From an uncultured Clostridia bacterium (lineage in GTDB: Bacteria; Bacillota; Clostridia; Oscillospirales; Acutalibacteraceae), in contig CANQDR010000001.1 of assembly GCA_947593615.1 (NCBI GenBank), forward strand, positions 1 to 64,000: a stretch of 64,000 nucleotides of DNA, read 5' to 3'. How positions within the stretch are numbered: the stretch's first letter is position 1; the number at the start of each line of letters is the position of its first letter. The notes under the pieces are model-generated. The model saw nothing but the letters and a program-made list of their open reading frames with translations, was not told the DNA's origin and made no database searches. The position numbers and the translations under genes are program-made. Of the stretch, positions 1-64,000 are shown in pieces.

Positions 1-104
1 ACAGATAACACTACAAAGATATGTACACAGCAGTATAGAACAAAAGCGAAAACAAATGGAAAAATTAAATTAATTATCGTATCAAAAATCGTCAAACAGA
101 AAGT

Positions 105-146
105 CAAAAAACCGCGAAAGTCCGATTAAATGCGGATTTTCGCGGT
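105..146 (-). terminator. Rho-independent terminator, minus strand
   Basis: An inverted repeat (ACCGCGAAA ... TTTCGCGGT, extended by TCCG/CGGA) encloses an 8-nt loop at 111-146. Read on the minus strand it is followed by a run of T (A-run 106-111 on plus). It lies more than 200 bp beyond the V-ATPase operon and has its own promoter just upstream, so it probably ends a separate short transcript. Confidence 0.7.
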
Positions 147-223
147 GATAATACATAAGTAGCTTACTTGAGGAAAAATTTTAGCGGTTTTTCAGTTTAT
201 TTTATACATATGATCTTATTATG
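105..223 (-). ncRNA. candidate small RNA of about 120 nt
   Basis: A near-consensus minus-strand promoter (230-258) predicts a start near 223, and a strong intrinsic terminator ends at about 105. The interval has no convincing ORF: the longest reading frame in transcript direction is about two dozen codons, runs through the terminator stem and lacks a clear Shine-Dalgarno. No known RNA family is recognised. It could instead be an attenuated leader of a gene left of the window. Promoter and terminator are seen; the RNA is inferred. Confidence 0.35.
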
Positions 224-229
224 TGATAT

Positions 230-258
230 ATTGTAACATAGCGTTCTTGTAATGTCAA
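230..258 (-). promoter_or_regulatory. sigma-A type promoter, minus strand
   Basis: On the minus strand a perfect TTGACA (253-258) is followed after exactly 17 bp by TACAAT (230-235), one mismatch from the -10 consensus. It lies just past the second V-ATPase terminator and fires away from the operon. Confidence 0.6.
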
Positions 259-276
259 TAAAATATTATAGATATC

Positions 277-298
277 AAAAAAGCGACATGATGTCGCT
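277..298 (-). terminator. second terminator after the V-ATPase operon
   Basis: Short stem AGCGACA/TGTCGCT with a tight loop, followed on the minus strand by six T residues. It lies about 80 bp beyond the first terminator, giving the operon a back-up stop that also insulates the promoter at 230-258. Confidence 0.65.
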
Positions 299-374
299 CA
301 CAATTCGAGCAGAAAGGTTCGACAAATTAAATATCTTATATTTGCCGAGTATAACAAAGCAATTTCCTATACAG

Positions 375-410
375 CAAAAAAGACACCGCAGAGAGTTCTG
401 CGATGTCTTT
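375..410 (-). terminator. V-ATPase operon terminator
   Basis: Fourteen-base arms (AAAGACACCGCAGA / TCTGCGATGTCTTT, one mismatch) with a 4-nt loop, followed on the minus strand by TTTTTT. It begins 15 bp after the ntpD stop codon. The 63-codon plus-strand ORF drawn across it is a shadow. Confidence 0.9.
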
Positions 411-424
411 GATAATTTATTTTG

Positions 425-1090
425 TTATTCGGCAGGCCGCTGAGAATAATTATGCGCCTTGTCAAGCAGCATATCTTTAACTTTCATCAGCCTTGTACGG
501 CTGCTGCGGTCATTTTCCTCAAGCTTCATTGAAATGTACTTGATAGTTTCCTGATAACGTGGTATCATTACGTGCTCAAGCGAATTAACCCTTCTGCGGG
601 TCTTTTCAATTTCTGCCGACATCATCTCACAGCTTTTTTCAATTTGTGCAAGACGTATCATATCGGGCAAAAGCTCGTTCAGCGACATTACCGCGTCATC
701 AAGCTCAAATGAAGTAAACGCAAAGCCATACGGAAAAATATCACCGCTGTCGCTTGTGCGTGTTACCGCAGAAAATTCGGGAATATCAACACTCATTACG
801 TTGCGTGAAGAAACCTCCAGACTTACCTGCTGTTTGGGCGACATAAGCGACGCGTCGAGTGCCTCGGCTGACATAACCGCACTTGCATTTACAAAATGCG
901 CGTTGCAGGCAGACAGCTCCTTTTCAACCTTGTCTCTAAGCTCTCTTGTTTCTTTTACAAGGTCAAGAAAACGGCGCATAAGCTCGTCGCGTTTGTCCTT
1001 TAACATTTTATGTCCGCGCACGGCGGTTGTAAGCTGCTTTTTCAGCTTTGACAACTGCATTCGTGTGGGATTTACATTCATAATTGCCAT
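425..1090 (-). CDS. ntpD: V-type ATPase subunit D (central rotor shaft)
   Basis: Subunit D forms the coiled-coil axle that links ATP hydrolysis in the A3B3 head to rotation of the membrane ring. The 221-residue length fits the family (about 200-230), and the N-terminus reads NPTRMQLSKLKKQL, the typical start of bacterial and archaeal D subunits. Long helical heptad-rich stretches lie at about 10-75 and 140-205, as expected for an antiparallel coiled coil. The start has GAAGGTG about 7 nt upstream. It is the last gene of the operon, 24 bp after ntpB, and is followed by two terminators. Confidence 0.95.
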   Translation of the reverse strand: MAIMNVNPTRMQLSKLKKQLTTAVRGHKMLKDKRDELMRRFLDLVKETRELRDKVEKELSACNAHFVNASAVMSAEALDASLMSPKQQVSLEVSSRNVMSVDIPEFSAVTRTSDSGDIFPYGFAFTSFELDDAVMSLNELLPDMIRLAQIEKSCEMMSAEIEKTRRRVNSLEHVMIPRYQETIKYISMKLEENDRSSRTRLMKVKDMLLDKAHNYSQRPAE

Positions 1091-1114
1091 AAATCAGCAC
1101 CTTCAATGCAGTTA

Positions 1115-2485
1115 TTATTCGCCGTAGAATTCATCAAGCATATCGTCCTTAATACGTTTAAGCTCGCTTCTCGGAAGAATGTGGAGCAGTTTCCAGCCGA
1201 TGTCAAGCGTTTCTTCAATTGAACGGTTAGAATCGTATCCCTGCGAAACATACTCGTTTTCAAATGCTTCTGCAAATTCTGCGTATTTCTTATCCATATC
1301 GGTGAGCGCCGCCTCGCCGAGAATTACCATAAGTTCTCTTGCGTCCTTGCCACGCGCATATGCCGCAAACAGCTGGTTCATTGTAGCCGCATGGTCTTTA
1401 CGCGTACGGTCAGGACCGATACCCTTGTCTTTTAGTCGGGAAAGCGACGGGAGAACGTCAATAGGCGGAGTTACTCCCTTGCGGTAAAGCTCACGTGACA
1501 GAATAATCTGACCTTCCGTGATGTATCCAGTAAGGTCGGGAATCGGGTGTGTTTTATCATCTTCAGGCATTGTGAGGATTGGAATCAGCGTAATTGAGCC
1601 TTCCTTTCCCTTCAAACGTCCTGCACGTTCATACAGAGTTGCAAGATCCGTGTACATATAGCCCGGATAACCTCTTCGTCCGGGTACCTCTTTTCTTGCG
1701 GCAGAAACCTCACGCAAAGCGTCGGCGTAGTTTGTGATGTCGGTCATAATTACAAGAACGTGCATTCCCAAGTCAAATGCAAGATATTCCGCTGCGGTAA
1801 GAGCCATTTTAGGTGTTGCAATACGCTCAATTGCAGGGTCGTTTGCAAGATTTACAAACATGACTGTTCTGTCGATTGCGCCTGTTTCCTTAAAGGACTG
1901 TACAAAATAGTCAGACTCCTCAAAAGTAATACCCATAGCCGCAAAAACAACGGCGAACTGCTCGTTCTTGCCTCTTACGGCTGCCTGACGTGCAATCTGA
2001 GCCGCAAGCTGAGCGTGCGGAAGTCCAGACGCCGAGAAAATCGGCAATTTCTGTCCTCTTACAAGCGTATTAAGTCCGTCAATGGCGGAAATACCCGTCT
2101 GAATAAATTCCTGAGGATAGTTTCTTGCCGCCGGATTCATAGGAGTTCCGTTGATGTCAAGACGTTTTTCGGGAATCAGCGCAGGGCCGTCGTCAATTGG
2201 ATTGCCAAGACCGTCAAATACTCGCGAAAGCATATCGGGCGATACTGGAAGCTCCATTGACCTGCCGAGAAAACGCACTTTTGAGCCCGCAAGGTTAATG
2301 CCTGCCGAAGATTCAAAAAGCTGAACAAGCGCATTGCTTCCGTTTACTTCAAGAACTCTGCAACGGCGTGTTTCGCCGTTAGGAAGCTCAATTTCACCGA
2401 GCTCGTCATACGTTACGCCTTCAACGTCGCTTATCATCATCAGAGGGCCGGCAACCTCTTTTATGGTGCGGTATTCCTTTGGCAT
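1115..2485 (-). CDS. ntpB: V-type ATPase subunit B (non-catalytic)
   Basis: Subunit B alternates with A in the soluble head and carries the non-catalytic nucleotide site. At 456 residues it has the usual length. The N-terminal barrel ([17 protein letters not shown]) and the central [16 protein letters not shown] segment are family signatures; the latter replaces a true Walker A, as is normal for B. The conserved [20 protein letters not shown] stretch sits near 270-290. The ATG overlaps the ntpA stop codon (TGATG arrangement) and AAGGAGTGA precedes it, so translation is coupled to ntpA. Confidence 0.97.
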
Positions 2486-4251
2486 CAGTCATCACTCCTT
2501 TTCAGCACGTCATTAATTTCACTGTCAAGCTGAGCCTCTATTGACTCAAACTCGTCATTTATCTTATCTTCCTGTTCGTATTTAAAACGGCCGATGCGTT
2601 CACGTACGGGAATATTTACAAGCATTTCTATGTCTGCACCCTTTTCAAGCGCATCTGACGCCTTGTCATAATAACTTAAAATCGAGCGCATCATAAGCAC
2701 CTGCTTTTTCAGCGAGGTGTATGTGTCGGTCGGGTCAAACGCATTCTGGTGCAGATAGTCCTCACGAATTGAGCGCGAGGTCTCAAGCTTTAGTCTGTCG
2801 GGAGCGGAAAGCGCATCCATACCTACAAGGTTTACTATTTCCTGTAATTCCGACTCATCCTGCAAAAGCGCCATAAGTCTGCCCCTTAGCTCCATAAAGT
2901 CGGGAGCGGCATTTTCGGCGAACCAATCTTTAAGCTGGTCTGTATAAAGCGAATAACTTGTCAGCCAGTTAATTGCAGGAAAGTGACGTTTATATGCAAG
3001 ATTTGCGTCAAGTCCCCAGAATACCTTAACAATTCTGAGCGTAGCCTGAGAAACGGGCTCGGAAATATCGCCGCCCGGAGGTGAAACCGCGCCGATTACC
3101 GACAGCGCACCTTCGGTGTCCTCGCTTCCGTTTACTATTACTCGGCCTGCACGCTCATAGAACTGAGCAAGACGGCTTCCGAGATATGCAGGATAACCCT
3201 CTTCGCCGGGCATTTCTTCAAGTCGTCCAGACATTTCACGCAGAGCCTCTGCCCAGCGTGAGGTCGAGTCAGCCATAAGAGCAACGGTATAGCCCATATC
3301 ACGGAAATATTCGGCGATTGTAATACCTGTATAAATTGAGGCTTCACGCGCCGCAACAGGCATATCAGATGTGTTTGCGATAAGCACGGTACGCTCCATA
3401 AGTGAGTTGCCTGTGCGCGGATCTTTAAGCTCTGGGAATTCGTTTAGAACATCGGTCATTTCGTTTCCGCGTTCACCACAGCCGATGTAAACAATAATGT
3501 CGGCGGCAGCCCACTTTGCAAGCTGGTGCTGCACAACGGTCTTGCCCGAACCGAACGGGCCCGGAACTGCCGCAACTCCGCCTTTTGCAAGCGGAAACAG
3601 AGTATCAATGGGTCGCTGACCCGTAGTGAGAAGAATATCAGGAGAAAGTTTTCTCTTGTACGGACGTCCTACACGAACAGGCCAAGTTGTGAACATTTTA
3701 ATCTCTTCACTGCCCTTATCGCTTTTTATTACAGCGACTACTTCATCAATTGTAAAATCGCCTTCAGCTATTTTTTCTACAGTTCCGTTTATTTTATTTG
3801 GCACGAGAATTTTATGAAGAACGGCGTTCGTTTCCTGAACTGTTCCGAGCACATCTCCCGAAACGACCTTATCGCCTATTTTTACAACAGGAGTAAAATG
3901 CCATTTCTTTTCATGGTTAAGAGAAGGTACGTCAACGCCTCGTTTAAGATTTGTGCCCGCAACCTTCATAATTTCATTCAGAGGACGCTGAATACCGTCA
4001 TATATCGAACCGATAAGACCGGGGCCAAGCTCTACCGAAAGCGGAGCACCCGTAGATTCAACCTCTTCGCCCGGTCCGAGTCCCGAAGTTTCCTCATATA
4101 CCTGAATTGAAGCACGATCGTCGTGCATTTCTATTATTTCACCGATAAGACGCTGTTTGCTTACACGAACAACGTCAAACATATTTGCGTCACGCATTCC
4201 GTCTGCAATTACCAGAGGACCTGCGACTTTTGTAATTATTCCTGATTTCAA
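2485..4251 (-). CDS. ntpA: V-type ATPase catalytic subunit A
   Basis: Catalytic ATP-hydrolysing subunit of the head. About 588 residues: an N-terminal barrel ([12 protein letters not shown]), the A-specific bulge at about 110-200, Walker A GPFGSGKT near 230-240, the GERGNEM motif, and the Walker B/arginine region around [20 protein letters not shown]. The ORF track starts at a GTG (4260) that lies inside the Shine-Dalgarno (GAGGTG). A TTG at 4251, six bases after that site, gives [14 protein letters not shown], matching family N-termini, so I place the start there. The gene lies 10 bp after ntpF. Confidence 0.96.
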
Positions 4252-4261
4252 ATTATACACC

Positions 4262-4585
4262 TCAATCGTTGAAGATTATATCGGAACCGACCGCCTGTTC
4301 AACAAATGATGACAGACGTTTTGTGCCTATTCCGGAATTTCCCTTTACGCCGGGGATCGGAATTATGGCAGGAGTCAGCTTTTCTTCATAGCGTTTGCGT
4401 TCTTTTTCAACCAATTCAAACAATTCTTCAGTAAGATAAATTACAGCGTAATTGTCGCTGTCTGCAAGTCTGCGCAGTAAATGCTGTGCCTCGTCAGAAT
4501 CGGTGCAGGGAAATATGTCAAGTCCGATTGCGCAAAAGCCCTTGATGCTTTCGGAATCTCCGATTACTGCAATGTTTTTAGCCAT
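4262..4585 (-). CDS. ntpF: V-type ATPase subunit F
   Basis: Small central-stalk subunit that binds subunit D and modulates activity. From ATG 4585 ([12 protein letters not shown]) it is 107 residues, the usual size. The opening strand-loop IAVIGD, the mid LTEELFE segment and the near-C-terminal IPIPGVKG are typical of the F fold. The ORF track begins three codons earlier at a GTG with no better ribosome site. The start overlaps the end of ntpC by 8 bp, so it is translationally coupled. Confidence 0.92.
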
Positions 4586-5549
4586 ATATCTCACGCAGCC
4601 TTTCCCTGATTATTTCCGTATCGGAGTTAGTCCTGATTCCGCTTGCAATTATGTGGATTACCTTCTTTTCCGCTTCAAAGCCAAGATAATATCCGATTAT
4701 CGGTTCTGCGCCTTCGCTTGCGCGTTTGCAGATTTCAACTGCCATTCCTATCAGTTTGTTGTCAACAAATCTTTCAAACGCAGACGGAGATTTTTTATAT
4801 TCGTCAATTGCAGTTTTGCAGTCGTATTCGCTGTATTTTGAAACTTCATCAATTAAAGCGTCACAGCCCTTAAGAGCTGAATTTATTACCGACGTTTTTC
4901 TGAAGTTTTCAACATCACACAGAGCTTTAAGCAGATAATCTCTGTCTGTGCCCGTTCTTGAACTGCGTATTGCAATTTTTAAATTATTGTAAAATACAAG
5001 TGTTTTAAAATAGCTGCTTAAAAATTCCGAACTCGATTTTTCGGAATCGGCAAGCATTTTTTCCATAACCGCTCTGTCGATTATTGCGTCGCACATTCGT
5101 GCGTCGCCTGTATGCGCCAATATCTCGTATGCTTCATCAGCCGCATTTCCGAGCCATTCGGGAAGAAGCGAAAACTTTCTGTTTTCAACGGCTTTCTTCA
5201 TAACATCGGCGTCAATCGTATACGGAGCGATAAGCAATTCATCATATTTTCGGTCTGCCATAGTGCCCTTGAGGACGACCTTGAGATTATGAATATCATT
5301 CTGATATATAAAAGGCGCAAAAATGTCAAAGTCGGGAGCAATGCTTTTAAGATAACTCCATACCGAGTCTGCATGACTGCTTAAAATCTCATCGATTTCG
5401 TTTCCGTCACCGTATCCCTTGTCATTCAAAAAGCGGCAAAGCTCGTCTAAACTTCTAAACGAAAGCATTTGCTCAATATCAGAACCTGTTAAAAGAGATT
5501 TTTCCTTTGCGCGCACAGAGCCGATGGAAAATTCATATGATAAAGCCAT
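4578..5549 (-). CDS. ntpC: V-type ATPase subunit C (stalk/socket, d-like)
   Basis: Forms the conical socket between the membrane ring and the central shaft. The 323 residues are predominantly helical and fit the 320-380 residue family. The signature ENRKFSLLPEWLG and the C-terminal IGYYLGFEAEKKVIHIIASG (with an invariant Glu-Ala-Glu) are characteristic. A strong AAGGAGG lies 5-6 nt before ATG 5549. It lies between ntpE and ntpF, the order seen in Enterococcus and Clostridia. Confidence 0.94.
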   Translation of the reverse strand: MALSYEFSIGSVRAKEKSLLTGSDIEQMLSFRSLDELCRFLNDKGYGDGNEIDEILSSHADSVWSYLKSIAPDFDIFAPFIYQNDIHNLKVVLKGTMADRKYDELLIAPYTIDADVMKKAVENRKFSLLPEWLGNAADEAYEILAHTGDARMCDAIIDRAVMEKMLADSEKSSSEFLSSYFKTLVFYNNLKIAIRSSRTGTDRDYLLKALCDVENFRKTSVINSALKGCDALIDEVSKYSEYDCKTAIDEYKKSPSAFERFVDNKLIGMAVEICKRASEGAEPIIGYYLGFEAEKKVIHIIASGIRTNSDTEIIRERLREIYG

Positions 5550-5558
5550 AAATCCTCC

Positions 5559-6140
5559 TTACTTCGCAAACAGTTCACGATTTATCAAATCCTCTGTTTC
5601 ATCGCGCTTGTCCGCAATTATTGCCGCAAAGTCCATATTTTCTTCAATATCACCGCATTTAAGAATAAATCCGCCTGATATTTCAGCAGGAGTTTTGCTG
5701 ATATTTACACTAAGTCCGTTTTGCTCAAGCTTTTGTCCGAAATCGGACGGAAGTCTTGAAATATCCTTTGCGTTAAGCAGGATTTCACCCTGCCTGCCGC
5801 TCAGCTTTGATGCAAGCCTGTAAATTATATTAAAATACTCATTATCATCAAGATTTATAAGGTAGTCAAGAATTGCGTCTACCGTAATATCAATTTCCCT
5901 GCGGCGCCTTTTAAGCAGTGCATTTCTTATTTCAAGCTCTGCGCGGCTTTTTGACGAAGCGTTGATCTGACTTACCTTAACCTCAGCCTTTTGAGCAATT
6001 TCAAGCGCGGCCTTGTCAGCCTGTGCCCTGCCCTCTTCAAGTATCTGCGAGCAGGTGTCTGCGGCTTCTTTTTCAATTGCCCTTATATTTTCGTCGCAGT
6101 CTGATTTTATGCGGCTGAGAATTTTGTCACCGCCGTTCAT
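5559..6140 (-). CDS. ntpE: V-type ATPase subunit E (peripheral stalk)
   Basis: Peripheral-stalk subunit that with the H/G subunit holds the catalytic head stationary. The track gives 204 residues, but ATG 6140 (MNGGDKILSRI) has AAAGGTGGGG at the right distance, so I prefer a 193-residue product. Residues 1-90 are charged Ala/Glu/Lys coiled coil; the C-terminal half holds the globular domain with SGGFILKCGDIEENMDF, the usual family ending. About 110 bp separate it from ntpK. Confidence 0.93.
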   Translation of the reverse strand: MNGGDKILSRIKSDCDENIRAIEKEAADTCSQILEEGRAQADKAALEIAQKAEVKVSQINASSKSRAELEIRNALLKRRRREIDITVDAILDYLINLDDNEYFNIIYRLASKLSGRQGEILLNAKDISRLPSDFGQKLEQNGLSVNISKTPAEISGGFILKCGDIEENMDFAAIIADKRDETEDLINRELFAK

Positions 6141-6251
6141 ACAGACCCCACCTTTCTGTTCAAATTTTCTCATACTAACACCGTTTAAAAACGAAATAAA
6201 ATTTAATGCAAATTTGCCTTTATAATATCCGTTTTTAATTGGAGCTAAACA

Positions 6252-8707
<2,456 letters not shown>

Positions 8708-8741
8708 TTAACATCACCACATTCTCAAATTAACGGTCAAA

Positions 8742-9053
8742 TCAGCCAATTAAATGGTTTACGGCATTTTTGATTACTCTTGTGCGGTTATTCTCCGCTT
8801 TTGCGGATATTTTCGCACATTCTTTTTCGGCATTTTCTACTGCTTTTTCAAGCTCGGTATTGCCGTTTGACTTAGCAGCCTCATAAAGCGCGTCAGCCTT
8901 TTCATTTGCTTTATCTTCTGCGTCTTTTATCAGCTGAGCGGCATCCTTTTTTGCTTGTTGCACCATTTCTGCCGCTTTTGATTTTGCGTCGGCTTCACGC
9001 TGTCGACATTCCTCTTCGGCATTATAAATGGCTTCTAACATATCCTTTGCCAT
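8742..9053 (-). CDS. ntpH: V-type ATPase peripheral stalk subunit H/G
   Basis: 103 residues, almost wholly a charged coiled coil (about 5-100) rich in Ala, Glu and Lys. Position and composition fit the small stalk partner of subunit E that opens many clostridial V-ATPase operons. AAAGAGGAGC lies just upstream of ATG 9053. The sequence itself has low information, so the call depends on context; it is the first gene of the operon, 35 bp before ntpI. Confidence 0.85.
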   Translation of the reverse strand: MAKDMLEAIYNAEEECRQREADAKSKAAEMVQQAKKDAAQLIKDAEDKANEKADALYEAAKSNGNTELEKAVENAEKECAKISAKAENNRTRVIKNAVNHLIG

Positions 9054-9147
9054 ATTTTTGCTCCTCTTTGATATAATTTGTATTGAAATAAAACTATATA
9101 TTTTATCTCAAATTTAAAATATTCAAATCAAAAATGTACTAATCCAA

Positions 9148-9176
9148 AATATACCACATTTTCAGCAAAAAATCAA
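9148..9176 (-). promoter_or_regulatory. probable V-ATPase operon promoter
   Basis: On the minus strand TTGATT (9171-9176) and TATATT (9148-9153) are 17 bp apart, with TGG directly before the -10 (extended -10). The predicted leader is about 88 nt. The region is so AT-rich that other -10-like words occur. Confidence 0.45.
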
Positions 9177-9304
9177 CTTACAAATATTATATTTTGTTGA
9201 TTTTCAGATATTTTATTTTATCTCTTTTAATTAACGCTTTAAATTCAGCCTATTTCTTTCGTTATTATTCCAAAATAAATATAATTTAATTAACTGCACT
9301 ATTC

Positions 9305-9333
9305 TTGACATTACAAATGCAACTAATTAAAAT
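9305..9333 (+). promoter_or_regulatory. promoter of ybaK
   Basis: Perfect TTGACA (9305-9310), 17-bp spacer, TAAAAT (9328-9333). The start near 9340 gives a leader of about 25 nt ending in an AGGGTGA ribosome site before ATG 9365. Confidence 0.75.
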
Positions 9334-9364
9334 TAAATAAAAATATAATTATCAGGGTGACATT

Positions 9365-9838
9365 ATGGCAGAGTTTAAAACTAATGTTATGAGAATTCTT
9401 GAAAAAGCAAATATCGAATATACAGCGCATCAATATCCTCACGGTAAAGAAGCCGTTGACGGAGTAACAGTTGCTGAGCTTTTAAATCAAAATCCCGACT
9501 ATGTTTTCAAAACGCTTGTAACAAAGGGCAGCAAAGACTATTATGTTTTTGTTGTTCCCGTCAAAGAAGAACTTGACCTTAAAAAATGTGCAAAAAGCGT
9601 GGGAGAAAAATCCGTTGAAATGATACACGTTAAAGATATTACTAAAGTAACGGGTTATGTACGAGGCGGCTGTTCTCCCGTAGGAATGAAAAAGCAATAC
9701 AGAACCACTTTTCATATTACCGCTGAGAAAATTCCCCGTATTATTGTAAGCGCAGGAAAAATCGGGTATCAAATTGAATTGGCTCCCCAAAAATTAATTG
9801 AACTTACAAACGCGCAGTGTGCGGATATTATTAGGTGA
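9365..9838 (+). CDS. ybaK: Cys-tRNA(Pro)/Cys-tRNA(Cys) deacylase, YbaK/EbsC family
   Basis: Editing enzyme that hydrolyses cysteine mischarged on tRNA(Pro), acting freely in trans. 157 residues, the standard size for the single-domain YbaK fold. The conserved lysine is in DYVFKTLV (near 50) and the family hallmark GYVRGGCSPVGMKK lies at about 97-110. The C-terminal RIIVSAGKIGYQIELAP segment is also typical. It is a single-gene unit with its own near-consensus promoter and is followed by the separately regulated tetR. Confidence 0.94.
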   Translation: MAEFKTNVMRILEKANIEYTAHQYPHGKEAVDGVTVAELLNQNPDYVFKTLVTKGSKDYYVFVVPVKEELDLKKCAKSVGEKSVEMIHVKDITKVTGYVRGGCSPVGMKKQYRTTFHITAEKIPRIIVSAGKIGYQIELAPQKLIELTNAQCADIIR

Positions 9839-9888
9839 TGTAAACAATTTACCGTAAAATATTTACAATTTTATTTAGAAACAACATA

Positions 9889-9917
9889 TTGACACTCCTT
9901 TTTGATGGTGATAAAAT
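9889..9917 (+). promoter_or_regulatory. promoter of the tetR-RND unit
   Basis: TTGACA (9889-9894), 17 bp, TAAAAT (9912-9917): as strong as the ybaK promoter. The predicted start near 9924 falls inside the palindrome at 9918-9934. Confidence 0.75.
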
Positions 9918-9934
9918 TATGACAGTCAGTCATA
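9918..9934. promoter_or_regulatory. likely TetR operator
   Basis: A 17-bp inverted repeat, TATGAC-AGTCA-GTCATA, begins directly after the -10 and covers the predicted start site. The TGAC...GTCA half-site style is common for TetR-family operators, and the next gene encodes such a regulator. Binding here would block initiation, giving negative autoregulation of tetR and probably of the exporter. The repeat is seen; its role is inferred. Confidence 0.55.
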
Positions 9935-9968
9935 TGATAGGTTGTCACATCTGCAAAGGAGTGTTTTT

Positions 9969-10586
9969 ATGATTAAAAAAACTTTTTATAATCTTCCCGA
10001 AGAAAAACGTCAGAGAATTATTGACGCGATTATGAAGGAGTTCTCAAGTTCTACCGCTGAAAAAGTCAGCATAAACAGAATTATAAAGACCGCCAATATT
10101 TCAAGGGGCAGTTTTTATCAATATTTTGACGATAAGGTTGACCTTGTTGAAGTGCTTACAAAAAAGTTTATTGACCTGTCGCTTGAGGGTGCAAACATAG
10201 CTCTGAAATATTCAAACAACGATATTTTCTATACATATGAAAAACTGTTTGAAATTATTTCTGATTTTGCAAAGGACAGCAGACAAAAAGCCATATTAAA
10301 AAATCTTTTAAATAATCTCAGGGCTAACGACGACTTAATATCGGAATATCTGTTAAACAGATTTGACGGTTTTGCGGCACTGCAGGACGTTTCTAAGCAT
10401 TTTAACAGAGATAATCTTAAATATAAAGATGATTACAGTGTAGAATGTCTTTCACAAATTCTTACGCAAGTGCTTAAAAATGCTCTTTTTAATGTTTATG
10501 TAATGGGCAAAGATTCCAATAATGTAAAAGAAAGCTATATGCGCAAGCTTGAAATTATAAAGCAGGGTGCAGTAATTAAATATTAA
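9969..10586 (+). CDS. TetR/AcrR-family transcriptional regulator
   Basis: Probable repressor of the downstream exporter. The N-terminal helix-turn-helix is clear at about 10-55: RIIDAIMKEFSS, then INRIIKTANISRGSFYQYFDDKVDL, the canonical TetR recognition helix. The remaining 150 residues form the variable helical ligand domain. I start it at ATG 9969 (MIKKTFYNLPEE), preceded by AAAGGAG; the track's start at 9942 lies inside the leader. It is 37 bp before the RND gene on the same strand, behind a palindromic operator. The ligand cannot be read from sequence. Confidence 0.92.
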   Translation: MIKKTFYNLPEEKRQRIIDAIMKEFSSSTAEKVSINRIIKTANISRGSFYQYFDDKVDLVEVLTKKFIDLSLEGANIALKYSNNDIFYTYEKLFEIISDFAKDSRQKAILKNLLNNLRANDDLISEYLLNRFDGFAALQDVSKHFNRDNLKYKDDYSVECLSQILTQVLKNALFNVYVMGKDSNNVKESYMRKLEIIKQGAVIKY

Positions 10587-10623
10587 GCTAATCACAAATT
10601 AATCTGCAATTAAGGAGTAATCA

Positions 10624-13600
10624 ATGTTTTCTAAATTCAGTGTAAAAAAACCGATGACAGTATTTATCGGAGTTGTACTTGTTCTGGTGCTGGGATTTGT
10701 GTCTTTCTTCAAAATGACGCCCGACCTTATGCCTAACATGGACTTTCCGTATGCAATAATTATGACAACATACGGCGGTCAGACTCCCGAAACGGTTGAA
10801 TTGACCGTGACAAAGCCGTTGGAGCAGTCTATGTCAACAATAGACGGAGTTAAGGAAATCACCTCTAATTCGGCAGAAAACTATTCAATGCTGATGATTG
10901 AGTTTGAGGACGGAACAAATATGGACACCGCAACTGTCGATATGCGTTCAAGCCTTGACACAATTTCAGACAGCTGGCCCGACGGCGTGGGAACTCCGTA
11001 TCTGATTAAGGTAAATCCGAATATGCTTCCTGTTGCAATGGTGGCAGTTGACTATGAGGGAAAAAACCGCACCGAGCTTTCAGAGTATGTAAGCAACGAG
11101 CTTATGAACAAAATCGAAGGAATAGACGGAGTTGCTTCGGTCAGCGACAAGGGTGTGGTAACCGAAAAAGAGAATATAGTAATTTCTCAGAAAAAAATTG
11201 ACAATCTCAACAAAAAAATTGATTCCGCGCTTAAAGAGCAGTTTTCGGATGCGGAAGATAAACTAAACAGCGCTAAAAAGGAAATTGACGACAATATTGA
11301 CAGCGCTGAAAACGGAGCTCAGACAATATCATCGTCAATGGAACAGATTTCCACACAGCAGAGCGATGTAGCAGCACAGCTTGCAGATGCTCAGGGAAAA
11401 GCAGAAAACGGAAAAACTCAGCTTTTGTCGGCAAAAATGGAGCTTCTTGACCAAAAATCTTCGCTTACACAGACAAAGCAGACTCTTGAAACTGCATATC
11501 AGGCTCTTCTCACAATTAAGGGTTCATATGACGAGCTTCTTGCTCAGAAAAATACACTTACCAATACGATACAAACGCTTACTGAAATAAACAATGCTTA
11601 TGTTTCCATACTTGATCAAATGAACGGACTGGACGATAACAGTGAGGAGTACATTCAGCTTGAACAACAGCTTGCTCAGATTGATGAGCAGCTTAAACCA
11701 TATAATGTGACAAAAGAAGGCCTTGCACTCGCCATTGAATCGGCAAATGCCGCTTTGGGTACGGTAAACTCATCAATAGAGCAAATCAACCAAACGCTTG
11801 CAGAGCTTGGAACAGACACAGAAAATATGGATTCCTCACTTAAAAGCCTCAGTGACAAGGCCGCGCAGATAAATTCAGGAATTGCTCAGATAGATTCCGC
11901 CATAAGCGGACTTGACGACCAGACCTTTACCGTTAATCAGGCACTTGCAACAATTTCACGGCAGCAGTCAAGCGCTGATTTTCAGATGTCGTCGGCTTTG
12001 ACAGCACTTACTGCAAAACAAAGCGAAGTACAGAGTGCCGTAACTCAGCTTAATTCGGCACAAAGCGAAGTGCAGAGCTCAATCGACTCATTGTCCGAGC
12101 AAAAGGATAAAGCAAAAGACAGTGCAGATATGAATAATACTGTTACTGTTGAAAACATATCAGGAATACTTACCGCTCAGAATTTTTCAATGCCTGCGGG
12201 TTATGTTACCGATGATGACAACAACAGATATATGGTTCGCGTCGGCGATGAAGTAAAAAATGAAAAAGAGCTTAAAACGCTTGCTCTTTTTGATACCGGC
12301 ATTGATGGAATAGGCGTAGTCACACTTGATGATGTTGCAGATATCTTTGTTGCAGACGACTCGGAAGAAATATTTGCAAAGATAAACGGAAAGCCGGGTA
12401 TTATTCTGAGCTTCTCAAAGCAGAGCAATATAGCTACATCAGAAGTGTGCGATAATATCAATAACGATTTGAAAGCTCTTTCCGACGAGAACAAAGGCTT
12501 GAACTTTACAAACCTTTATAATCAGGGAGATTACATTTCAATTGTAATTAACAGCGTGCTTCAAAATCTGCTTATGGGCGCTGTTCTTGCAATTATAATT
12601 CTGTTTCTTTTCCTGCGTGATATAAAACCTACGATTATTGTTGCCTGCTCAATTCCGATAAGCGTTGTATTTGCAATAGTGCTGATGTATTTCAGCGGAG
12701 TTACGCTTAATATGCTTTCCCTTTCGGGACTTGCAATAGGCGTAGGAATGCTTGTTGACAACTCTGTTGTTGTTATTGAAAATATCTATAGGCTTCGCGG
12801 TCTCGGAATATCTCCGATTAAAGCGGCAGTCAACGGAGCAAGACAAGTTGCGGGAGCAATTGCCGCTTCAACTCTGACTACAATTTGCGTATTTCTGCCA
12901 ATTGTGTTTGTTGAGGGAATTACCCGTCAGCTTTTCGTTGATATGTCGCTTACAATAGCATATTCGCTGCTTGCAAGTCTTATTGTTGCTCTGACGCTTG
13001 TTCCGGCAATGAGCCAGAGAATGCTGAAAAACATCAAGCCTCAAAAGGACATACAGCAAAGCAGGATTATGAGATCCTATGAAAAATCTCTGCGTTTTGT
13101 ACTCAGGCATAAGATTTGCTCAATTCTCGTTGTGCTTGCAGTTCTTGTTGCAAGCATTGCAGGTTCTCTTGCAAGAGGCTTCAGCTTTATGCCGGAAATG
13201 AGCAGTACCGAGATCCAGGTAATGGTCACACTTGATGATAACGCAACACTTGAAGAAACTATTGACGCCGCAGAACAGGTCAATGATATACTTAACAAGT
13301 ATGATAAATTTGAAACGGTCGGCGTTATGACAGGCAGCACATCAAGCATTATGGGTATGTCGGCAGGAGGCGAATCAAGTGACGCAGGAAGCGTTGCCGC
13401 ATATGCCGTGCTAAAGGATGAATTCACAAAAGAAAGCGACAGTATTTCTGAAAGTATCAGCAATGATCTTAAAAAAATCAACGGGGAGGTCAGTGTGAGC
13501 GGCGGTTCATCAAGCTCAATGAGCGCTCTGCTCGGCGACGGAAGTATTCAGATCATGCTATACGGCGATGACCTTAAAACCTTGCAGTCAACAGCGGAAG

Positions 13601-14661
13601 ATATGGCAGAAAAACTGAAAACAGTTGACGGAATTGACGAGACCGACAGCGGAGTCGGAGCAACCTCTCCTGAAATCAAGGTAACTGTCAACAAGGAAAA
13701 AGCCTCTAAAAAGGGACTTACGGTTGCTCAGGTTTATCAGCAGATTGCGGCGGCAATAACTGACGAAAAAACTTCCACAACTCTGACAAATGATGACGGC
13801 AGCGATATAGACATTGTTGTCGTAAAAGACGAGTCTAAAACTGTTTCTTCCGATAAAATAGGAAGTATTCAGCTAACTTATACTGATAAAGAGGGAAATG
13901 AAAAAACGACCTCTCTCTCCTCTGTTGCTGACATTTCAAAATCAGAGACCATGAACGTAATCACAAGGCAGGAACAGAAAAGATACCTTACAATCAGCGG
14001 TACAATAAAAAAAGGACACACTATGACTCAGGTATCAAACGATACTAAGGCATTGTTTAATGATTATAATCTGCCTGCCGGCTGTTCAATTGAATATACG
14101 GGAACTGATAAGGCAACTATGGAAGCTGTGTCGCAAATGATGCTTATGCTTATACTTGGTATTGTGCTTATATATTTAATAATGGTCGCTCAGTTCCAGA
14201 GTCTTAAATCTCCGTTTATAATTATGTTTACAATACCTCTTGCATTTACCGGAGGTTTCCTTGCACTTCTTATAACAGGCTTTGATGTGAGCGTTGTGGC
14301 TCTCGTAGGTTTTGTAATGCTCTGCGGTATTATAGTAAACAACGGTATCGTACTTGTTGACTACATCAACAGACTCAGGATTGACGGAAAAGAGCGTGTT
14401 GAGGCCATTGTTGAGGCAGGAAAAACAAGAATGCGTCCGATTCTTATTACCGCACTCACCACAATACTCGGACTTTCGGTAATGGCTCTCGGAATAGGCA
14501 CAGGAGCAGAAATGATGCAGCCGATTGCCATAGTATGTATCGGCGGTCTTGTGTATGCTACCTTTATGACATTATATATTATTCCTCTTATTTATGACGC
14601 ATTTAACAAAAAATCCCTCAGAAAAATAGATGAAAATGAACTTGAAAATATTGACGAATAA
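10624..14661 (+). CDS. RND (HAE1-type) efflux transporter with giant coiled-coil insertion
   Basis: Proton-driven exporter of the AcrB/MMPL superfamily in the plasma membrane. 1345 residues, roughly 300 more than usual. TM1 lies at about 10-31, a helix block at about 640-800, TM7 near 835 and the final block at about 1175-1330. The proton-relay motif LVDNSVVVIEN sits near 710 (one of the two Asp of AcrB is Asn) and the position of the AcrB TM10 lysine reads VNN near 1237. Residues about 192-505, between QKKIDNLN and the NISGILTAQNFSMPAG segment of the porter domain, are a Gln/Ser/Lys/Glu-rich coiled coil. No adaptor or outer-membrane gene adjoins. TetR control is likely; the substrate is unknown. 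Confidence 0.93.
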   Translation: MFSKFSVKKPMTVFIGVVLVLVLGFVSFFKMTPDLMPNMDFPYAIIMTTYGGQTPETVELTVTKPLEQSMSTIDGVKEITSNSAENYSMLMIEFEDGTNMDTATVDMRSSLDTISDSWPDGVGTPYLIKVNPNMLPVAMVAVDYEGKNRTELSEYVSNELMNKIEGIDGVASVSDKGVVTEKENIVISQKKIDNLNKKIDSALKEQFSDAEDKLNSAKKEIDDNIDSAENGAQTISSSMEQISTQQSDVAAQLADAQGKAENGKTQLLSAKMELLDQKSSLTQTKQTLETAYQALLTIKGSYDELLAQKNTLTNTIQTLTEINNAYVSILDQMNGLDDNSEEYIQLEQQLAQIDEQLKPYNVTKEGLALAIESANAALGTVNSSIEQINQTLAELGTDTENMDSSLKSLSDKAAQINSGIAQIDSAISGLDDQTFTVNQALATISRQQSSADFQMSSALTALTAKQSEVQSAVTQLNSAQSEVQSSIDSLSEQKDKAKDSADMNNTVTVENISGILTAQNFSMPAGYVTDDDNNRYMVRVGDEVKNEKELKTLALFDTGIDGIGVVTLDDVADIFVADDSEEIFAKINGKPGIILSFSKQSNIATSEVCDNINNDLKALSDENKGLNFTNLYNQGDYISIVINSVLQNLLMGAVLAIIILFLFLRDIKPTIIVACSIPISVVFAIVLMYFSGVTLNMLSLSGLAIGVGMLVDNSVVVIENIYRLRGLGISPIKAAVNGARQVAGAIAASTLTTICVFLPIVFVEGITRQLFVDMSLTIAYSLLASLIVALTLVPAMSQRMLKNIKPQKDIQQSRIMRSYEKSLRFVLRHKICSILVVLAVLVASIAGSLARGFSFMPEMSSTEIQVMVTLDDNATLEETIDAAEQVNDILNKYDKFETVGVMTGSTSSIMGMSAGGESSDAGSVAAYAVLKDEFTKESDSISESISNDLKKINGEVSVSGGSSSSMSALLGDGSIQIMLYGDDLKTLQSTAEDMAEKLKTVDGIDETDSGVGATSPEIKVTVNKEKASKKGLTVAQVYQQIAAAITDEKTSTTLTNDDGSDIDIVVVKDESKTVSSDKIGSIQLTYTDKEGNEKTTSLSSVADISKSETMNVITRQEQKRYLTISGTIKKGHTMTQVSNDTKALFNDYNLPAGCSIEYTGTDKATMEAVSQMMLMLILGIVLIYLIMVAQFQSLKSPFIIMFTIPLAFTGGFLALLITGFDVSVVALVGFVMLCGIIVNNGIVLVDYINRLRIDGKERVEAIVEAGKTRMRPILITALTTILGLSVMALGIGTGAEMMQPIAIVCIGGLVYATFMTLYIIPLIYDAFNKKSLRKIDENELENIDE

Positions 14662-14679
14662 TATAATATGTTGTAAAAT
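14651..14679 (+). promoter_or_regulatory. possible promoter of the UPF0145 gene
   Basis: TTGACG (14651-14656), 17 bp, TAAAAT (14674-14679). It straddles the 3' end of the RND gene and would give a leader of about 25 nt to the next gene, allowing expression without the TetR-controlled promoter. Confidence 0.5.
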
Positions 14680-14709
14680 TATAATGAAAATAAATTTGGA
14701 GGTACTATT

Positions 14710-15021
14710 ATGATTTTAGTTACTACAGAAACTGTTGCAGGCAAAAACTGTGCTACACTCGGTCTTGTAACGGGAAACACAATTCAGTCAAAACATATGT
14801 TCAGCGATATGGGACAGGGTTTTAAAACTATGGTTGGCGGCGAATTGAAATCTTACACGGAAATGATGGCAAAATCAAGAGCAATTGCCACTCAGCGTAT
14901 GATTGATCAGGCTACCCAAATGGGCGCAGACGCTATTGTATGCGTAAGATACACTTCCGCCTCGATTATGCAGCAGGCTGCTGAAGTTCTTGCATACGGA
15001 ACAGCTGTGAAATTCGTTTAA
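14710..15021 (+). CDS. UPF0145/YbjQ family protein
   Basis: 103 residues matching the small YbjQ family: an N-terminal strand ending in TVAGKN, the central GGELKSYTEMMAKSRAIA stretch (family pattern GGE...Y), then MGADAIVCVRYTSASI and a final GTAVKF strand. The family forms pentameric cytosolic assemblies in known structures, but its biochemical role is not established. GGAGG precedes the ATG. It lies 48 bp after the exporter with a possible promoter of its own, so a link to efflux is only positional. Confidence 0.9.
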   Translation: MILVTTETVAGKNCATLGLVTGNTIQSKHMFSDMGQGFKTMVGGELKSYTEMMAKSRAIATQRMIDQATQMGADAIVCVRYTSASIMQQAAEVLAYGTAVKFV

Positions 15022-15052
15022 TCAGTAACAGAGTGTTTTATTTCTTAAGACT

Positions 15053-15097
15053 GCTGCCTATTTCGTTGTCTTGACAATTGAAAAAGGCAGCTTTCTG
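15053..15097 (+). terminator. probable terminator after UPF0145 gene
   Basis: Arms GCTGCCT/AGGCAGC with an inner TTGTC/GACAA stem, followed by TTTCTGT. The T-run is short, so it is probably leaky. Confidence 0.45.
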
Positions 15098-15189
15098 TAT
15101 ATAAGAGTAATTTTTTCACTTTTTAAGGAGATATAATATTATAATTCTTACTTAATTAAGTGTTCTATTAGAAAGAAAGGATGTTTTTT

Positions 15190-16833
15190 TTGAAAAAGTT
15201 TGTTGCTTCAATATTATCGTCAATTATGGTTTTATGCTCAATTACTACTGCATTTGCGTACCAAACTAAATCTTCAGCTATCGGAAAAACCGGCGGTTCA
15301 ATGGTTGTGCAGGGAGCGTCAGAAAAAAGTTTACTTGCTGAAACTGTTGATGAAAAATCCGAACTTCCCCAAAGTTACAGCAGTGTTGACGCAGGTTTTG
15401 TGACACCTGTAAAAGATCAGGGACAACAGAATACCTGTGTTTTCTTTTCAGGAATGGCAGCTATGGAAACTGCTCTCCTTAAAAACGGATTCGGAGAATA
15501 TGATTTATCCGAAGAACACGCAAACTATTGGGCATCTTTAAGAAATGACGGTAAAGGATGGCAGAGAGACCGTGTGAATTCCGGAGCTTTGTCAATGACC
15601 GGTTACGGCTATTTAACAAGCGGCGGTACTGTTCTTGAAAGTGATCTGCCTTATATGAGCAGCAATAAGGAATATTTTGAAGATTTAAAACATATTGAGC
15701 CGTTGTTCTACGCCGGAGGTGTAAGAGTAATGGACAGTGAAAATATTGATGCAGAGTATTTTAAAAGAACAATAATGGAGTGCGGAGGTATATCAGCTTC
15801 TTTCGCGGTTGTTTTTGACTATATTAATTCGGACACATCAGCATATTATTGCGGTGAAGATTTGGATGTTGACACACTTAGCGTATCGGGTCACCAAGTT
15901 TTTGTAGTAGGCTGGGACGATAATTACTCAAAAAACAATTTTAATCCTTCTCATAGACCTAAAAGTGACGGGGCTTGGCTGGTTAAAAACTCCTGGGGAG
16001 ATATTTTAAGTTATATATGGATCTCCTATGAGGATAAATATTTTGCATCCGGCGTTTTCAGTGAAGGTTTCGCGATAAATGACGTAATTAAAAATCACAG
16101 CTGTAATCAGCTTCTTCAGGTAGATGAATTCGGTCCGACATATAATATGGCTTTTGATGAAAGCTCTGTTGACAATCCATCTGAAATTACTTTCATAAAC
16201 ACCTTTGATTTTTCGGCTGAGATGTCTTCAATAAGCAATGTTGAGTTTTCAACAAGTAATGCAGGCGATAACTATATTATTTACTACATTCCAACAACAA
16301 ACGGTGTTCCGACAAATGACGAAGCACAGTGGACTGAAATTGCAAGCGGTCAGGTGGAATATGCAGGAAATCAGAATATTGCTGTTAATAATTACATTGT
16401 CCCTGACGAAAGCGGCGCAATCGGAGTTAAAATTACCTGTAATGATAAAGAACCTGTCACAATCGGCTGCTGTGAATGGGTTTCAGACTTAAATTCACAT
16501 CAGATGATATTCCTGCCAAGAACACTTGATAACCGCTCATTTGTTAAAAGCGGAAATACCTCTTTCAGCCTTACGGATTACTATAATTCAATAGACGACG
16601 AAATCGGCGGTAATTTCACAATTAAACTTATAGCAAATGTTATTGAAGGCGATGTTGATAAAAACGGAGTCGTTAATGTTATGGACGCAACCCTTGTTCA
16701 GAAAGCTGCTGCCGATATTGAAAAACTTGACGATGATACAGTTACTTATGTTGCTGATGTAAATGCTGACGGTCAAGTGAATATTATGGATGCAACAAAA
16801 ATACAGAAGACAGCTGCAGGATTGCCTGATTAA
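15190..16833 (+). CDS. secreted papain-like (C1) cysteine protease with type I dockerin
   Basis: Extracellular protease that should dock onto a cohesin-bearing scaffoldin. I start it at TTG 15190 (MKKFVASILSSIMVL); the track's ATG 15181 touches the Shine-Dalgarno AAAGG with no spacing. Order: signal peptide (about 1-23), short pro-region, C1 domain with DQGQQNTCVFF (Cys near 83), SGHQVFVVGWDD (His near 235) and VKNSWGD (Asn near 267), a beta-rich region of the lectin-like type found in bacterial C1 proteases, and a dockerin at about 488-547 with two calcium repeats, DVDKNGVVNVMDATLVQK and DVNADGQVNIMDATKIQK. Monocistronic. Substrate unknown. Confidence 0.93.
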   Translation: MKKFVASILSSIMVLCSITTAFAYQTKSSAIGKTGGSMVVQGASEKSLLAETVDEKSELPQSYSSVDAGFVTPVKDQGQQNTCVFFSGMAAMETALLKNGFGEYDLSEEHANYWASLRNDGKGWQRDRVNSGALSMTGYGYLTSGGTVLESDLPYMSSNKEYFEDLKHIEPLFYAGGVRVMDSENIDAEYFKRTIMECGGISASFAVVFDYINSDTSAYYCGEDLDVDTLSVSGHQVFVVGWDDNYSKNNFNPSHRPKSDGAWLVKNSWGDILSYIWISYEDKYFASGVFSEGFAINDVIKNHSCNQLLQVDEFGPTYNMAFDESSVDNPSEITFINTFDFSAEMSSISNVEFSTSNAGDNYIIYYIPTTNGVPTNDEAQWTEIASGQVEYAGNQNIAVNNYIVPDESGAIGVKITCNDKEPVTIGCCEWVSDLNSHQMIFLPRTLDNRSFVKSGNTSFSLTDYYNSIDDEIGGNFTIKLIANVIEGDVDKNGVVNVMDATLVQKAAADIEKLDDDTVTYVADVNADGQVNIMDATKIQKTAAGLPD

Positions 16834-16924
16834 TAAATTACAATTGGTTTTTTAAACACAAACAATAATCATAATATTATCTTTATTCTCATTAAGAATT
16901 AATAATAAAGTATAATATAAAGCA

Positions 16925-16952
16925 AAAACGCGGTGCATAAGCACCGCGTTTT
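16925..16952. terminator. bidirectional terminator between protease and amidase genes
   Basis: Twelve-bp perfect stem AAAACGCGGTGC/GCACCGCGTTTT with loop ATAA. T-rich tails occur on both strands, best on minus (TTTTTGC). It separates two convergent genes. Confidence 0.85.
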
Positions 16953-16962
16953 GCATTTTAAA

Positions 16963-17733
16963 TTATTTGATTTTCTCGGTATAGTCCAGAGCTATCCAGC
17001 CTGCGCCGCTTTTGAGTTTACCCCATTTTGAAGCGCCCTTGCCGTTTTTTTCTTCGACAATTGTATATGCGCCGCCTTTTGGAATTGCACCTGTGATTGC
17101 GTAGTCTGTTCCCGCTCCTTTTCTGATATTCACACCGTCAGATGATGTTATCCTTACAATATAGCTTTTAAATTCACTTTTTTTGCCATTGCTGCCTCCT
17201 GATGACGACGTCTTATAAGTCACGCCAAAGTAGCTGCATAAACCTTTGCAAATGGCTTCACCAATGTTTGTTGTGTTGTTTCTAATCCAGTCTGAGCCTG
17301 TCTTGGTATCGTGGAATTCACATTCAACGTAAATTGTCAGAGCATTCGGCACATTGATTTCGTAAAGTCCTGTCTGATACGAAACGCTGTCGGCTGTTCC
17401 CGGTGAAATTGCGCCAAGTGTTTTAAGCACCGCATCGGCAGCCTTTCTGCCGTTTGAGTTAAGGCAAAATACCCTTGTGCCGCCCGTTATTTTTCCGTTA
17501 TAGGCATTTGTGTGAATCGGCATATGAATATCTGCCTTAAATTTGTCGCTTTCATTACAGCGATTTTGCATTGTATCTCCTGATTTTCCAACCTTTACCT
17601 CAAATCCGCATCTTTTGAGCGCAGAAGCTGTGGCATTTGCAATCTTATCACATTGTGCCATTTCATTTGTGCCGCCTGTTGCATAGGAATTACTGCTTTG
17701 ATTTGACGGACTTAAATATATTTTTTTACTCAT
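16963..17733 (-). CDS. phage-type N-acetylmuramoyl-L-alanine amidase (endolysin) with SH3b domain
   Basis: Peptidoglycan amidase, 256 residues. Amidase_3-like catalytic domain (about 3-175) opening with IYLSPSNQ, a variant in which the usual His of GHGG is not present; HMPIHTNA supplies a metal-binding His and VECEF the catalytic Glu. After a Ser/Gly linker an SH3b wall-binding domain spans about 190-254 (GVNIRKGAGTDY ... WIALDYTEKI). There is no signal peptide, so export depends on the holin upstream; the start overlaps the holin gene by 8 bp and AGGGGAAGA lies ahead of the ATG. Typical of prophage lysis modules. Confidence 0.9.
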   Translation of the reverse strand: MSKKIYLSPSNQSSNSYATGGTNEMAQCDKIANATASALKRCGFEVKVGKSGDTMQNRCNESDKFKADIHMPIHTNAYNGKITGGTRVFCLNSNGRKAADAVLKTLGAISPGTADSVSYQTGLYEINVPNALTIYVECEFHDTKTGSDWIRNNTTNIGEAICKGLCSYFGVTYKTSSSGGSNGKKSEFKSYIVRITSSDGVNIRKGAGTDYAITGAIPKGGAYTIVEEKNGKGASKWGKLKSGAGWIALDYTEKIK

Positions 17734-17962
17734 CTTTTTTATCTTCCCCTTTTTCTAAATTCATTACTGCCGCCGAGCCTGCCGATATTGCTGAAATTGC
17801 AAGTCCTATAAAGGCATGCTTAAGAACATCGCCGTTTGTAAGGTCTATTCCTCCGAAATAAAGCGACAGATTTGTGATTATATATCCGATGGCTGTCTGT
17901 AAAAAAGTACGCAGAGCACGATTAAGACAGTTTTTTGTTAAACAAATGTTTATTTTTTTCAT
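17726..17962 (-). CDS. phage holin (r1t-like)
   Basis: Small membrane protein that would permeabilise the membrane and release the endolysin. From ATG 17962 (MKKINICLTKNC), behind GGAAAGGA, it has 78 residues; the track's longer start at 18001 lies inside the previous gene and lacks a ribosome site. There are two predicted membrane helices (about 16-36 and 47-66) and a charged tail EKGEDKKDE. The NRALRTFLQTAIGYI opening resembles r1t-type holins. The family call is by pattern and context. Confidence 0.75.
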   Translation of the reverse strand: MKKINICLTKNCLNRALRTFLQTAIGYIITNLSLYFGGIDLTNGDVLKHAFIGLAISAISAGSAAVMNLEKGEDKKDE

Positions 17963-17966
17963 AACG

Positions 17967-18224
17967 TCATATTGTCCTTTCCTGGTTTTGTTCATTTTCA
18001 AGATCTGAGATACGGTGATCAGCCGTTTTTAACTTATTCTCAATCACCGCTTCGTGCTGCTCAATAAGATATACACGCTCAATCAGATTATTATGCTTGT
18101 CAACCTTTTTTTCCAGCTGTTCAATTCTGTAGTTTGATAATTTTGATGTTGCAAAAATACCTGCAAGCGAGCCGAACAATGTGCCTGCAAATGAAAGTAC
18201 AGCCAGAATTATCTGTTCTGTCAA
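17967..18224 (-). CDS. XhlA-like phage membrane/coiled-coil protein
   Basis: 85 residues from TTG 18224 (MTEQIILAVLSFAG), with GGAGGTGA at the right distance; the extra N-terminal codons of the track run back through a terminator hairpin and are not credible. A membrane helix at about 5-24 is followed by a coiled coil (about 32-80, YRIEQLEKKVDKHNNLIE). This architecture is usual for the small protein ahead of holin and amidase in Firmicute phages (hemolysin XhlA-like). The stop lies just before the holin start. Exact family uncertain. Confidence 0.65.
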   Translation of the reverse strand: MTEQIILAVLSFAGTLFGSLAGIFATSKLSNYRIEQLEKKVDKHNNLIERVYLIEQHEAVIENKLKTADHRISDLENEQNQERTI

Positions 18225-18248
18225 TTCATCACCTCCACTTATAGGCAT

Positions 18249-18285
18249 AAAAAAAGAGAAATTGCATTCTTTTATGCAATTTCTC
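18249..18285 (-). terminator. terminator between uvrA and the lysis cassette
   Basis: Twelve-bp perfect stem GAGAAATTGCAT/ATGCAATTTCTC, 6-nt loop, followed on the minus strand by TTTTTTT. The T-run ends about a dozen bases before the Shine-Dalgarno of the lysis cassette, so it stops uvrA transcription and also stands directly in front of the cassette. Confidence 0.9.
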
Positions 18286-18360
18286 AAAATATTTTTTAAT
18301 AAAATTAATAGCACGGTAACTCTCGGGAAAAAATGTCTTTTAATTTATCAAACCTGTCTA

Positions 18361-18420
18361 TACAAATTGTGGGCGGGGTCACCCCGCCTGCACGAATTGT
18401 GGGCGTGGTCACTCCGCCTT
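18361..18420. repeat. two tandem 30-bp palindromic repeats
   Basis: Two 30-bp units in tandem, sharing AATTGTGGGCG.GGTCAC.CCGCC. Each holds a GC-rich palindrome (GGCGGGGTCACCCCGCC in copy 1), while the flanks are AT-rich. They lie in the uvrA 3' region, 8 bp after the stop codon, and resemble REP-type extragenic palindromes. Confidence 0.75.
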
Positions 18421-18428
18421 GCCTTCTA

Positions 18429-21260
18429 CTATTTTAGCAGCGGTTTAAGATACTGTCCCGTAAATGAATCCTTATTTTTAGCAACCTGTTCGGGAGTTCC
18501 CTGAGCAATTATCAGTCCGCCCATATCTCCGCCTTCGGGACCGAGGTCAATAATATGGTCGGCTGTCTTTATTAAATCAAGATTATGCTCAATTACAACA
18601 ACTGTATTTCCGCCATCTACCAAAAGCTGAAGCACGTCAACAAGCCTGTGGACATCAAAAATATGAAGTCCTGTTGTAGGTTCATCAAGAATATAAATTG
18701 TCTTTCCCGTACTGCGTTTTGAAAGCTCTGTTGCAAGCTTAACCCTTTGAGCTTCTCCGCCTGAGAGCGTTGTAGCAGGCTGACCGAGCTTTATATAGCC
18801 GAGTCCTACGTCAAACAGAGTTTTCAGCTTGCGGGATATTTTCGGAATGTTTGCAAAAAACTCCATAGCTTCTTCAACCGACATTTCAAGAACATCGTTA
18901 ATTGACTTGCCCTTATACTTTACTTCAAGCGTTTCACGGTTATATCGTTTTCCTTTGCAAACCTCGCAGGGAACATAAACATCAGATAAAAAGTGCATTT
19001 CAATTTTTATTATTCCGTCACCCTGACACGCCTCACATCGCCCGCCCTTTACGTTAAATGAAAATCTGCTTTGCGTGTAGCCTCTCATTTTTGCATCCTG
19101 AGTAGAAGCAAACAAAGCCCTTATATCGGTGAACAGACCCGTGTAGGTTGCAGGATTTGAACGCGGAGTTCTGCCAATTGGACTTTGGTCAATTGCGATG
19201 ACTTTGTCAAGATTCTCTATTCCCTTTATCTCTTTATGTTTGCCGGAAACTGTTTTTGCACCGTTAAGCTCCCGCGCAAGGGTTTTGTATAAAATCTCAT
19301 TTATTAGCGAGCTTTTTCCCGAACCCGAAACACCTGTAACGCAAACAAACTCGCCGAGGGGAATTTTGACATTGATATTTTTTAAATTGTTTTGCTGTGC
19401 GCCCTTAATTTCTAAAAAATGTCCGTTGCCCTTTCTGCGTTTCTGAGGTACCGGAACACAGCGCTTTCCGCTTAGATACTGTCCTGTTACGGAATTTTCA
19501 CATTTTTTGATTTCGTTAACATCGCCCGTACAAACAATCTCACCGCCGTGAATTCCTGCTCCGGGCCCTACATCAACAATACAGTCGGCGGCGTACATAG
19601 TATCTTCATCGTGCTCAACCACGATTACGGTATTGCCTAAATCACGAAGTCTTTTAAGAGTATTAAGTAACTTTTCATTATCTCTCTGATGAAGTCCTAT
19701 GCTCGGCTCGTCAAGAATATACAATACTCCCATAAGCGAGCTTCCTATCTGTGTGGCAAGCCTTATTCTCTGACTTTCTCCTCCGCTTAAAGTGCCTGAA
19801 CTTCTCGATAATGTAAGGTATCCCAATCCCACGCTCTTTAAGAAATTAAGACGCTCTATAATTTCCTTTATGATTTCCTCGCCGATTATCTTTTCCTTAT
19901 CTGTCAGCGAAAGATCTTTTACAAATTCAAGCGCGTCAACAACAGACATCTTGCAAAAATCAGCAATGTTTACTCCGCCTACGGTGACCGCAAGACTTTC
20001 TGCCGAAAGTCTGTCCCCGTGGCACTCATCACAAGGGATCTCCGCCATATATGAGCGAATTTCGTCTTTTATCCAATTGCTGCTTGTTTCTTTATATCTA
20101 CGTTCAAGATTTGTGATTATTCCCTCAAACGTCTGTTCATAGCTTCCGCTTCCGTAAACAGATTTGCGGTGAATTGTCAGAAGTTCATCTCCTGTACCGT
20201 AGAGGATTTTGTCTATTATATCGTCGGGTATATTTTTAATTGGTTCAGACAGCGAGAAATTATATTTTCTTGAAAGCGCCTCAAAGTACATTGCTGCAAT
20301 TGAACTGCCTTCCATTGCCCAGCCGCTTCCCTTTATTCCGCCTTCCCTTATACTTTTATTCCTATCGGGAATAATTTTTGTTTCATCAATTTTTAAAAAT
20401 ACTCCCAATCCCGTACATTTCGGGCATGCACCAAAGGGATTGTTGAACGAAAACATACGCGGTGATAAATCATCTATACTCACACCGTGTTCCGGACAGG
20501 CATATTTTAAAGAGAATGTAACATCTTCTCCGCCCTCATTGCCGATAAAGTTTACCATAATAAGTCCGTTTCCAAGCTTTGAGGCGGTTTCAATACTGTC
20601 AGACAGACGCGAAATAATTTCAGGCTTAATTACAAGTCGGTCAACAATTATTTCAATATTATGCTTTTTATTTTTTTCTAACGGAATTTTTTCTGACAAA
20701 TCATAAATAATTCCGTCTGCTCTGACGCGCACAAATCCCGACTTTCTCGCACTGTCAAGAACTTTTGCGTGTTCTCCCTTTCTGCCTCTTACAACAGGTG
20801 AAAGAATCTGAATTTTCGTACCCTCGTCATAGGTCATTATTTTATCGACAATCTGGTCAACCGTCTGTTGGCGTATTTCCCGACCGCAGACAGTACAGTG
20901 CGGTATGCCGATTCTTGCATAGAGCAGGCGCAGATAGTCATAAATCTCTGTTACCGTACCCACCGTTGAGCGTGGATTTTTTGACGTAGTTTTCTGGTCG
21001 ATTGAAATTGCAGGCGACAAGCCTTCAATGCTCTCTACATTCGGCTTGTCCATCTGTCCCAGAAACATTCGCGCGTATGAAGAAAGACTTTCCACGTATC
21101 TGCGCTGTCCCTCGGCATATATTGTATCAAACGCAAGCGAGCTTTTCCCAGAACCCGAAAGTCCCGTTATAACAATAAGTTTGTTGCGTGGAATTTCAAC
21201 ATCAATATTTTTTAGGTTATGTTCTTTTGCTCCGCGTACTATAATTTTATCCTGTGCCAT
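18429..21260 (-). CDS. uvrA: excinuclease ABC subunit A (UvrA)
   Basis: Damage-recognition ATPase of nucleotide excision repair. 943 residues, full length. First ATP-binding cassette: Walker [10 protein letters not shown] (about 31-39), the insertion domain with zinc cysteines (CTVCGR near 120 and later [14 protein letters not shown]) and signature LSGGESQR near 490. Second cassette: GVSGSGKSS near 640, the CEACQGDG ... [10 protein letters not shown] zinc module near 740-765, and LSGGEAQR near 830. GGGGAGG precedes the ATG. uvrB and uvrC are not in the window. A repeat pair and a terminator follow. Confidence 0.98.
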
Positions 21261-21361
21261 ATATTATCCTCCCCTCAGAGAACTGCAATCAACTTTTACA
21301 TATGTAAACTATAATTCAAGTATAACAATATTTAATTTTAAGGATATATTGCAAAAATTCA

Positions 21362-21386
21362 CATAGCCTCCCTAAAGGAGGCTATG
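21362..21386 (-). terminator. probable ftsH terminator
   Basis: Perfect 10-bp stem CATAGCCTCC/GGAGGCTATG with a 5-nt loop, 25 bp after the ftsH stop. The minus-strand tail TGAATTTTT is only moderately T-rich. Confidence 0.55.
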
Positions 21387-21411
21387 AAAAGATTTATTGT
21401 TTTGTGTGGTT

Positions 21412-23457
21412 TTACTTATTGCTATCAGATGAATTGCCGTCGGTATCATCTTCTGAAATTACATTGTCCTGATTTAACTCATCATATTCAATGTCATCTT
21501 CAGAATCTTCAACCTCTTCAGGCTCAACATAAGTTCCGCTCATTACTGCTTCAAAGTCCTCGCTGCCCATTTTTTCGTGCTTGATAAGGTAAGCGGCAAT
21601 CTCGTGGAGCTTATCAATGTTTTCGCTGAGAATTTTCTCTGCCTTTTCATAAGCGTCGTTGACGATTGCGAGTACAAGCTCATCAATTTTAGCGGCGGTT
21701 GCTTCTGAATAATCCTGAGTACGGCCCATATCGCGTCCGAGGAATACAGCTCCGTTATCAGAGCCGTAACAGATACATCCGAGTTCCTTGGTCATACCGT
21801 ACTTGGTAACCATTGCACGGGCTGTTTTAGTCGCCTTTTCAATATCATTTGACGCACCCGTAGATATATCGTCCAGAATAAGCGCCTCTGCAACACGTCC
21901 GCCGAGACAAACTACAATGTCCTCAATCATTTCACTTCGTGAATTATAAGACTTATCCTCACTCGGCAGAGGCATTGTGTAACCGCCTGCCATACCGCGC
22001 GGAATGATCGAAATTTCGTGAACAGGGTCCTGAGTTTCAAGCTTGTCAAAAAGGATTGCGTGTCCTGCTTCATGATAAGCAGTCAGCTTCTTTTCCTTGT
22101 CGCTCATTACCTTAGTTTTCTTTTCGGCACCTACCACAACCTTGATTGTAGCTTCTTCGATCTCGCTCATTGTTATTGCCTTTTTGTTCTTTCTTGCGGC
22201 AAGTAGAGCGGCTTCGTTAAGAAGATTTTCAAGGTCAGCGCCTGTAAATCCTGCTGTTGTTTTTGCAATTGTCTTTAGCTTAACATCAGGTGCAAGCGGC
22301 TTTTTGCGCGCGTGAACCTTAAGTATAGCCTCACGTCCGTTTACATCGGGATAGCTAACGATCACCTGGCGGTCAAATCTTCCGGGACGCATAAGAGCAG
22401 GGTCTAAAACGTCGGGTCTGTTAGTTGCGGCAATGAGAATTACACCCTCGTTAGCGCCGAAACCATCCATTTCAACAAGGAGCTGGTTAAGCGTTTGTTC
22501 GCGTTCATCGTTGCCGCCGCCAAGACCTGCACCTCTCTGACGTCCTACTGCATCGATTTCATCAATAAATATAATACAAGGCGAATTTTTCTTTGCCTGG
22601 TCAAACAAGTCACGTACACGCGACGCACCTACGCCGACAAACATTTCTACAAAGTCAGAACCGGAAATTGAGAAGAACGGTACGCCTGCTTCACCGGCAA
22701 CAGCTCTTGCAAGAAGTGTTTTACCTGTTCCGGGAGGTCCTACAAGCAAAACTCCCTTTGGAATTCTTGCTCCGAGCTTATTATATTTTTCAGGCGCCTT
22801 GAGGAATTCAACAACTTCTGCAAGTTCTTCTTTTTCCTCGTCTGCACCTGCTACATCATCAAATGTTGTTTTGCGTTTTTCATCATTTGTATTTTTGATT
22901 TTAGCCTTGCCGAAATTCATTTCCTTTCCGCCAAGACCGCCTCCGCCCATTTTCTTCATAATGAATATCCATGCGCCTATGAATATTACAGTCAGAAGAA
23001 TTGTAGGTACAAGCTCAAAGAAAAGTGAATTATCACTTGCTCTTACAAGGTCATATGTTATAGCCTCATCTGCTGACGCCTGATAAGGTCTGACATCATC
23101 AAGAAATCTTTGTATATCGGCAAGCTGACCCTTTACGACAGCCTTTTGAGGTTTTTTGTTTTTATTATTTCCGCTTGATGGCTGCGTAGCCGTCGTTGCA
23201 GCAGGAACAGTGGTTGAACTTTCGTCATCTGAATTGACTATGGGACTCTCGCCCTCTTTAAGCGTAATTTCAATTACACCTGTGCCGTAGTTGATTGTAT
23301 AGCTGTCAACCATATCCTGTACAAAATACTGTTCCAGCTCTGATGTTTTTGGAGCTTCTGTCTGCCGTGAGCTCAAAAGCATAGCAACAGCCAAAACTAT
23401 CAGTATGGGAATTCCCAAATAAAGAAGCAGATTGCGAACCTTTTTCTTATTATCCAA
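21412..23457 (-). CDS. ftsH: ATP-dependent zinc metalloprotease FtsH
   Basis: Membrane-anchored AAA+ protease that degrades unassembled membrane proteins and regulators. 681 residues: TM1 (about 10-28), an extracytoplasmic segment with a Ser/Thr-rich low-complexity patch (about 78-105), TM2 (about 150-172), AAA module with Walker A GPPGTGKT near 240, Walker [12 protein letters not shown] near 300 and the arginine-finger segment MRPGRFDR, then the zinc site HEAGH near 463. The C-terminal tail is strongly acidic ([12 protein letters not shown]...). The start is TTG 23457 behind AAAGAGGAGTGA. It follows hpt as in many Firmicutes. Confidence 0.97.
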
Positions 23458-23540
23458 TGCGTGTCACTCCTCTTTATATTATTAATGATACTCTTAAATT
23501 TATGTAAATCAGAAATAAACCGAATGTAAAAAATTACCGT

Positions 23541-24089
23541 TTATATGGAGATTTGATTAATCGCTTCATCTTTGAGTATCCCCACATACGGAAGATTTCT
23601 GTATTTTTCATTGTAATCAAGCCCGTATCCTACAATAAAAATGTCAGGAACCGTCCTTCCCGAATAATCAGGTTTTATATCTGTAAGACGTCTGTGGGGC
23701 TTGTCAAAAAGCGTGCATATCTTTACTGACCGTGCATTTTTAGCTTTAAGATGCTTAACGATAAAGTCAAGCGTAACTCCGCTGTCAATTATATCCTCAA
23801 CAATAAGTATATCCTTTCCGAACACTGAATCCGAAATATCCTTTTTTATTTTTACTATGCCTGAGGTTTCGGTTTCACTTCCGTAGCTTGAAGCTACCAT
23901 AAAGTCAATAGCAAAATCAAGATGAATACGCTTCATTAAATCTGCCATAAAAACCGTACTGCCCTTAAGCAATCCGAGCATAATAAATTCTCTGCCATTA
24001 TAATCTTTTTCAATCTGTTTTGCAAGTGAGTTCACAATACTTTCAATTTCTTTTTTTGAAAATAGTACACTTTTAATGTCTTTATGCAT
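23541..24089 (-). CDS. hpt: hypoxanthine phosphoribosyltransferase
   Basis: Purine salvage: hypoxanthine or guanine plus PRPP to IMP or GMP. The PRPP-binding motif ILIVEDIIDSGVTLDFI is near 95-112, and VASSYGSETETSG, the flexible loop, is near 65-75. The track's 223-residue start runs far into tilS; ATG 24089 (MHKDIKSVLFSKKEI) with GAGGAAG upstream gives 182 residues, the family length. It overlaps tilS by 8 bp, and tilS-hpt-ftsH is a conserved Firmicute order. Confidence 0.96.
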   Translation of the reverse strand: MHKDIKSVLFSKKEIESIVNSLAKQIEKDYNGREFIMLGLLKGSTVFMADLMKRIHLDFAIDFMVASSYGSETETSGIVKIKKDISDSVFGKDILIVEDIIDSGVTLDFIVKHLKAKNARSVKICTLFDKPHRRLTDIKPDYSGRTVPDIFIVGYGLDYNEKYRNLPYVGILKDEAINQISI

Positions 24090-25413
24090 TATCTTCCTCA
24101 TTTTTATATTCAACCGAAATTTCAAGCGACCTATCGGATTTACACGCCTGCCCCTGAACGGACGCTCCGATACTTTCGCACCACAATATTTCACAGCCTG
24201 ATGCGAGAACAAGAATTTTATCCCTTTGCTCGGACGGAATTTTCATCTCGTTCATCACCTTGCGCAGAGGTTTTGTAATTTTCCTTTTAGTATAAGTAAA
24301 TTTATCACCGCTTCTGCGTGTTCTGAAAACCGCATTGCTATTAAGCAAATCAATGTTTATTTGATTTTTATTTTCGTTATTGGAATTATTATTTACACTG
24401 TACGTCTTTCCCGCAAAATCAAAAGAAAGTCCTTCTTTTAAAATTATCTCTTCAAATTCGCCAACCGACTGAGTACGGACAATTCTTAAAATTCCCTGTT
24501 TTGAAACTGCGGTAAAATCCTTTGAAAGGCACACCTTACCGCCGTTTTTTATAATATCAACAATCATCTCAATTTGCTTATTTTCGGGAGTAATCTCAGC
24601 ATACCTTCTGCACAGCAAAACTACGGCATTTTTAATGACTGCCGTATCGTTTAAAAGCAGTTTTTTGCAGTCGTATCCAAACTGAGTTCGGCATTTATCA
24701 ATCGCAGACGACGACTGAGAATTCAGATAATTCGTTATTTCTCTTGCATTTTCGCTAAGGTGCAGAGCAGAAAGCTCAAACTTAGGATTTATAGCAAGGA
24801 GCACAGGAATGATGTTGTGCCTGATATTATTGCGTGTATAATCGTCTGAAAGATTTGTACTGTCGGTAACGTATTCAAGATTACGGTCATTACAATACTG
24901 TTCAATCTGATTTCTTGTAAGCTCAATCAGCGGTCTGATTATATTTCCTCTTTTAGGAGGAATCGCGCCCGTGCCTGTAACCGATGTTCCGCGTACAATG
25001 TTAAACAGCAGAGTTTCGGCATTATCGGAGGCAGTATGAGCAGTTGCGATTTTTGCGCCGAGCCTGTTTGAAAGCTCTTCAAAAAAGCTGTATCTTATCT
25101 GTCTGCCGCACAGCTCCTCACTGATTTTTTTCTGACGTGCCAAAAGTCTTACATTTTCTGATTTTATAAACAGTTCTGTGTTATATTTCTTACAAAGAAT
25201 TTTACAAAAATCCTCGTCACGCTTCGATTCATTTCCCCGAAGATTGTGGTTTATATGCGCTGCAAAAATTTTAAGATTGTATTGTTCTTTTAATGAATTA
25301 AGTACATCAAGCAAAGTTACCGAGTCAGCCCCGCCCGACAAGGCGACAATAACTCTGTCACCTGATTGAAGCATTTCGTACTTGTTTATGGTATTGACAA
25401 CAAGGCTATTCAT
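24082..25413 (-). CDS. tilS: tRNA(Ile)-lysidine synthase
   Basis: Converts C34 of the CAU-anticodon tRNA(Ile) to lysidine using ATP and lysine, an essential decoding step. 443 residues: N-terminal PP-loop ATPase domain with SGGADSVTLL at about 25-34 and HINHNLRGNES near 58; ATAHTASDNAETLLFNIVRG near 130; then TilS substrate-binding and C-terminal domains ending with KITKPLRKVMNEMKIPSEQRD. It overlaps dnaB by 8 bp upstream and hpt by 8 bp downstream, so the three are coupled. Confidence 0.96.
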   Translation of the reverse strand: MNSLVVNTINKYEMLQSGDRVIVALSGGADSVTLLDVLNSLKEQYNLKIFAAHINHNLRGNESKRDEDFCKILCKKYNTELFIKSENVRLLARQKKISEELCGRQIRYSFFEELSNRLGAKIATAHTASDNAETLLFNIVRGTSVTGTGAIPPKRGNIIRPLIELTRNQIEQYCNDRNLEYVTDSTNLSDDYTRNNIRHNIIPVLLAINPKFELSALHLSENAREITNYLNSQSSSAIDKCRTQFGYDCKKLLLNDTAVIKNAVVLLCRRYAEITPENKQIEMIVDIIKNGGKVCLSKDFTAVSKQGILRIVRTQSVGEFEEIILKEGLSFDFAGKTYSVNNNSNNENKNQINIDLLNSNAVFRTRRSGDKFTYTKRKITKPLRKVMNEMKIPSEQRDKILVLASGCEILWCESIGASVQGQACKSDRSLEISVEYKNEEDNA

Positions 25414-26806
25414 CCCTTGCCTCCGTACCCGTAAATCGCATAAACTCGCCCTGCCAATGGAGTTTTACCGAACTGGTCTCGCCGTGACGGTTTTTGGCAA
25501 CTATGCATTCGCCCGAATTCATATCCGCAGTCGGAGCAGTCTGTTCAGCGTTTTTTTCACTGTAGTAGCCTTCTCTGTAAAGGAACAGAACTATATCTGC
25601 ATCCTGCTCAATTGAACCCGAATCACGCAAATCCGAAAGCTGAGGACGGTGGTCGGTACGCTGTTCCGACGCACGCGACAACTGTGAAAGAGTTATTACT
25701 GGAACATTCATTTCTTTTGCAAGAATTTTCAGATTTCTTGTAATTTCAGAAATTTCCTGAACTCGGTTTTCAATTCGTCTGCCGCTTGCCATAAGTTGTA
25801 AATAGTCGATAATTACGAGGTCAATATTTTTAAGTCTGCGTAAACGCGATTTTATTTCAGATATTGTAATGCCTGGAGTGTCGTCAATATAAAGCTCGGT
25901 TTTGCTTAAAACATCACTTGCGGGAATCAATCTGCTCCATTCTTCTTCACTAAGTTTTCCTGTACGGAGCTTTGTGCCGCTGATCAATGCTTCTGTGGAA
26001 AGCAAACGGCTGGCTATCTGCTCCTTAGACATTTCAAGTGAGAAAAAGGCAACAGTTTTTTTCGATTTGCATGCGGCATTGCGTGCAATATTGAGAGCAA
26101 AACTCGTCTTACCCATACCCGGACGTGCCGCAAGCAAAATGAGGTCGCTTCTGTTTAGACCCGTTATCATTCTGTCAAGGTCGCCAACTCCCGTAGGAAT
26201 AGGTTTAAGTCCCTCGTCAGTTTCACTGTTGAGCGCGTCAAGACGGTCAAATGTCTGCAAAATGACCGAATTGATTCGTTCAAGTCCCGACCTTTCATTG
26301 CCCTTGCGGATATCGAAAATTTTCTGTTCGGCTGAATCTATAAGCACCGCAGGATCATCATGTCCTAATGACGAGTCATCGATAATTTCACGTGAAGCGG
26401 TTATAAGCCTGCGGATATTATACTTATCTGCAATAACCTTTGCATATGCTTCTGCATTCGAAATTGACGGACAGTTATTGACAAGGTCCATAAGATAAGT
26501 CTTGCCGGTAGTCTCGTCAAAAGCCTTATTTTGTTTTAGTTTTTCAAGCAGTGTTACAAAGTCAATTGCCGCTCCGAAATTAATCATTTCCTGCATTTGT
26601 GCAAAAATCAACTTATGCATTACAATATAGAAGTAATCGGAGGATTTTATATAGTCAACCACTTTGTCGAAAACAGAGCTGTCAAGTATTATTGCACCCA
26701 AAACAGCCTGTTCTGCCTCAGGACTGTATGGCATATTCATACCGTCATAACTGTCTGTTAACATTAATTCTTCAGTTTTACTTCCTTTTATTACTGATTC
26801 TTCCAT
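25406..26806 (-). CDS. dnaB: replicative DNA helicase (DnaB type)
   Basis: Hexameric 5'-3' helicase that unwinds the replication fork. 466 residues: N-terminal DnaB domain (about 20-125, MPYSPEAEQAVLGAIILDSS), linker helix, then RecA-like C-terminal domain with Walker A RPGMGKTSFALN near 228 and LVIIDYLQLM near 330, followed by the QEISEITRNLK and SDLRDSGSIEQDADIV signatures. In Bacillus nomenclature this is dnaC. It sits in the conserved gdpP-rplI-dnaB cluster, 39 bp after rplI. No intein. Confidence 0.97.
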   Translation of the reverse strand: MEESVIKGSKTEELMLTDSYDGMNMPYSPEAEQAVLGAIILDSSVFDKVVDYIKSSDYFYIVMHKLIFAQMQEMINFGAAIDFVTLLEKLKQNKAFDETTGKTYLMDLVNNCPSISNAEAYAKVIADKYNIRRLITASREIIDDSSLGHDDPAVLIDSAEQKIFDIRKGNERSGLERINSVILQTFDRLDALNSETDEGLKPIPTGVGDLDRMITGLNRSDLILLAARPGMGKTSFALNIARNAACKSKKTVAFFSLEMSKEQIASRLLSTEALISGTKLRTGKLSEEEWSRLIPASDVLSKTELYIDDTPGITISEIKSRLRRLKNIDLVIIDYLQLMASGRRIENRVQEISEITRNLKILAKEMNVPVITLSQLSRASEQRTDHRPQLSDLRDSGSIEQDADIVLFLYREGYYSEKNAEQTAPTADMNSGECIVAKNRHGETSSVKLHWQGEFMRFTGTEARDE

Positions 26807-26845
26807 TTTACTACCTGTTTATTACCTGTATTATAATGTAAAATT

Positions 26846-27292
26846 CTATTCTTCCGAAACCTGTACATCAACTTTTGCCGAAATACCTGAATAGAGCTTT
26901 ACTTCTGCGCTGTATGTACCAAATTCCTTTATGTCGCGCTCAAGTACGACCTTGCGCTTATCAACAATAATATTGTACTGTTTTTTAATCTCTTCGGCAA
27001 TCTGTTTAGCCGTAATGCTTCCGAAAAGACGTCCTCCCTGACCTGCCTTTGCAGTCATTTTAAAGACTTTTCCCTCAAGCACTTTCTTTTCACGCTCGGC
27101 CTGAGCCTTTTGAGTTGCTATTTTATAGTTCTTTGAGTTTTCTGCATTTTTGTATTCGTTCATTGCCTGTGCATTGGCTTCTTTTGCCAGCTTTCTCGGA
27201 AGCAGAAAATTGCGTGCATAACCGTCAGAGGCTTCTACGAGCTCACCTTTTTTGCCGAGAGATTTCACATCCTGCAATAAAATTACCTTCAC
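26846..27292 (-). CDS. rplI: 50S ribosomal protein L9
   Basis: Large-subunit protein with an N-terminal rRNA-binding domain and a long connecting helix. [20 protein letters not shown] is the exact family opening and fixes the start at GTG 27292 rather than the track's TTG one codon earlier; AAAGGATGA lies upstream. [15 protein letters not shown] ends the N-domain; a helix (about 42-75) and a C-terminal domain with [17 protein letters not shown] follow. 148 residues, complete. Confidence 0.97.
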
Positions 27293-27307
27293 CAAAAATC
27301 ATCCTTT

Positions 27308-29260
27308 CTATGAATTGCTTGCATCATCAAGTACACTGTCTATTACAGACAAAAGCTGCTGATGCGCAAGCTCTTTTGTTGTATTTTCAAGCTGAGCAGC
27401 CGCCATGGTCTGGTGACCGCCGCCGCCGAGCTTTTCCATAATTATCTGAACATTGATTTTTCCGTAGCTTCGTGCGGAAATATTCATTTTCTCATTATCT
27501 TCAAAAATAACAAATGACGCGTCCACGCCCTGCAACGTAAGCATTTCATCAGCAGCCTGTGCCGCCGCAAGCCTGATGTCATCCGCTGTACTCTCTGATA
27601 TTGATACCGCACATTCCCTGTATATGTGTGCACGGCATACAATATCGACCTTTTCACGATATGTATCAATACTGTCCGAAAACATTTCCTTTACCGTAAG
27701 AGTATTTGCGCCTTTTTTTCTGAGATAAGCCGCCGCTTCAAATGTACGCACACCTGTTTTCAGAACAAAGTTCTTGGTGTCAAGCATTATTCCCGACAAA
27801 AGCGCGTCAGCCTGAATATAACCAAGCGGCTTGTCATCCATATATCCGATAATTTCACAGCACATTTCAGCTGTTGACGATGCTGACGGCTCGTGACAGA
27901 ACACCAGCGCATTATCGATGTAATTTACCGCCTTTCGGTGATGGTCAATTACAATAATACGTTTGCATTTATCATAAAGCTCAGGACTTTCAAGAGAATT
28001 TTTTAAATGAGTATCAACAATTATAAGCAGAGTTCTTGGAGTCAAGCCTCTCAGCGCTTCTTCGGGAGTAATGAATATATCGCTTTCTAATTTATTATCA
28101 ACGTAAGTAAGAAGCTGCTTTGCCATTGAAGTAGATTTATCAATAACAACCTTGCTGTAACGCTTAAATGATTTCTCCATTATACACTGAAGTCCAATTG
28201 CAGAGCCTGCACAGTCAAGATCGGAAAATCTGTGTCCCATAATAAAAATTTTGTCGCAGTCGGCAACAGCTCGGCTGATTGCATTGGCAATAACGCGCAT
28301 ACGTACTTTGCTTGCCTTTTCGGCCGCAGCCGCTTTTCCGCCAAAAAACTCATAGCTGTTATCTTTTATGACGGCTACCTGGTCTCCGCCTCTGCCAAGA
28401 GCCATTTCAAGCGCCTTGCGCGCATTAGCTTCGCTTTCCTTTACAGACTTTGCTCCTCTGCACATTCCTACGGATATGGTTGCAATATGCTGATTCATAT
28501 TGATTGAGCGTATTTCGCGCAAAACAGGGAATTTTGATTCAATCATTTTTTCTGCGTCAGATTCCCTGAAAATAATCATATATCGGTCTGTACCGATTTT
28601 TTTATAGAGCGCGTTATACTCTGACGCCCACTTTTGCAAAGTTGTTTCAATCGTAAGCGCAACCTCGGAATAAACCTCATCTAAGTCATTTAGAAAATCC
28701 TCAGCATTGTCAAAGGTTATGATTGCCACACAGGGACGCGTCGCCTGATATTCACGCACCATAGCCTTATAGTATGTGTTTTCAATAAAACTGCAGATCA
28801 CACCGTCGCCTGCCGTCATACAGAAAACAGTGAATTCTTTTCCGTCAACAGCAACATCTGTACCGTCTCCGTCTTTAATTTCATCAATATCGAGTCCCGA
28901 AAGATAAGCGCCTATATTCTCGCCTTCGGGACTTTTTCCACCGCACAATGTCTTTCTGAAACGAGCATTGCACCACAAAATATCTCCCTTTGAGCCTGAA
29001 ACGGCAACGGGATATTTATATTTTTCAAGATGATCGGGGTTTATTCCCTTGATTCTCTCGGCAGCGCTTTTTACTGTTCTGCTGATGTAACTGCGAAACC
29101 TAAGCGATAATACAAAAACAACTGTAAATGCCGCAACGGAAATACCAAGCTCAATATAACAAAGCACCTGATTATAACTGTATGAAGCCATGGTCATAAG
29201 CAGCATTAATGACGCAAATATTATAAACCATGGTGTAAGAGTCCAATGTTTTTTTCTCAT
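27308..29260 (-). CDS. gdpP: cyclic-di-AMP phosphodiesterase GdpP
   Basis: Membrane c-di-AMP hydrolase that sets second-messenger levels for potassium and wall homeostasis. About 650 residues: two membrane helices (about 10-55), a PAS-like region (about 75-150), a degenerate GGDEF domain (about 170-300), then DHH domain with FSDLDCAGSAIGL near 345, the DHH triad in VIDHHRKAVNY near 418, and a DHHA1 domain with GGGGHQTMAAAQ near 620. I use ATG 29260 (MRKKHWTLTP), six bases after AGAGG; the track's TTG touches that site. It heads the gdpP-rplI-dnaB-tilS-hpt string. Confidence 0.95.
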   Translation of the reverse strand: MRKKHWTLTPWFIIFASLMLLMTMASYSYNQVLCYIELGISVAAFTVVFVLSLRFRSYISRTVKSAAERIKGINPDHLEKYKYPVAVSGSKGDILWCNARFRKTLCGGKSPEGENIGAYLSGLDIDEIKDGDGTDVAVDGKEFTVFCMTAGDGVICSFIENTYYKAMVREYQATRPCVAIITFDNAEDFLNDLDEVYSEVALTIETTLQKWASEYNALYKKIGTDRYMIIFRESDAEKMIESKFPVLREIRSINMNQHIATISVGMCRGAKSVKESEANARKALEMALGRGGDQVAVIKDNSYEFFGGKAAAAEKASKVRMRVIANAISRAVADCDKIFIMGHRFSDLDCAGSAIGLQCIMEKSFKRYSKVVIDKSTSMAKQLLTYVDNKLESDIFITPEEALRGLTPRTLLIIVDTHLKNSLESPELYDKCKRIIVIDHHRKAVNYIDNALVFCHEPSASSTAEMCCEIIGYMDDKPLGYIQADALLSGIMLDTKNFVLKTGVRTFEAAAYLRKKGANTLTVKEMFSDSIDTYREKVDIVCRAHIYRECAVSISESTADDIRLAAAQAADEMLTLQGVDASFVIFEDNEKMNISARSYGKINVQIIMEKLGGGGHQTMAAAQLENTTKELAHQQLLSVIDSVLDDASNS

Positions 29261-29348
29261 ATTCAACCTCTGTTAAATCTGAACTGCTCACAAATATAAG
29301 GGGGCGGGAATGTTTCATACGTATAATATACTTAATCAGTGAGCAGTA

Positions 29349-31223
29349 TTATACCTCCTGCAAAATCGGAAGTATCATAGGTGTACGGCGTGTACGCTGA
29401 GAAATCAGCTTAGACACGTCATCTTTTATGCGGTTTTTAATTAAACCCCACTCGTGTACGTTATCTTCCGCACATTCCTCAAGAATTGAAAGCGCAAGCT
29501 TCTTTACATCTTCAAGAAGCCCCTCGCTTTCCCTGACATATACAAATCCTCTTGATACTATGTCGGGACCGCTTATTACATGACCGTCATATACATCGAG
29601 TGAAGCTACTATTATTATGAGTCCGTCCTGACCGAGATGCTTTCGGTCGCGAAGAACGATGCTTCCCACATCTCCTACGCCGAGTCCGTCAACAAATACC
29701 TTTCCTGCCTGTACGGGAGCAAGCTCTTTTATATAATTTTCATTGATTTCGACAACACTGCCTACATCGCCAATAAATATATTTTTTCTTTCCATTCCAA
29801 GATACTCGGCAAGGTCAGCATGTTTTCTAAGATGTTTCTGCTCGCCGTGAACAGGGATAAAATATTTCGGCTTTACAAGTCTGTGTAAAATTTTAAGTTC
29901 TTCCTGACAGGCATGACCTGAAACGTGAACATCATACATCGACTCATATATAACCTTACATCCTCTTTTAAGAAGCTCATCTACTACGTTGCCAACTGTT
30001 TTTTCATTGCCGGGAATAGGATTTGCAGAGATAATTATAAAATCTCCCTCGCCTACCATAACCTTGCGATGGTCGGAATATGCCATACGAGAGAGCGCAC
30101 TCATCGGCTCTCCCTGACTTCCCGTAGTTACAAGAACGATCTGCTCCGGCATATATTTGTCGAGCATATCAAGATCAATAAGTATATTTTCGGGAATTGT
30201 GAGGTATCCGAGCTTTTTGGCAACTTCCATATAGTTGACCATACTTCTGCCCGAAAAAGCAACCTTTCTTCCGTATTTTTCTGCACAGTTGATAATCTGC
30301 TGAACCCTGTTTACATTTGAAGCAAAGGTTGCAATTATAATTCTGTAGTGCTCTGCTCTTCTGAAAAGATTATCAAGGCTTTCCGAAACCTTTCGCTCAG
30401 TGGGAGTGTATCCCGGACGTTCGGCGTTGGTGCTTTCCGCAAGAAGCGCAAGAACGCCCTCGCCGCCTATTCTTGCAAAGCTTGATAAATCTATCATTTC
30501 GCCTCTAATCGGCGTACAGTCGATTTTAAAGTCGCCTGTGTGTACAATCGTACCTGCAGGAGTATGAATCGCAAAGGCAACGGCATCGGGAATTGAGTGA
30601 TTTACATGTATAAACTGTATGCTCATACAGCCAAGCTTAACTGTATCGCCTGAATGTACCTCATTAAGCTGACTTCTGTTAAAAAGGCTGTGCTCCCTGA
30701 GCTTGTTTCCCACAAGTCCGAGAGTAAGCGGCGTACCGTAAATTGGAACATTTACTTTTGAAAGCAAAAACGGCAGTCCGCCTATGTGATCCTCATGACC
30801 GTGAGTAAGAATAATTCCCTTTACTCTTTCGTAATTCTGCTCTACATAGGAAAAATCGGGAATAACAAGGTCAACGCCAAGCATATCTCCGTCAGGGAAA
30901 GCCATACCACAGTCAATAATAACTATATCATTCTCACATTCAACAAGCGTTATATTCTTTCCGATTTCATTTAGACCGCCCAAAAATGCAATTTTAACTG
31001 ATGGCTTCTGAACATTTTTTTTAATATTGTTTCTGTAATCCGGTTTTTTACGATAACTTTTTTTATCTTTAAGTGTGTTTTGCGGATTGTCAGCGTTCTT
31101 AAAAGCAGCAGCTCTTACGGATGAATAAGAACCCTTTGTAAACTGTTTTGAATTATTACTTTTACCCTTTGAGTACCTGTTTTGCTTTATATTATAATTT
31201 TCTTTTTTGTTTTCTGTACTCAC
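29349..31223 (-). CDS. rnj: ribonuclease J
   Basis: Metallo-beta-lactamase/beta-CASP nuclease with 5'-3' exo- and endonuclease activity in mRNA decay. 624 residues. The first ~75 are basic, Asn/Ser/Lys/Gln-rich and low complexity, then IAFLGGLNEIGKN opens the canonical fold. Metal motif HGHEDHIGGLP near 140, VNHSIPDA near 205, GDFKID near 225; the beta-CASP segment TTGSQGEPMSALSRMA is near 370 and HVSGHA near 430. GTG start at 31223 behind GGAGGT. Long leader upstream. Confidence 0.95.
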   Translation of the reverse strand: MSTENKKENYNIKQNRYSKGKSNNSKQFTKGSYSSVRAAAFKNADNPQNTLKDKKSYRKKPDYRNNIKKNVQKPSVKIAFLGGLNEIGKNITLVECENDIVIIDCGMAFPDGDMLGVDLVIPDFSYVEQNYERVKGIILTHGHEDHIGGLPFLLSKVNVPIYGTPLTLGLVGNKLREHSLFNRSQLNEVHSGDTVKLGCMSIQFIHVNHSIPDAVAFAIHTPAGTIVHTGDFKIDCTPIRGEMIDLSSFARIGGEGVLALLAESTNAERPGYTPTERKVSESLDNLFRRAEHYRIIIATFASNVNRVQQIINCAEKYGRKVAFSGRSMVNYMEVAKKLGYLTIPENILIDLDMLDKYMPEQIVLVTTGSQGEPMSALSRMAYSDHRKVMVGEGDFIIISANPIPGNEKTVGNVVDELLKRGCKVIYESMYDVHVSGHACQEELKILHRLVKPKYFIPVHGEQKHLRKHADLAEYLGMERKNIFIGDVGSVVEINENYIKELAPVQAGKVFVDGLGVGDVGSIVLRDRKHLGQDGLIIIVASLDVYDGHVISGPDIVSRGFVYVRESEGLLEDVKKLALSILEECAEDNVHEWGLIKNRIKDDVSKLISQRTRRTPMILPILQEV

Positions 31224-31475
31224 AAATTTACCTCCGTGTTTCTTTAAAATTCAGATAATAAATAAAATTATTCAATAGTTGAAACCAAAAGTCGTCAATA
31301 CTTTTCAGTTTCTAACTAAGCCTTTACGCACCCTCTTTTGTCATTTGACATGAATATTTAGCGACCATATTCAGAGAATACGCAAGGCTTATATATTATA
31401 ATCCGCATGCATCATTACGGATATATATTCAAAAAATTATTAAGTATATGAAACTCAATCATATATATTCATATT

Positions 31476-31505
31476 ATTTTAACCCAGATATAAGCAATGT
31501 GTCAA
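31476..31505 (-). promoter_or_regulatory. possible rnj promoter
   Basis: On the minus strand TTGACA (31500-31505), 18-bp spacer, TAAAAT (31476-31481). It predicts an unusually long 5' leader of about 245 nt. Confidence 0.5.
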
Positions 31506-31648
31506 TAAGATAAAAGAATTAAAATGTCATTATTTATAAAATATCAAAATTTCACTAATCCGACAGCAAAATTTTTAATTCTTTAATTTTATGTGGCTTC
31601 ACATTAATATTATGTTCCGTTTTTGGAAAAATAATGATTAAATAATGG

Positions 31649-31677
31649 TTGCAATTGTCGTTTGAGAGTATTATAAT
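31649..31677 (+). promoter_or_regulatory. promoter of rnhA-nifS-nifU
   Basis: TTGCAA (31649-31654), 17 bp, perfect TATAAT (31672-31677). The leader of about 25 nt carries AAGGAG before TTG 31709. Confidence 0.6.
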
Positions 31678-31708
31678 ATTATCCGAACATCATATAAGGA
31701 GAATATTA

Positions 31709-32146
31709 TTGAAACAGGTTGAAATTTTTACCGACGGCGCTTGCAGCGGCAATCCCGGACCCGGAGGCTGGGGTGCGATTTTACGTTACAATAAACATGA
31801 AAAAGAGCTGTCGGGCGGCGAAGCTGATACAACAAATAATCGAATGGAGCTTTCTGCTGTAATCAACGCTCTGGCTGTGTTAAAAGAGCCGTGTCACGTC
31901 ACGCTGTACAGTGATTCTCAGTATGTTTGCAATGCATTGAAGCTCGGGTGGGCTAAAAAATGGAAAGCAAACAACTGGATGCGCAACAAAAAAGAGCCTG
32001 CCCTGAATCCTGAGCTTTGGGAACGGCTGCTTGAATTGTGCGACATCCACGAAGTTGATGTAATATGGGTTAAAGGTCATGCCGGACATCCTGAAAATGA
32101 GCGGTGCGACCGACTTGCTGTAGCGGCAGCTCAGCAGTATGCATAA
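31709..32146 (+). CDS. rnhA: ribonuclease HI
   Basis: Cleaves the RNA strand of RNA-DNA hybrids. From TTG 31709 ([20 protein letters not shown]), preceded by AAGGAG, it has 145 residues, the normal size; the track's start at 31649 lies in the promoter. The catalytic carboxylates are all visible: D in [11 protein letters not shown] in NRMELSAV, D in YSDSQYV and D in NERCDRLA. The KAN-W-RNK substrate-handle region is present ([12 protein letters not shown]). It is the first gene of a unit with nifS and nifU, 21 bp apart. Confidence 0.96.
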
Positions 32147-32167
32147 GTTTTTACGAAGGTGATATAT

Positions 32168-33361
32168 ATGAGAAGTATTTACGCCGACAATTCGGCTACA
32201 ACAGCAATCGCTCCAGTTGTGCTTGAAAAAATGATGCCGTATTTTACCGAGATTTACGGAAATCCTTCAAGTCTTTACAGAATCGGCGGCAAAGCAAAAG
32301 AGGCTCTTGAAAAAGCAAGAGAAAATATCGCAAAAAACCTCGGCGCAAAATTTCCAAGTGAAATATTCTTTACTTCAGGTGGCAGCGAATCCGACAACTG
32401 GGCGTTAAAGGGTGTATGCCATGCTCTTAAATCAAAGGGGAAAAAACATATAATTACATCGAAATTTGAGCATCATGCAATCCTTCACACCTGTCAGGCT
32501 CTTGAAAAAGAGGGCTTTGAGGTAACATACCTTGATGTATACGAAAACGGTATAGTTCATCCTGAAGATGTTGAAAATGCAATCCGCGAAGATACTGCGA
32601 TTGTTTCGATTATGTATGCAAACAATGAAATAGGTACTGTTCAGCCTATTGCAGAAATCGGAGCAATCTGCAAAAAGCACGGCGTTTTGTTCCATACGGA
32701 CGCTGTTCAGGCAGCAGGATATATTAAAATCGACGTTACAGAGCAAAATATAGATTTACTTTCCATGACTGCGCATAAAATACACGGACCTAAGGGCTGC
32801 GGCTTGCTTTATGTCAGAAGAGGCGTTAAGATAGACAACCTTATTGACGGCGGAGCACAGGAGAGAAACAGACGCGCAGGCACAGAAAATGTTGCAGGAG
32901 TTGTAGGACTTGACGCAGCATTACAGCTTTCGCTGGATACTATGGAAGAAAGAAACGCAAAGCTTATAAAAATGCGCGACAGACTTATTGACGGTCTGCT
33001 TAAAATTGAACGCTCACGAATCAACGGCGACCGTGTTCACCGCCTGCCGGGAAATGTAAATATGTGCTTTGAGGGAATCGAGGGAGAAAGTCTGCTGCTG
33101 AAACTTGATTTAAACGGTATTTCCGCTTCTTCAGGTTCGGCTTGCACATCAGGCAGTCTTGACCCGAGCCACGTTCTTCTTGCAATCGGACTTCCGCACG
33201 AAATTGCACACGGCAGTATGCGTCTTTCGTTCTCGGACGAAAACACCGAAGAAGATATTGACTATATTCTCGAAAAAGTTCCCGAAATTGTTAATTATTT
33301 AAGAGCTATGTCTCCTCTGTGGGAAAAAATCAAAAAAGAGGAAGCAGCACAGATCTCTTAA
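32168..33361 (+). CDS. nifS: cysteine desulfurase (NifS/IscS family)
   Basis: PLP enzyme that takes sulfur from cysteine and passes it to the scaffold encoded next. About 397 residues from ATG 32168 ([12 protein letters not shown]) behind GAAGGTGAT; the GTG of the track overlaps that site. YADNSATT opens the fold; the PLP lysine is in [11 protein letters not shown] near 203, and the catalytic cysteine is in [17 protein letters not shown] near 325 with the extended loop of the group I IscS/NifS type. It lies 46 bp before the NifU-like gene, forming a minimal ISC-type pair. Confidence 0.95.
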
Positions 33362-33407
33362 TCATAATAATTGATCATATATATTAAATACAGGAGGTTA
33401 AGATATA

Positions 33408-33839
33408 ATGGCATATTCAGAAAAGGTTATGGACCATTTTGCAAATCCGCGCAATGTCGGAGAAATTGAAAACGCTGACGGTATCGGCGAGGTTGGCAAC
33501 TCAAAGTGCGGCGATATTATGAAAATGTACATTCAGGTTGAGAACGACATTATTACCGACGTTAAGTTCAAAACCTTTGGCTGCGGTGCTGCTATTGCAA
33601 CAAGCAGTATGGCTACAGAGATGATAAAAGGCAAATCGATTAATGATGCTCTAAAACTTACAAACAAAGCCGTTATGGAGGCACTTGACGGACTTCCGCC
33701 CGTAAAGGTTCACTGTTCGGTTCTTGCAGAACAGGCAATTAAAGCCGCAATTTCAGATTATTACAAAAGAAAGGGAATTGACCCCGAACCATTCGTAGGA
33801 AAAGTTCCTGAATGTGACGAATGCGGATGCAACTTATAA
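33408..33839 (+). CDS. nifU: NifU/IscU-like Fe-S cluster scaffold
   Basis: Assembles Fe-S clusters on three cysteines using sulfur from the upstream desulfurase. 143 residues: N-terminal YSEKVMDHFANPRNVGE, then NSKCGD (C34, D36), TFGCGAAIA (C59) and VHCSVLAE (C103), the three ligands plus the conserved Asp. It lacks the ferredoxin and C-terminal domains of full NifU. It ends in an extra cysteine-rich tail, VPECDECGCNL, not found in classical IscU. AGGAGG lies before the ATG, and a terminator follows directly. Confidence 0.94.
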   Translation: MAYSEKVMDHFANPRNVGEIENADGIGEVGNSKCGDIMKMYIQVENDIITDVKFKTFGCGAAIATSSMATEMIKGKSINDALKLTNKAVMEALDGLPPVKVHCSVLAEQAIKAAISDYYKRKGIDPEPFVGKVPECDECGCNL

Positions 33840-33854
33840 AATAATATAAGACAA

Positions 33855-33893
33855 ATGCCGACCAAAATATTAATTTGGTCGGCATTTTATATT
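33855..33893 (+). terminator. terminator after nifU
   Basis: Perfect 12-bp stem ATGCCGACCAAA/TTTGGTCGGCAT with a short loop and TTTTATATT tail on plus. It lies between convergent genes and could also slow minus transcription. Confidence 0.9.
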
Positions 33894-33894
33894 A

Positions 33895-34524
33895 TTATCT
33901 GATAAAGTGCGTCGGGGTCCATTCTTCTTTTTCAGGCAGTCCGAACTTTTCTTTGCCAAGTGCGATACTCTTTATCAAAAATGACATATTTCTCGCCAAG
34001 ACTCTCATAGTTTGAAGTCCTTCTTCGTCATACTCTGCCTGACCTTTTTCTCTGCCGTGAATACTGTTCCAATACTGACTGGAAGCAATCGGCATATTGG
34101 CAATCGTAAAATATTTGTTCAGCTCGTCAAAGGTTGCCGAGCATCCGCCTCGCCTTGCACAGACAACGCTTGCGCCCACCTTCATTGTCTTATCAAAATG
34201 AGTGCTGTAAAAAAGTCTGTCCAGACAGGCGATTAATGTCGCGTTCGCCGAAGCATAATATACGGGACTTGCAACTACAAGACCATCCGCCTTTTCAAAT
34301 TTAGGTGCCAGCTCATTTACAATATCATCAAATACGCATTTGCCCTTTTCAAAGCAGGAACCGCAGGCTATACAACCTCGTATATCCTTATTTCCGACTT
34401 GTACTGTTTCAGCTGCTATGCCGTTTTCTGAAAAGATTTTTTCCATCTCTTTCAGCGCAATAGCAGTGTTGCCTTTTATCCGCGGGCTTCCGTTAATCAT
34501 TAATACATTTAAGCTTTCGCCCAT
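33895..34524 (-). CDS. NAD(P)H-dependent FMN reductase / flavodoxin-like oxidoreductase
   Basis: 209 residues from ATG 34524 (MGESLNVLMINGSPR) behind GGAGGAG. The flavodoxin fold opens with LMINGSPRIKGNTA, the FMN phosphate loop, at about 8-21; CIACGSCFEKGKC near 54-66 is the cysteine motif of the iron-sulfur flavoprotein/multimeric flavodoxin branch; VASPVYYASANA near 90-101 and CARRGGC near 125 are further family marks. Probably reduces flavin, quinone or a metal or drug substrate; the exact one cannot be read. Monocistronic. Confidence 0.88.
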   Translation of the reverse strand: MGESLNVLMINGSPRIKGNTAIALKEMEKIFSENGIAAETVQVGNKDIRGCIACGSCFEKGKCVFDDIVNELAPKFEKADGLVVASPVYYASANATLIACLDRLFYSTHFDKTMKVGASVVCARRGGCSATFDELNKYFTIANMPIASSQYWNSIHGREKGQAEYDEEGLQTMRVLARNMSFLIKSIALGKEKFGLPEKEEWTPTHFIR

Positions 34525-34578
34525 TAAGATCTCCTCCAAAATTTATTTTATCAATAAAAACTTGTATAAGGAATTCGC

Positions 34579-34608
34579 TTGACCCTCTTTAAGGAAAAAA
34601 ACTATAAT
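34579..34608 (+). promoter_or_regulatory. orphan promoter-like sequence, plus strand
   Basis: TTGACC (34579-34584), 18 bp, perfect TATAAT (34603-34608), with no plus-strand gene behind it. A terminator hairpin at 34654-34691 would end any transcript after about 80 nt. May be chance in AT-rich DNA. Confidence 0.25.
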
Positions 34609-34645
34609 ACCCTATAATAAATAAAGCCATAAATAATTAATAATT

Positions 34646-34692
34646 TAAGACAAAACACCGATATGAAATCAATTATGATTAAATCGGTGTTT
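34646..34692 (-). terminator. nrdR terminator
   Basis: Stem AACACCGAT/ATCGGTGTT with a 20-nt loop; the minus-strand tail TTTTGTCTT follows. It begins about 28 bp after the nrdR stop. On plus the tail TTTAAATAATTTTT is also T-rich, so it may work both ways. Confidence 0.7.
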
Positions 34693-34719
34693 AAATAATT
34701 TTTAATTATAATTAAAAAC

Positions 34720-35178
34720 CTACTTTTTCTCGGTCAACAGCTTATTAAGTTCATCCATAAATGTGTTTATGTCCTTAAACTGGCGGTAAACCGACGCAAA
34801 GCGGACGTAAGAAACTTCATCAATGGTTTTAAGCTGTTCCATAGCAAGTTCACCGATTTTCATTGAAGTAATTTCCCTGTCAAGACTGCTCTGGAGTTTT
34901 GCTTCAATGTCATCAACCATTGTTTCAATCTGCTGAATTGAAACAGGGCGCTTTTCGCAGGCTCTTAAAATACCAGCAGTAAGCTTATTTCTGTCAAAAA
35001 CTTCTCTCGACTTGTCTCGCTTGACCACAATTATCGGCACGGTTTCAATTACCTCGTGGGTTGTAAAGCGCCTTCCGCATTTCAGACATTCACGTCTTCT
35101 GCGTATTCTTTCTCCGTCGTCAGCCGAGCGTGAATCAATAACCTTGCTTTCTTCATATCCGCAATATGGACATTTCAT
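34720..35178 (-). CDS. nrdR: transcriptional repressor NrdR
   Basis: Nucleotide-sensing repressor of ribonucleotide reductase genes. From ATG 35178 ([17 protein letters not shown]), behind GGAGGGGTG, it has 152 residues, the family size. The N-terminal zinc ribbon uses CPYC and CLKC (about 3-34), followed by [14 protein letters not shown]; the ATP-cone spans about 45-135 ([16 protein letters not shown]). No nrd gene is nearby, so it acts elsewhere. It has its own promoter just upstream. Confidence 0.97.
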
Positions 35179-35213
35179 TTGTTTTACACCCCTCCGCATT
35201 ATTCTACAAAATA

Positions 35214-35241
35214 ATTATAACACAAAATTGTGAAATTTCAA
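35214..35241 (-). promoter_or_regulatory. nrdR promoter
   Basis: On the minus strand TTGAAA (35236-35241), 16-bp spacer, perfect TATAAT (35214-35219); leader about 29 nt. Confidence 0.65.
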
Positions 35242-35287
35242 GCACATAAATAAATAATATTTTGTGAAAATTATTACATATTTATAA

Positions 35288-36640
35288 TTACAGGTTACGG
35301 TAATTTTTAACTCTTCTGTTCTTCTTTCTGCGTTTTCTGTTGATTTTTGAAGAAATGAAATAACAGATAAGTATAATAACAATTATTCCGATTACAACTA
35401 AGAACCAGTATGACTGAAATACGGTTGAAATTACATTAAGCACAAACAAGAATCCGCTCATTTCTATTTTCTCGCTTGAAACAAGATTTACCTTTGTTAT
35501 TTCCTGCTTTTCTCCGCCATTGTTGTCCTTATAATATATTGTTGCCGTACCGACTTTTTCATTAAGCTCAAGAGGCGCGTCAACGCTTTCGGGAACATCG
35601 GTTTCAACTATAATATTTTTCTTTTCAATGTCCTTGGGAACTATCGCGCTCAGATTTTTTTCGGGCACAAGCTGTACCGACTCTTTTCCCCACGCAAGAT
35701 TTACTTTTTCTTCACATACAGGAGTTGAGGCAGTTGCCACAGTGCTAAGCTCAAGACTTGTCAGCGCCCATCTGAACAAATCTGCGGCGTCGGTCATTGT
35801 ACCGTATTCCTCAGATTTTCCCTCCTCATACGGAGCGTGCAGAAGCACAGCCATATAGGAGTATCCGTCTGCCGTTGCCGTTGTAACAAGACATCTTCCT
35901 GCCTGGTCGGTAGTACCTGTCTTTATTCCCTTGGCATACATATAATAATAATCTCCGCCTCTGTTTGGGTCAATAAGATAGTTGGTTGTGATAAGAGGAT
36001 ATTCTTCTCCCTCACAGTAATATGTGTTTGTATTTGTGATTTCCGCAAATTTCGGAAGCGTGAGCGCATATTTCGTGATTATGTAAAGGTCACGGGCCGT
36101 CGTATAGTGATTGTCATTGTGAAGTCCGTCGGGATTTTCAAAATGAGTGTTCTTACAGCCAAGCTCCTTTGCCTTGTCATTCATAAGCTTGACAAAATTA
36201 TCAATGCTTCCGTTTCCCACATAATCTGCAAGCACAACTGCGGCGTCATTGCCTGACGGCACCATCATACTGTACAGCAAATCAATTACGCTCATTGTTT
36301 CGCCGACATGCTCTTCGACGTTAGCCAAAGAGCTTCCCGTGTCTTTCAAAACATTAAGCACTTTTTCTTTGATTGGGATTCTGGTGTTTTCGAGGTCATC
36401 TATATTTTCAACTGCAATTATGTATGTCATTATCTTTGTTGTAGACGCAGGATAGCGTTTTGAGTCAGCATCTTTTTCGAAAACCGTTTGTCCCGAATCC
36501 ATATTAACAAGCAAAATGGAATCAGACTGTGTTTTTACGTCATTCGGATACGAAATCGCACCTGTTGAAATAACTGATGATGTAATAATAATACAAAATA
36601 CAAAAATTAAAGAAATTACTGTTAAAGATTTCTTCTTCAT
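35288..36640 (-). CDS. D-alanyl-D-alanine carboxypeptidase (PBP5/DacF-like)
   Basis: Trims the terminal D-Ala from peptidoglycan stem peptides outside the membrane. 450 residues: signal peptide (about 1-29), S11 peptidase domain with SxxK as STTK (66-69), SGN in VPSGNDAA near 128 and KTG in GIKTGTTDQAGR near 240, then a beta-rich domain and a C-terminal membrane helix (about 410-432) with a basic tail, which anchors it. It resembles the dacF/dacB group linked to vegetative growth or sporulation. Single gene between nrdR and recG. Confidence 0.95.
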   Translation of the reverse strand: MKKKSLTVISLIFVFCIIITSSVISTGAISYPNDVKTQSDSILLVNMDSGQTVFEKDADSKRYPASTTKIMTYIIAVENIDDLENTRIPIKEKVLNVLKDTGSSLANVEEHVGETMSVIDLLYSMMVPSGNDAAVVLADYVGNGSIDNFVKLMNDKAKELGCKNTHFENPDGLHNDNHYTTARDLYIITKYALTLPKFAEITNTNTYYCEGEEYPLITTNYLIDPNRGGDYYYMYAKGIKTGTTDQAGRCLVTTATADGYSYMAVLLHAPYEEGKSEEYGTMTDAADLFRWALTSLELSTVATASTPVCEEKVNLAWGKESVQLVPEKNLSAIVPKDIEKKNIIVETDVPESVDAPLELNEKVGTATIYYKDNNGGEKQEITKVNLVSSEKIEMSGFLFVLNVISTVFQSYWFLVVIGIIVIILICYFISSKINRKRRKKNRRVKNYRNL

Positions 36641-36670
36641 AACCTGATTATCTCCCCTGTCTTAGCAATA

Positions 36671-38716
36671 TCAGTTCAATGAATTTTGTCCGCCCCGCTC
36701 AAAAAGCCTGTCAATTTCAGCCTTTAAAAATCTGAGTTCTTCGTTGCGGATATCCTTATACGCAAACAAAATATAGTCTGCAATTTTCTGTGAAAGCTCA
36801 AGGCTTTTTGTATCGGCAAAATCAGCAATAGCCATTTGCGGCAGCCCATGCTGGCGTTCTCCAAAAAAATCGCCCGGTCCGCGCATTTTCAAATCCTCAT
36901 CGGCTATTTTAAATCCGTCGTTTGTCATACACATAACTTCAAGCCTTGCTTTTGTATCAAGGTTTCCGTTATCGCTCACCATTATGCAGTATGACTGAAA
37001 CTCTCCCCTGCCGACTCTTCCTCGCAGCTGATGAAGCTGAGAAAGTCCGAAACGCTCGGCATTTTCTATTACCATAACCGAGGCATTGGAAACATCTACG
37101 CCGACCTCAATTACAGTAGTTGCAACAAGCAGAGAATACTCGCCCGATACAAACTTCTGCATAACGGCTTCCTTTTCGTCAGACTTCATTTTGCCGTGAA
37201 CAATTCCCACCGGAATATCTGAAAATTCTTTCAGCATCAGCTCTGCGGCGTATTCCTCTGCTGACGCCGCGTCGTCGAGCTCGCTTTCCTCCACAAGCGG
37301 ACAAACTATATATGCCTGTCTGCCTGACTTTATCTCACTTTTTATAAAATCATATATTTTTTTACGCTGTGCCGCTTTCATCAAAACGGTTTTTACAGGT
37401 TTTCTCGACGGCGGAAGCTCATCTATTACCGAAATATCAAGATCGCCGAAAATGATAAGGCCAAGCGTCCTCGGAATAGGTGTGGCGCTCATTACAAGAA
37501 GATGCGGATTTTCTCCCTTTCCGAGCAGTTTTGCACGCTGAGCAACGCCAAAGCGATGCTGTTCGTCGGTTACGGCAAGACCGAGATTATAAAACTCGGT
37601 CTTATCGGTTATAAGTGCATGAGTGCCGACAATAAGGTTGATTTTTCCCTCTGAAAGTTCCTGTCTGACTATCTTTTTTTCAGACTCTTTCAGCGAACCG
37701 GTAAGCAAGCCTATGTTTATATCAGTGCCGCTTAGTAATTTGCAAAAGGTATCGTAATGCTGGCGGGCAAGGATTTCAGTAGGAGCCATAAAAGCCGCCT
37801 GAAATCCGTTTTTCACAACAGTGTAGCAGATTGACGCGGCAACTGCGGTTTTTCCCGAACCCACATCGCCTTGAACAAGCCTGTTCATAGGTGATTTTTT
37901 TGTAAGCATATCTTTTATGCAGTCTGAAACTGCATTTTTTTGAGCATTTGTAAGAGCAAAAGGCAAAAAGCCTTCAAATTCCGAAGAATAATCCTTTTTA
38001 ATTTTTATTCCGCTTTCGCCTCTGCTATGCTCCTTTAATCCTCTCATACCGAGATTAAGCACAACAAGCTCTTCCGTAACAAGTCTTTTGCGAGCTGTTT
38101 CCAAACACTCTTCATTTTTGGGAAAATGAATGTCATTAAGAGCCTGTTTTAATCCGCACAGACCAAAGCTGTTTCTGACCTGTTCGGGCAATGGGTCGTT
38201 AATGCTCTTTGGAAGCAGAGCAAGGGCCTGCTTTACTGAATTAGAAATAGTTTTGCTGACAAGCCCTGCGGTCTGTTTGTAAACGGGATGGATTCTTATT
38301 CCCTCGCTTGCAAGCGAAAAAGTAGGTGCTATCATTTGTGAACCAAATGAAGCCGCAGTTATTCTTCCGTAAAAGAAATACTCTTGTCCGCCCTTTAACA
38401 TAGAACTGATATATTTATTATTAAAAAACACAATCTGTAACGAGCCTGTGTCATCATAGACCGTACCTCTGGAAATAATCCGTCCGCCGCTTATCCTCGC
38501 ATCTGAAATCGGCGTTCCAAGCACAGCTTTTATACAATACATACCGCCGTATTGCAGATTTTCTATTTTTTCAACCGTATTCCAGTCCTCATATGTACGC
38601 GGATAAAAGTTAATCAAATTTCCAATGCTGTATATTCCGAGCTTATTAAACAAAGCCGCGCGCTTTGCGCCTATTCCGCTCAGCTTCGAGATAGGCATTT
38701 TGTAAAGAGAAGCCAT
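36671..38716 (-). CDS. recG: ATP-dependent DNA helicase RecG
   Basis: Branch-migrating helicase that remodels stalled forks and Holliday junctions. From ATG 38716 (MASLYKMPISKLSGIG), behind AAGGCGG, it has 681 residues, the usual size; the track's longer start overlaps a terminator stem. Wedge (OB) domain to about 250, then helicase motifs: Walker A GDVGSGKT near 280, DEQHRFGV near 380, SATPIPRTL near 410, and motif VI QLRGRVGRG near 585. It follows fakA, an order shared with Bacillus and many Clostridia. Confidence 0.97.
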   Translation of the reverse strand: MASLYKMPISKLSGIGAKRAALFNKLGIYSIGNLINFYPRTYEDWNTVEKIENLQYGGMYCIKAVLGTPISDARISGGRIISRGTVYDDTGSLQIVFFNNKYISSMLKGGQEYFFYGRITAASFGSQMIAPTFSLASEGIRIHPVYKQTAGLVSKTISNSVKQALALLPKSINDPLPEQVRNSFGLCGLKQALNDIHFPKNEECLETARKRLVTEELVVLNLGMRGLKEHSRGESGIKIKKDYSSEFEGFLPFALTNAQKNAVSDCIKDMLTKKSPMNRLVQGDVGSGKTAVAASICYTVVKNGFQAAFMAPTEILARQHYDTFCKLLSGTDINIGLLTGSLKESEKKIVRQELSEGKINLIVGTHALITDKTEFYNLGLAVTDEQHRFGVAQRAKLLGKGENPHLLVMSATPIPRTLGLIIFGDLDISVIDELPPSRKPVKTVLMKAAQRKKIYDFIKSEIKSGRQAYIVCPLVEESELDDAASAEEYAAELMLKEFSDIPVGIVHGKMKSDEKEAVMQKFVSGEYSLLVATTVIEVGVDVSNASVMVIENAERFGLSQLHQLRGRVGRGEFQSYCIMVSDNGNLDTKARLEVMCMTNDGFKIADEDLKMRGPGDFFGERQHGLPQMAIADFADTKSLELSQKIADYILFAYKDIRNEELRFLKAEIDRLFERGGQNSLN

Positions 38717-38736
38717 TATCTGCCGCCTTTTGTTGA

Positions 38737-38773
38737 TTAAAAAGATAGGGCATGACGCAACTATCATGCCCTA
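38737..38773 (-). terminator. terminator between fakA and recG
   Basis: Perfect 11-bp stem ATAGGGCATGA/TCATGCCCTAT, 7-nt loop, minus-strand tail CTTTTTAA. It ends only about 20 bp before the recG start codon, so recG either has readthrough expression or an unrecognised promoter. Confidence 0.8.
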
Positions 38774-38784
38774 TGAAGTTTATA

Positions 38785-40425
38785 TCATTCTATGCTTAAA
38801 ATGAAGTAATAAATCGGCTGGTCGCCTTTTACAAGCGAAATATCCGTACGTGCTCCGAATTTGTCACGAAGCTCTTGGTAAGCCTTGTTTGCGTCTTCCT
38901 CGGTCACGTCCTCACCGTAAATCAGAGTGATAAACGAAGTATCACGGCTGACCATATTTTTTGCAAGCTTTACTACTGCCTTTACGGGATTTTTCTCGGT
39001 AATTGTAAGCTTTCCGTTTTCAAGGGCGATTATGTCGCCCTCTTTTATTTTCTTGCCGCCGAACTCGCTGTTGCGTGCCGCAAAAGTTACAAGTCCAGTA
39101 CCTACATTATGCACGGAGTCCATCATAAGCTGTGCATTGCTTTCAGCAGATATTTCGGGGTCAAAATTGAGCATTGCAGTCATGCCCTGAGGAATTGTTC
39201 TGGTAGGCACTATTACAACGTTTCTGTCCTTAACCATAGGAATTGTCTGTTCTGCGGCAAGGATTATATTTTTATTGTTTGGAAGTACAAGAACATTTTC
39301 GGCAGGAGTTGCCATTACTGCGGCATAGATGTCATCCGTGCTCGGATTCATACTTTGACCGCCTGAAACAACATTTGTACATCCAAGGTCTTTAAACAGC
39401 GCTTTAAGTCCTTCGCCGGCGGCTACTGCTACAAAACCGATTTTTTCGGTTGGTTCAGCAGGAGTGAACACTTCTTTTTCACGCTTTGAAGTCTTTTTAG
39501 CATTTTTATGCTGTTCTTTCATATTCTCAACCTTTACGGTGAGCAGCTGACCGAACTCAAGACCTTTTGAAAGCGCATTTCCGGGCTGTTCTGTGTGAAC
39601 GTGTACCTTTATAATTTCGTCGTCGTTTACAACAACAACACAGTCGCCTATTGTTTCAAGATACTCGCGCAGAAGCTGAGGGTCGGTTTCTTCTTCCTGA
39701 TTTCTGCCGACAATAAACTCTGTGCAGTAAGTAAATTGTATATCATCATCAAACTCGGCAGCGGCACTTTCAAATGTGTCAACTGTTACGTCCGTGCCCT
39801 CATTGTACTCTATCATAATTCCGTCCTTAATGACGGAGAGCATACCTTCAAAAATAACGCAAAGACCTTTGCCGCCTGCGTCAACTACACCTGCTTTTTT
39901 CAGCACAGGCAAAAGCTCGGGAGTTATGGAAAGAGCATCCTTAGCTTTATCGCAGATTGCCTGCCATACAGGCAATACTTCAGAATTCTCCTTTGCCGCC
40001 TCTACGCCTGCTTCATATGCCATTCTTGCAACTGTAAGGATTGTACCCTCAGTAGGCTTCATAACAGCCTTGTATGCCGCGTCAACGCCTATTCCGAGCG
40101 CAGCAGCAATATTTTTGCCGTTTACCTCTTCCATTCCCTTTAATCCCTGTGCAAATCCTCTGAAGATAAGGGAAGTAATTACGCCTGAATTTCCTCTTGC
40201 GCCTCTAAGCATTGCAGAAGCAACAGTTTCCGCAGCCTCTCCGGCATTGTTTCCGCTGTAATCTTCAAGCGCATGAGCCGCAGCCATTACGGTCATTGAC
40301 ATATTTGTTCCCGTGTCGCCGTCCGGTACAGGAAAAATATTCAAATCATTAATCTGGCTTTTCTGAGCGCTAATGTTATTTGCACCCGAAATAATAGATT
40401 GTTTTAAAATCTCTCCGTTAATCAT
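38785..40425 (-). CDS. fakA: fatty acid kinase catalytic subunit FakA-like (DAK2 domain)
   Basis: Phosphorylates fatty acids held by a FakB (DegV) partner for phospholipid synthesis; DAK2-type ATP site. 546 residues: N-terminal DAK2 domain (about 1-195) with LNIFPVPDGDTGTNMSMTV near 27-45, the magnesium-binding Asp motif, and RGARGNSGVI near 73-82; middle domain, then the C-terminal DegV-like region (KVENMKEQH, GEGLKALF, VSGGQSMNPST). This is the B. subtilis YloV type. No fakB or asp23 gene adjoins. Neighbours a terminator and recG. Confidence 0.92.
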   Translation of the reverse strand: MINGEILKQSIISGANNISAQKSQINDLNIFPVPDGDTGTNMSMTVMAAAHALEDYSGNNAGEAAETVASAMLRGARGNSGVITSLIFRGFAQGLKGMEEVNGKNIAAALGIGVDAAYKAVMKPTEGTILTVARMAYEAGVEAAKENSEVLPVWQAICDKAKDALSITPELLPVLKKAGVVDAGGKGLCVIFEGMLSVIKDGIMIEYNEGTDVTVDTFESAAAEFDDDIQFTYCTEFIVGRNQEEETDPQLLREYLETIGDCVVVVNDDEIIKVHVHTEQPGNALSKGLEFGQLLTVKVENMKEQHKNAKKTSKREKEVFTPAEPTEKIGFVAVAAGEGLKALFKDLGCTNVVSGGQSMNPSTDDIYAAVMATPAENVLVLPNNKNIILAAEQTIPMVKDRNVVIVPTRTIPQGMTAMLNFDPEISAESNAQLMMDSVHNVGTGLVTFAARNSEFGGKKIKEGDIIALENGKLTITEKNPVKAVVKLAKNMVSRDTSFITLIYGEDVTEEDANKAYQELRDKFGARTDISLVKGDQPIYYFILSIE

Positions 40426-40474
40426 CTCAGCACATCCTTTTTAATGTACATATAATTTTCCATATACATAAGTT

Positions 40475-40503
40475 ATTATACTGTCTTTATGCAAAATTTG
40501 CAA
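40475..40503 (-). promoter_or_regulatory. probable fakA promoter
   Basis: On the minus strand TTGCAA (40498-40503), 17 bp, perfect TATAAT (40475-40480), the same -35 variant as the rnhA promoter; leader about 43 nt. Confidence 0.55.
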
Positions 40504-40545
40504 GAGAATTAATTAATATGTTATGTGAATTTTTTAAATTAAAAT

Positions 40546-41316
40546 TTATTCAATTCTCAGAGCCTCTGCATTAATACATTTGCCCGATCTGTCATCTATG
40601 TCAAAAATAACACATTCCATTTTACAGTCGCCGCTTGCAAGATCAAAGCGTGCAGGAAGTTTTGTTTTCATCTTTTCGATTATAATTTCACTTTTTACCC
40701 CGAGAACAGATTGACAGGTTCCCGTCATTCCGACATCAGTAATATACCCCGTACCGTTCGGGAGCACCTGGGCGTCCGATGTTTGAACGTGCGTATGAGT
40801 ACCAAACACCGCTGACGCTCTGCCGTCAAGATAAAATCCCATTGCACGCTTTTCGCTTGTTGTTTCTGCGTGAAAGTCAACAATAATAATATTGCTTTCA
40901 GCCTTTTGCAGCATTTTATCAGCACATTCAAAAGCACAGTTAAGGTTGTTATCCATAAACATATTTCCCATAATATTTATGACCGTTATTATTTTTCTGC
41001 CTGTGTCAATATTTAGTATTCCCGTTCCCGGCGTAGTTTTTTCAGGAAAGTTTGCAGGTCGGACAATGAAAGGATTTTCATCAAGATATTCGTAAACTTC
41101 TTTTCGTCTGAAAGTATGATTACCAAGCGTTATTGCGTTAACTCCGCTGTCAAACAGATAATTTGCTGATGAAGGAGTAATTCCGTTTCCGTCCGAGGAA
41201 TTTTCGCCATTGCAAATTACAAAATCTATTCCTTTTATCTTTTTTAACACGGGAAGCTTGCTTCGCAGAAAATTGCAGCCGATACTTCCTACAACATCTC
41301 CGATACAAAGAATTCT
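40546..41316 (-). CDS. ymdB: YmdB-family metallophosphoesterase
   Basis: 2',3'-cyclic nucleotide phosphodiesterase family (TIGR00282-type), linked in Bacillus to sporulation/biofilm choice. From GTG 41316 (MRILCIGDVVGSIG), correctly spaced behind AGGAGG, it has 256 residues; the track's ATG contains that ribosome site. Metal and active-site motifs: GDVVG (7-11), NGENSSDGNGI near 36, LGNHTFRRKE near 65, DFHAETTSEKRAM near 150, and GTHTHVQTSD near 176. A typical clostridial neighbour of sporulation genes, as here with yqfD/yqfC upstream. Confidence 0.94.
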   Translation of the reverse strand, partial: RILCIGDVVGSIGCNFLRSKLPVLKKIKGIDFVICNGENSSDGNGITPSSANYLFDSGVNAITLGNHTFRRKEVYEYLDENPFIVRPANFPEKTTPGTGILNIDTGRKIITVINIMGNMFMDNNLNCAFECADKMLQKAESNIIIVDFHAETTSEKRAMGFYLDGRASAVFGTHTHVQTSDAQVLPNGTGYITDVGMTGTCQSVLGVKSEIIIEKMKTKLPARFDLASGDCKMECVIFDIDDRSGKCINAEALRIE

Positions 41317-41399
41317 CACGAAAAAACCTCCTGCCATATATAAAATCTTACAAATCAGAATTTCTTTTATTTTATCGTTTTAATTTTACCATATTATAT

Positions 41400-42578
41400 T
41401 TATTCTGTCACGCTGAAATCAACACTTTCGGCAATATTTTCATTAAATACATAGTCAGTTTTGCAAATTAATTTGTCTTTAGCATCCTTTATGTTAATTT
41501 TTCTGTTTACAATTTGACTTTTGCCCTTTTCAAACGCCTCGTAAAGCAAAAGACTGTTTTCAAAGGCTTTCTGAGCTGTATTTTTATCGAGGGTTATTTT
41601 GTTTTTTACAATTTCATACTCAATTTCGGTTTTTATTCCGGCTGGAAGAACAACATTATTGCAAAACAGATTTTCCTTTTTCTGGGAGTATGCGGAATAC
41701 TCAAACGAGTTGAAGGACAGGGAGCAAGGAAACTCTGTCCACAAAAAAAACGCCTTTGCTCTGTCCGCGCTGTTGTCCGTCAAAGAATAATATTCATACT
41801 CTTTAGGAATGGATAATTCCTTTTCAGAAATAACGTTTGCGAACACTTCCGCGCTTGCGTGCACATATTGTATGGTGTTCATTTTTGTTTCAGTTATTCC
41901 GCTGACGAGCAAATCACCTTTTACAACTCCGCTTCCTTTCAGCACCTTAGTCGTCCCGCTTTTTGCATTTATCTTTGTGATTACACCGTCGCTCTTTGCT
42001 TTTATATTGCACGGATTAGTATCTGTGTTAAGCTCAGGCTTTTCTGCTTTCTCTTTTATTTCAACCGAAGCGATGTTTCCGGTAATGTTTACGCTCATCC
42101 ACCCTATTTCATCGATTTTCAAAGTAGTGTCACGCTCAATTTTTTCAACGTCAAGATTATTCTTGTATGCACCCGTTTTTATTCCGTTTTCTGCAAGCAC
42201 TTCTGAAAGACGAGCTTCGCTTATGTTTTCCGTACCTGTTATGCTGACAGACCAGATAAAGTTAGAAAGCACAATCATTAATATAATTCCTGCCGCCGCG
42301 CCTATCGGAATACCTATTCTCGGTTTGTATCGGAACGCAATTACAGGAAATCCGTGTTTTGCTTTAATTTTCGGCTTAATTTTTGCTTTTCTTGCAATAA
42401 TTCGGATTTTTCTGTAATCACTTATGTACATAGACGCTTCAAGTCCGTTTTCAATCGGATGAGCATTCCATAAATTGACGCCATATCTTGCCGTTATATT
42501 TAAAAAGCGTTCGGGAAATTTTCCTTTTGCGCAAAAATCCACATAACCTCTGAAAAATCGTATTATCTTAACAAGCAT
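41400..42578 (-). CDS. yqfD: sporulation protein YqfD
   Basis: Stage IV-type sporulation membrane protein expressed in the mother cell in Bacillus; molecular role unknown. 392 residues: an N-terminal cytoplasmic part (VKIIRFFRGYVDF at 3-15 is the family opening), one membrane helix near 93-113, then a large outside domain with FtsQ/POTRA-like segment (SVSITGTENISEARL) and a beta-rich remainder. GAGGTGATAAA precedes the ATG. It lies 9 bp after yqfC, the conserved pair. Confidence 0.93.
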   Translation of the reverse strand: MLVKIIRFFRGYVDFCAKGKFPERFLNITARYGVNLWNAHPIENGLEASMYISDYRKIRIIARKAKIKPKIKAKHGFPVIAFRYKPRIGIPIGAAAGIILMIVLSNFIWSVSITGTENISEARLSEVLAENGIKTGAYKNNLDVEKIERDTTLKIDEIGWMSVNITGNIASVEIKEKAEKPELNTDTNPCNIKAKSDGVITKINAKSGTTKVLKGSGVVKGDLLVSGITETKMNTIQYVHASAEVFANVISEKELSIPKEYEYYSLTDNSADRAKAFFLWTEFPCSLSFNSFEYSAYSQKKENLFCNNVVLPAGIKTEIEYEIVKNKITLDKNTAQKAFENSLLLYEAFEKGKSQIVNRKINIKDAKDKLICKTDYVFNENIAESVDFSVTE

Positions 42579-42587
42579 TTTATCACC

Positions 42588-42860
42588 TCAAGTCAAAAAC
42601 TCAACCTTAGTTACAAAACCCTCTATTTCAACACAGGAACTTGATATACATCTCACACAAAGTCCTCTGCCGCAGAACGAAACAACCATCTTGTTTGTAT
42701 TAACCTTAATGTTTTCACTTTCATATAAAAGTATCCCCGTTGAACCTTCAAGTGTTATTCTTCTGTTTCCGAGCATTTCTATCATCGGCACGCCGCCAAT
42801 ATTCATTCCCACAGAATTGTAACCGTCGTTTTGATTGCCCCTGTTTTTATTCTTTTGCAA
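42588..42860 (-). CDS. yqfC: sporulation protein YqfC (YabP family)
   Basis: 90 residues of the YabP/YqfC family, small beta-rich sporulation proteins. Family marks: IGGVPMIEMLGNRRITLEG (about 21-39), then GILLYESENIKVNTNKM and a C-terminal FCGRGLCVRCISSSCVEIEG. The start is TTG 42860 after GGAGCGA. It is always paired with yqfD, which follows here. Promoter likely lies in the 73-bp divergent gap to ylbJ, where sporulation sigma factors would act; I could not confirm a sigma-E match. Confidence 0.92.
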   Translation of the reverse strand: MQKNKNRGNQNDGYNSVGMNIGGVPMIEMLGNRRITLEGSTGILLYESENIKVNTNKMVVSFCGRGLCVRCISSSCVEIEGFVTKVEFLT

Positions 42861-42933
42861 AAAAATCGCTCCTATTTTAATTTCTCATTTATTTTTATGC
42901 AAATTCAATCATATATATTATCGGTGATTGATT

Positions 42934-44004
42934 ATGTTCTTTAGTGCGGCAGTTCAAAAAACAGCTACAGCATTCAAAGCATTGTCCGTACTTGCGCTGT
43001 GCGCGGCCCTGATTATTTTTTCAGAGAACTGCTCAAAAGAAGCCTTAGATGGGCTTGGATTATGTCTTAGGGTACTCATTCCGTCGCTCTTTCCCTTTAT
43101 GGCTGTTTCATCCTTTATTGTAAAGAGCGGATTATCATATCAGCTCGGCAGACCGTTCAGAGGCATTATGAAAAAAGTTTTCGGATTAAACGAAAACTTC
43201 GCACCAATTATATTACTGAGTATGATTGGAGGATACCCCGTAGGAGCAAAAGGAATTGCCTCTTTAGTGGAAAGCGGTGCAGCAAATAAAAAAGAAGCCG
43301 CCAAAGCGGCAATGTTCGCGGTATGCGCAGGCCCGGGATTTATTGTAAATTTCGTTGGTATGTCAATTTATCAAAACAAGTCTGCAGGACTTATAATTCT
43401 GGCTTCGCAGATAATATCTGTTCTGGCTTTGGGAATTGCTCTTAATCTTCTGGACAGGGGCAAGAATGAAATTAATACTAAATCCGAATTAAAAAGAAAT
43501 TTTCTTCCCATAAGCAGCGCAATTGTTGAGTCTGCGGCAGAAAGCTCACGCGGTATTCTCAGCATATGTGCTTTTGTCGTTCTGTTTTCGGCATTTACTG
43601 GAATTTTTAACTCAATAATAAGCGACGGTATAATGAAAAACTCACTGCTGTGCCTGCTTGAAGTATGCTCGGCAGTAAGCGAACTTTCAAAGAGCTGTCC
43701 TGTTGAATTTGTAGCCTTTGCGATAGGATTCGGCGGACTTTGCGTTCATTTCCAGATTTTCTCGGCACTCGGAGATATTAAAGTAAACAAACTATCTTTT
43801 TTCTGTATTAGAATAATGCAGGGAATGCTTACATCACTTCTCACCCATTTGGCAATACATCTTTTGCCGGGTGATAAAATGGTTTTTTCTACAGCGGTAG
43901 TCGAAAAAGCAGAAACATTTGGGGGAACTGCTTTTTCGGGAGCTGTTTTAATTATTGTGGCAATTTGTTTTTTATATTCGCTTAAATCATACAAACGCAG
44001 ATAA
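42934..44004 (+). CDS. ylbJ: sporulation integral membrane protein YlbJ-like
   Basis: Multi-pass membrane protein (about eight helices) of the YlbJ/nucleoside-recognition (Gate) family, needed for spore cortex formation in Bacillus. 356 residues from ATG 42934 (the track's TTG two codons earlier abuts the weak ribosome site GGTGA). Signatures: CLRVLIPSLFPFMAVSSF near 45-62, IGGYPVGAKGIASLVESG near 103-120, and CAGPGFIVNFVG near 138. It is divergent from yqfC/yqfD and only 12 bp before asnB, so the latter is probably cotranscribed. CATATATATT at 42910 faintly resembles a sigma-E -10. Confidence 0.88.
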   Translation: MFFSAAVQKTATAFKALSVLALCAALIIFSENCSKEALDGLGLCLRVLIPSLFPFMAVSSFIVKSGLSYQLGRPFRGIMKKVFGLNENFAPIILLSMIGGYPVGAKGIASLVESGAANKKEAAKAAMFAVCAGPGFIVNFVGMSIYQNKSAGLIILASQIISVLALGIALNLLDRGKNEINTKSELKRNFLPISSAIVESAAESSRGILSICAFVVLFSAFTGIFNSIISDGIMKNSLLCLLEVCSAVSELSKSCPVEFVAFAIGFGGLCVHFQIFSALGDIKVNKLSFFCIRIMQGMLTSLLTHLAIHLLPGDKMVFSTAVVEKAETFGGTAFSGAVLIIVAICFLYSLKSYKRR

Positions 44005-44016
44005 CGGAGGTATTTT

Positions 44017-45849
44017 ATGTGCGGAATTGCAGGCTGGATTGACAAGAATATTGATATGAGCCAAAAGATGACTGTACTCAACAGAATGTCAGAAACTCTT
44101 GAAAGGCGCGGACCCGATGAAAACGGAATTTATGTAAACAAAAACACAGCTTTAATTCACAGACGGCTTGTGGTAATTGACCGCGAAAACGGCAAACAGC
44201 CTATGGCGGTGAATCATGGCGGAACAACGTATGTAATTGTATATAACGGAGAGCTGTACAACACGGAATCGCTGAGAGAGGAATTAAGAGCCGACGGCTT
44301 TCACTTCAGAGGACACAGTGACACCGAAGTTGTGCTGAAAACATTTATAAAATACGGTGAGGAATGTCCGAAAAAGCTCAACGGAATTTTTGCCTTTGCA
44401 ATATTTAACTCAAGCGATAAATCAGTATTCCTTTGCAGAGATAAAATAGGTGTTAAACCGCTGTTCTATTATGAATACAATGACGGACTTATTTTTGCGT
44501 CAGAAATAAAAGCATTGCTTGCAAGCGAGGTTGTAAAGCCTCAAATTAACGAGCAGGGATTATATGAGGTTTTCTTTCTCGGACCAGCAAGGACACCCTC
44601 CTGCGGAGTTTTTAAGGATGTTTTCGAGCTTAATCCCGGAGAATGTGCTATGTATAAAAACGGCCGCCTCAGCCGAAAAAAATACTTTTCAATTGAAGCA
44701 AAAGAGCATTCCGACAACGAAGAACAGACTATAGAAAAAACAAGATACCTTCTTACTGACGCAATAGAACGCCAGCTTGTCAGCGACGTTCCTATGTGTT
44801 TCTTCTTATCCGGAGGACTTGACAGCAGTATAATAGTTAAAACAGCTTCGCTCTATAACAAAGAGCATAAGCTCGGTAAAATCAATACCTATTCGGTTGA
44901 ATACCGTGATAACGAAAAATATTTTACACGCAGTCTGTTTCAGCCTAACGCCGATTTTGAATATATTTCTATGATGTCTAAAAACGCAGATACAAGACAC
45001 AGGGAAATTATTCTTGAAAACACCCTGCTTGCTGACGCTTTATATGACAGTGTGATTGCAAGAGATCTGCCGGGATACGTTGATGTTGACTCCTCGCTTC
45101 TTTTGTTTTGCAGGGAAATTAAAAAGGATTACACCGTTGCTTTGTCGGGTGAGTGTGCCGACGAACTGTTTGGCGGATATCCGTGGTACCACAACAGCGA
45201 TATTTTGTTTGAGGACTGCTTTCCGTGGTCAAGAAGTCAGGACATCAGACGGTTTATTCTGAAAGACGGAATTCTTAAAAACGGAGAAGAATATGTACGG
45301 CAGAGGTATCTTGACACTATTAATCTTGCGCCCAAGCTTAAAAGCGACAGTAAAACAGACAGACGAATGCGAGAAATGTTTTATCTTAATTTTTACTGGT
45401 TTATGCAGTGTCTGCTCGAGAGAAAAGACAGATGTTCAATGTACAGCGGACTTGAGGTAAGAGTCCCTTTCTGCGACTACAGGCTTGTTGAATATGCCTA
45501 CAATATGCCGTGGAATTTAAAAGCGTGGGGAAACCGTGAAAAAGGCATTGTACGCAAGGCATTTGAGGATATTCTCCCGGATGAAATAAGCTGGCGAAAG
45601 AAGAGTCCGTATCCTAAAACGCATAATCCGATTTATTTTAACGAGTGCGCTGAGCGCGTTAGATTAATTCTTAAAAAGAAAAATATTCTCGTTGAAATGC
45701 TGAATAAAGAAGCAATTGAAAGCATTATTGAAAATCCCGATAAAATAACATCTCCCTGGTATGGTCAGCTTATGAAAGCTCCTCAAATACTTGCATATAT
45801 AATCGAGCTTGACTATTGGTTTGAAAAATACAATATTGAAATAGTTTGA
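44017..45849 (+). CDS. asnB: asparagine synthase (glutamine-hydrolysing), AsnB
   Basis: Makes asparagine from aspartate, ATP and glutamine. 610 residues. N-terminal class II glutaminase: nucleophile Cys2 in MCGIAGW, RRGPDE near 29-34, YNGELYN near 74-80 and GHSDTEV near 97. C-terminal synthetase: PP-loop FFLSGGLDSSIIV near 264-276 and LSGECADELFGGYPWY near 375-390. GGAGG lies 7 bp before the ATG and ylbJ ends 12 bp upstream. Some AsnB paralogues amidate cell-wall or spore precursors, so the sporulation neighbour is worth noting, but catalysis of asparagine synthesis is the default call. Confidence 0.95.
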   Translation: MCGIAGWIDKNIDMSQKMTVLNRMSETLERRGPDENGIYVNKNTALIHRRLVVIDRENGKQPMAVNHGGTTYVIVYNGELYNTESLREELRADGFHFRGHSDTEVVLKTFIKYGEECPKKLNGIFAFAIFNSSDKSVFLCRDKIGVKPLFYYEYNDGLIFASEIKALLASEVVKPQINEQGLYEVFFLGPARTPSCGVFKDVFELNPGECAMYKNGRLSRKKYFSIEAKEHSDNEEQTIEKTRYLLTDAIERQLVSDVPMCFFLSGGLDSSIIVKTASLYNKEHKLGKINTYSVEYRDNEKYFTRSLFQPNADFEYISMMSKNADTRHREIILENTLLADALYDSVIARDLPGYVDVDSSLLLFCREIKKDYTVALSGECADELFGGYPWYHNSDILFEDCFPWSRSQDIRRFILKDGILKNGEEYVRQRYLDTINLAPKLKSDSKTDRRMREMFYLNFYWFMQCLLERKDRCSMYSGLEVRVPFCDYRLVEYAYNMPWNLKAWGNREKGIVRKAFEDILPDEISWRKKSPYPKTHNPIYFNECAERVRLILKKKNILVEMLNKEAIESIIENPDKITSPWYGQLMKAPQILAYIIELDYWFEKYNIEIV

Positions 45850-45949
45850 GCCGTGTGATAGAATTAACTTGGCATAACAGTTTTGCATAAAAACAAATGC
45901 TTAGTTCAAAATATAAAGTTATGCCGATATTAATTTATCCGCTCAGGAG

Positions 45950-46453
45950 ATGTTTTTAATCAACAGAAAAAATTACGAAAAAACAATGCGTTTTTTCGGT
46001 GAGAACAAAAAATTAAAGCTTATATTGAAAATACTATATACCTATCTTCCCCTTGTGCTTTTTATTGCATATCCTACTTTGATTATATATGTATTTTTCG
46101 CAGTGAAAAGCCAAATTTTTAAAGTTGTTTTAATACCATTCGGCGTATTTTTATTCGTTACTGTGCTCAGAAAGGTGATAAATGAGCCGAGACCGTACGA
46201 AAGGTACAATATTCCCTCGCTTTTTAACAAGAAAACGCATGGTCAGAGTATGCCAAGCCGACATACGGCAAGCGCCTTTATAATAGCAATGTCTTTTTTG
46301 TACATTGACTTTAATCTTGGTGTGACTGCACTGTTTATTGCCTTTCTTATTGCACTTTCACGAATATTTGCGGGCGCTCATTTTATAAGAGATGTGCTTG
46401 CAGGAATTGCAATCAGCATTATTTCGGGAATTATATTCTTTTTTCTGATTTAG
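45950..46453 (+). CDS. PAP2-family membrane phosphatase
   Basis: Lipid phosphatase of the phosphatidic acid phosphatase 2 type, about 167 residues with five predicted membrane helices. The three active-site motifs are complete: KVINEPRP (K-x6-RP), PSRHTAS (in place of PSGH) and SRIFAGAHFIRD (SR-x5-H-x3-D). Substrate may be undecaprenyl diphosphate or a phospholipid. The start is awkward: CAGGAG ends directly at ATG 45950 with no spacing, and the next in-frame ATG is 45986. The 100-bp gap before it holds an inverted repeat GGCATAAC...GTTATGCC (45871-45925) without a T-run. Confidence 0.85.
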   Translation: MFLINRKNYEKTMRFFGENKKLKLILKILYTYLPLVLFIAYPTLIIYVFFAVKSQIFKVVLIPFGVFLFVTVLRKVINEPRPYERYNIPSLFNKKTHGQSMPSRHTASAFIIAMSFLYIDFNLGVTALFIAFLIALSRIFAGAHFIRDVLAGIAISIISGIIFFFLI

Positions 46454-46469
46454 AATTATATAAAATACC

Positions 46470-46501
46470 AAAGGCTATGTTCGTCAATGAACATAGCCTT
46501 T
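46470..46501. terminator. bidirectional terminator, PAP2 / DUF5131
   Basis: Perfect 13-bp stem AAAGGCTATGTTC/GAACATAGCCTTT with a 6-nt loop between convergent genes. The T residues are partly inside the stem. Confidence 0.75.
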
Positions 46502-46513
46502 ATAACTTCATAT

Positions 46514-47389
46514 TTAATTTTCACATTTACCGCATTGCGAACAGCCGTTACAAATAAGCCTGCTTCCGCATTTTTCACAATGCTCGCCAAAGTACGGTAC
46601 ATAAAGCTCATTCTGCGGAATTTCATCACCAAAGCTGTCAACAAGTCTGAACTTCATCGGCTTTCCTGCAAAATTCATATTAGATTTATATGCCATTTCA
46701 CTCTGAATCTGCTTTTTAGGCATAAAATAACGTTTTCCGTCTTTAATAAAATTAGTTCCCGTTTCAATAAAACAGAATGTTACGTTATGCGCCTCACACT
46801 CTTTGCGTAACGACTTCACCCAGTCAAAATTGCACGGTCTTGCACCGTCGTAGTTTTCTCCGCCGCATATCACCTGTTCAATCTGATTGCTTGCAAGATA
46901 CTTTTCAATGCTGACTTGTCCGATAAACGGGGCGCACATAATTCCCTTATGCTTAAACGGCAAATCGAGTAAAATAGGAATTCTCTCGTCTGCACGTTTT
47001 TGATTTTCACAAGTGACATTGAAAAAGATATTTTCCCAGCCGTCACCCCAATTCGCAGGAAGACAATTCATTACCCTATTAGGTCGTTTTGTAAGCAGAA
47101 AAAATTTTACGTCAGAACGGATTTTGATAATATTCCATGCTTCATCACGCCATTTATCTGCTTCTTCAAGAAAAAAATCAGAGGTCATACAAACCCTTAT
47201 CTGCTCTCCGCTTTTGACCTTATAGCTTCCGTCCCTGCACTTTTGCAGAGGATATTTAAACCCGGACTTTGTGCGGTAAATATCCGCTCCGCTGCGGTCG
47301 CGCATTTTGTCAAGAAAATACATATAACAATTTTGACAGCCTTCACTGCATTTTACGCAGCCATGCCATGGATTCCATATGTCATGCAT
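46514..47389 (-). CDS. DUF5131 (phage Gp37/Gp68-like) radical-SAM-type protein
   Basis: 291 residues. It opens WNPWHGCVKCSEGCQNCYMY: the four cysteines (11, 14, 18, 21) include a CxxxCxxC spacing like the radical SAM 4Fe-4S motif. Further DUF5131 marks are FLLTKRPNRVMNCLPANW near 98-115, NVTCENQKRADERIPILL near 124-141, and VICGGENYDGARPCNFDWVK near 175-194. The C-terminus adds two pairs of zinc-ribbon-like cysteines (CEKCG, CNGCSQCGKC). The function of the family is not established; members occur in phages and bacteria. Single gene between terminators. Confidence 0.85.
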   Translation of the reverse strand: MHDIWNPWHGCVKCSEGCQNCYMYFLDKMRDRSGADIYRTKSGFKYPLQKCRDGSYKVKSGEQIRVCMTSDFFLEEADKWRDEAWNIIKIRSDVKFFLLTKRPNRVMNCLPANWGDGWENIFFNVTCENQKRADERIPILLDLPFKHKGIMCAPFIGQVSIEKYLASNQIEQVICGGENYDGARPCNFDWVKSLRKECEAHNVTFCFIETGTNFIKDGKRYFMPKKQIQSEMAYKSNMNFAGKPMKFRLVDSFGDEIPQNELYVPYFGEHCEKCGSRLICNGCSQCGKCEN

Positions 47390-47508
47390 TATTTTTCTCC
47401 AATTAAAATAAAATTAATTATATTTTATAATAATACAGTTAGGTAATTCACAATAACAAATAAAAAAGAATTGAAAACAATGGTACTTAGTAAAACTAAA
47501 ATACGCAA

Positions 47509-47534
47509 GGCGTATAATCATTTGATTATACGCC
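47509..47534. terminator. hairpin after the S66 peptidase gene
   Basis: Perfect 12-bp stem GGCGTATAATCA/TGATTATACGCC with a 2-nt loop, about 40 bp after the S66 stop. The minus tail (TTGCGTATTTT) is only moderately T-rich, so terminator function is plausible but not certain. Confidence 0.45.
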
Positions 47535-47574
47535 CTATTATCCTATAAGAATTTTTTACATAAAGCCTTTCGTA

Positions 47575-48504
47575 TCATCGTATAGTAATATTCACTTTAT
47601 TATTTTTTGCAGTTATTTTCGCAGTTCCGCCTATTGGAAAAGTAAAAAAAGGAAATACATGTCCAAAGTCAGCATTAAAAATGATTGGAATATCTTTTAA
47701 CTGTTTTTTACTTTTAACTATCTGCGTGATTACTTCAACAGTCAAATTGCAGTTATTTTCAAATCTTCCGAAAACAACGCCTGTAATTTTATTTTCCTTT
47801 ACCTGCAATAGTGATTGTAGATTACGTTCAAATTCCTGCGTGAAATAATCTCCCATAATATTGTCGTCTTCAAGGAAAAGTATCACATCTTGTATCTTAG
47901 GCATAAACTCTGTACCTTGCAGTAAATTCAGCGTGCATAAGTTACCGCCTATTATAGTACCCTTGCAACTGCCTTCCTGAATAACTTTATATTTTCCGGC
48001 TTCAAATGACGGTACAATGCTATATTCATCACTGCTGACAACGCATTTTTCAAAATATTCATTCGTATATTCTCTGTTGAGTTCAAATCCAAAGGATGAA
48101 AAATGCGGTCCATGATATGTAACAAGCCCTGTCTTTGCATAAACAGCATTTAATAATGCAGTAATATCTGAATATCCGCAAATGACTTTCGGATTATCAT
48201 GAATTATTGAATAATCAATATATTCCAGAATCTGGTTTGCATTGAATCCGCCAATTGAAGTTAAAACAGCCTTTACATTTTTATCTAAAAATGCATTGTG
48301 CAAATCTTCAACTCTCGACTTAATACTAGCAGAATTTGCATATTCAATTTCATTGCTATTGTCAGAAAAAGTAACGTGATAACCTTTGTTTTGCAAATAT
48401 TTTAATGCATTGTTAAAAATATTTTCTCTTACAGTGCATAAACTCCTTGATGGTGAAATAACTCTAATTTCATCACCTTTTTGCAACCTCTGTGCATATA
48501 TCAT
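47575..48504 (-). CDS. S66 family peptidase (LD-carboxypeptidase / MccF-like)
   Basis: 309 residues. Serine peptidase of the S66 family, which includes murein LD-carboxypeptidase and the microcin C7 self-immunity protein MccF. N-terminal GDEIRVISPSRS at 10-21; nucleophile S112 in ICGYSDITALLNA; Glu in FLEDDN near 215; His in NADFGHVFPF near 285, so the Ser-Glu-His triad is complete. The loop between nucleophile and Glu looks more MccF-like than LdcA-like. AGGAG precedes the ATG. No antimicrobial peptide genes adjoin, so peptidoglycan recycling or resistance to peptidyl-nucleotide antibiotics are both open. Confidence 0.9.
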   Translation of the reverse strand: MIYAQRLQKGDEIRVISPSRSLCTVRENIFNNALKYLQNKGYHVTFSDNSNEIEYANSASIKSRVEDLHNAFLDKNVKAVLTSIGGFNANQILEYIDYSIIHDNPKVICGYSDITALLNAVYAKTGLVTYHGPHFSSFGFELNREYTNEYFEKCVVSSDEYSIVPSFEAGKYKVIQEGSCKGTIIGGNLCTLNLLQGTEFMPKIQDVILFLEDDNIMGDYFTQEFERNLQSLLQVKENKITGVVFGRFENNCNLTVEVITQIVKSKKQLKDIPIIFNADFGHVFPFFTFPIGGTAKITAKNNKVNITIR

Positions 48505-48567
48505 CTTTTATTCTCCTGTCGCCTAAGAATAAACTCAGCCAGACAGTTATATAACAATTTTGACGTA

Positions 48568-48598
48568 ATCCATACCATTGCTAATGGTATGGATTTTT
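48568..48598 (+). other. inverted repeat with plus-strand T-run
   Basis: Perfect 12-bp stem ATCCATACCATT/AATGGTATGGAT, 3-nt loop, then TTTT on plus. This is terminator shape for plus-strand transcription, yet both flanking genes are on minus. Confidence 0.5.
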
Positions 48599-48689
48599 CA
48601 GTCAATGTCAGCTTCTTACTGAGAAAACATACAAATTAAAACGCTTTTTTACTTAAATAACCGTTTCAAAAAATCTGCTTTGAATCAAA

Positions 48690-49112
48690 TTATTTCTCCG
48701 TATTATCTTCAGAAATATCACTTGTACAATGCGGGCACTTTGTAGCTTTGATGTCGATTTCGCTCAAACAATACGGACATTTCTTTGTTGTGGGAGCTTC
48801 CTCCTTTGGCTTTTTGCCAAACGACATAACCTTGTTTACAAGCTTTACAAGCAGGAAGATTACAAATGCCATAATAAGGAAGTTTATAATTGCCGTAATA
48901 AACTTTCCGTAACTGATCACAGCACCGTTAATTTCAAATGAGAGCTGATCAAAATTCATACCGCCGAAAATACCGAGTATCGGGGAAATGATGTCGCTTG
49001 TCAGCGATGTTACAATAGCCTGAAAAGCAGCACCGATAATTACGCCGACAGCAAGATCAAGCACATTTCCGCGCATTATGAATTCTTTGAATTCTGAGAA
49101 AAACTTTTTCAT
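48690..49112 (-). CDS. mscL: large-conductance mechanosensitive channel MscL with zinc-ribbon tail
   Basis: Pressure-relief channel opened by membrane tension. 140 residues: N-terminal helix [22 protein letters not shown]1 (about 15-45, [17 protein letters not shown]), a short loop, TM2 (about 70-95, [22 protein letters not shown]). Where the usual C-terminal helix bundle would be, there is a linker and a zinc ribbon CPYC-x10-CPHC (about 111-128). ATG 49112 is preceded by AAAGGGG. It is 89 bp downstream of tyrS; a GACTG/CAGTC hairpin lies in the gap. Confidence 0.94.
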
Positions 49113-49201
49113 TAGTAAAGACCCCTTTTTTATTTATTTTTAACGACTGACAGTCGTTTTACAGTACAAAAGTCTTATTTTTGTATTTTACGTATTTCAA
49201 A

Positions 49202-50425
49202 TTATAAAACAGCCTTGTGGAATACCTTTTTGCCCTTTTTAACAATTACATATCCCTTTTCAAATGCAGATACGGGGATTGACGCGTATATGTCCGTTAT
49301 TTTTTCATCGTCAACAGAAACTCCGCCCTGCTGAATAAGACGTCTGCCCTCTCCGTTTGACGGAATGAGCGAGCATTTTTTGAGCAAATCAAGTATTGAT
49401 ATTGCATCATCAGTAAAATCAGCCTGAGAAAGCTGCGTTGACGGCATATTGCTCGTGTCGGTTTTACTTCCGAAAAGAGCCCTTGCCGCCTCCTGCGCCT
49501 TGTCGGCCTCCTCTTTTCCGTGAACAAGCTCTGTAAGCTCATAAGCAAGGATTTCCTTTGCCTTGTTGATTTCACTGCCCTCAAGCTTTGCAAGTTCCTC
49601 AATCTGTTCAAGCGGCAGGAATGTAAGCATTTTAAGACATTTTACAACATCGCTGTCATCAACATTTCTCCAATACTGATAAAAATCGTATGGACTTGTT
49701 TTTTCTGCTGACAGCCATACCGCACCCGACTGTGTTTTTCCCATCTTCTTGCCCTCTGAATTAAGAAGAAGATTAATTGTCATTGCATATGCGTCCTTGC
49801 CGAGTTTTCTTCTTATAAGCTCTGTACCGCCGAGCATATTGCTCCACTGGTCGTCACCGCCGAACTGCATATTGCAGCCGTATTTCTGATATAAAGCGTA
49901 AAAGTCGTATGACTGCATTATCATATAGTTGAATTCAAGAAAGCTCAGTCCCTTTTCCATTCTCTGTTTATAGCACTCGGCAGTCAACATTCTGTTTACG
50001 CTGAAATGCGCGCCGACTTCTCTTAAAACATCAACATAATTCAAATCAAGAAGCCAGTCTGCGTTATTTACAAGCAGAGCCTTGTCGTCTGAAAAGTCAA
50101 TAAAACGGCTCATCTGCTTTTTAAAGCAATCAACATTGTGCTGAATTGTTTCCCTCGTCATCATCTGACGCATATCGGTTCTGCCAGACGGATCGCCGAT
50201 CATAGCAGTACCTCCGCCGATAAGTGCAATTGGCTTGTTGCCTGCCATCTGCAAGCGCTTCATAAGACAGAGCGCCATAAAATGACCAACGTGCAGACTG
50301 TCTGCCGTCGGGTCAAAACCTATATAAAACACAGCCTTTCCGCTGTTGACAAGTTCTTTTATTTCTTCTTCGTCTGTAACCTGAGCAATAAGTCCTCTTG
50401 CTACAAGCTCTTCATATACTCCCAT
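49202..50425 (-). CDS. tyrS: tyrosyl-tRNA synthetase
   Basis: Charges tRNA(Tyr). 407 residues, TyrS type with C-terminal S4 RNA-binding domain. HIGH motif as HVGHF near 46-50; KMSKS motif as KMGKTQSG near 235; tyrosine pocket residues in YDFYALYQKYGCNMQFGGDDQW near 175-196 (the invariant QxxGxDQ). S4 domain at about 345-405 (RRLIQQGGVSVDD). There is only about 70 bp upstream, so no T-box leader, in contrast to many Firmicute tyrS genes. Confidence 0.97.
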   Translation of the reverse strand: MGVYEELVARGLIAQVTDEEEIKELVNSGKAVFYIGFDPTADSLHVGHFMALCLMKRLQMAGNKPIALIGGGTAMIGDPSGRTDMRQMMTRETIQHNVDCFKKQMSRFIDFSDDKALLVNNADWLLDLNYVDVLREVGAHFSVNRMLTAECYKQRMEKGLSFLEFNYMIMQSYDFYALYQKYGCNMQFGGDDQWSNMLGGTELIRRKLGKDAYAMTINLLLNSEGKKMGKTQSGAVWLSAEKTSPYDFYQYWRNVDDSDVVKCLKMLTFLPLEQIEELAKLEGSEINKAKEILAYELTELVHGKEEADKAQEAARALFGSKTDTSNMPSTQLSQADFTDDAISILDLLKKCSLIPSNGEGRRLIQQGGVSVDDEKITDIYASIPVSAFEKGYVIVKKGKKVFHKAVL

Positions 50426-50466
50426 TTTTAAAATCCTTTCAATGTTAAAAAATTACCATTATTTAT

Positions 50467-50495
50467 AGTTTAACATTTATTGTTAACGAGGTCAA
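50467..50495 (-). promoter_or_regulatory. possible tyrS promoter
   Basis: On the minus strand TTGACC (50490-50495), 17 bp, TAAACT (50467-50472) with TGT directly before it. A 9-bp inverted repeat AATGTTAAA...TTTAACATT overlaps the -10 and early leader. Confidence 0.4.
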
Positions 50496-50498
50496 GCA

Positions 50499-51428
50499 TT
50501 ATGCATGAGTTTGCACATTTAAGTTCTTTCCGTCAGATGTAATTACAATGGTTCTGTCTTTGTCGGTACGGTATAAGCTTTGTGAATAGTTATTCATGCG
50601 CGCCATAGTATTGTAATCGGGCAGGCTGTCGTCTGACGAACCTACACTTACAACCGAAATTTCGGGACTGACCGCTTTAAGAAAATCTTCGGTTGACGAG
50701 GTTTTGCTCCCGTGATGAGCAACCTTTAAAACATCTGAATTTAATTCCTCTGTGGAATTAAGCAAATCGTTTTCAACGTCTTTTGATATATCGCCCGTGA
50801 ACAGAAATGAATTTTCTTTGTATGTGAGCCTTACCACAAGTGAATTGTCGTTTCTGTTGTCATAAATCTTTGTCGGTGAAATAAAATCAAGCTCCATATC
50901 GCCTATTCGGGTTTTACTTGTTATTTTTGGATCAATAGCTTTTAGCCTATTTTCTTTTATAGAATTATTTAAACGCTTGTAATCCTCGCCCTCCGGCACA
51001 AGATTTTCGGGCATAGCACTCATATAAATTACATCCGCACCAAAATCTTCTATAATATCAGCCATTCCTCCGATATGGTCGCTGTCGGGATGTGAAACTA
51101 TAACCGCGTCAAATTTTTCAAATCCGTTCCTGCGCAAATACGCTGATAATTTATCATAGCTGTTGCTTGTACCCGAATCAATCAAAACGGTTTTTTCGCC
51201 GCATTTTATGCAGCAAGCGTCGGCGGTACCTACATTTATAAAGCTGACCGATAAATCAGCATCTAAATCTGCATATATTCCGAAAAAAGCAAAAACGTCG
51301 TTCCAATCAGGAATTCCCAATCCTCCGCCAAAGGATATGAGCAGCACACAAACAGATAAAATTACAGCTGCCGCAATTAAAACAATTCTTTTTGCTTTAT
51401 TTTTTATTTTTGCGCCTGTACTTTGCAT
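50499..51428 (-). CDS. membrane-anchored ComEC-like metallo-beta-lactamase hydrolase
   Basis: 309 residues: a single N-terminal membrane helix (about 14-33) and an outside-facing metallo-hydrolase domain similar to the C-terminal domain of ComEC. SFINVGTADACCIKCGEKTVLIDSG near 60-85 and the metal motif SHPDSDHIGG near 110-119 are intact, followed by FLFTGDI near 212 and VAHHGSKTSS near 235. It may degrade the non-transported strand in DNA uptake or act as another nuclease/phosphodiesterase. The start lies 32 bp inside the 3' end of ygiQ, so it is coupled. Confidence 0.85.
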   Translation of the reverse strand: MQSTGAKIKNKAKRIVLIAAAVILSVCVLLISFGGGLGIPDWNDVFAFFGIYADLDADLSVSFINVGTADACCIKCGEKTVLIDSGTSNSYDKLSAYLRRNGFEKFDAVIVSHPDSDHIGGMADIIEDFGADVIYMSAMPENLVPEGEDYKRLNNSIKENRLKAIDPKITSKTRIGDMELDFISPTKIYDNRNDNSLVVRLTYKENSFLFTGDISKDVENDLLNSTEELNSDVLKVAHHGSKTSSTEDFLKAVSPEISVVSVGSSDDSLPDYNTMARMNNYSQSLYRTDKDRTIVITSDGKNLNVQTHA

Positions 51429-53298
51429 ATTTATCTTTACCGTTTCGTTTATTTGTGTTTCGGTTGTTGTTTGTATTTTTACTGTATCCGCCTTGTGTCT
51501 GACCTGACATAGGCGTTACAAGACATTTTTTATCATTGCCTATTAAATCACGTCTGCCTGCCTTAATGAGTGCTTTTATAACAAGCGGTTTATTTTCCGG
51601 AATAAAATACTGCAATAAAGCTCTCTGCATAGACTTTTCACTCTCGGTTTTAGGCACATAAACTTCTTTCATAGTATACGGATCCAGTCCCGTATAAAAC
51701 ATACTTGTTGAAATTGTACCGGGAGTAGGATAAAAATCCTGCACCTGTTTTGGGTGAATATTCTCGCGCTTGCAGAAAAGTGCAAGTTCAACCGCGTCTT
51801 TAAGCTCGGAACCTGGATGCGAGCTCATAAGATAAGGCACTACATACTGTTCCTTTCTTGCTTTGCCCGTAAGCTCATAAAATTTATCGCAAAAGGTTTT
51901 GTATGCCTTAATGTGCGGTTTTCCCATTTTATCAAGCACCGCGGCAGAGCAATGCTCGGGGGCAACGCGAAGCTGTCCGCTTATATGATATTTTACAAGC
52001 TCACGAAAAAACTCGTCATTTTCATCTTCAATCAGATAATCAAAACGTATTCCGCTGCGTATAAACACTTTCTTTATTCCGTCAAGATTTCTCAGATCCC
52101 GCAGAATTTTAAGATACTCTGTATGCGATACCTGCATATTCGGGCAAGGTGTCGGAGCAAGACAACGCCTGTTTTTGCAGAGTCCGAGCTTCTTCTGCTT
52201 TTCGCACGACGGAAGCCTGAAATTAGCCGTAGGTCCTCCTACATCGCTTATATAACCTTTGAATCTCGGATTGTCAAGAAAGCTCTTTGCTTCTTGCATT
52301 ATACTTTCTTCACTTCTTACTGTAACTGCTCTGCCCTGATGAAATGCAAGCGAACAAAAATTGCACGCGCCAAAGCACCCTCTGTTGTGAGTAATTGAAA
52401 ATAACACTTCCTCAATTCCCGGAACGCCGCCGAGTATTTCATAACACTTGGGATACCAGCGTTCATAAGGAAGAGAATAAACATAATCAAGCTGTTTTGT
52501 ATTAAGCGGCTGCATAGGAGGGTTTTGTACAAGAATATAATTCCCGTGCCTTTGAATAAGCGTTTTTCCCCTGACTGCGTCAGCCTCTTCAAGCTCCTTG
52601 CGTGAGGCTATGGCGTAGTCACGTTTATTTTCCTTTACTCGCTCATAACTCGGAAGCTCAACGACAGATTTCGGAACATAATCCTCGGTTCTGACCTTGT
52701 AGCATATCCCTCTTATATCATAAAGCGACTCAACGGAATACCCCTCGCTGAGCCGTTTTGCAATTTCTATTGTCTGAAGTTCTCCCATTCCGTAAGAAAT
52801 AATATCTGCCTTGCTGTCAAAAAGCACGGACGGCATTACTTCGTTCTTCCAGTAATCATAATGGGCAAATCTTCTTAGAGAAGCCTCAAGACCGCCGATA
52901 ATTATCGGACTGTCGGGATAAATACGGCGGATAATGTTTGAGTAAACGGTTACTGCCCTGTCGGGGCGCTTTCCTGTTTTTCCGCCTGCCGTATAGGCGT
53001 CGTCATGACGCTTTCTCTTTGCAACCGTATAATGCGCCACCATGCTGTCAATGTTGCCTGCGGATACAAAAAATCCCAGATTAGGTTTGCCAAACTGAGT
53101 GAAATCAGCATCGTTTTTCCAATTCGGCTGTGCAAGAAATGCCACTCTGTATCCGCAGTCCTCAAGCACACGGGTAATGATGGCGGCACCGAATGACGGA
53201 TGGTCAACATAGCTGTCGCCTGAAACATAAACAAAATCCACGCTGTCCCAGCCGCAAAGTTTTACTTCGTCTGCGTTCATCGGTAAGAATGCCATCAT
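51397..53298 (-). CDS. ygiQ: YgiQ family radical SAM protein
   Basis: 633 residues. N-terminal region FVYVSGDSYVDHPSFG near 22-37 is the family opening; radical SAM cluster motif RGCFGACNFCSLAFHQG (CxxxCxxC) near 320; further blocks DVGGPTANFR near 357 and VPYLMSSHPGSELKDA near 500. The C-terminal ~40 residues are a basic Asn/Lys/Arg-rich tail. AAAGGAG lies right before the ATG pair. The family has no assigned reaction. It overlaps the downstream ComEC-like gene. Confidence 0.93.
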   Translation of the reverse strand: MMAFLPMNADEVKLCGWDSVDFVYVSGDSYVDHPSFGAAIITRVLEDCGYRVAFLAQPNWKNDADFTQFGKPNLGFFVSAGNIDSMVAHYTVAKRKRHDDAYTAGGKTGKRPDRAVTVYSNIIRRIYPDSPIIIGGLEASLRRFAHYDYWKNEVMPSVLFDSKADIISYGMGELQTIEIAKRLSEGYSVESLYDIRGICYKVRTEDYVPKSVVELPSYERVKENKRDYAIASRKELEEADAVRGKTLIQRHGNYILVQNPPMQPLNTKQLDYVYSLPYERWYPKCYEILGGVPGIEEVLFSITHNRGCFGACNFCSLAFHQGRAVTVRSEESIMQEAKSFLDNPRFKGYISDVGGPTANFRLPSCEKQKKLGLCKNRRCLAPTPCPNMQVSHTEYLKILRDLRNLDGIKKVFIRSGIRFDYLIEDENDEFFRELVKYHISGQLRVAPEHCSAAVLDKMGKPHIKAYKTFCDKFYELTGKARKEQYVVPYLMSSHPGSELKDAVELALFCKRENIHPKQVQDFYPTPGTISTSMFYTGLDPYTMKEVYVPKTESEKSMQRALLQYFIPENKPLVIKALIKAGRRDLIGNDKKCLVTPMSGQTQGGYSKNTNNNRNTNKRNGKDKYAKYRRKNKK

Positions 53299-53397
53299 TT
53301 ACTCCTTTGCTTTTTAGTTTGTTTTATCAGAGTTTTATTGTTTTTATATGAAAAATCGGAATTATATAAAACAACCAGTAATCTTTACTGAAAATAA

Positions 53398-56124
53398 TCA
53401 GTTCTCTCTGTTCTGCAAAACATTTCTGCGTTCAAGCCACTCATTGTACGTCATAAGCACATCTCGAGGTTTAGAGCCCTGATGAGGTCCTACCACACCA
53501 AGCTGCTCCATATCATCAATCATTCTTCCTGCTCTTGCGTAGCCTACCTTTAGTCTGCGCTGAATAAGCGAAGTTGATGCTTGTCCAGCTTCAATTACAC
53601 ACTTGATAGCCTCGTCCATTTTTGAGTCAACGTCAAGTCCGTCATCATCAGATGATGAATTGTCGCCCGATTTCTTGCCTGTTGCAATTTCTTCCGCGGC
53701 TATTCGTTTTATTGTTTCTTCAATATCCGCATTATACTGAGCTGAATATGATTTTTTTATGTATGATGTTACTCCCTCAATTTCTTCGTCAGAGGCATAA
53801 CAGCCCTGCACACGCATTGGTTTTGGCGCACCGACAGGCGCAAAGAGCATATCGCCCTTGCCGATAAGCTTTTCACCGCCGCCTGTATCAAGAATTGTAC
53901 GCGAATCCATATTGGAACTAACCTTAAGCGATATACGGCTCGGCACGTTTGCCTTGATAAGACCCGTAATTACGTTTACAGTCGGTCTTTGAGTTGCAAG
54001 AATAAGGTGCATACCTGCGGCACGCGCCATCTGAGCAAGACGGCAGATTGAATCCTCAACCTCGCTGGGCGCCGCCATCATAAGGTCGGCAAGCTCGTCA
54101 ATCGCAATAACAACTCTGCTCATTTTTTCTTTTGCCACGGGAAGTCCGTTGACCTCAAGCACAGGCTGCGTCATCTCACCGTTTTCATCCTCAACGGGAG
54201 GGTGCTTTGATATATAATCAAGATTTTTCTTTACGAGGATATTATATGAATCAATATCCTTGCAGTCATATTCCGAAAAGATTTTATATCTTTGGAGCAT
54301 TTCGTTTACTGCCCATGCTAAAGCACCCGCAGCTTTTTTTGCATCTGATACTACGGGTACAAGCAGATGCGGAATACCCTTATACTTTGAAAATTCTACC
54401 ATTTTAGGGTCAATCAGCAGCAGCTTGACTTCATCGGGTGACGCCTTGAAAAGAATACTCATAAGAATTGAATTTACGCATACCGATTTACCCGAACCAG
54501 TAGTACCTGCTATGAGCAGGTGAGGCATTTTTGCAAGGTCGGCAACAACTATTTCACCTGAAATATCACGTCCGAGGACTGTAGTAAGCTTGCTTTTTGC
54601 CTTTCTGAACTTATCAGAGTCGATAAGCTCGCGCATTGATACCATACTTACGACTTTGTTAGGAACTTCAATGCCTACTGCTGCCTTGCCCGGAATCGGA
54701 GCTTCTATACGCACGCCGTTTGCAGCAAGATTAAGTGCAATATCATCAGACAAATTTGTAATTTTGCTTATTTTTACTCCTGGTGCAGGCTGTAACTCGT
54801 AGCGTGTAACCGAAGGTCCTCTGCAAATGTTGACTATTGAAGCGTTAACGCCAAAGCTGTTCAGCGTGTCAATCAGCTTTTTGGAGTTATTCTGAAGCTC
54901 CTCCATAGCATTTCTGTCGTTATTATTGGTCTTTAGCTTTAAAAGCTGAACAGGCGGATAATGATATATCTTTTCTTCTTTTATTTCATCAGAAGAACTC
55001 TCGGTTTTATATCCCACATTATCAAATTCCGAATTATCCGCATTATCTGCATTTTTATTTTTCTTTTGGGATTTTGGCTCAATCTCTACAGGAACAGTTT
55101 CCGGGTCAGGCTGCTTTGCGCCGTCTGTCATTCGCTTTGAACGCTTTTCCTGAGAAATGTCGTCTGCTATATCCTCAACTGTTGTGTCAGCGTCAGCACC
55201 GAGCGGCTTGCTCGCACGATTGATTATATTAATTAAATCTTCCGATAAATCTTTATCGGTTGCATTCTTCTCATCAGCATCAACATAGTCTATGTCAATT
55301 CCGCTTTTAACCAAACGCTTTTTCTTTTTTCGTTTTCCTTTCGGTTCGTCAAGCGGTATATCAATGCCGTCGGAATTTGATGTTGGATTTCCGCTATAAC
55401 CCGATATTCCGCCATACTCTCTTTCTGAATATTCCTGCCTTTGCGCTTCTCTGCGCTCTCTGCGCTCACGGGCATGCTTTTCGCCTGCCTCGCGAACATG
55501 ACTTACGGTACGTGAAGCCGCACTTGCCATATCCCTGACAGAAATATTTGCTATAATGAATACAAGCGCTATAGTTATCACAATGGCTACACATAATGCC
55601 GGAACCTCTCCGCAAAAATATACAAGAGGATAACCTAAAATTCCGCCCAGAAGACCGCATCCGAATGTCATATAATATGTACTGTCAGCAGACTGCAAAT
55701 ACAGCTTGCCAAGACACGCAAAAAAGTTCATATCGTTAAACTGCGCACCGCAGACTATGTAAATAAGCGCACCGACAAATAAAATTATGAGCGTACACAA
55801 GGCTACTTTGGATTTTATGTGCGCTACTTTCTGTTCTTTTTCGGTGACTAAGCAGAGATAAACCATAAACACAGGCACAAGAAAAATTCCAAATCCGAGC
55901 AGTCCGAAGAAAAATCCTCGAATTGCCGTCCATACATTTTCTCCCTTGACTGCTATCATCACTGCAAAAATAAGTGCAACTGCGCCGAATAATATTGCCC
56001 TTACTCTCGGACTGAGTCCTACAGTTGAGGCAGGTGCAGTTGTTTTTGAGGTTCTGCTCCTGCCTTTTTGCGATTTGGCAGGAGATTTTGATTTTTTATT
56101 AGCTGTCTGCTTTCTTGCTGACAA
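53398..56124 (-). CDS. ftsK: DNA translocase FtsK/SpoIIIE
   Basis: Pumps chromosomal DNA across the division septum or into the forespore. 908 residues: basic N-terminal tail, four membrane helices (about 40-195), a charged linker (about 205-395, highly basic RERREAQRQ then acidic), then the motor with Walker [11 protein letters not shown] near 535 and Walker B region [13 protein letters not shown] near 675, and the C-terminal winged-helix gamma domain ([20 protein letters not shown] near 860). TTG start behind AGGAGTGA. With tepA close by, this matches the spoIIIE locus of Bacillus. Confidence 0.96.
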
Positions 56125-56143
56125 TCAAAATCACTCCTATTTA

Positions 56144-57097
56144 TCACCAATTAACAGGCATACCTGTAAAAAGGTTTACTCCGGTATTCATTTCAATGAT
56201 TGAAATTATAATGAACGCAATACCCACAATTGCGGTATATGCAACAAAAATCCACATTTTGTCTGATTTTAAGAACCATTTAAAAATTACAATTGCAAGG
56301 TAACCTACAATTGCGGAAACGACCATACCTACAATAATCACAAGCGGTTCAAAATTTATGCCCTCAGGTGATTTTAATGCGTCAATACCTTCTAAAAGTG
56401 CAGCGGCAATTATAGACGGAACTCCTAAAACAAAGGTGTAATCAAGAGCTTTCTGCTTGTTAATACCCCTCATCTCACCTACCGAAAGCGTTGAACCCGA
56501 ACGGGAAAGTCCCGGCAAAATAGCAGCGGCAACCTGCATTAATCCTACTAATACTGCGTCAAGCACATTGTAGCTTTCCTTGCCTGAAGAATCAGTCTTA
56601 GTTTCCTTTAAATGCCTGAGTTTACTTGAGTTTCTGCGGTTGCAAACTATTCCTATCGTAAGCAGAACGCTTGTAAGCAAAAGCGAAATCGCGGTTACTA
56701 TGAGAACAGGACTTGCAGAGAGAATATCTGCTAAATCTTTTATTTTTAAATCAGTTCCTGGAATCGGAAGAAACATCAAAAACAGAGGCACCAGTCCGAT
56801 TATGAGCATAACAATAAGATTGCGCTCATAGTTCATTTCGCTCCACTTGAATTTCCCTGTAAAAATATCTTTGAGCATTACAAAAAATTCTTTTAATAGG
56901 CTCCAGATAAGCTTGTAGTAAAAAGCAATTACGGCAACAAGAGTTCCGACGTGCAGCATTACATTAAAAAATAGATTTCCCTCTCCGCTTGTTCCGAGAA
57001 TATGCTGAGTGATTGCAAGATGACCGCTGCTTGATACGGGCAGAAACTCAGTCAATCCCTGAACTATACCTTGAATAATGGCGTCAATAATTGACAT
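56144..57097 (-). CDS. uppP: undecaprenyl-diphosphatase UppP (BacA)
   Basis: Membrane phosphatase that recycles the C55 carrier for wall synthesis; overexpression gives bacitracin tolerance. 317 residues (somewhat longer than the usual 270-280, with a charged loop CNRRNSSKLRHLKETKTDSS near 155-175) and about eight membrane helices. Both catalytic motifs are intact: GLTEFLPVSSSGHL near 15-28 and LPGLSRSGSTLSVGEMRG near 193-210. It lies 20 bp before ftsK on the same strand and is separate from tepA by about 120 bp. Confidence 0.96.
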   Translation of the reverse strand: MSIIDAIIQGIVQGLTEFLPVSSSGHLAITQHILGTSGEGNLFFNVMLHVGTLVAVIAFYYKLIWSLLKEFFVMLKDIFTGKFKWSEMNYERNLIVMLIIGLVPLFLMFLPIPGTDLKIKDLADILSASPVLIVTAISLLLTSVLLTIGIVCNRRNSSKLRHLKETKTDSSGKESYNVLDAVLVGLMQVAAAILPGLSRSGSTLSVGEMRGINKQKALDYTFVLGVPSIIAAALLEGIDALKSPEGINFEPLVIIVGMVVSAIVGYLAIVIFKWFLKSDKMWIFVAYTAIVGIAFIIISIIEMNTGVNLFTGMPVNW

Positions 57098-57216
57098 AAT
57101 ATGTACTCCTTTTTTAATTAAATTTATATAACATTTTATGCGGTATTATGTTGAATAATTATTATGTATTCGGGTGAAGTACCCGAATTTTATCACGGCT
57201 TGTATTGTACGGCCGT

Positions 57217-58026
57217 TTATTGGTTTTGTGATTTTGCTTTGGGCTTTGATTTTTTCTTACTGCTCTTGCTTTGCTTTATCATATCATATAGAGCGGCAAT
57301 CGCGTCAGACACCGTTCCTACCTCGTCGATAAGACCTTCTTCGACGGCCTCTTCACCCTCAAGAATTGTTCCTATATCCATAACAAGCTCACCTGTATTG
57401 AGAACAAGCTGATTATATCTCTCTTTTGAAATTCCTGAATTTTCGGCAACAAAAGTTGTAATTCTGTCCTGCATTTTCTGAAAATATTCAAATGTCTGCG
57501 GAACACCGAGCGTGAGTCCGGTAGTACGTACAGGGTGAACAGTCATTGACGCACTTTTTGCTATAAAGCTTTTCTTCGCTGCAACAGCCAGAGGTATTCC
57601 GATTGAATGTCCTCCGCCGAGAACAATTGACACCGACGGTTTTTTCATGCCTGAAATCACTTCTGCAATGGCAAGACCAGCTTCGACATCACCGCCGACA
57701 GTATTAAGAAGAATAAGCAGTCCGTCTATGCGCTCATCCTCTTCAATTGAGACAAGCAGCGGAATTACGTGCTCATATTTTGTGGTTTTGTTCTGCTGAG
57801 AGAGAATATAGTGACCCTCAATCTGACCGATTATTGTAAGACAATGAATTATACTGTCCTTGTGTGCCGCTAATACCGAACCTGTTTCTCCAATCTGGTC
57901 GGTATGTTCTTCGTTAATAGGACTGTCATTTTCAAGCTTTTGAGGATTATCGTCGGCGCAAGGATTTTTTACGTAGTTATCCTTAGTCTTTTTCGCTGAC
58001 TTTGAATCTTTTGTTTTTTGTGACAT
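57217..58026 (-). CDS. tepA: TepA-like ClpP-family serine protease
   Basis: ClpP/crotonase-fold protease, related to Bacillus TepA (translocation-enhancing protein). From ATG 58026 (MSQKTKDSKSAKKTKD), after GGAGGTG, it has 269 residues; the track's longer start lies in the leader. A charged, disordered N-terminal ~60 residues precedes the fold; LILLNTVGGDVEAGLAIAEVI near 135-155; putative nucleophile in GGGHSIGIPLAVAAK near 165-180; then MTVHPVRTTG. The C-terminus is Lys/Ser-rich. It has two tandem repeat promoters upstream. Near ftsK, as in Bacillus. Confidence 0.88.
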   Translation of the reverse strand: MSQKTKDSKSAKKTKDNYVKNPCADDNPQKLENDSPINEEHTDQIGETGSVLAAHKDSIIHCLTIIGQIEGHYILSQQNKTTKYEHVIPLLVSIEEDERIDGLLILLNTVGGDVEAGLAIAEVISGMKKPSVSIVLGGGHSIGIPLAVAAKKSFIAKSASMTVHPVRTTGLTLGVPQTFEYFQKMQDRITTFVAENSGISKERYNQLVLNTGELVMDIGTILEGEEAVEEGLIDEVGTVSDAIAALYDMIKQSKSSKKKSKPKAKSQNQ

Positions 58027-58099
58027 TATAGTGCACCTCCGAGATTTATTCTCTCCAAAAAGCACAATATAATGTATAGGCAATAATAATTATGTTTCA

Positions 58100-58158
58100 A
58101 TGTTCTCTCAGCCGTCAAAATCTTTGATTTTGGCAACGGCGTGAGGTTATTATAACAT
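58100..58158 (-). repeat. 59-bp direct repeat, copy 1 (promoter plus leader hairpin of tepA)
   Basis: Identical to 58437-58495 except one base. Read on minus it contains an extended -10 (TGTTATAAT, ATTATA at 58149-58154) and, just after the predicted start, a hairpin GCCGTTGCCAAAATC ... GATTTTGACGGC, then TGAGAGAACAT. It lies about 75 bp upstream of the tepA start. No good -35 is visible for this copy. Confidence 0.85.
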
Positions 58159-58436
58159 AATTCTTCAGCGATAGCCGAAAGATGCTGCAAATCGGCAGAA
58201 TTTGTTAAAAAATTCTGTCTCTTGGTAATTTTTATTCAAAAGATAAAGACAAATGTGGAACCTCCGGCGAGGGTTCCCCACCGAAAAACAGTCCCCCGGA
58301 TTGTTTTTCGCCCCTCCTGCGCTTATAAATCAAATAATTTCGCAGCCTTTAGGCTGCAACGGGGGCGCTGCCCCTCGTCCCCGCCGCCTTTTGAAAAAGG
58401 CGGGCGAAAACTTTTAGCTTTTTTGCTGTTGTAAAA
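58159..58436. other. structured, GC-richer non-coding segment between direct repeats
   Basis: This 278-bp stretch between the 59-bp repeats has no convincing ORF and is more GC-rich than its surroundings. Inverted repeats follow each other: CAGAATTT/AAATTCTG (about 58197-58218), GAACC/GGGTTC (58258-58276), CGAAAAACA/TGTTTTTCG (58282-58310), GCAGCC/GGCTGC (58341-58356) and CCGCCTTTT/AAAAGGCGG (58384-58403). The minus-strand promoter in copy 2 would transcribe it. It may be a repeated genomic element or a structured leader RNA; I recognise no family. Confidence 0.6.
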
Positions 58437-58495
58437 ATGTTCTCTCAGCCGTCAAAATCTTCGATTTTGGCAACGGCGTGAGGTTATTATAACAT
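58437..58495 (-). repeat. 59-bp direct repeat, copy 2
   Basis: Second copy of the promoter-leader repeat, 337 bp from copy 1. It contains the extended -10 and the GCCGTTGCCAAAATC hairpin. The single difference from copy 1 falls in the hairpin loop (TTCGAT against TTTGAT on plus), so pairing is preserved. Confidence 0.85.
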
Positions 58496-58514
58496 TTCAT
58501 CCAACTTTTTTCAA
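58486..58514 (-). promoter_or_regulatory. distal tepA-direction promoter
   Basis: On the minus strand TTGAAA (58509-58514), 17 bp, TATAAT (58486-58491), with TGT before the -10. The -35 is outside the repeat, the -10 inside it. Transcription would run through the structured segment toward tepA, giving a leader of about 450 nt. Confidence 0.65.
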
Positions 58515-58606
58515 TCTTTTTAGGGTATATTTCTTATAAACAATAATTATTTTAAAGAATTATTGTACTATTAAAGAAATATTTGTTATTATGGAGTGAT
58601 ATTTAA

Positions 58607-59911
58607 TTGACGTCCGACATAATTATGGGTATTGTCGTTGCTGTTCTTGTACTGCTTTCGGCATTTTTTTCGGCAACTGAAACGGCATTTTCATTTGTCA
58701 ACAAAATCCGAATCCAGCAGAGCGTAGATAACGGAAATAAAAAGTCTAAAAACGCTCTTTATGTAATTGAACATTTTGACAATGCCCTGACTACAATTCT
58801 TATCTGCAATAACATTGTAAACCTAAGCTGTTCTTCAATTGCGACTGTACTTTGCCTGAGACTGTTCGGAGATATAGGCACGGCTATTGCCACGGGTGCT
58901 ACAACTCTGCTTGTGCTCACCTTTGGCGAGGTAATTCCAAAATGCCTTGCAAAGGAACACTGCGACAGCTTTTCAATTAAAACCGCAGGTATTTTAAGAA
59001 TGCTTATGTTCATTCTTACTCCGCTGGTTTTTGTTTTTATAAAACTTAAATCCCTTGCACTTAAAATCGCAGGAGGTTCAGAGGACATCCCGTCTGTTAC
59101 GGAGAATGAACTTAAATATATTGTAGAAAGTATTGAGGAAGAGGGCGTTCTTGAAGAAAGTGAAAGTGAAATGGTTCGCTCTGCTCTTGATTTTGACGAA
59201 AAAACCGCCGAGGAGATATTAACTCCGCGTGTTGACGTTACTTTTATAAGCGTTGACGACAGTCAGGAGAAAATCAAAGATATAATAATTGAGCACAGAT
59301 ATTCGCGTATTCCCGTATATGAGGAAACAGTTGACCACATAGTGGGTATTCTTCATACTAGAGATTATCTTGAATCGCTTGCGGACGGCAAAGCACCGAA
59401 TGTGCGTGATATTATGCAGCCGCCCTACTTTGTTTTCAGAACACAGCAGCTTTCAAAAATATTAAGTGCATTTAAGCGTACAAAAATTCATCTTGCTATA
59501 GTAACCGATGAATACGGCGGAACTCTGGGTATTGTTACAATGGAGGACTTGCTTGAAGAGATCGTGGGTGAAATATGGGACGAAGATGAAGAAATCGAAC
59601 ATAATTACTACAAAATAGGCAAAAACGAGTTTCTTGTAAACGGCGATATTGAGCTTGACGATATGCTTGCACTGTTTGATATGGATGAAAACGACATAGA
59701 AAGCGACAGTATCACCGTAGGAGGTTTCATTCTTGAAAATGCGGGTACTATTCCCCACAAGCGTGAAAGCATTGAAGCAAGCGGTTTCAGATTTACCGTT
59801 ATGGAGGTAAAAGACCAGAGAATAATCAGAGTGGTTGTGAAAAAGCTCGACAAAGAAAATCCTGAAAATGATGAAAACGACAGCGAAACAAAAATAAATA
59901 CAGACGAATAA
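58607..59911 (+). CDS. CNNM/CorC-type hemolysin-family membrane protein
   Basis: 434 residues. N-terminal DUF21 (CNNM) domain with three or four helices (about 1-190; FFSATETAFSFVNKIRIQ near 18-35 is the signature), then a CBS pair (about 205-325; LTPRVDVTFISVD, YSRIPVYEE, VTDEYGGTLGIVTMEDLLEE), and a C-terminal CorC_HlyC domain ending acidic. Homologues take part in magnesium or sodium transport and cation homeostasis; the old hemolysin label is misleading. TTG start 58607 after GGAGTG. Monocistronic, terminator follows. Confidence 0.93.
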   Translation: MTSDIIMGIVVAVLVLLSAFFSATETAFSFVNKIRIQQSVDNGNKKSKNALYVIEHFDNALTTILICNNIVNLSCSSIATVLCLRLFGDIGTAIATGATTLLVLTFGEVIPKCLAKEHCDSFSIKTAGILRMLMFILTPLVFVFIKLKSLALKIAGGSEDIPSVTENELKYIVESIEEEGVLEESESEMVRSALDFDEKTAEEILTPRVDVTFISVDDSQEKIKDIIIEHRYSRIPVYEETVDHIVGILHTRDYLESLADGKAPNVRDIMQPPYFVFRTQQLSKILSAFKRTKIHLAIVTDEYGGTLGIVTMEDLLEEIVGEIWDEDEEIEHNYYKIGKNEFLVNGDIELDDMLALFDMDENDIESDSITVGGFILENAGTIPHKRESIEASGFRFTVMEVKDQRIIRVVVKKLDKENPENDENDSETKINTDE

Positions 59912-59919
59912 TTAAATTC

Positions 59920-59960
59920 AGCCGTACACCACTGATGTTTTGTGATGTACGGCTTTTATT
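59920..59960 (+). terminator. terminator after the CNNM gene
   Basis: Stem AGCCGTACA/TGTACGGCT with a 17-nt loop that can pair further, followed by TTTATT. Confidence 0.8.
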
Positions 59961-60044
59961 ACGCGTTTTATTCTTTTGATTTTATACTAAGGTATGGCTA
60001 AAAATTCTCCGAAACATAAATTTTATGTTGGTTAGAGTTTAATA

Positions 60045-60428
60045 TTAACGATGTTTTTTATTCATCAGCTTGCAAAGACCGCTGACAGGAATACACAATA
60101 ACGCCCACAAAATGCTGTAAAACGGGCAAATTTGACCCTTAATATTGAATCTGCAATTTGAGTAATCCCATACATTAAGCTTGTATTTGAGATTTACAAT
60201 ACATCCACAGCAAAATTCCATTGCTGTAATTATTGCACTTCCCGAAAGGCATTTTGAAATCATTTTCATATTTGAGTGTTTTTTATAAAATTTGAACAGA
60301 GATACAAAGCAGGTTCCGCCCGTGACAGCCATTGTCCAGTGAGTTCTTCTGCGCCACAGTATTTCAAGCAGAGCATAACCTATGCCGCCTATTGTAAATA
60401 AAATACAATTGCTTTTTAAGTTCTTCAA
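60045..60428 (-). CDS. CmpB-like small membrane protein (putative ABC transporter type IV family)
   Basis: About 127 residues, four membrane helices. The pattern GGIGYALLEILWRRRTHWTM (about 14-33), then GGTCF, ITAMEFCCGCIVNLK and VWDYSNCRFNIKGQICPFYS matches the family labelled putative ABC-transporter type IV (CmpB); the transport label is weakly founded and function is unknown. The track starts at a GTG inside a terminator stem; TTG 60428 lies at the end of the T-run and is spaced behind GGTGA, so I place the start there with low certainty. Confidence 0.75.
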   Translation of the reverse strand: MKNLKSNCILFTIGGIGYALLEILWRRRTHWTMAVTGGTCFVSLFKFYKKHSNMKMISKCLSGSAIITAMEFCCGCIVNLKYKLNVWDYSNCRFNIKGQICPFYSILWALLCIPVSGLCKLMNKKHR

Positions 60429-60466
60429 AAAAATCACCGACTTTAGTTTTGGTTAATGTCGGTGAT
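60426..60466 (-). terminator. terminator of comEC-holA-rnmV overlapping the next gene's start
   Basis: Perfect 9-bp stem ATCACCGAC/GTCGGTGAT with a 16-nt loop and seven T residues on the minus strand. Its 3' arm contains the likely Shine-Dalgarno (GGTGA) and the T-run runs into the proposed TTG start of the CmpB-like gene. Confidence 0.8.
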
Positions 60467-60527
60467 ATTATACCGGTGCGCGTCAGATACTTTAAATTAA
60501 CTTAAATTAATATCAGCTTCGGTAATA

Positions 60528-61121
60528 TTAATTTGTTATGATTTTATTAACAATATTTTTTAGTTCTTCAAAAGAATATAAACAGTTGAGTGCCGTCAGC
60601 ATTGCGTTGGTTGAAAGATATTTAGGCAAATTAAGATATTTTAAAAGCTTTTTTCGGTTTTTATCTGCGTTTTCAGTTCCCGTAAGTCCCAGACAGAATA
60701 AGTCCGATTTTTTAATTTTATTTTCATTAGGCATATCTTCGCCGATAATTACGGCTCCGCTTCTTTTTATCGCCTCAATTATCACATCGTCGCTTACTCC
60801 CTCCACACCTAAAAATCCCTCCTTGCTTCTTTGGGATTTTCTCTTTTCCTTGCCCTCTATCTGAGGAATGTAACAATGCTTGATTTTTGATTTATCAATT
60901 GTGCCCTTTAAAAAATTACGTATCACAAAACCCGCGCCGTCACTGTCTGTAAAGACAAGAATTCCTCTGACATCAGCAATTTTTCTGATTAAATTCTGCT
61001 TTTCCCTGTCGGAAAACACACGAAATCCGTTGGTTTCAATTATCGGTGCGTCTACTATTGAACTGAGCTTGATTTTATCATATCTGCCCTCTACTATAAT
61101 TGCCTCTTTTATTTTCAGCAC
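60528..61121 (-). CDS. rnmV: ribonuclease M5
   Basis: Toprim-domain nuclease that matures the 5' and 3' ends of 5S rRNA. 197 residues: Toprim domain with the catalytic Glu in EAIIVEGRYDKIKL (6-19) and the acidic motif VFTDSDGAGF near 56-65, then a DUF4093 C-terminal domain (GLTGTENADKNRKKLLKYL). GTG start behind GAGGAGGG, overlapping the holA stop by one base (TAGTG), so coupled. 5S rRNA is not in the window. Confidence 0.93.
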   Translation of the reverse strand: MLKIKEAIIVEGRYDKIKLSSIVDAPIIETNGFRVFSDREKQNLIRKIADVRGILVFTDSDGAGFVIRNFLKGTIDKSKIKHCYIPQIEGKEKRKSQRSKEGFLGVEGVSDDVIIEAIKRSGAVIIGEDMPNENKIKKSDLFCLGLTGTENADKNRKKLLKYLNLPKYLSTNAMLTALNCLYSFEELKNIVNKIITN

Positions 61122-62164
61122 TAAATTCTGCCCTCCTCAGCAATAAGAAGCAAACGCGCGATAAGCTGTTCCATATACAGTCTTGCATTTACTGCTGTTG
61201 TTTTGAACTTTTCGTCTGCCTCTATCAGCACATCAAGGCTCTTTCTCAATGCCTCAGTCGAAACCCTTGAAGTTGCTTTTCTGGCATTAGCAAGCGTAAA
61301 CGCTCTGTTTTTGTAGCTGAAATCCTTTGCTACATTATCCTTTAAAACACCGCATTCATCGGCTACTCTTATTCTGTAGGCGTCAATATATGATGCTGAA
61401 AGCACATAGAGCATCATAATGGGTTCTTCCCGCTGATAAAAAAGCAAATCAAGCGTATTGTACGCTTTCTGACCGTTGCCGTTAAGCACAGCGTCTGAGA
61501 GAGCAAATATTTTTGTTTCAAGATTTACCGTTGCAAGCTTGTTTATATCGTCAAGTGAAATTTCTTCTGCGGATGAATAAGCGCAGATTTTAGCCACCTC
61601 GTTTTTAAGCAAATTAAGGTCGTCGCCGCAGTAAGAAATCAACTTTGAAGCATTTATATGCGAAATCATTTTTCCGTTTTCATTCGCCCATTTTGCGATA
61701 TACCTCTCAATCATAGACTGATTAAGCTTGTTGAATTCACAAACAGAACCGAGCTTTTCCGCCTTTTTCAAAAAGGCTTTAAATGCCGAAAGATTTTTTG
61801 ACGGACTGTATGTGGGCATTGAAACAATCAGGACAGTTCCGTCAACAACGCTGTCTGTAATATCTTTAAAACGATCAAGCGAGTTTTTATCCATATTATC
61901 AAAATAAATATCAGTTGCCAGAACACAGTTATATTCACTCATAAACGGCACAATTTGCAAAGACGCGGCAAAATCATCAAGGTCAATATCTCCGCTGAAG
62001 TTATGATAGTTGAAATCAGACGGATTTTTTCCCGCAACAGCCTCAACGAGCATTTGAGTATACCGCTTAATAAACATCTGCTCGCTTCCGTAAATAACGT
62101 AAACAGGTGAAAACTGCTTTGATTTTATTTGTTTTTTCAGCTCAGCCTCAGTTATTTTAGCCAT
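61121..62164 (-). CDS. holA: DNA polymerase III subunit delta
   Basis: Wrench subunit of the clamp loader that opens the sliding clamp. 347 residues. N-terminal FSPVYVIYGSEQMFIKRYTQML near 18-39 is the family opening; domain II with YCGDDLNLLKNEVAKICAY near 178-196; C-terminal collar domain EPIMMLYVLSASYIDAYR near 250. CGGAGG precedes the ATG. It lies 13 bp after comEC, the well-known comEC-holA order in Firmicutes. Confidence 0.95.
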   Translation of the reverse strand: MAKITEAELKKQIKSKQFSPVYVIYGSEQMFIKRYTQMLVEAVAGKNPSDFNYHNFSGDIDLDDFAASLQIVPFMSEYNCVLATDIYFDNMDKNSLDRFKDITDSVVDGTVLIVSMPTYSPSKNLSAFKAFLKKAEKLGSVCEFNKLNQSMIERYIAKWANENGKMISHINASKLISYCGDDLNLLKNEVAKICAYSSAEEISLDDINKLATVNLETKIFALSDAVLNGNGQKAYNTLDLLFYQREEPIMMLYVLSASYIDAYRIRVADECGVLKDNVAKDFSYKNRAFTLANARKATSRVSTEALRKSLDVLIEADEKFKTTAVNARLYMEQLIARLLLIAEEGRI

Positions 62165-62176
62165 TTATGCCTCCGT

Positions 62177-64000
62177 TTAAATTTCAATACTCACTTTGCC
62201 GTTTTGAGCAAAATATATTTTCTCCGAAATTTCTTTAAGAGAATTTAATTTTCGAGTGTACTGTTCCCTGCTTCCCGTAAAAATAATCGTATTACATTTT
62301 AAAAGCTCGCAATTATCGGGAATTGAATCAATCATAAGATAATCTGCCGTTCTGTAGATTTCAGGGAGCTCTGCCGCGTCTCCTCCGTCGGGAATAAACA
62401 GCAAACTTCTTTTGTCTGACCTGACAAACTGATAGGTTACACCGTCAATATTCAGCACATCATCTGTTGTATGCGCTGTAATATTAAGCGTAAAATGAAC
62501 ATTATCTCCGAATTTGTTCCTGCTTTGTCCGTCATAATTTTGCAGTATCTTCTGATTAACACTGTTCTTATCATATACCAAAACATTAGACACGTCAAAC
62601 TCATTTATAAAACGAGGAAGATAACTTGAATATTTATTTTTCTGATTTGGAATTATAATATTATCTATATTTACAAAATCATTTGAAATATCTTCAATTG
62701 CGTCATCTGATTTTCCGCTGTAACCGCCGCAGGAAAGCAGAGTTATATTATAACCGCACTCAACAGAGGCAGTAGTTCCGCTGTCTGTGTTATAAACATT
62801 TAGAGTTGTTGTATTATAATCTATGAATGTATAAACCGCCCAGCCAAGCATCAATGTAATTACAGAAAATGCGATTGAACATTTAATATAAAAGCTCTTT
62901 GCTCTTGCAGCATATCCTGTAAATACAAGCAATATTGTAACCGCAAGCCATACATAAAAGTAAATCTTATCCGAATTTACCGAGCAGTAAGGAACAGACA
63001 CAAAAACTGAGATTATCCATAAAAACAGCCTGCTGACAAGGCCAGCCGTAAGTGCAAACGGATAAGCTAAAAATGAAATAAGCGGACACAGAAACAAAGT
63101 CGATGAAAGCATTGCGCAAATCAGTATTATGCTTACCAGCGGTTCGGCAAAAAATGAGACAAATACAACAAGCGGCGAAATTCTGCCGAAAGCAATCGTT
63201 GTTACGGGAATAATCCATATGGAAGCGGAAACCGACACTGCAATCAGGTTTGCCGCCGCTTTCATAATTTTGCTTTTCAATTTAAGTTTTTTAACAATAA
63301 ATGAGTTTACTTTGTTTGACCACAAAATTATGCCTAATGTTGCAACAAAAGAAAGTATCATTCCTATATCGCCTACTACATAAGGGTTTAAAACAGTCAG
63401 CACAATTGCCGCCGCACCGATAGAATTAAGCGAATCGGATTTTCGTAATACAACCGTTGAACAGTATGTAAGAATAAGCATTACACCGGACCTTATAACT
63501 GACGGAGCAAAACCCGTAACAGCCATAAATGAAAGTACGGTTATGCAAACAAAAACACACAGCACCATTCTGTTTTTCGTAAATTTCTTTAAAATAAATA
63601 AAATAAATGAGGTTATAATCGACAGGTGCATACCTGAAACCACAATCAAAAACGAAGTTCCCGTATTTGTAAAATTACTTCTTACATCATATGTAAGCGC
63701 CTGCTTATCGCCTAACAAAACAGCTCTGCAAAGCGATGAGTAATCTTCGGGAAGCAAGGTGTCAAGAGAGGACTTCATAGCCTTTCTCGCATCTACAGCA
63801 TAAGCGTACAGCGAAAACTGCTTTTCACCTGTTCTTTCAATTGAAAATTCATCATCTGTATATGCCGTGAAGAAAATACCCTTGCTCAAAAGGTTGTTGT
63901 TGTCGGTTTTATATATATGCAGCTTTACTTTTATACGTTCAAATTCTTCAACACGCAAATCAGAATACGAAATGAGGCGAATTTTTATATCTGCGCTTTC
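62177..64000 (-). CDS. comEC: DNA internalization protein ComEC/Rec2, 5'-truncated by the window
   Basis: Transmembrane channel for single-stranded DNA uptake. The frame stays open to base 64000, so the track's TTG start at 63958 is not the true one; about 607 codons are visible. The competence domain has LCRAVLLGDKQALTYDVR and the signature FLIVVSGMHLSIIT near the N-terminal third, with about ten membrane helices. The C-terminal ~210 residues sit where the metallo-beta-lactamase domain should be, but the HxHxDH motif is absent (IIIPNQKNKYSSYL is in its place), so this domain looks inactive. It heads the comEC-holA-rnmV string. Confidence 0.92.
   Translation of the reverse strand, partial: ESADIKIRLISYSDLRVEEFERIKVKLHIYKTDNNNLLSKGIFFTAYTDDEFSIERTGEKQFSLYAYAVDARKAMKSSLDTLLPEDYSSLCRAVLLGDKQALTYDVRSNFTNTGTSFLIVVSGMHLSIITSFILFILKKFTKNRMVLCVFVCITVLSFMAVTGFAPSVIRSGVMLILTYCSTVVLRKSDSLNSIGAAAIVLTVLNPYVVGDIGMILSFVATLGIILWSNKVNSFIVKKLKLKSKIMKAAANLIAVSVSASIWIIPVTTIAFGRISPLVVFVSFFAEPLVSIILICAMLSSTLFLCPLISFLAYPFALTAGLVSRLFLWIISVFVSVPYCSVNSDKIYFYVWLAVTILLVFTGYAARAKSFYIKCSIAFSVITLMLGWAVYTFIDYNTTTLNVYNTDSGTTASVECGYNITLLSCGGYSGKSDDAIEDISNDFVNIDNIIIPNQKNKYSSYLPRFINEFDVSNVLVYDKNSVNQKILQNYDGQSRNKFGDNVHFTLNITAHTTDDVLNIDGVTYQFVRSDKRSLLFIPDGGDAAELPEIYRTADYLMIDSIPDNCELLKCNTIIFTGSREQYTRKLNSLKEISEKIYFAQNGKVSIEI

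Follow-up and report, generated by a model that had tools for sequence, protein, structure and literature searches.

A most likely mobile family of hairpin repeats docked behind the -10 box of tepA in an uncultured Clostridia bacterium

Why should the tepA gene of an uncultured Clostridia bacterium be preceded by two near-identical repeats, each with a -10-like hexamer and a hairpin, on either side of a strongly structured segment? The locus lies in the window, i.e. the whole analysed stretch of 64,000 nucleotides, which belongs to contig 1 of a 2.2-Mb draft genome. The first-pass annotation had described near-identical direct repeats with one difference, and we found them as copies of 60 nt each, 98% identical and 337 nt apart from start to start; the sole mismatch (CTTTG / CTTCG) falls in the hairpin's apical loop. 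Read on the minus strand, both copies have TGTTATAAT and then the hairpin, in agreement with their description as promoter and leader-hairpin units, and all signals of the region are on this strand, facing tepA (Table 1). The stretch between them is GC-richer and holds many stems, again as described. The minus-strand leader (58482-58026) has a fold of -152.7 kcal/mol, with z = -5.8 against dinucleotide shuffles.

Table 1. Positions of the features discussed in the tepA region, in coordinates of the window.
Feature	Position	Strand	Remarks
Family A core, gene-proximal unit	58099..58158	-	H1 58107-58145; -10-like hexamer 58154-58149; R1 model match 58087-58165, 98.6 bits
Family A core, upstream unit	58436..58495	-	H1 58444-58482; R1 model match 58424-58502, 78.2 bits
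Native tepA promoter	58486..58514	-	-35 TTGAAA 58514-58509, spacer 17, -10 TATAAT 58491-58486; predicted start near 58479
A-linker remnant (hairpin part beside inner -10)	58159..58206	-	58159-58191 84-88% identical to linkers of other arrays; by-eye comparison
Family B copy, hairpin-rich dispersed repeat	58207..58434	+	~10 further genome copies, 86-93% identity
tepA, ClpP/TepA-like protease, downstream gene	57217..58026	-	ATG at 58026, GGAGG upstream; start codon read from sequence
CNNM/CorC-like protein, divergent neighbour	58607..59911	+	Not the array's oriented partner

Searching the genome for the repeat unit, as had been proposed, produced nine matches at E <= 3e-22, which excludes chance for the 60-mer. 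These nine copies, here called family A, sit at three loci: two at tepA, five on contig 2 in an array of period 128 beside a DUF1015 gene and a tRNA, and two before a Tex gene on contig 4. A TPP riboswitch (RF00059) lies on the far side of the contig 4 array in the divergent direction (L043 4317-4422).

The stretch between the two tepA copies belongs to another dispersed family, B. It had been taken as possibly an element specific to tepA, a view that the first-pass annotation itself would have regarded as refuted by many occurrences in the genome; we observed about 11 copies there, with 86-93% identity, embedded in larger mosaics and frequently close to a contig end. These copies probably break the assembly. 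Family B was seen on contigs 6, 9, 10, 16, 24, 27, 29, 36 and 58 (loci L013-L022) amid further hairpin repeats (CACCGCAGA...TCTGCGGTG), and one of its copies lies upstream of leuC.

A comparison with the sister genome G868 (the same DNA as isolate Lapin-014__bin39) clarifies how the two families came together. Its tepA locus carries at least three A units over two contigs, with part of the array unseen in the gap between them, and at the position of the window's B junction there is an ordinary A linker. Therefore, B entered or replaced A linker in the lineage of the window, and from this comparison we conclude that it replaced part of the linker at tepA. The spacing of 337 bp then arises because B was inserted in an array with a period of 128 bp. 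A local 337-bp tandem duplication, which the first-pass annotation had offered and which two near-identical 60-bp copies 337 bp apart do suggest, can be practically discounted, since the 60-mer is the unit of a dispersed tandem family with the usual period of 128 bp in this genome, the inner segment is dispersed, and the sister array has no B at the junction. The insertion of an element, offered alongside the duplication, did hold up, with two repeat families involved and an empty site in relatives.

A unit of family A consists of the 60-bp core and a hairpin linker. Its length depends on the lineage (from ~66 to 140 bp; 128 bp in this genome); the linkers are homogeneous within a genome. In gene orientation the unit reads (TATAAT) AACCTCAC - H1 - GAGAACATTG - linker hairpin H2 - TATGnTATAAT, with the right end being again TATAAT. 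The ends AACCTCAC and TTATGnTATAAT (the TTATGnT end) are not inverted copies of each other, so there are no terminal inverted repeats.

The single loop mismatch at tepA, from which selected pairing had been argued, is by itself uninformative on selection; the argument for pairing comes from compensatory changes. In 56 units drawn from many genomes, most of them picked up by scanning for CAATGTTCTCTCAGNNNTCAAAA (an arm that is thus invariant by selection of the set), the 26 proposed pairs were paired in 93% of cases. Two-sided changes occurred at 13 of the 26 pairs, a number reached in 0 of 500 shuffles, a test that takes no account of kinship among units, and sliding one strand by one column reduced pairing to 37-39%. 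For example, one inner-stem pair is seen as GC, CG, AU and UA, i.e. the sequence varies with the pairing kept. The terminal stem of the linker (AnCATAA ... TTATGnT) was 89% paired compared to 73% after shuffling, again with kinship not taken into account; on the gene strand it had 27 G-U versus 8 A-C cells, an excess that favours a folded gene-sense strand, be it RNA or single-stranded DNA. H1 and the linker stem thus make a subterminal hairpin at each end, and the proposed covariance check of the hairpins in relatives came out positive for both. An outer stem around H1 was considered as the main selected pairing and set aside, as its pairing of 75% falls short of the 89% in the linker stem. 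At L183 (1400-2300), standard A units alternate with a variant whose apical hairpin (GTTCTCAATGCACATTC...) differs from theirs and is longer.

The position of family A relative to promoters is strict. The tepA promoter, with an 11/12 promoter match plus TG, is the best site of the region, and its TTGA..-N17-TATAAT is common to the window, the sister and eight insert-free relatives. In the window and the sister, AACCTCACG follows directly after the final T of TATAAT, whereas the eight relatives have a plain leader there. The repeat is thus inserted 3' of a fixed short target without ordinary target duplication, as the eight empty tepA sites attest, though the TATAAT repeated at its right end is also readable as a short duplication. 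Two further loci were tried as a second empty site: at leuC the native -10 differs between species, which makes the site uninformative, and at DUF1015 the upstream synteny is lost in the relatives found.

Outermost and inner units of the arrays differ in their promoter elements. Across many genomes, TATAAT was present in 55 of 59 outermost units, and 34 of the 59 had a TTG at -35 spacing (16-18); among inner units the respective counts were 21/33 and 1/33. The inner -10s were decayed (AATAAT, TTGAGT, TTAAAAT) with H1 retained. The earlier claim of a second tepA promoter stands in so far as the inner unit holds a probable extra -10; the main promoter was not made by duplication, its -35 and -10 being kept in the insert-free relatives.

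The gene downstream of A was co-oriented with it in 54 of 58 arrays, as counted with heuristic ORF calls in a set that includes some orthologous loci, and in 22 of 25 cases of an independent covariance-model set. Among the exceptions, L160 has a real YajC gene that the crude ORF caller overlooked. On the other side of A there was no strand bias of the neighbouring gene (34 versus 27, by the same calls). A second subfamily of A docks at TATAAG (TATAAG|GAACC or similar), also at sites that are not promoters, among them some that resemble the tRNA D-arm; promoters may therefore be only one class of A target. Copies of this subfamily at L239, L211, L212 and L214 are found within or next to a tRNA gene, at the D-arm sequence GG(A/C)TATAA, and the insert at L239 has the 5' part of the tRNA sequence on both of its sides.

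The distribution of family A is wide and patchy. Matches of the R1 covariance model were found in 16 of 120 genomes of the genus (104 had none), in 24 of 394 genomes (15 of 168 genera) of the order, and in 27 of 391 genomes (20 of 223 genera) of the class Clostridia. Carrier genomes hold from 1 to 12 copies, arranged head-to-tail, and orthologous arrays differ in their number of units: those at the DUF1015/tRNA locus have 5 versus 2, while L192 and L163 have 4 versus 1 with nearly identical upstream flanks. The downstream genes code for proteases, Tex, aconitase-type enzymes, response regulators, PhoH, FtsK, FtsH, RimM and others, and no common function was seen among the arrays compared. Such diversity of genes and patchy turnover are easier to reconcile with a repeat that is, or once was, mobile than with the leader of a dedicated regulon.

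In Clostridium sp. D33t1, a member of another genus, a tepA-like gene also has an A array upstream (L177), apparently an independent occupation of the same promoter. One copy (L347 1501-1564) lies directly after TTGACA-N17-TATAAT in a human faecal sequence labelled Bacteriophage sp. (MT835596.1), where it adjoins sortase-like and other ORFs; this sequence may be an integrative element and a vehicle of spread. The plasmid search gave no match to A. Pattern matches on the virus contigs L195 and L196 had no hairpin and were dismissed as chance.

With the anatomy, the covariation of two hairpins, the docking at the -10, the orientation, the empty tepA sites, the changes in copy number and the patchy distribution all read directly from the sequences, we consider that a tandem array of A, a small and probably mobile repeat, once stood before tepA, with two units left and B interrupting them, and assign to this reading a probability of roughly 0.55. 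A unit of A would insert immediately 3' of a host TATAAT and re-create the TATAAT target with its own right end. A target restored in this way would explain why the arrays are tandem, why no ordinary target-site duplication is present and why the orientation is fixed; the last would follow from the strand specificity of the target. The host -35 and -10 stay intact outside the array; transcription would begin at the first H1 and continue across the whole array as far as the gene, with inner units perhaps adding weak extended -10 promoters. Mobility, which the patchiness and the empty sites suggest (no isogenic pair differing in the element was encountered), might proceed through single-stranded DNA in an HUH-like manner, with the non-template strand exposed at the -10 box as its target. 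The hairpin at the 5' end perhaps stabilises the mRNA, and both the transcription of the array and any regulatory effect are predictions of this scheme. A broader version is possible, if on balance doubtful: class-wide, tiny elements would insert behind the -10 in one orientation because their mobiliser reads TATAAT on the non-template strand exposed in the transcription bubble, and the resulting arrays of 5'-terminal mRNA hairpins would be tolerated or used by the host.

Much of the same evidence could be read as a cis-regulatory leader RNA of the host, with H1 and H2 serving as a sensor or a protein-binding site in the leaders of chosen genes and the copy number tuning the response. Strong covariation, the strict position and orientation in 5' leaders with conserved structure on the sense strand, the G-U excess on the gene strand and the retention of hairpins where inner -10s decay all agree with such a leader. 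On the other hand, the downstream genes have no functional relationship, and orthologous tepA loci as well as 104 of the 120 genomes of the genus lack the element. Besides, if transcription starts where the -10 predicts, the transcript of the outermost or sole unit would lack the 5' half of the conserved AACCTCAC strand. We regard this leader RNA as rather unlikely. A double-stranded operator, i.e. a dyad repressor site overlapping the -10 and +1 of many promoters, is considerably less credible. There is a dyad symmetry around +1, where near-invariant half-sites flank a variable stem (part of this invariance comes from the search pattern), but the inner stem changes with pairing kept, as in a folded strand and unlike an operator read by its sequence; moreover, wobble pairs are strand-asymmetric and a second hairpin is also present in the arrays.

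If A is mobile, it could also be an ordinary DDE-type MITE that drifts into intergenic regions, with its promoter position due to selection against other insertions. The small size, the palindromes and the patchy distribution are MITE-like, and MITEs with -10-like sequences upstream of genes are known (PMC10969869). Still, A lacks terminal inverted repeats with a flanking target duplication, always inserts 3' of TATAAT or TATAAG in a single orientation, and forms head-to-tail arrays, an arrangement not typical of DDE MITEs. Neither the orientation nor the exact base after the -10 would be fixed by purifying selection alone. We therefore hold the DDE-type origin to be improbable.

The two-unit remnant of a probably mobile repeat, as preferred here, invites comparison with known systems. 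Members of the IS200/IS605 family lack terminal inverted repeats and target duplication, insert behind a fixed 5' target and have a hairpin close to either end (PMC7290912). Similarly to their non-autonomous (PATE-like) derivatives, A has hairpins near its ends, lacks terminal inverted repeats and inserts 3' of a fixed target; it differs in its length of only 66-140 bp, in having the -10 box as the target and in the long head-to-tail arrays. The chances that A works like an IS200/IS605 element, yet without being filed there, seem to us about even. The Y1 transposase (PF01797, Y1_Tnp) was absent from 8 of the 14 carrier genomes searched, and in the remaining ones no A copy was near any Y1 locus searched, which leaves this enzyme unsupported as the mobiliser of A.

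Other families show partial likeness. The BOX repeat of Streptococcus pneumoniae is a modular intergenic repeat with variable tandem middle units, a predicted RNA fold and little link to gene function (PMC3049150); unlike A, it is enriched in the gaps between convergent genes and tied neither to the -10 nor to one orientation, and we found no sequence relation between the two. Correia repeat enclosed elements of Neisseria are small repeats located before genes, where they contribute promoter sequence and modify the transcripts (PMC2649163; PMC10969869). They have terminal inverted repeats and can provide promoters at either end, whereas A leaves the host -35 and -10 outside and has one reading direction. 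REP/BIME sequences with RAYT are likewise clustered palindromic extragenic repeats, thought to be moved by Y1-type enzymes (PMC2817692), but REPs usually exceed 100 copies per genome, alternate in orientation in BIMEs and have a GT(A/G)G head, none of which is true for A. No Rfam family matched above the gathering score or at a relaxed E-value, and no description of the element turned up in the open-access literature on repeats, MITEs, BOX, Correia and IS605 or by literal sequence strings. By these two sources, the promoter-docked hairpin repeats of family A are undescribed; they are most likely mobile.

For tepA itself, transcription should start at the predicted position of the native promoter and proceed through the upstream unit, B and the gene-proximal unit to the ATG. 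The predicted leader of ~450 nt would be several times longer than that in the insert-free relatives. Another start, from the extended -10 of the gene-proximal unit, is possible, and a terminator-like stem predicted in the minus-strand leader (58359-58340, with a weak T-run) could attenuate transcription.

The interest of family A is mainly in its strict docking at the -10 and its class-wide spread. If the proposed reading is true, the element lands on the most conserved piece of a promoter, puts a hairpin on or close to the first bases of the transcript and does not destroy the promoter. The leaders of core genes in carrier genomes hold repeats that Rfam leaves unlabelled, which matters for annotation. 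The arrays would be a natural library for the effects of 5'-terminal structure and repeated -10s on expression in gut Clostridia. They would also yield tandem promoter variants that change fast, and could point the way to a mobiliser not yet recognised.
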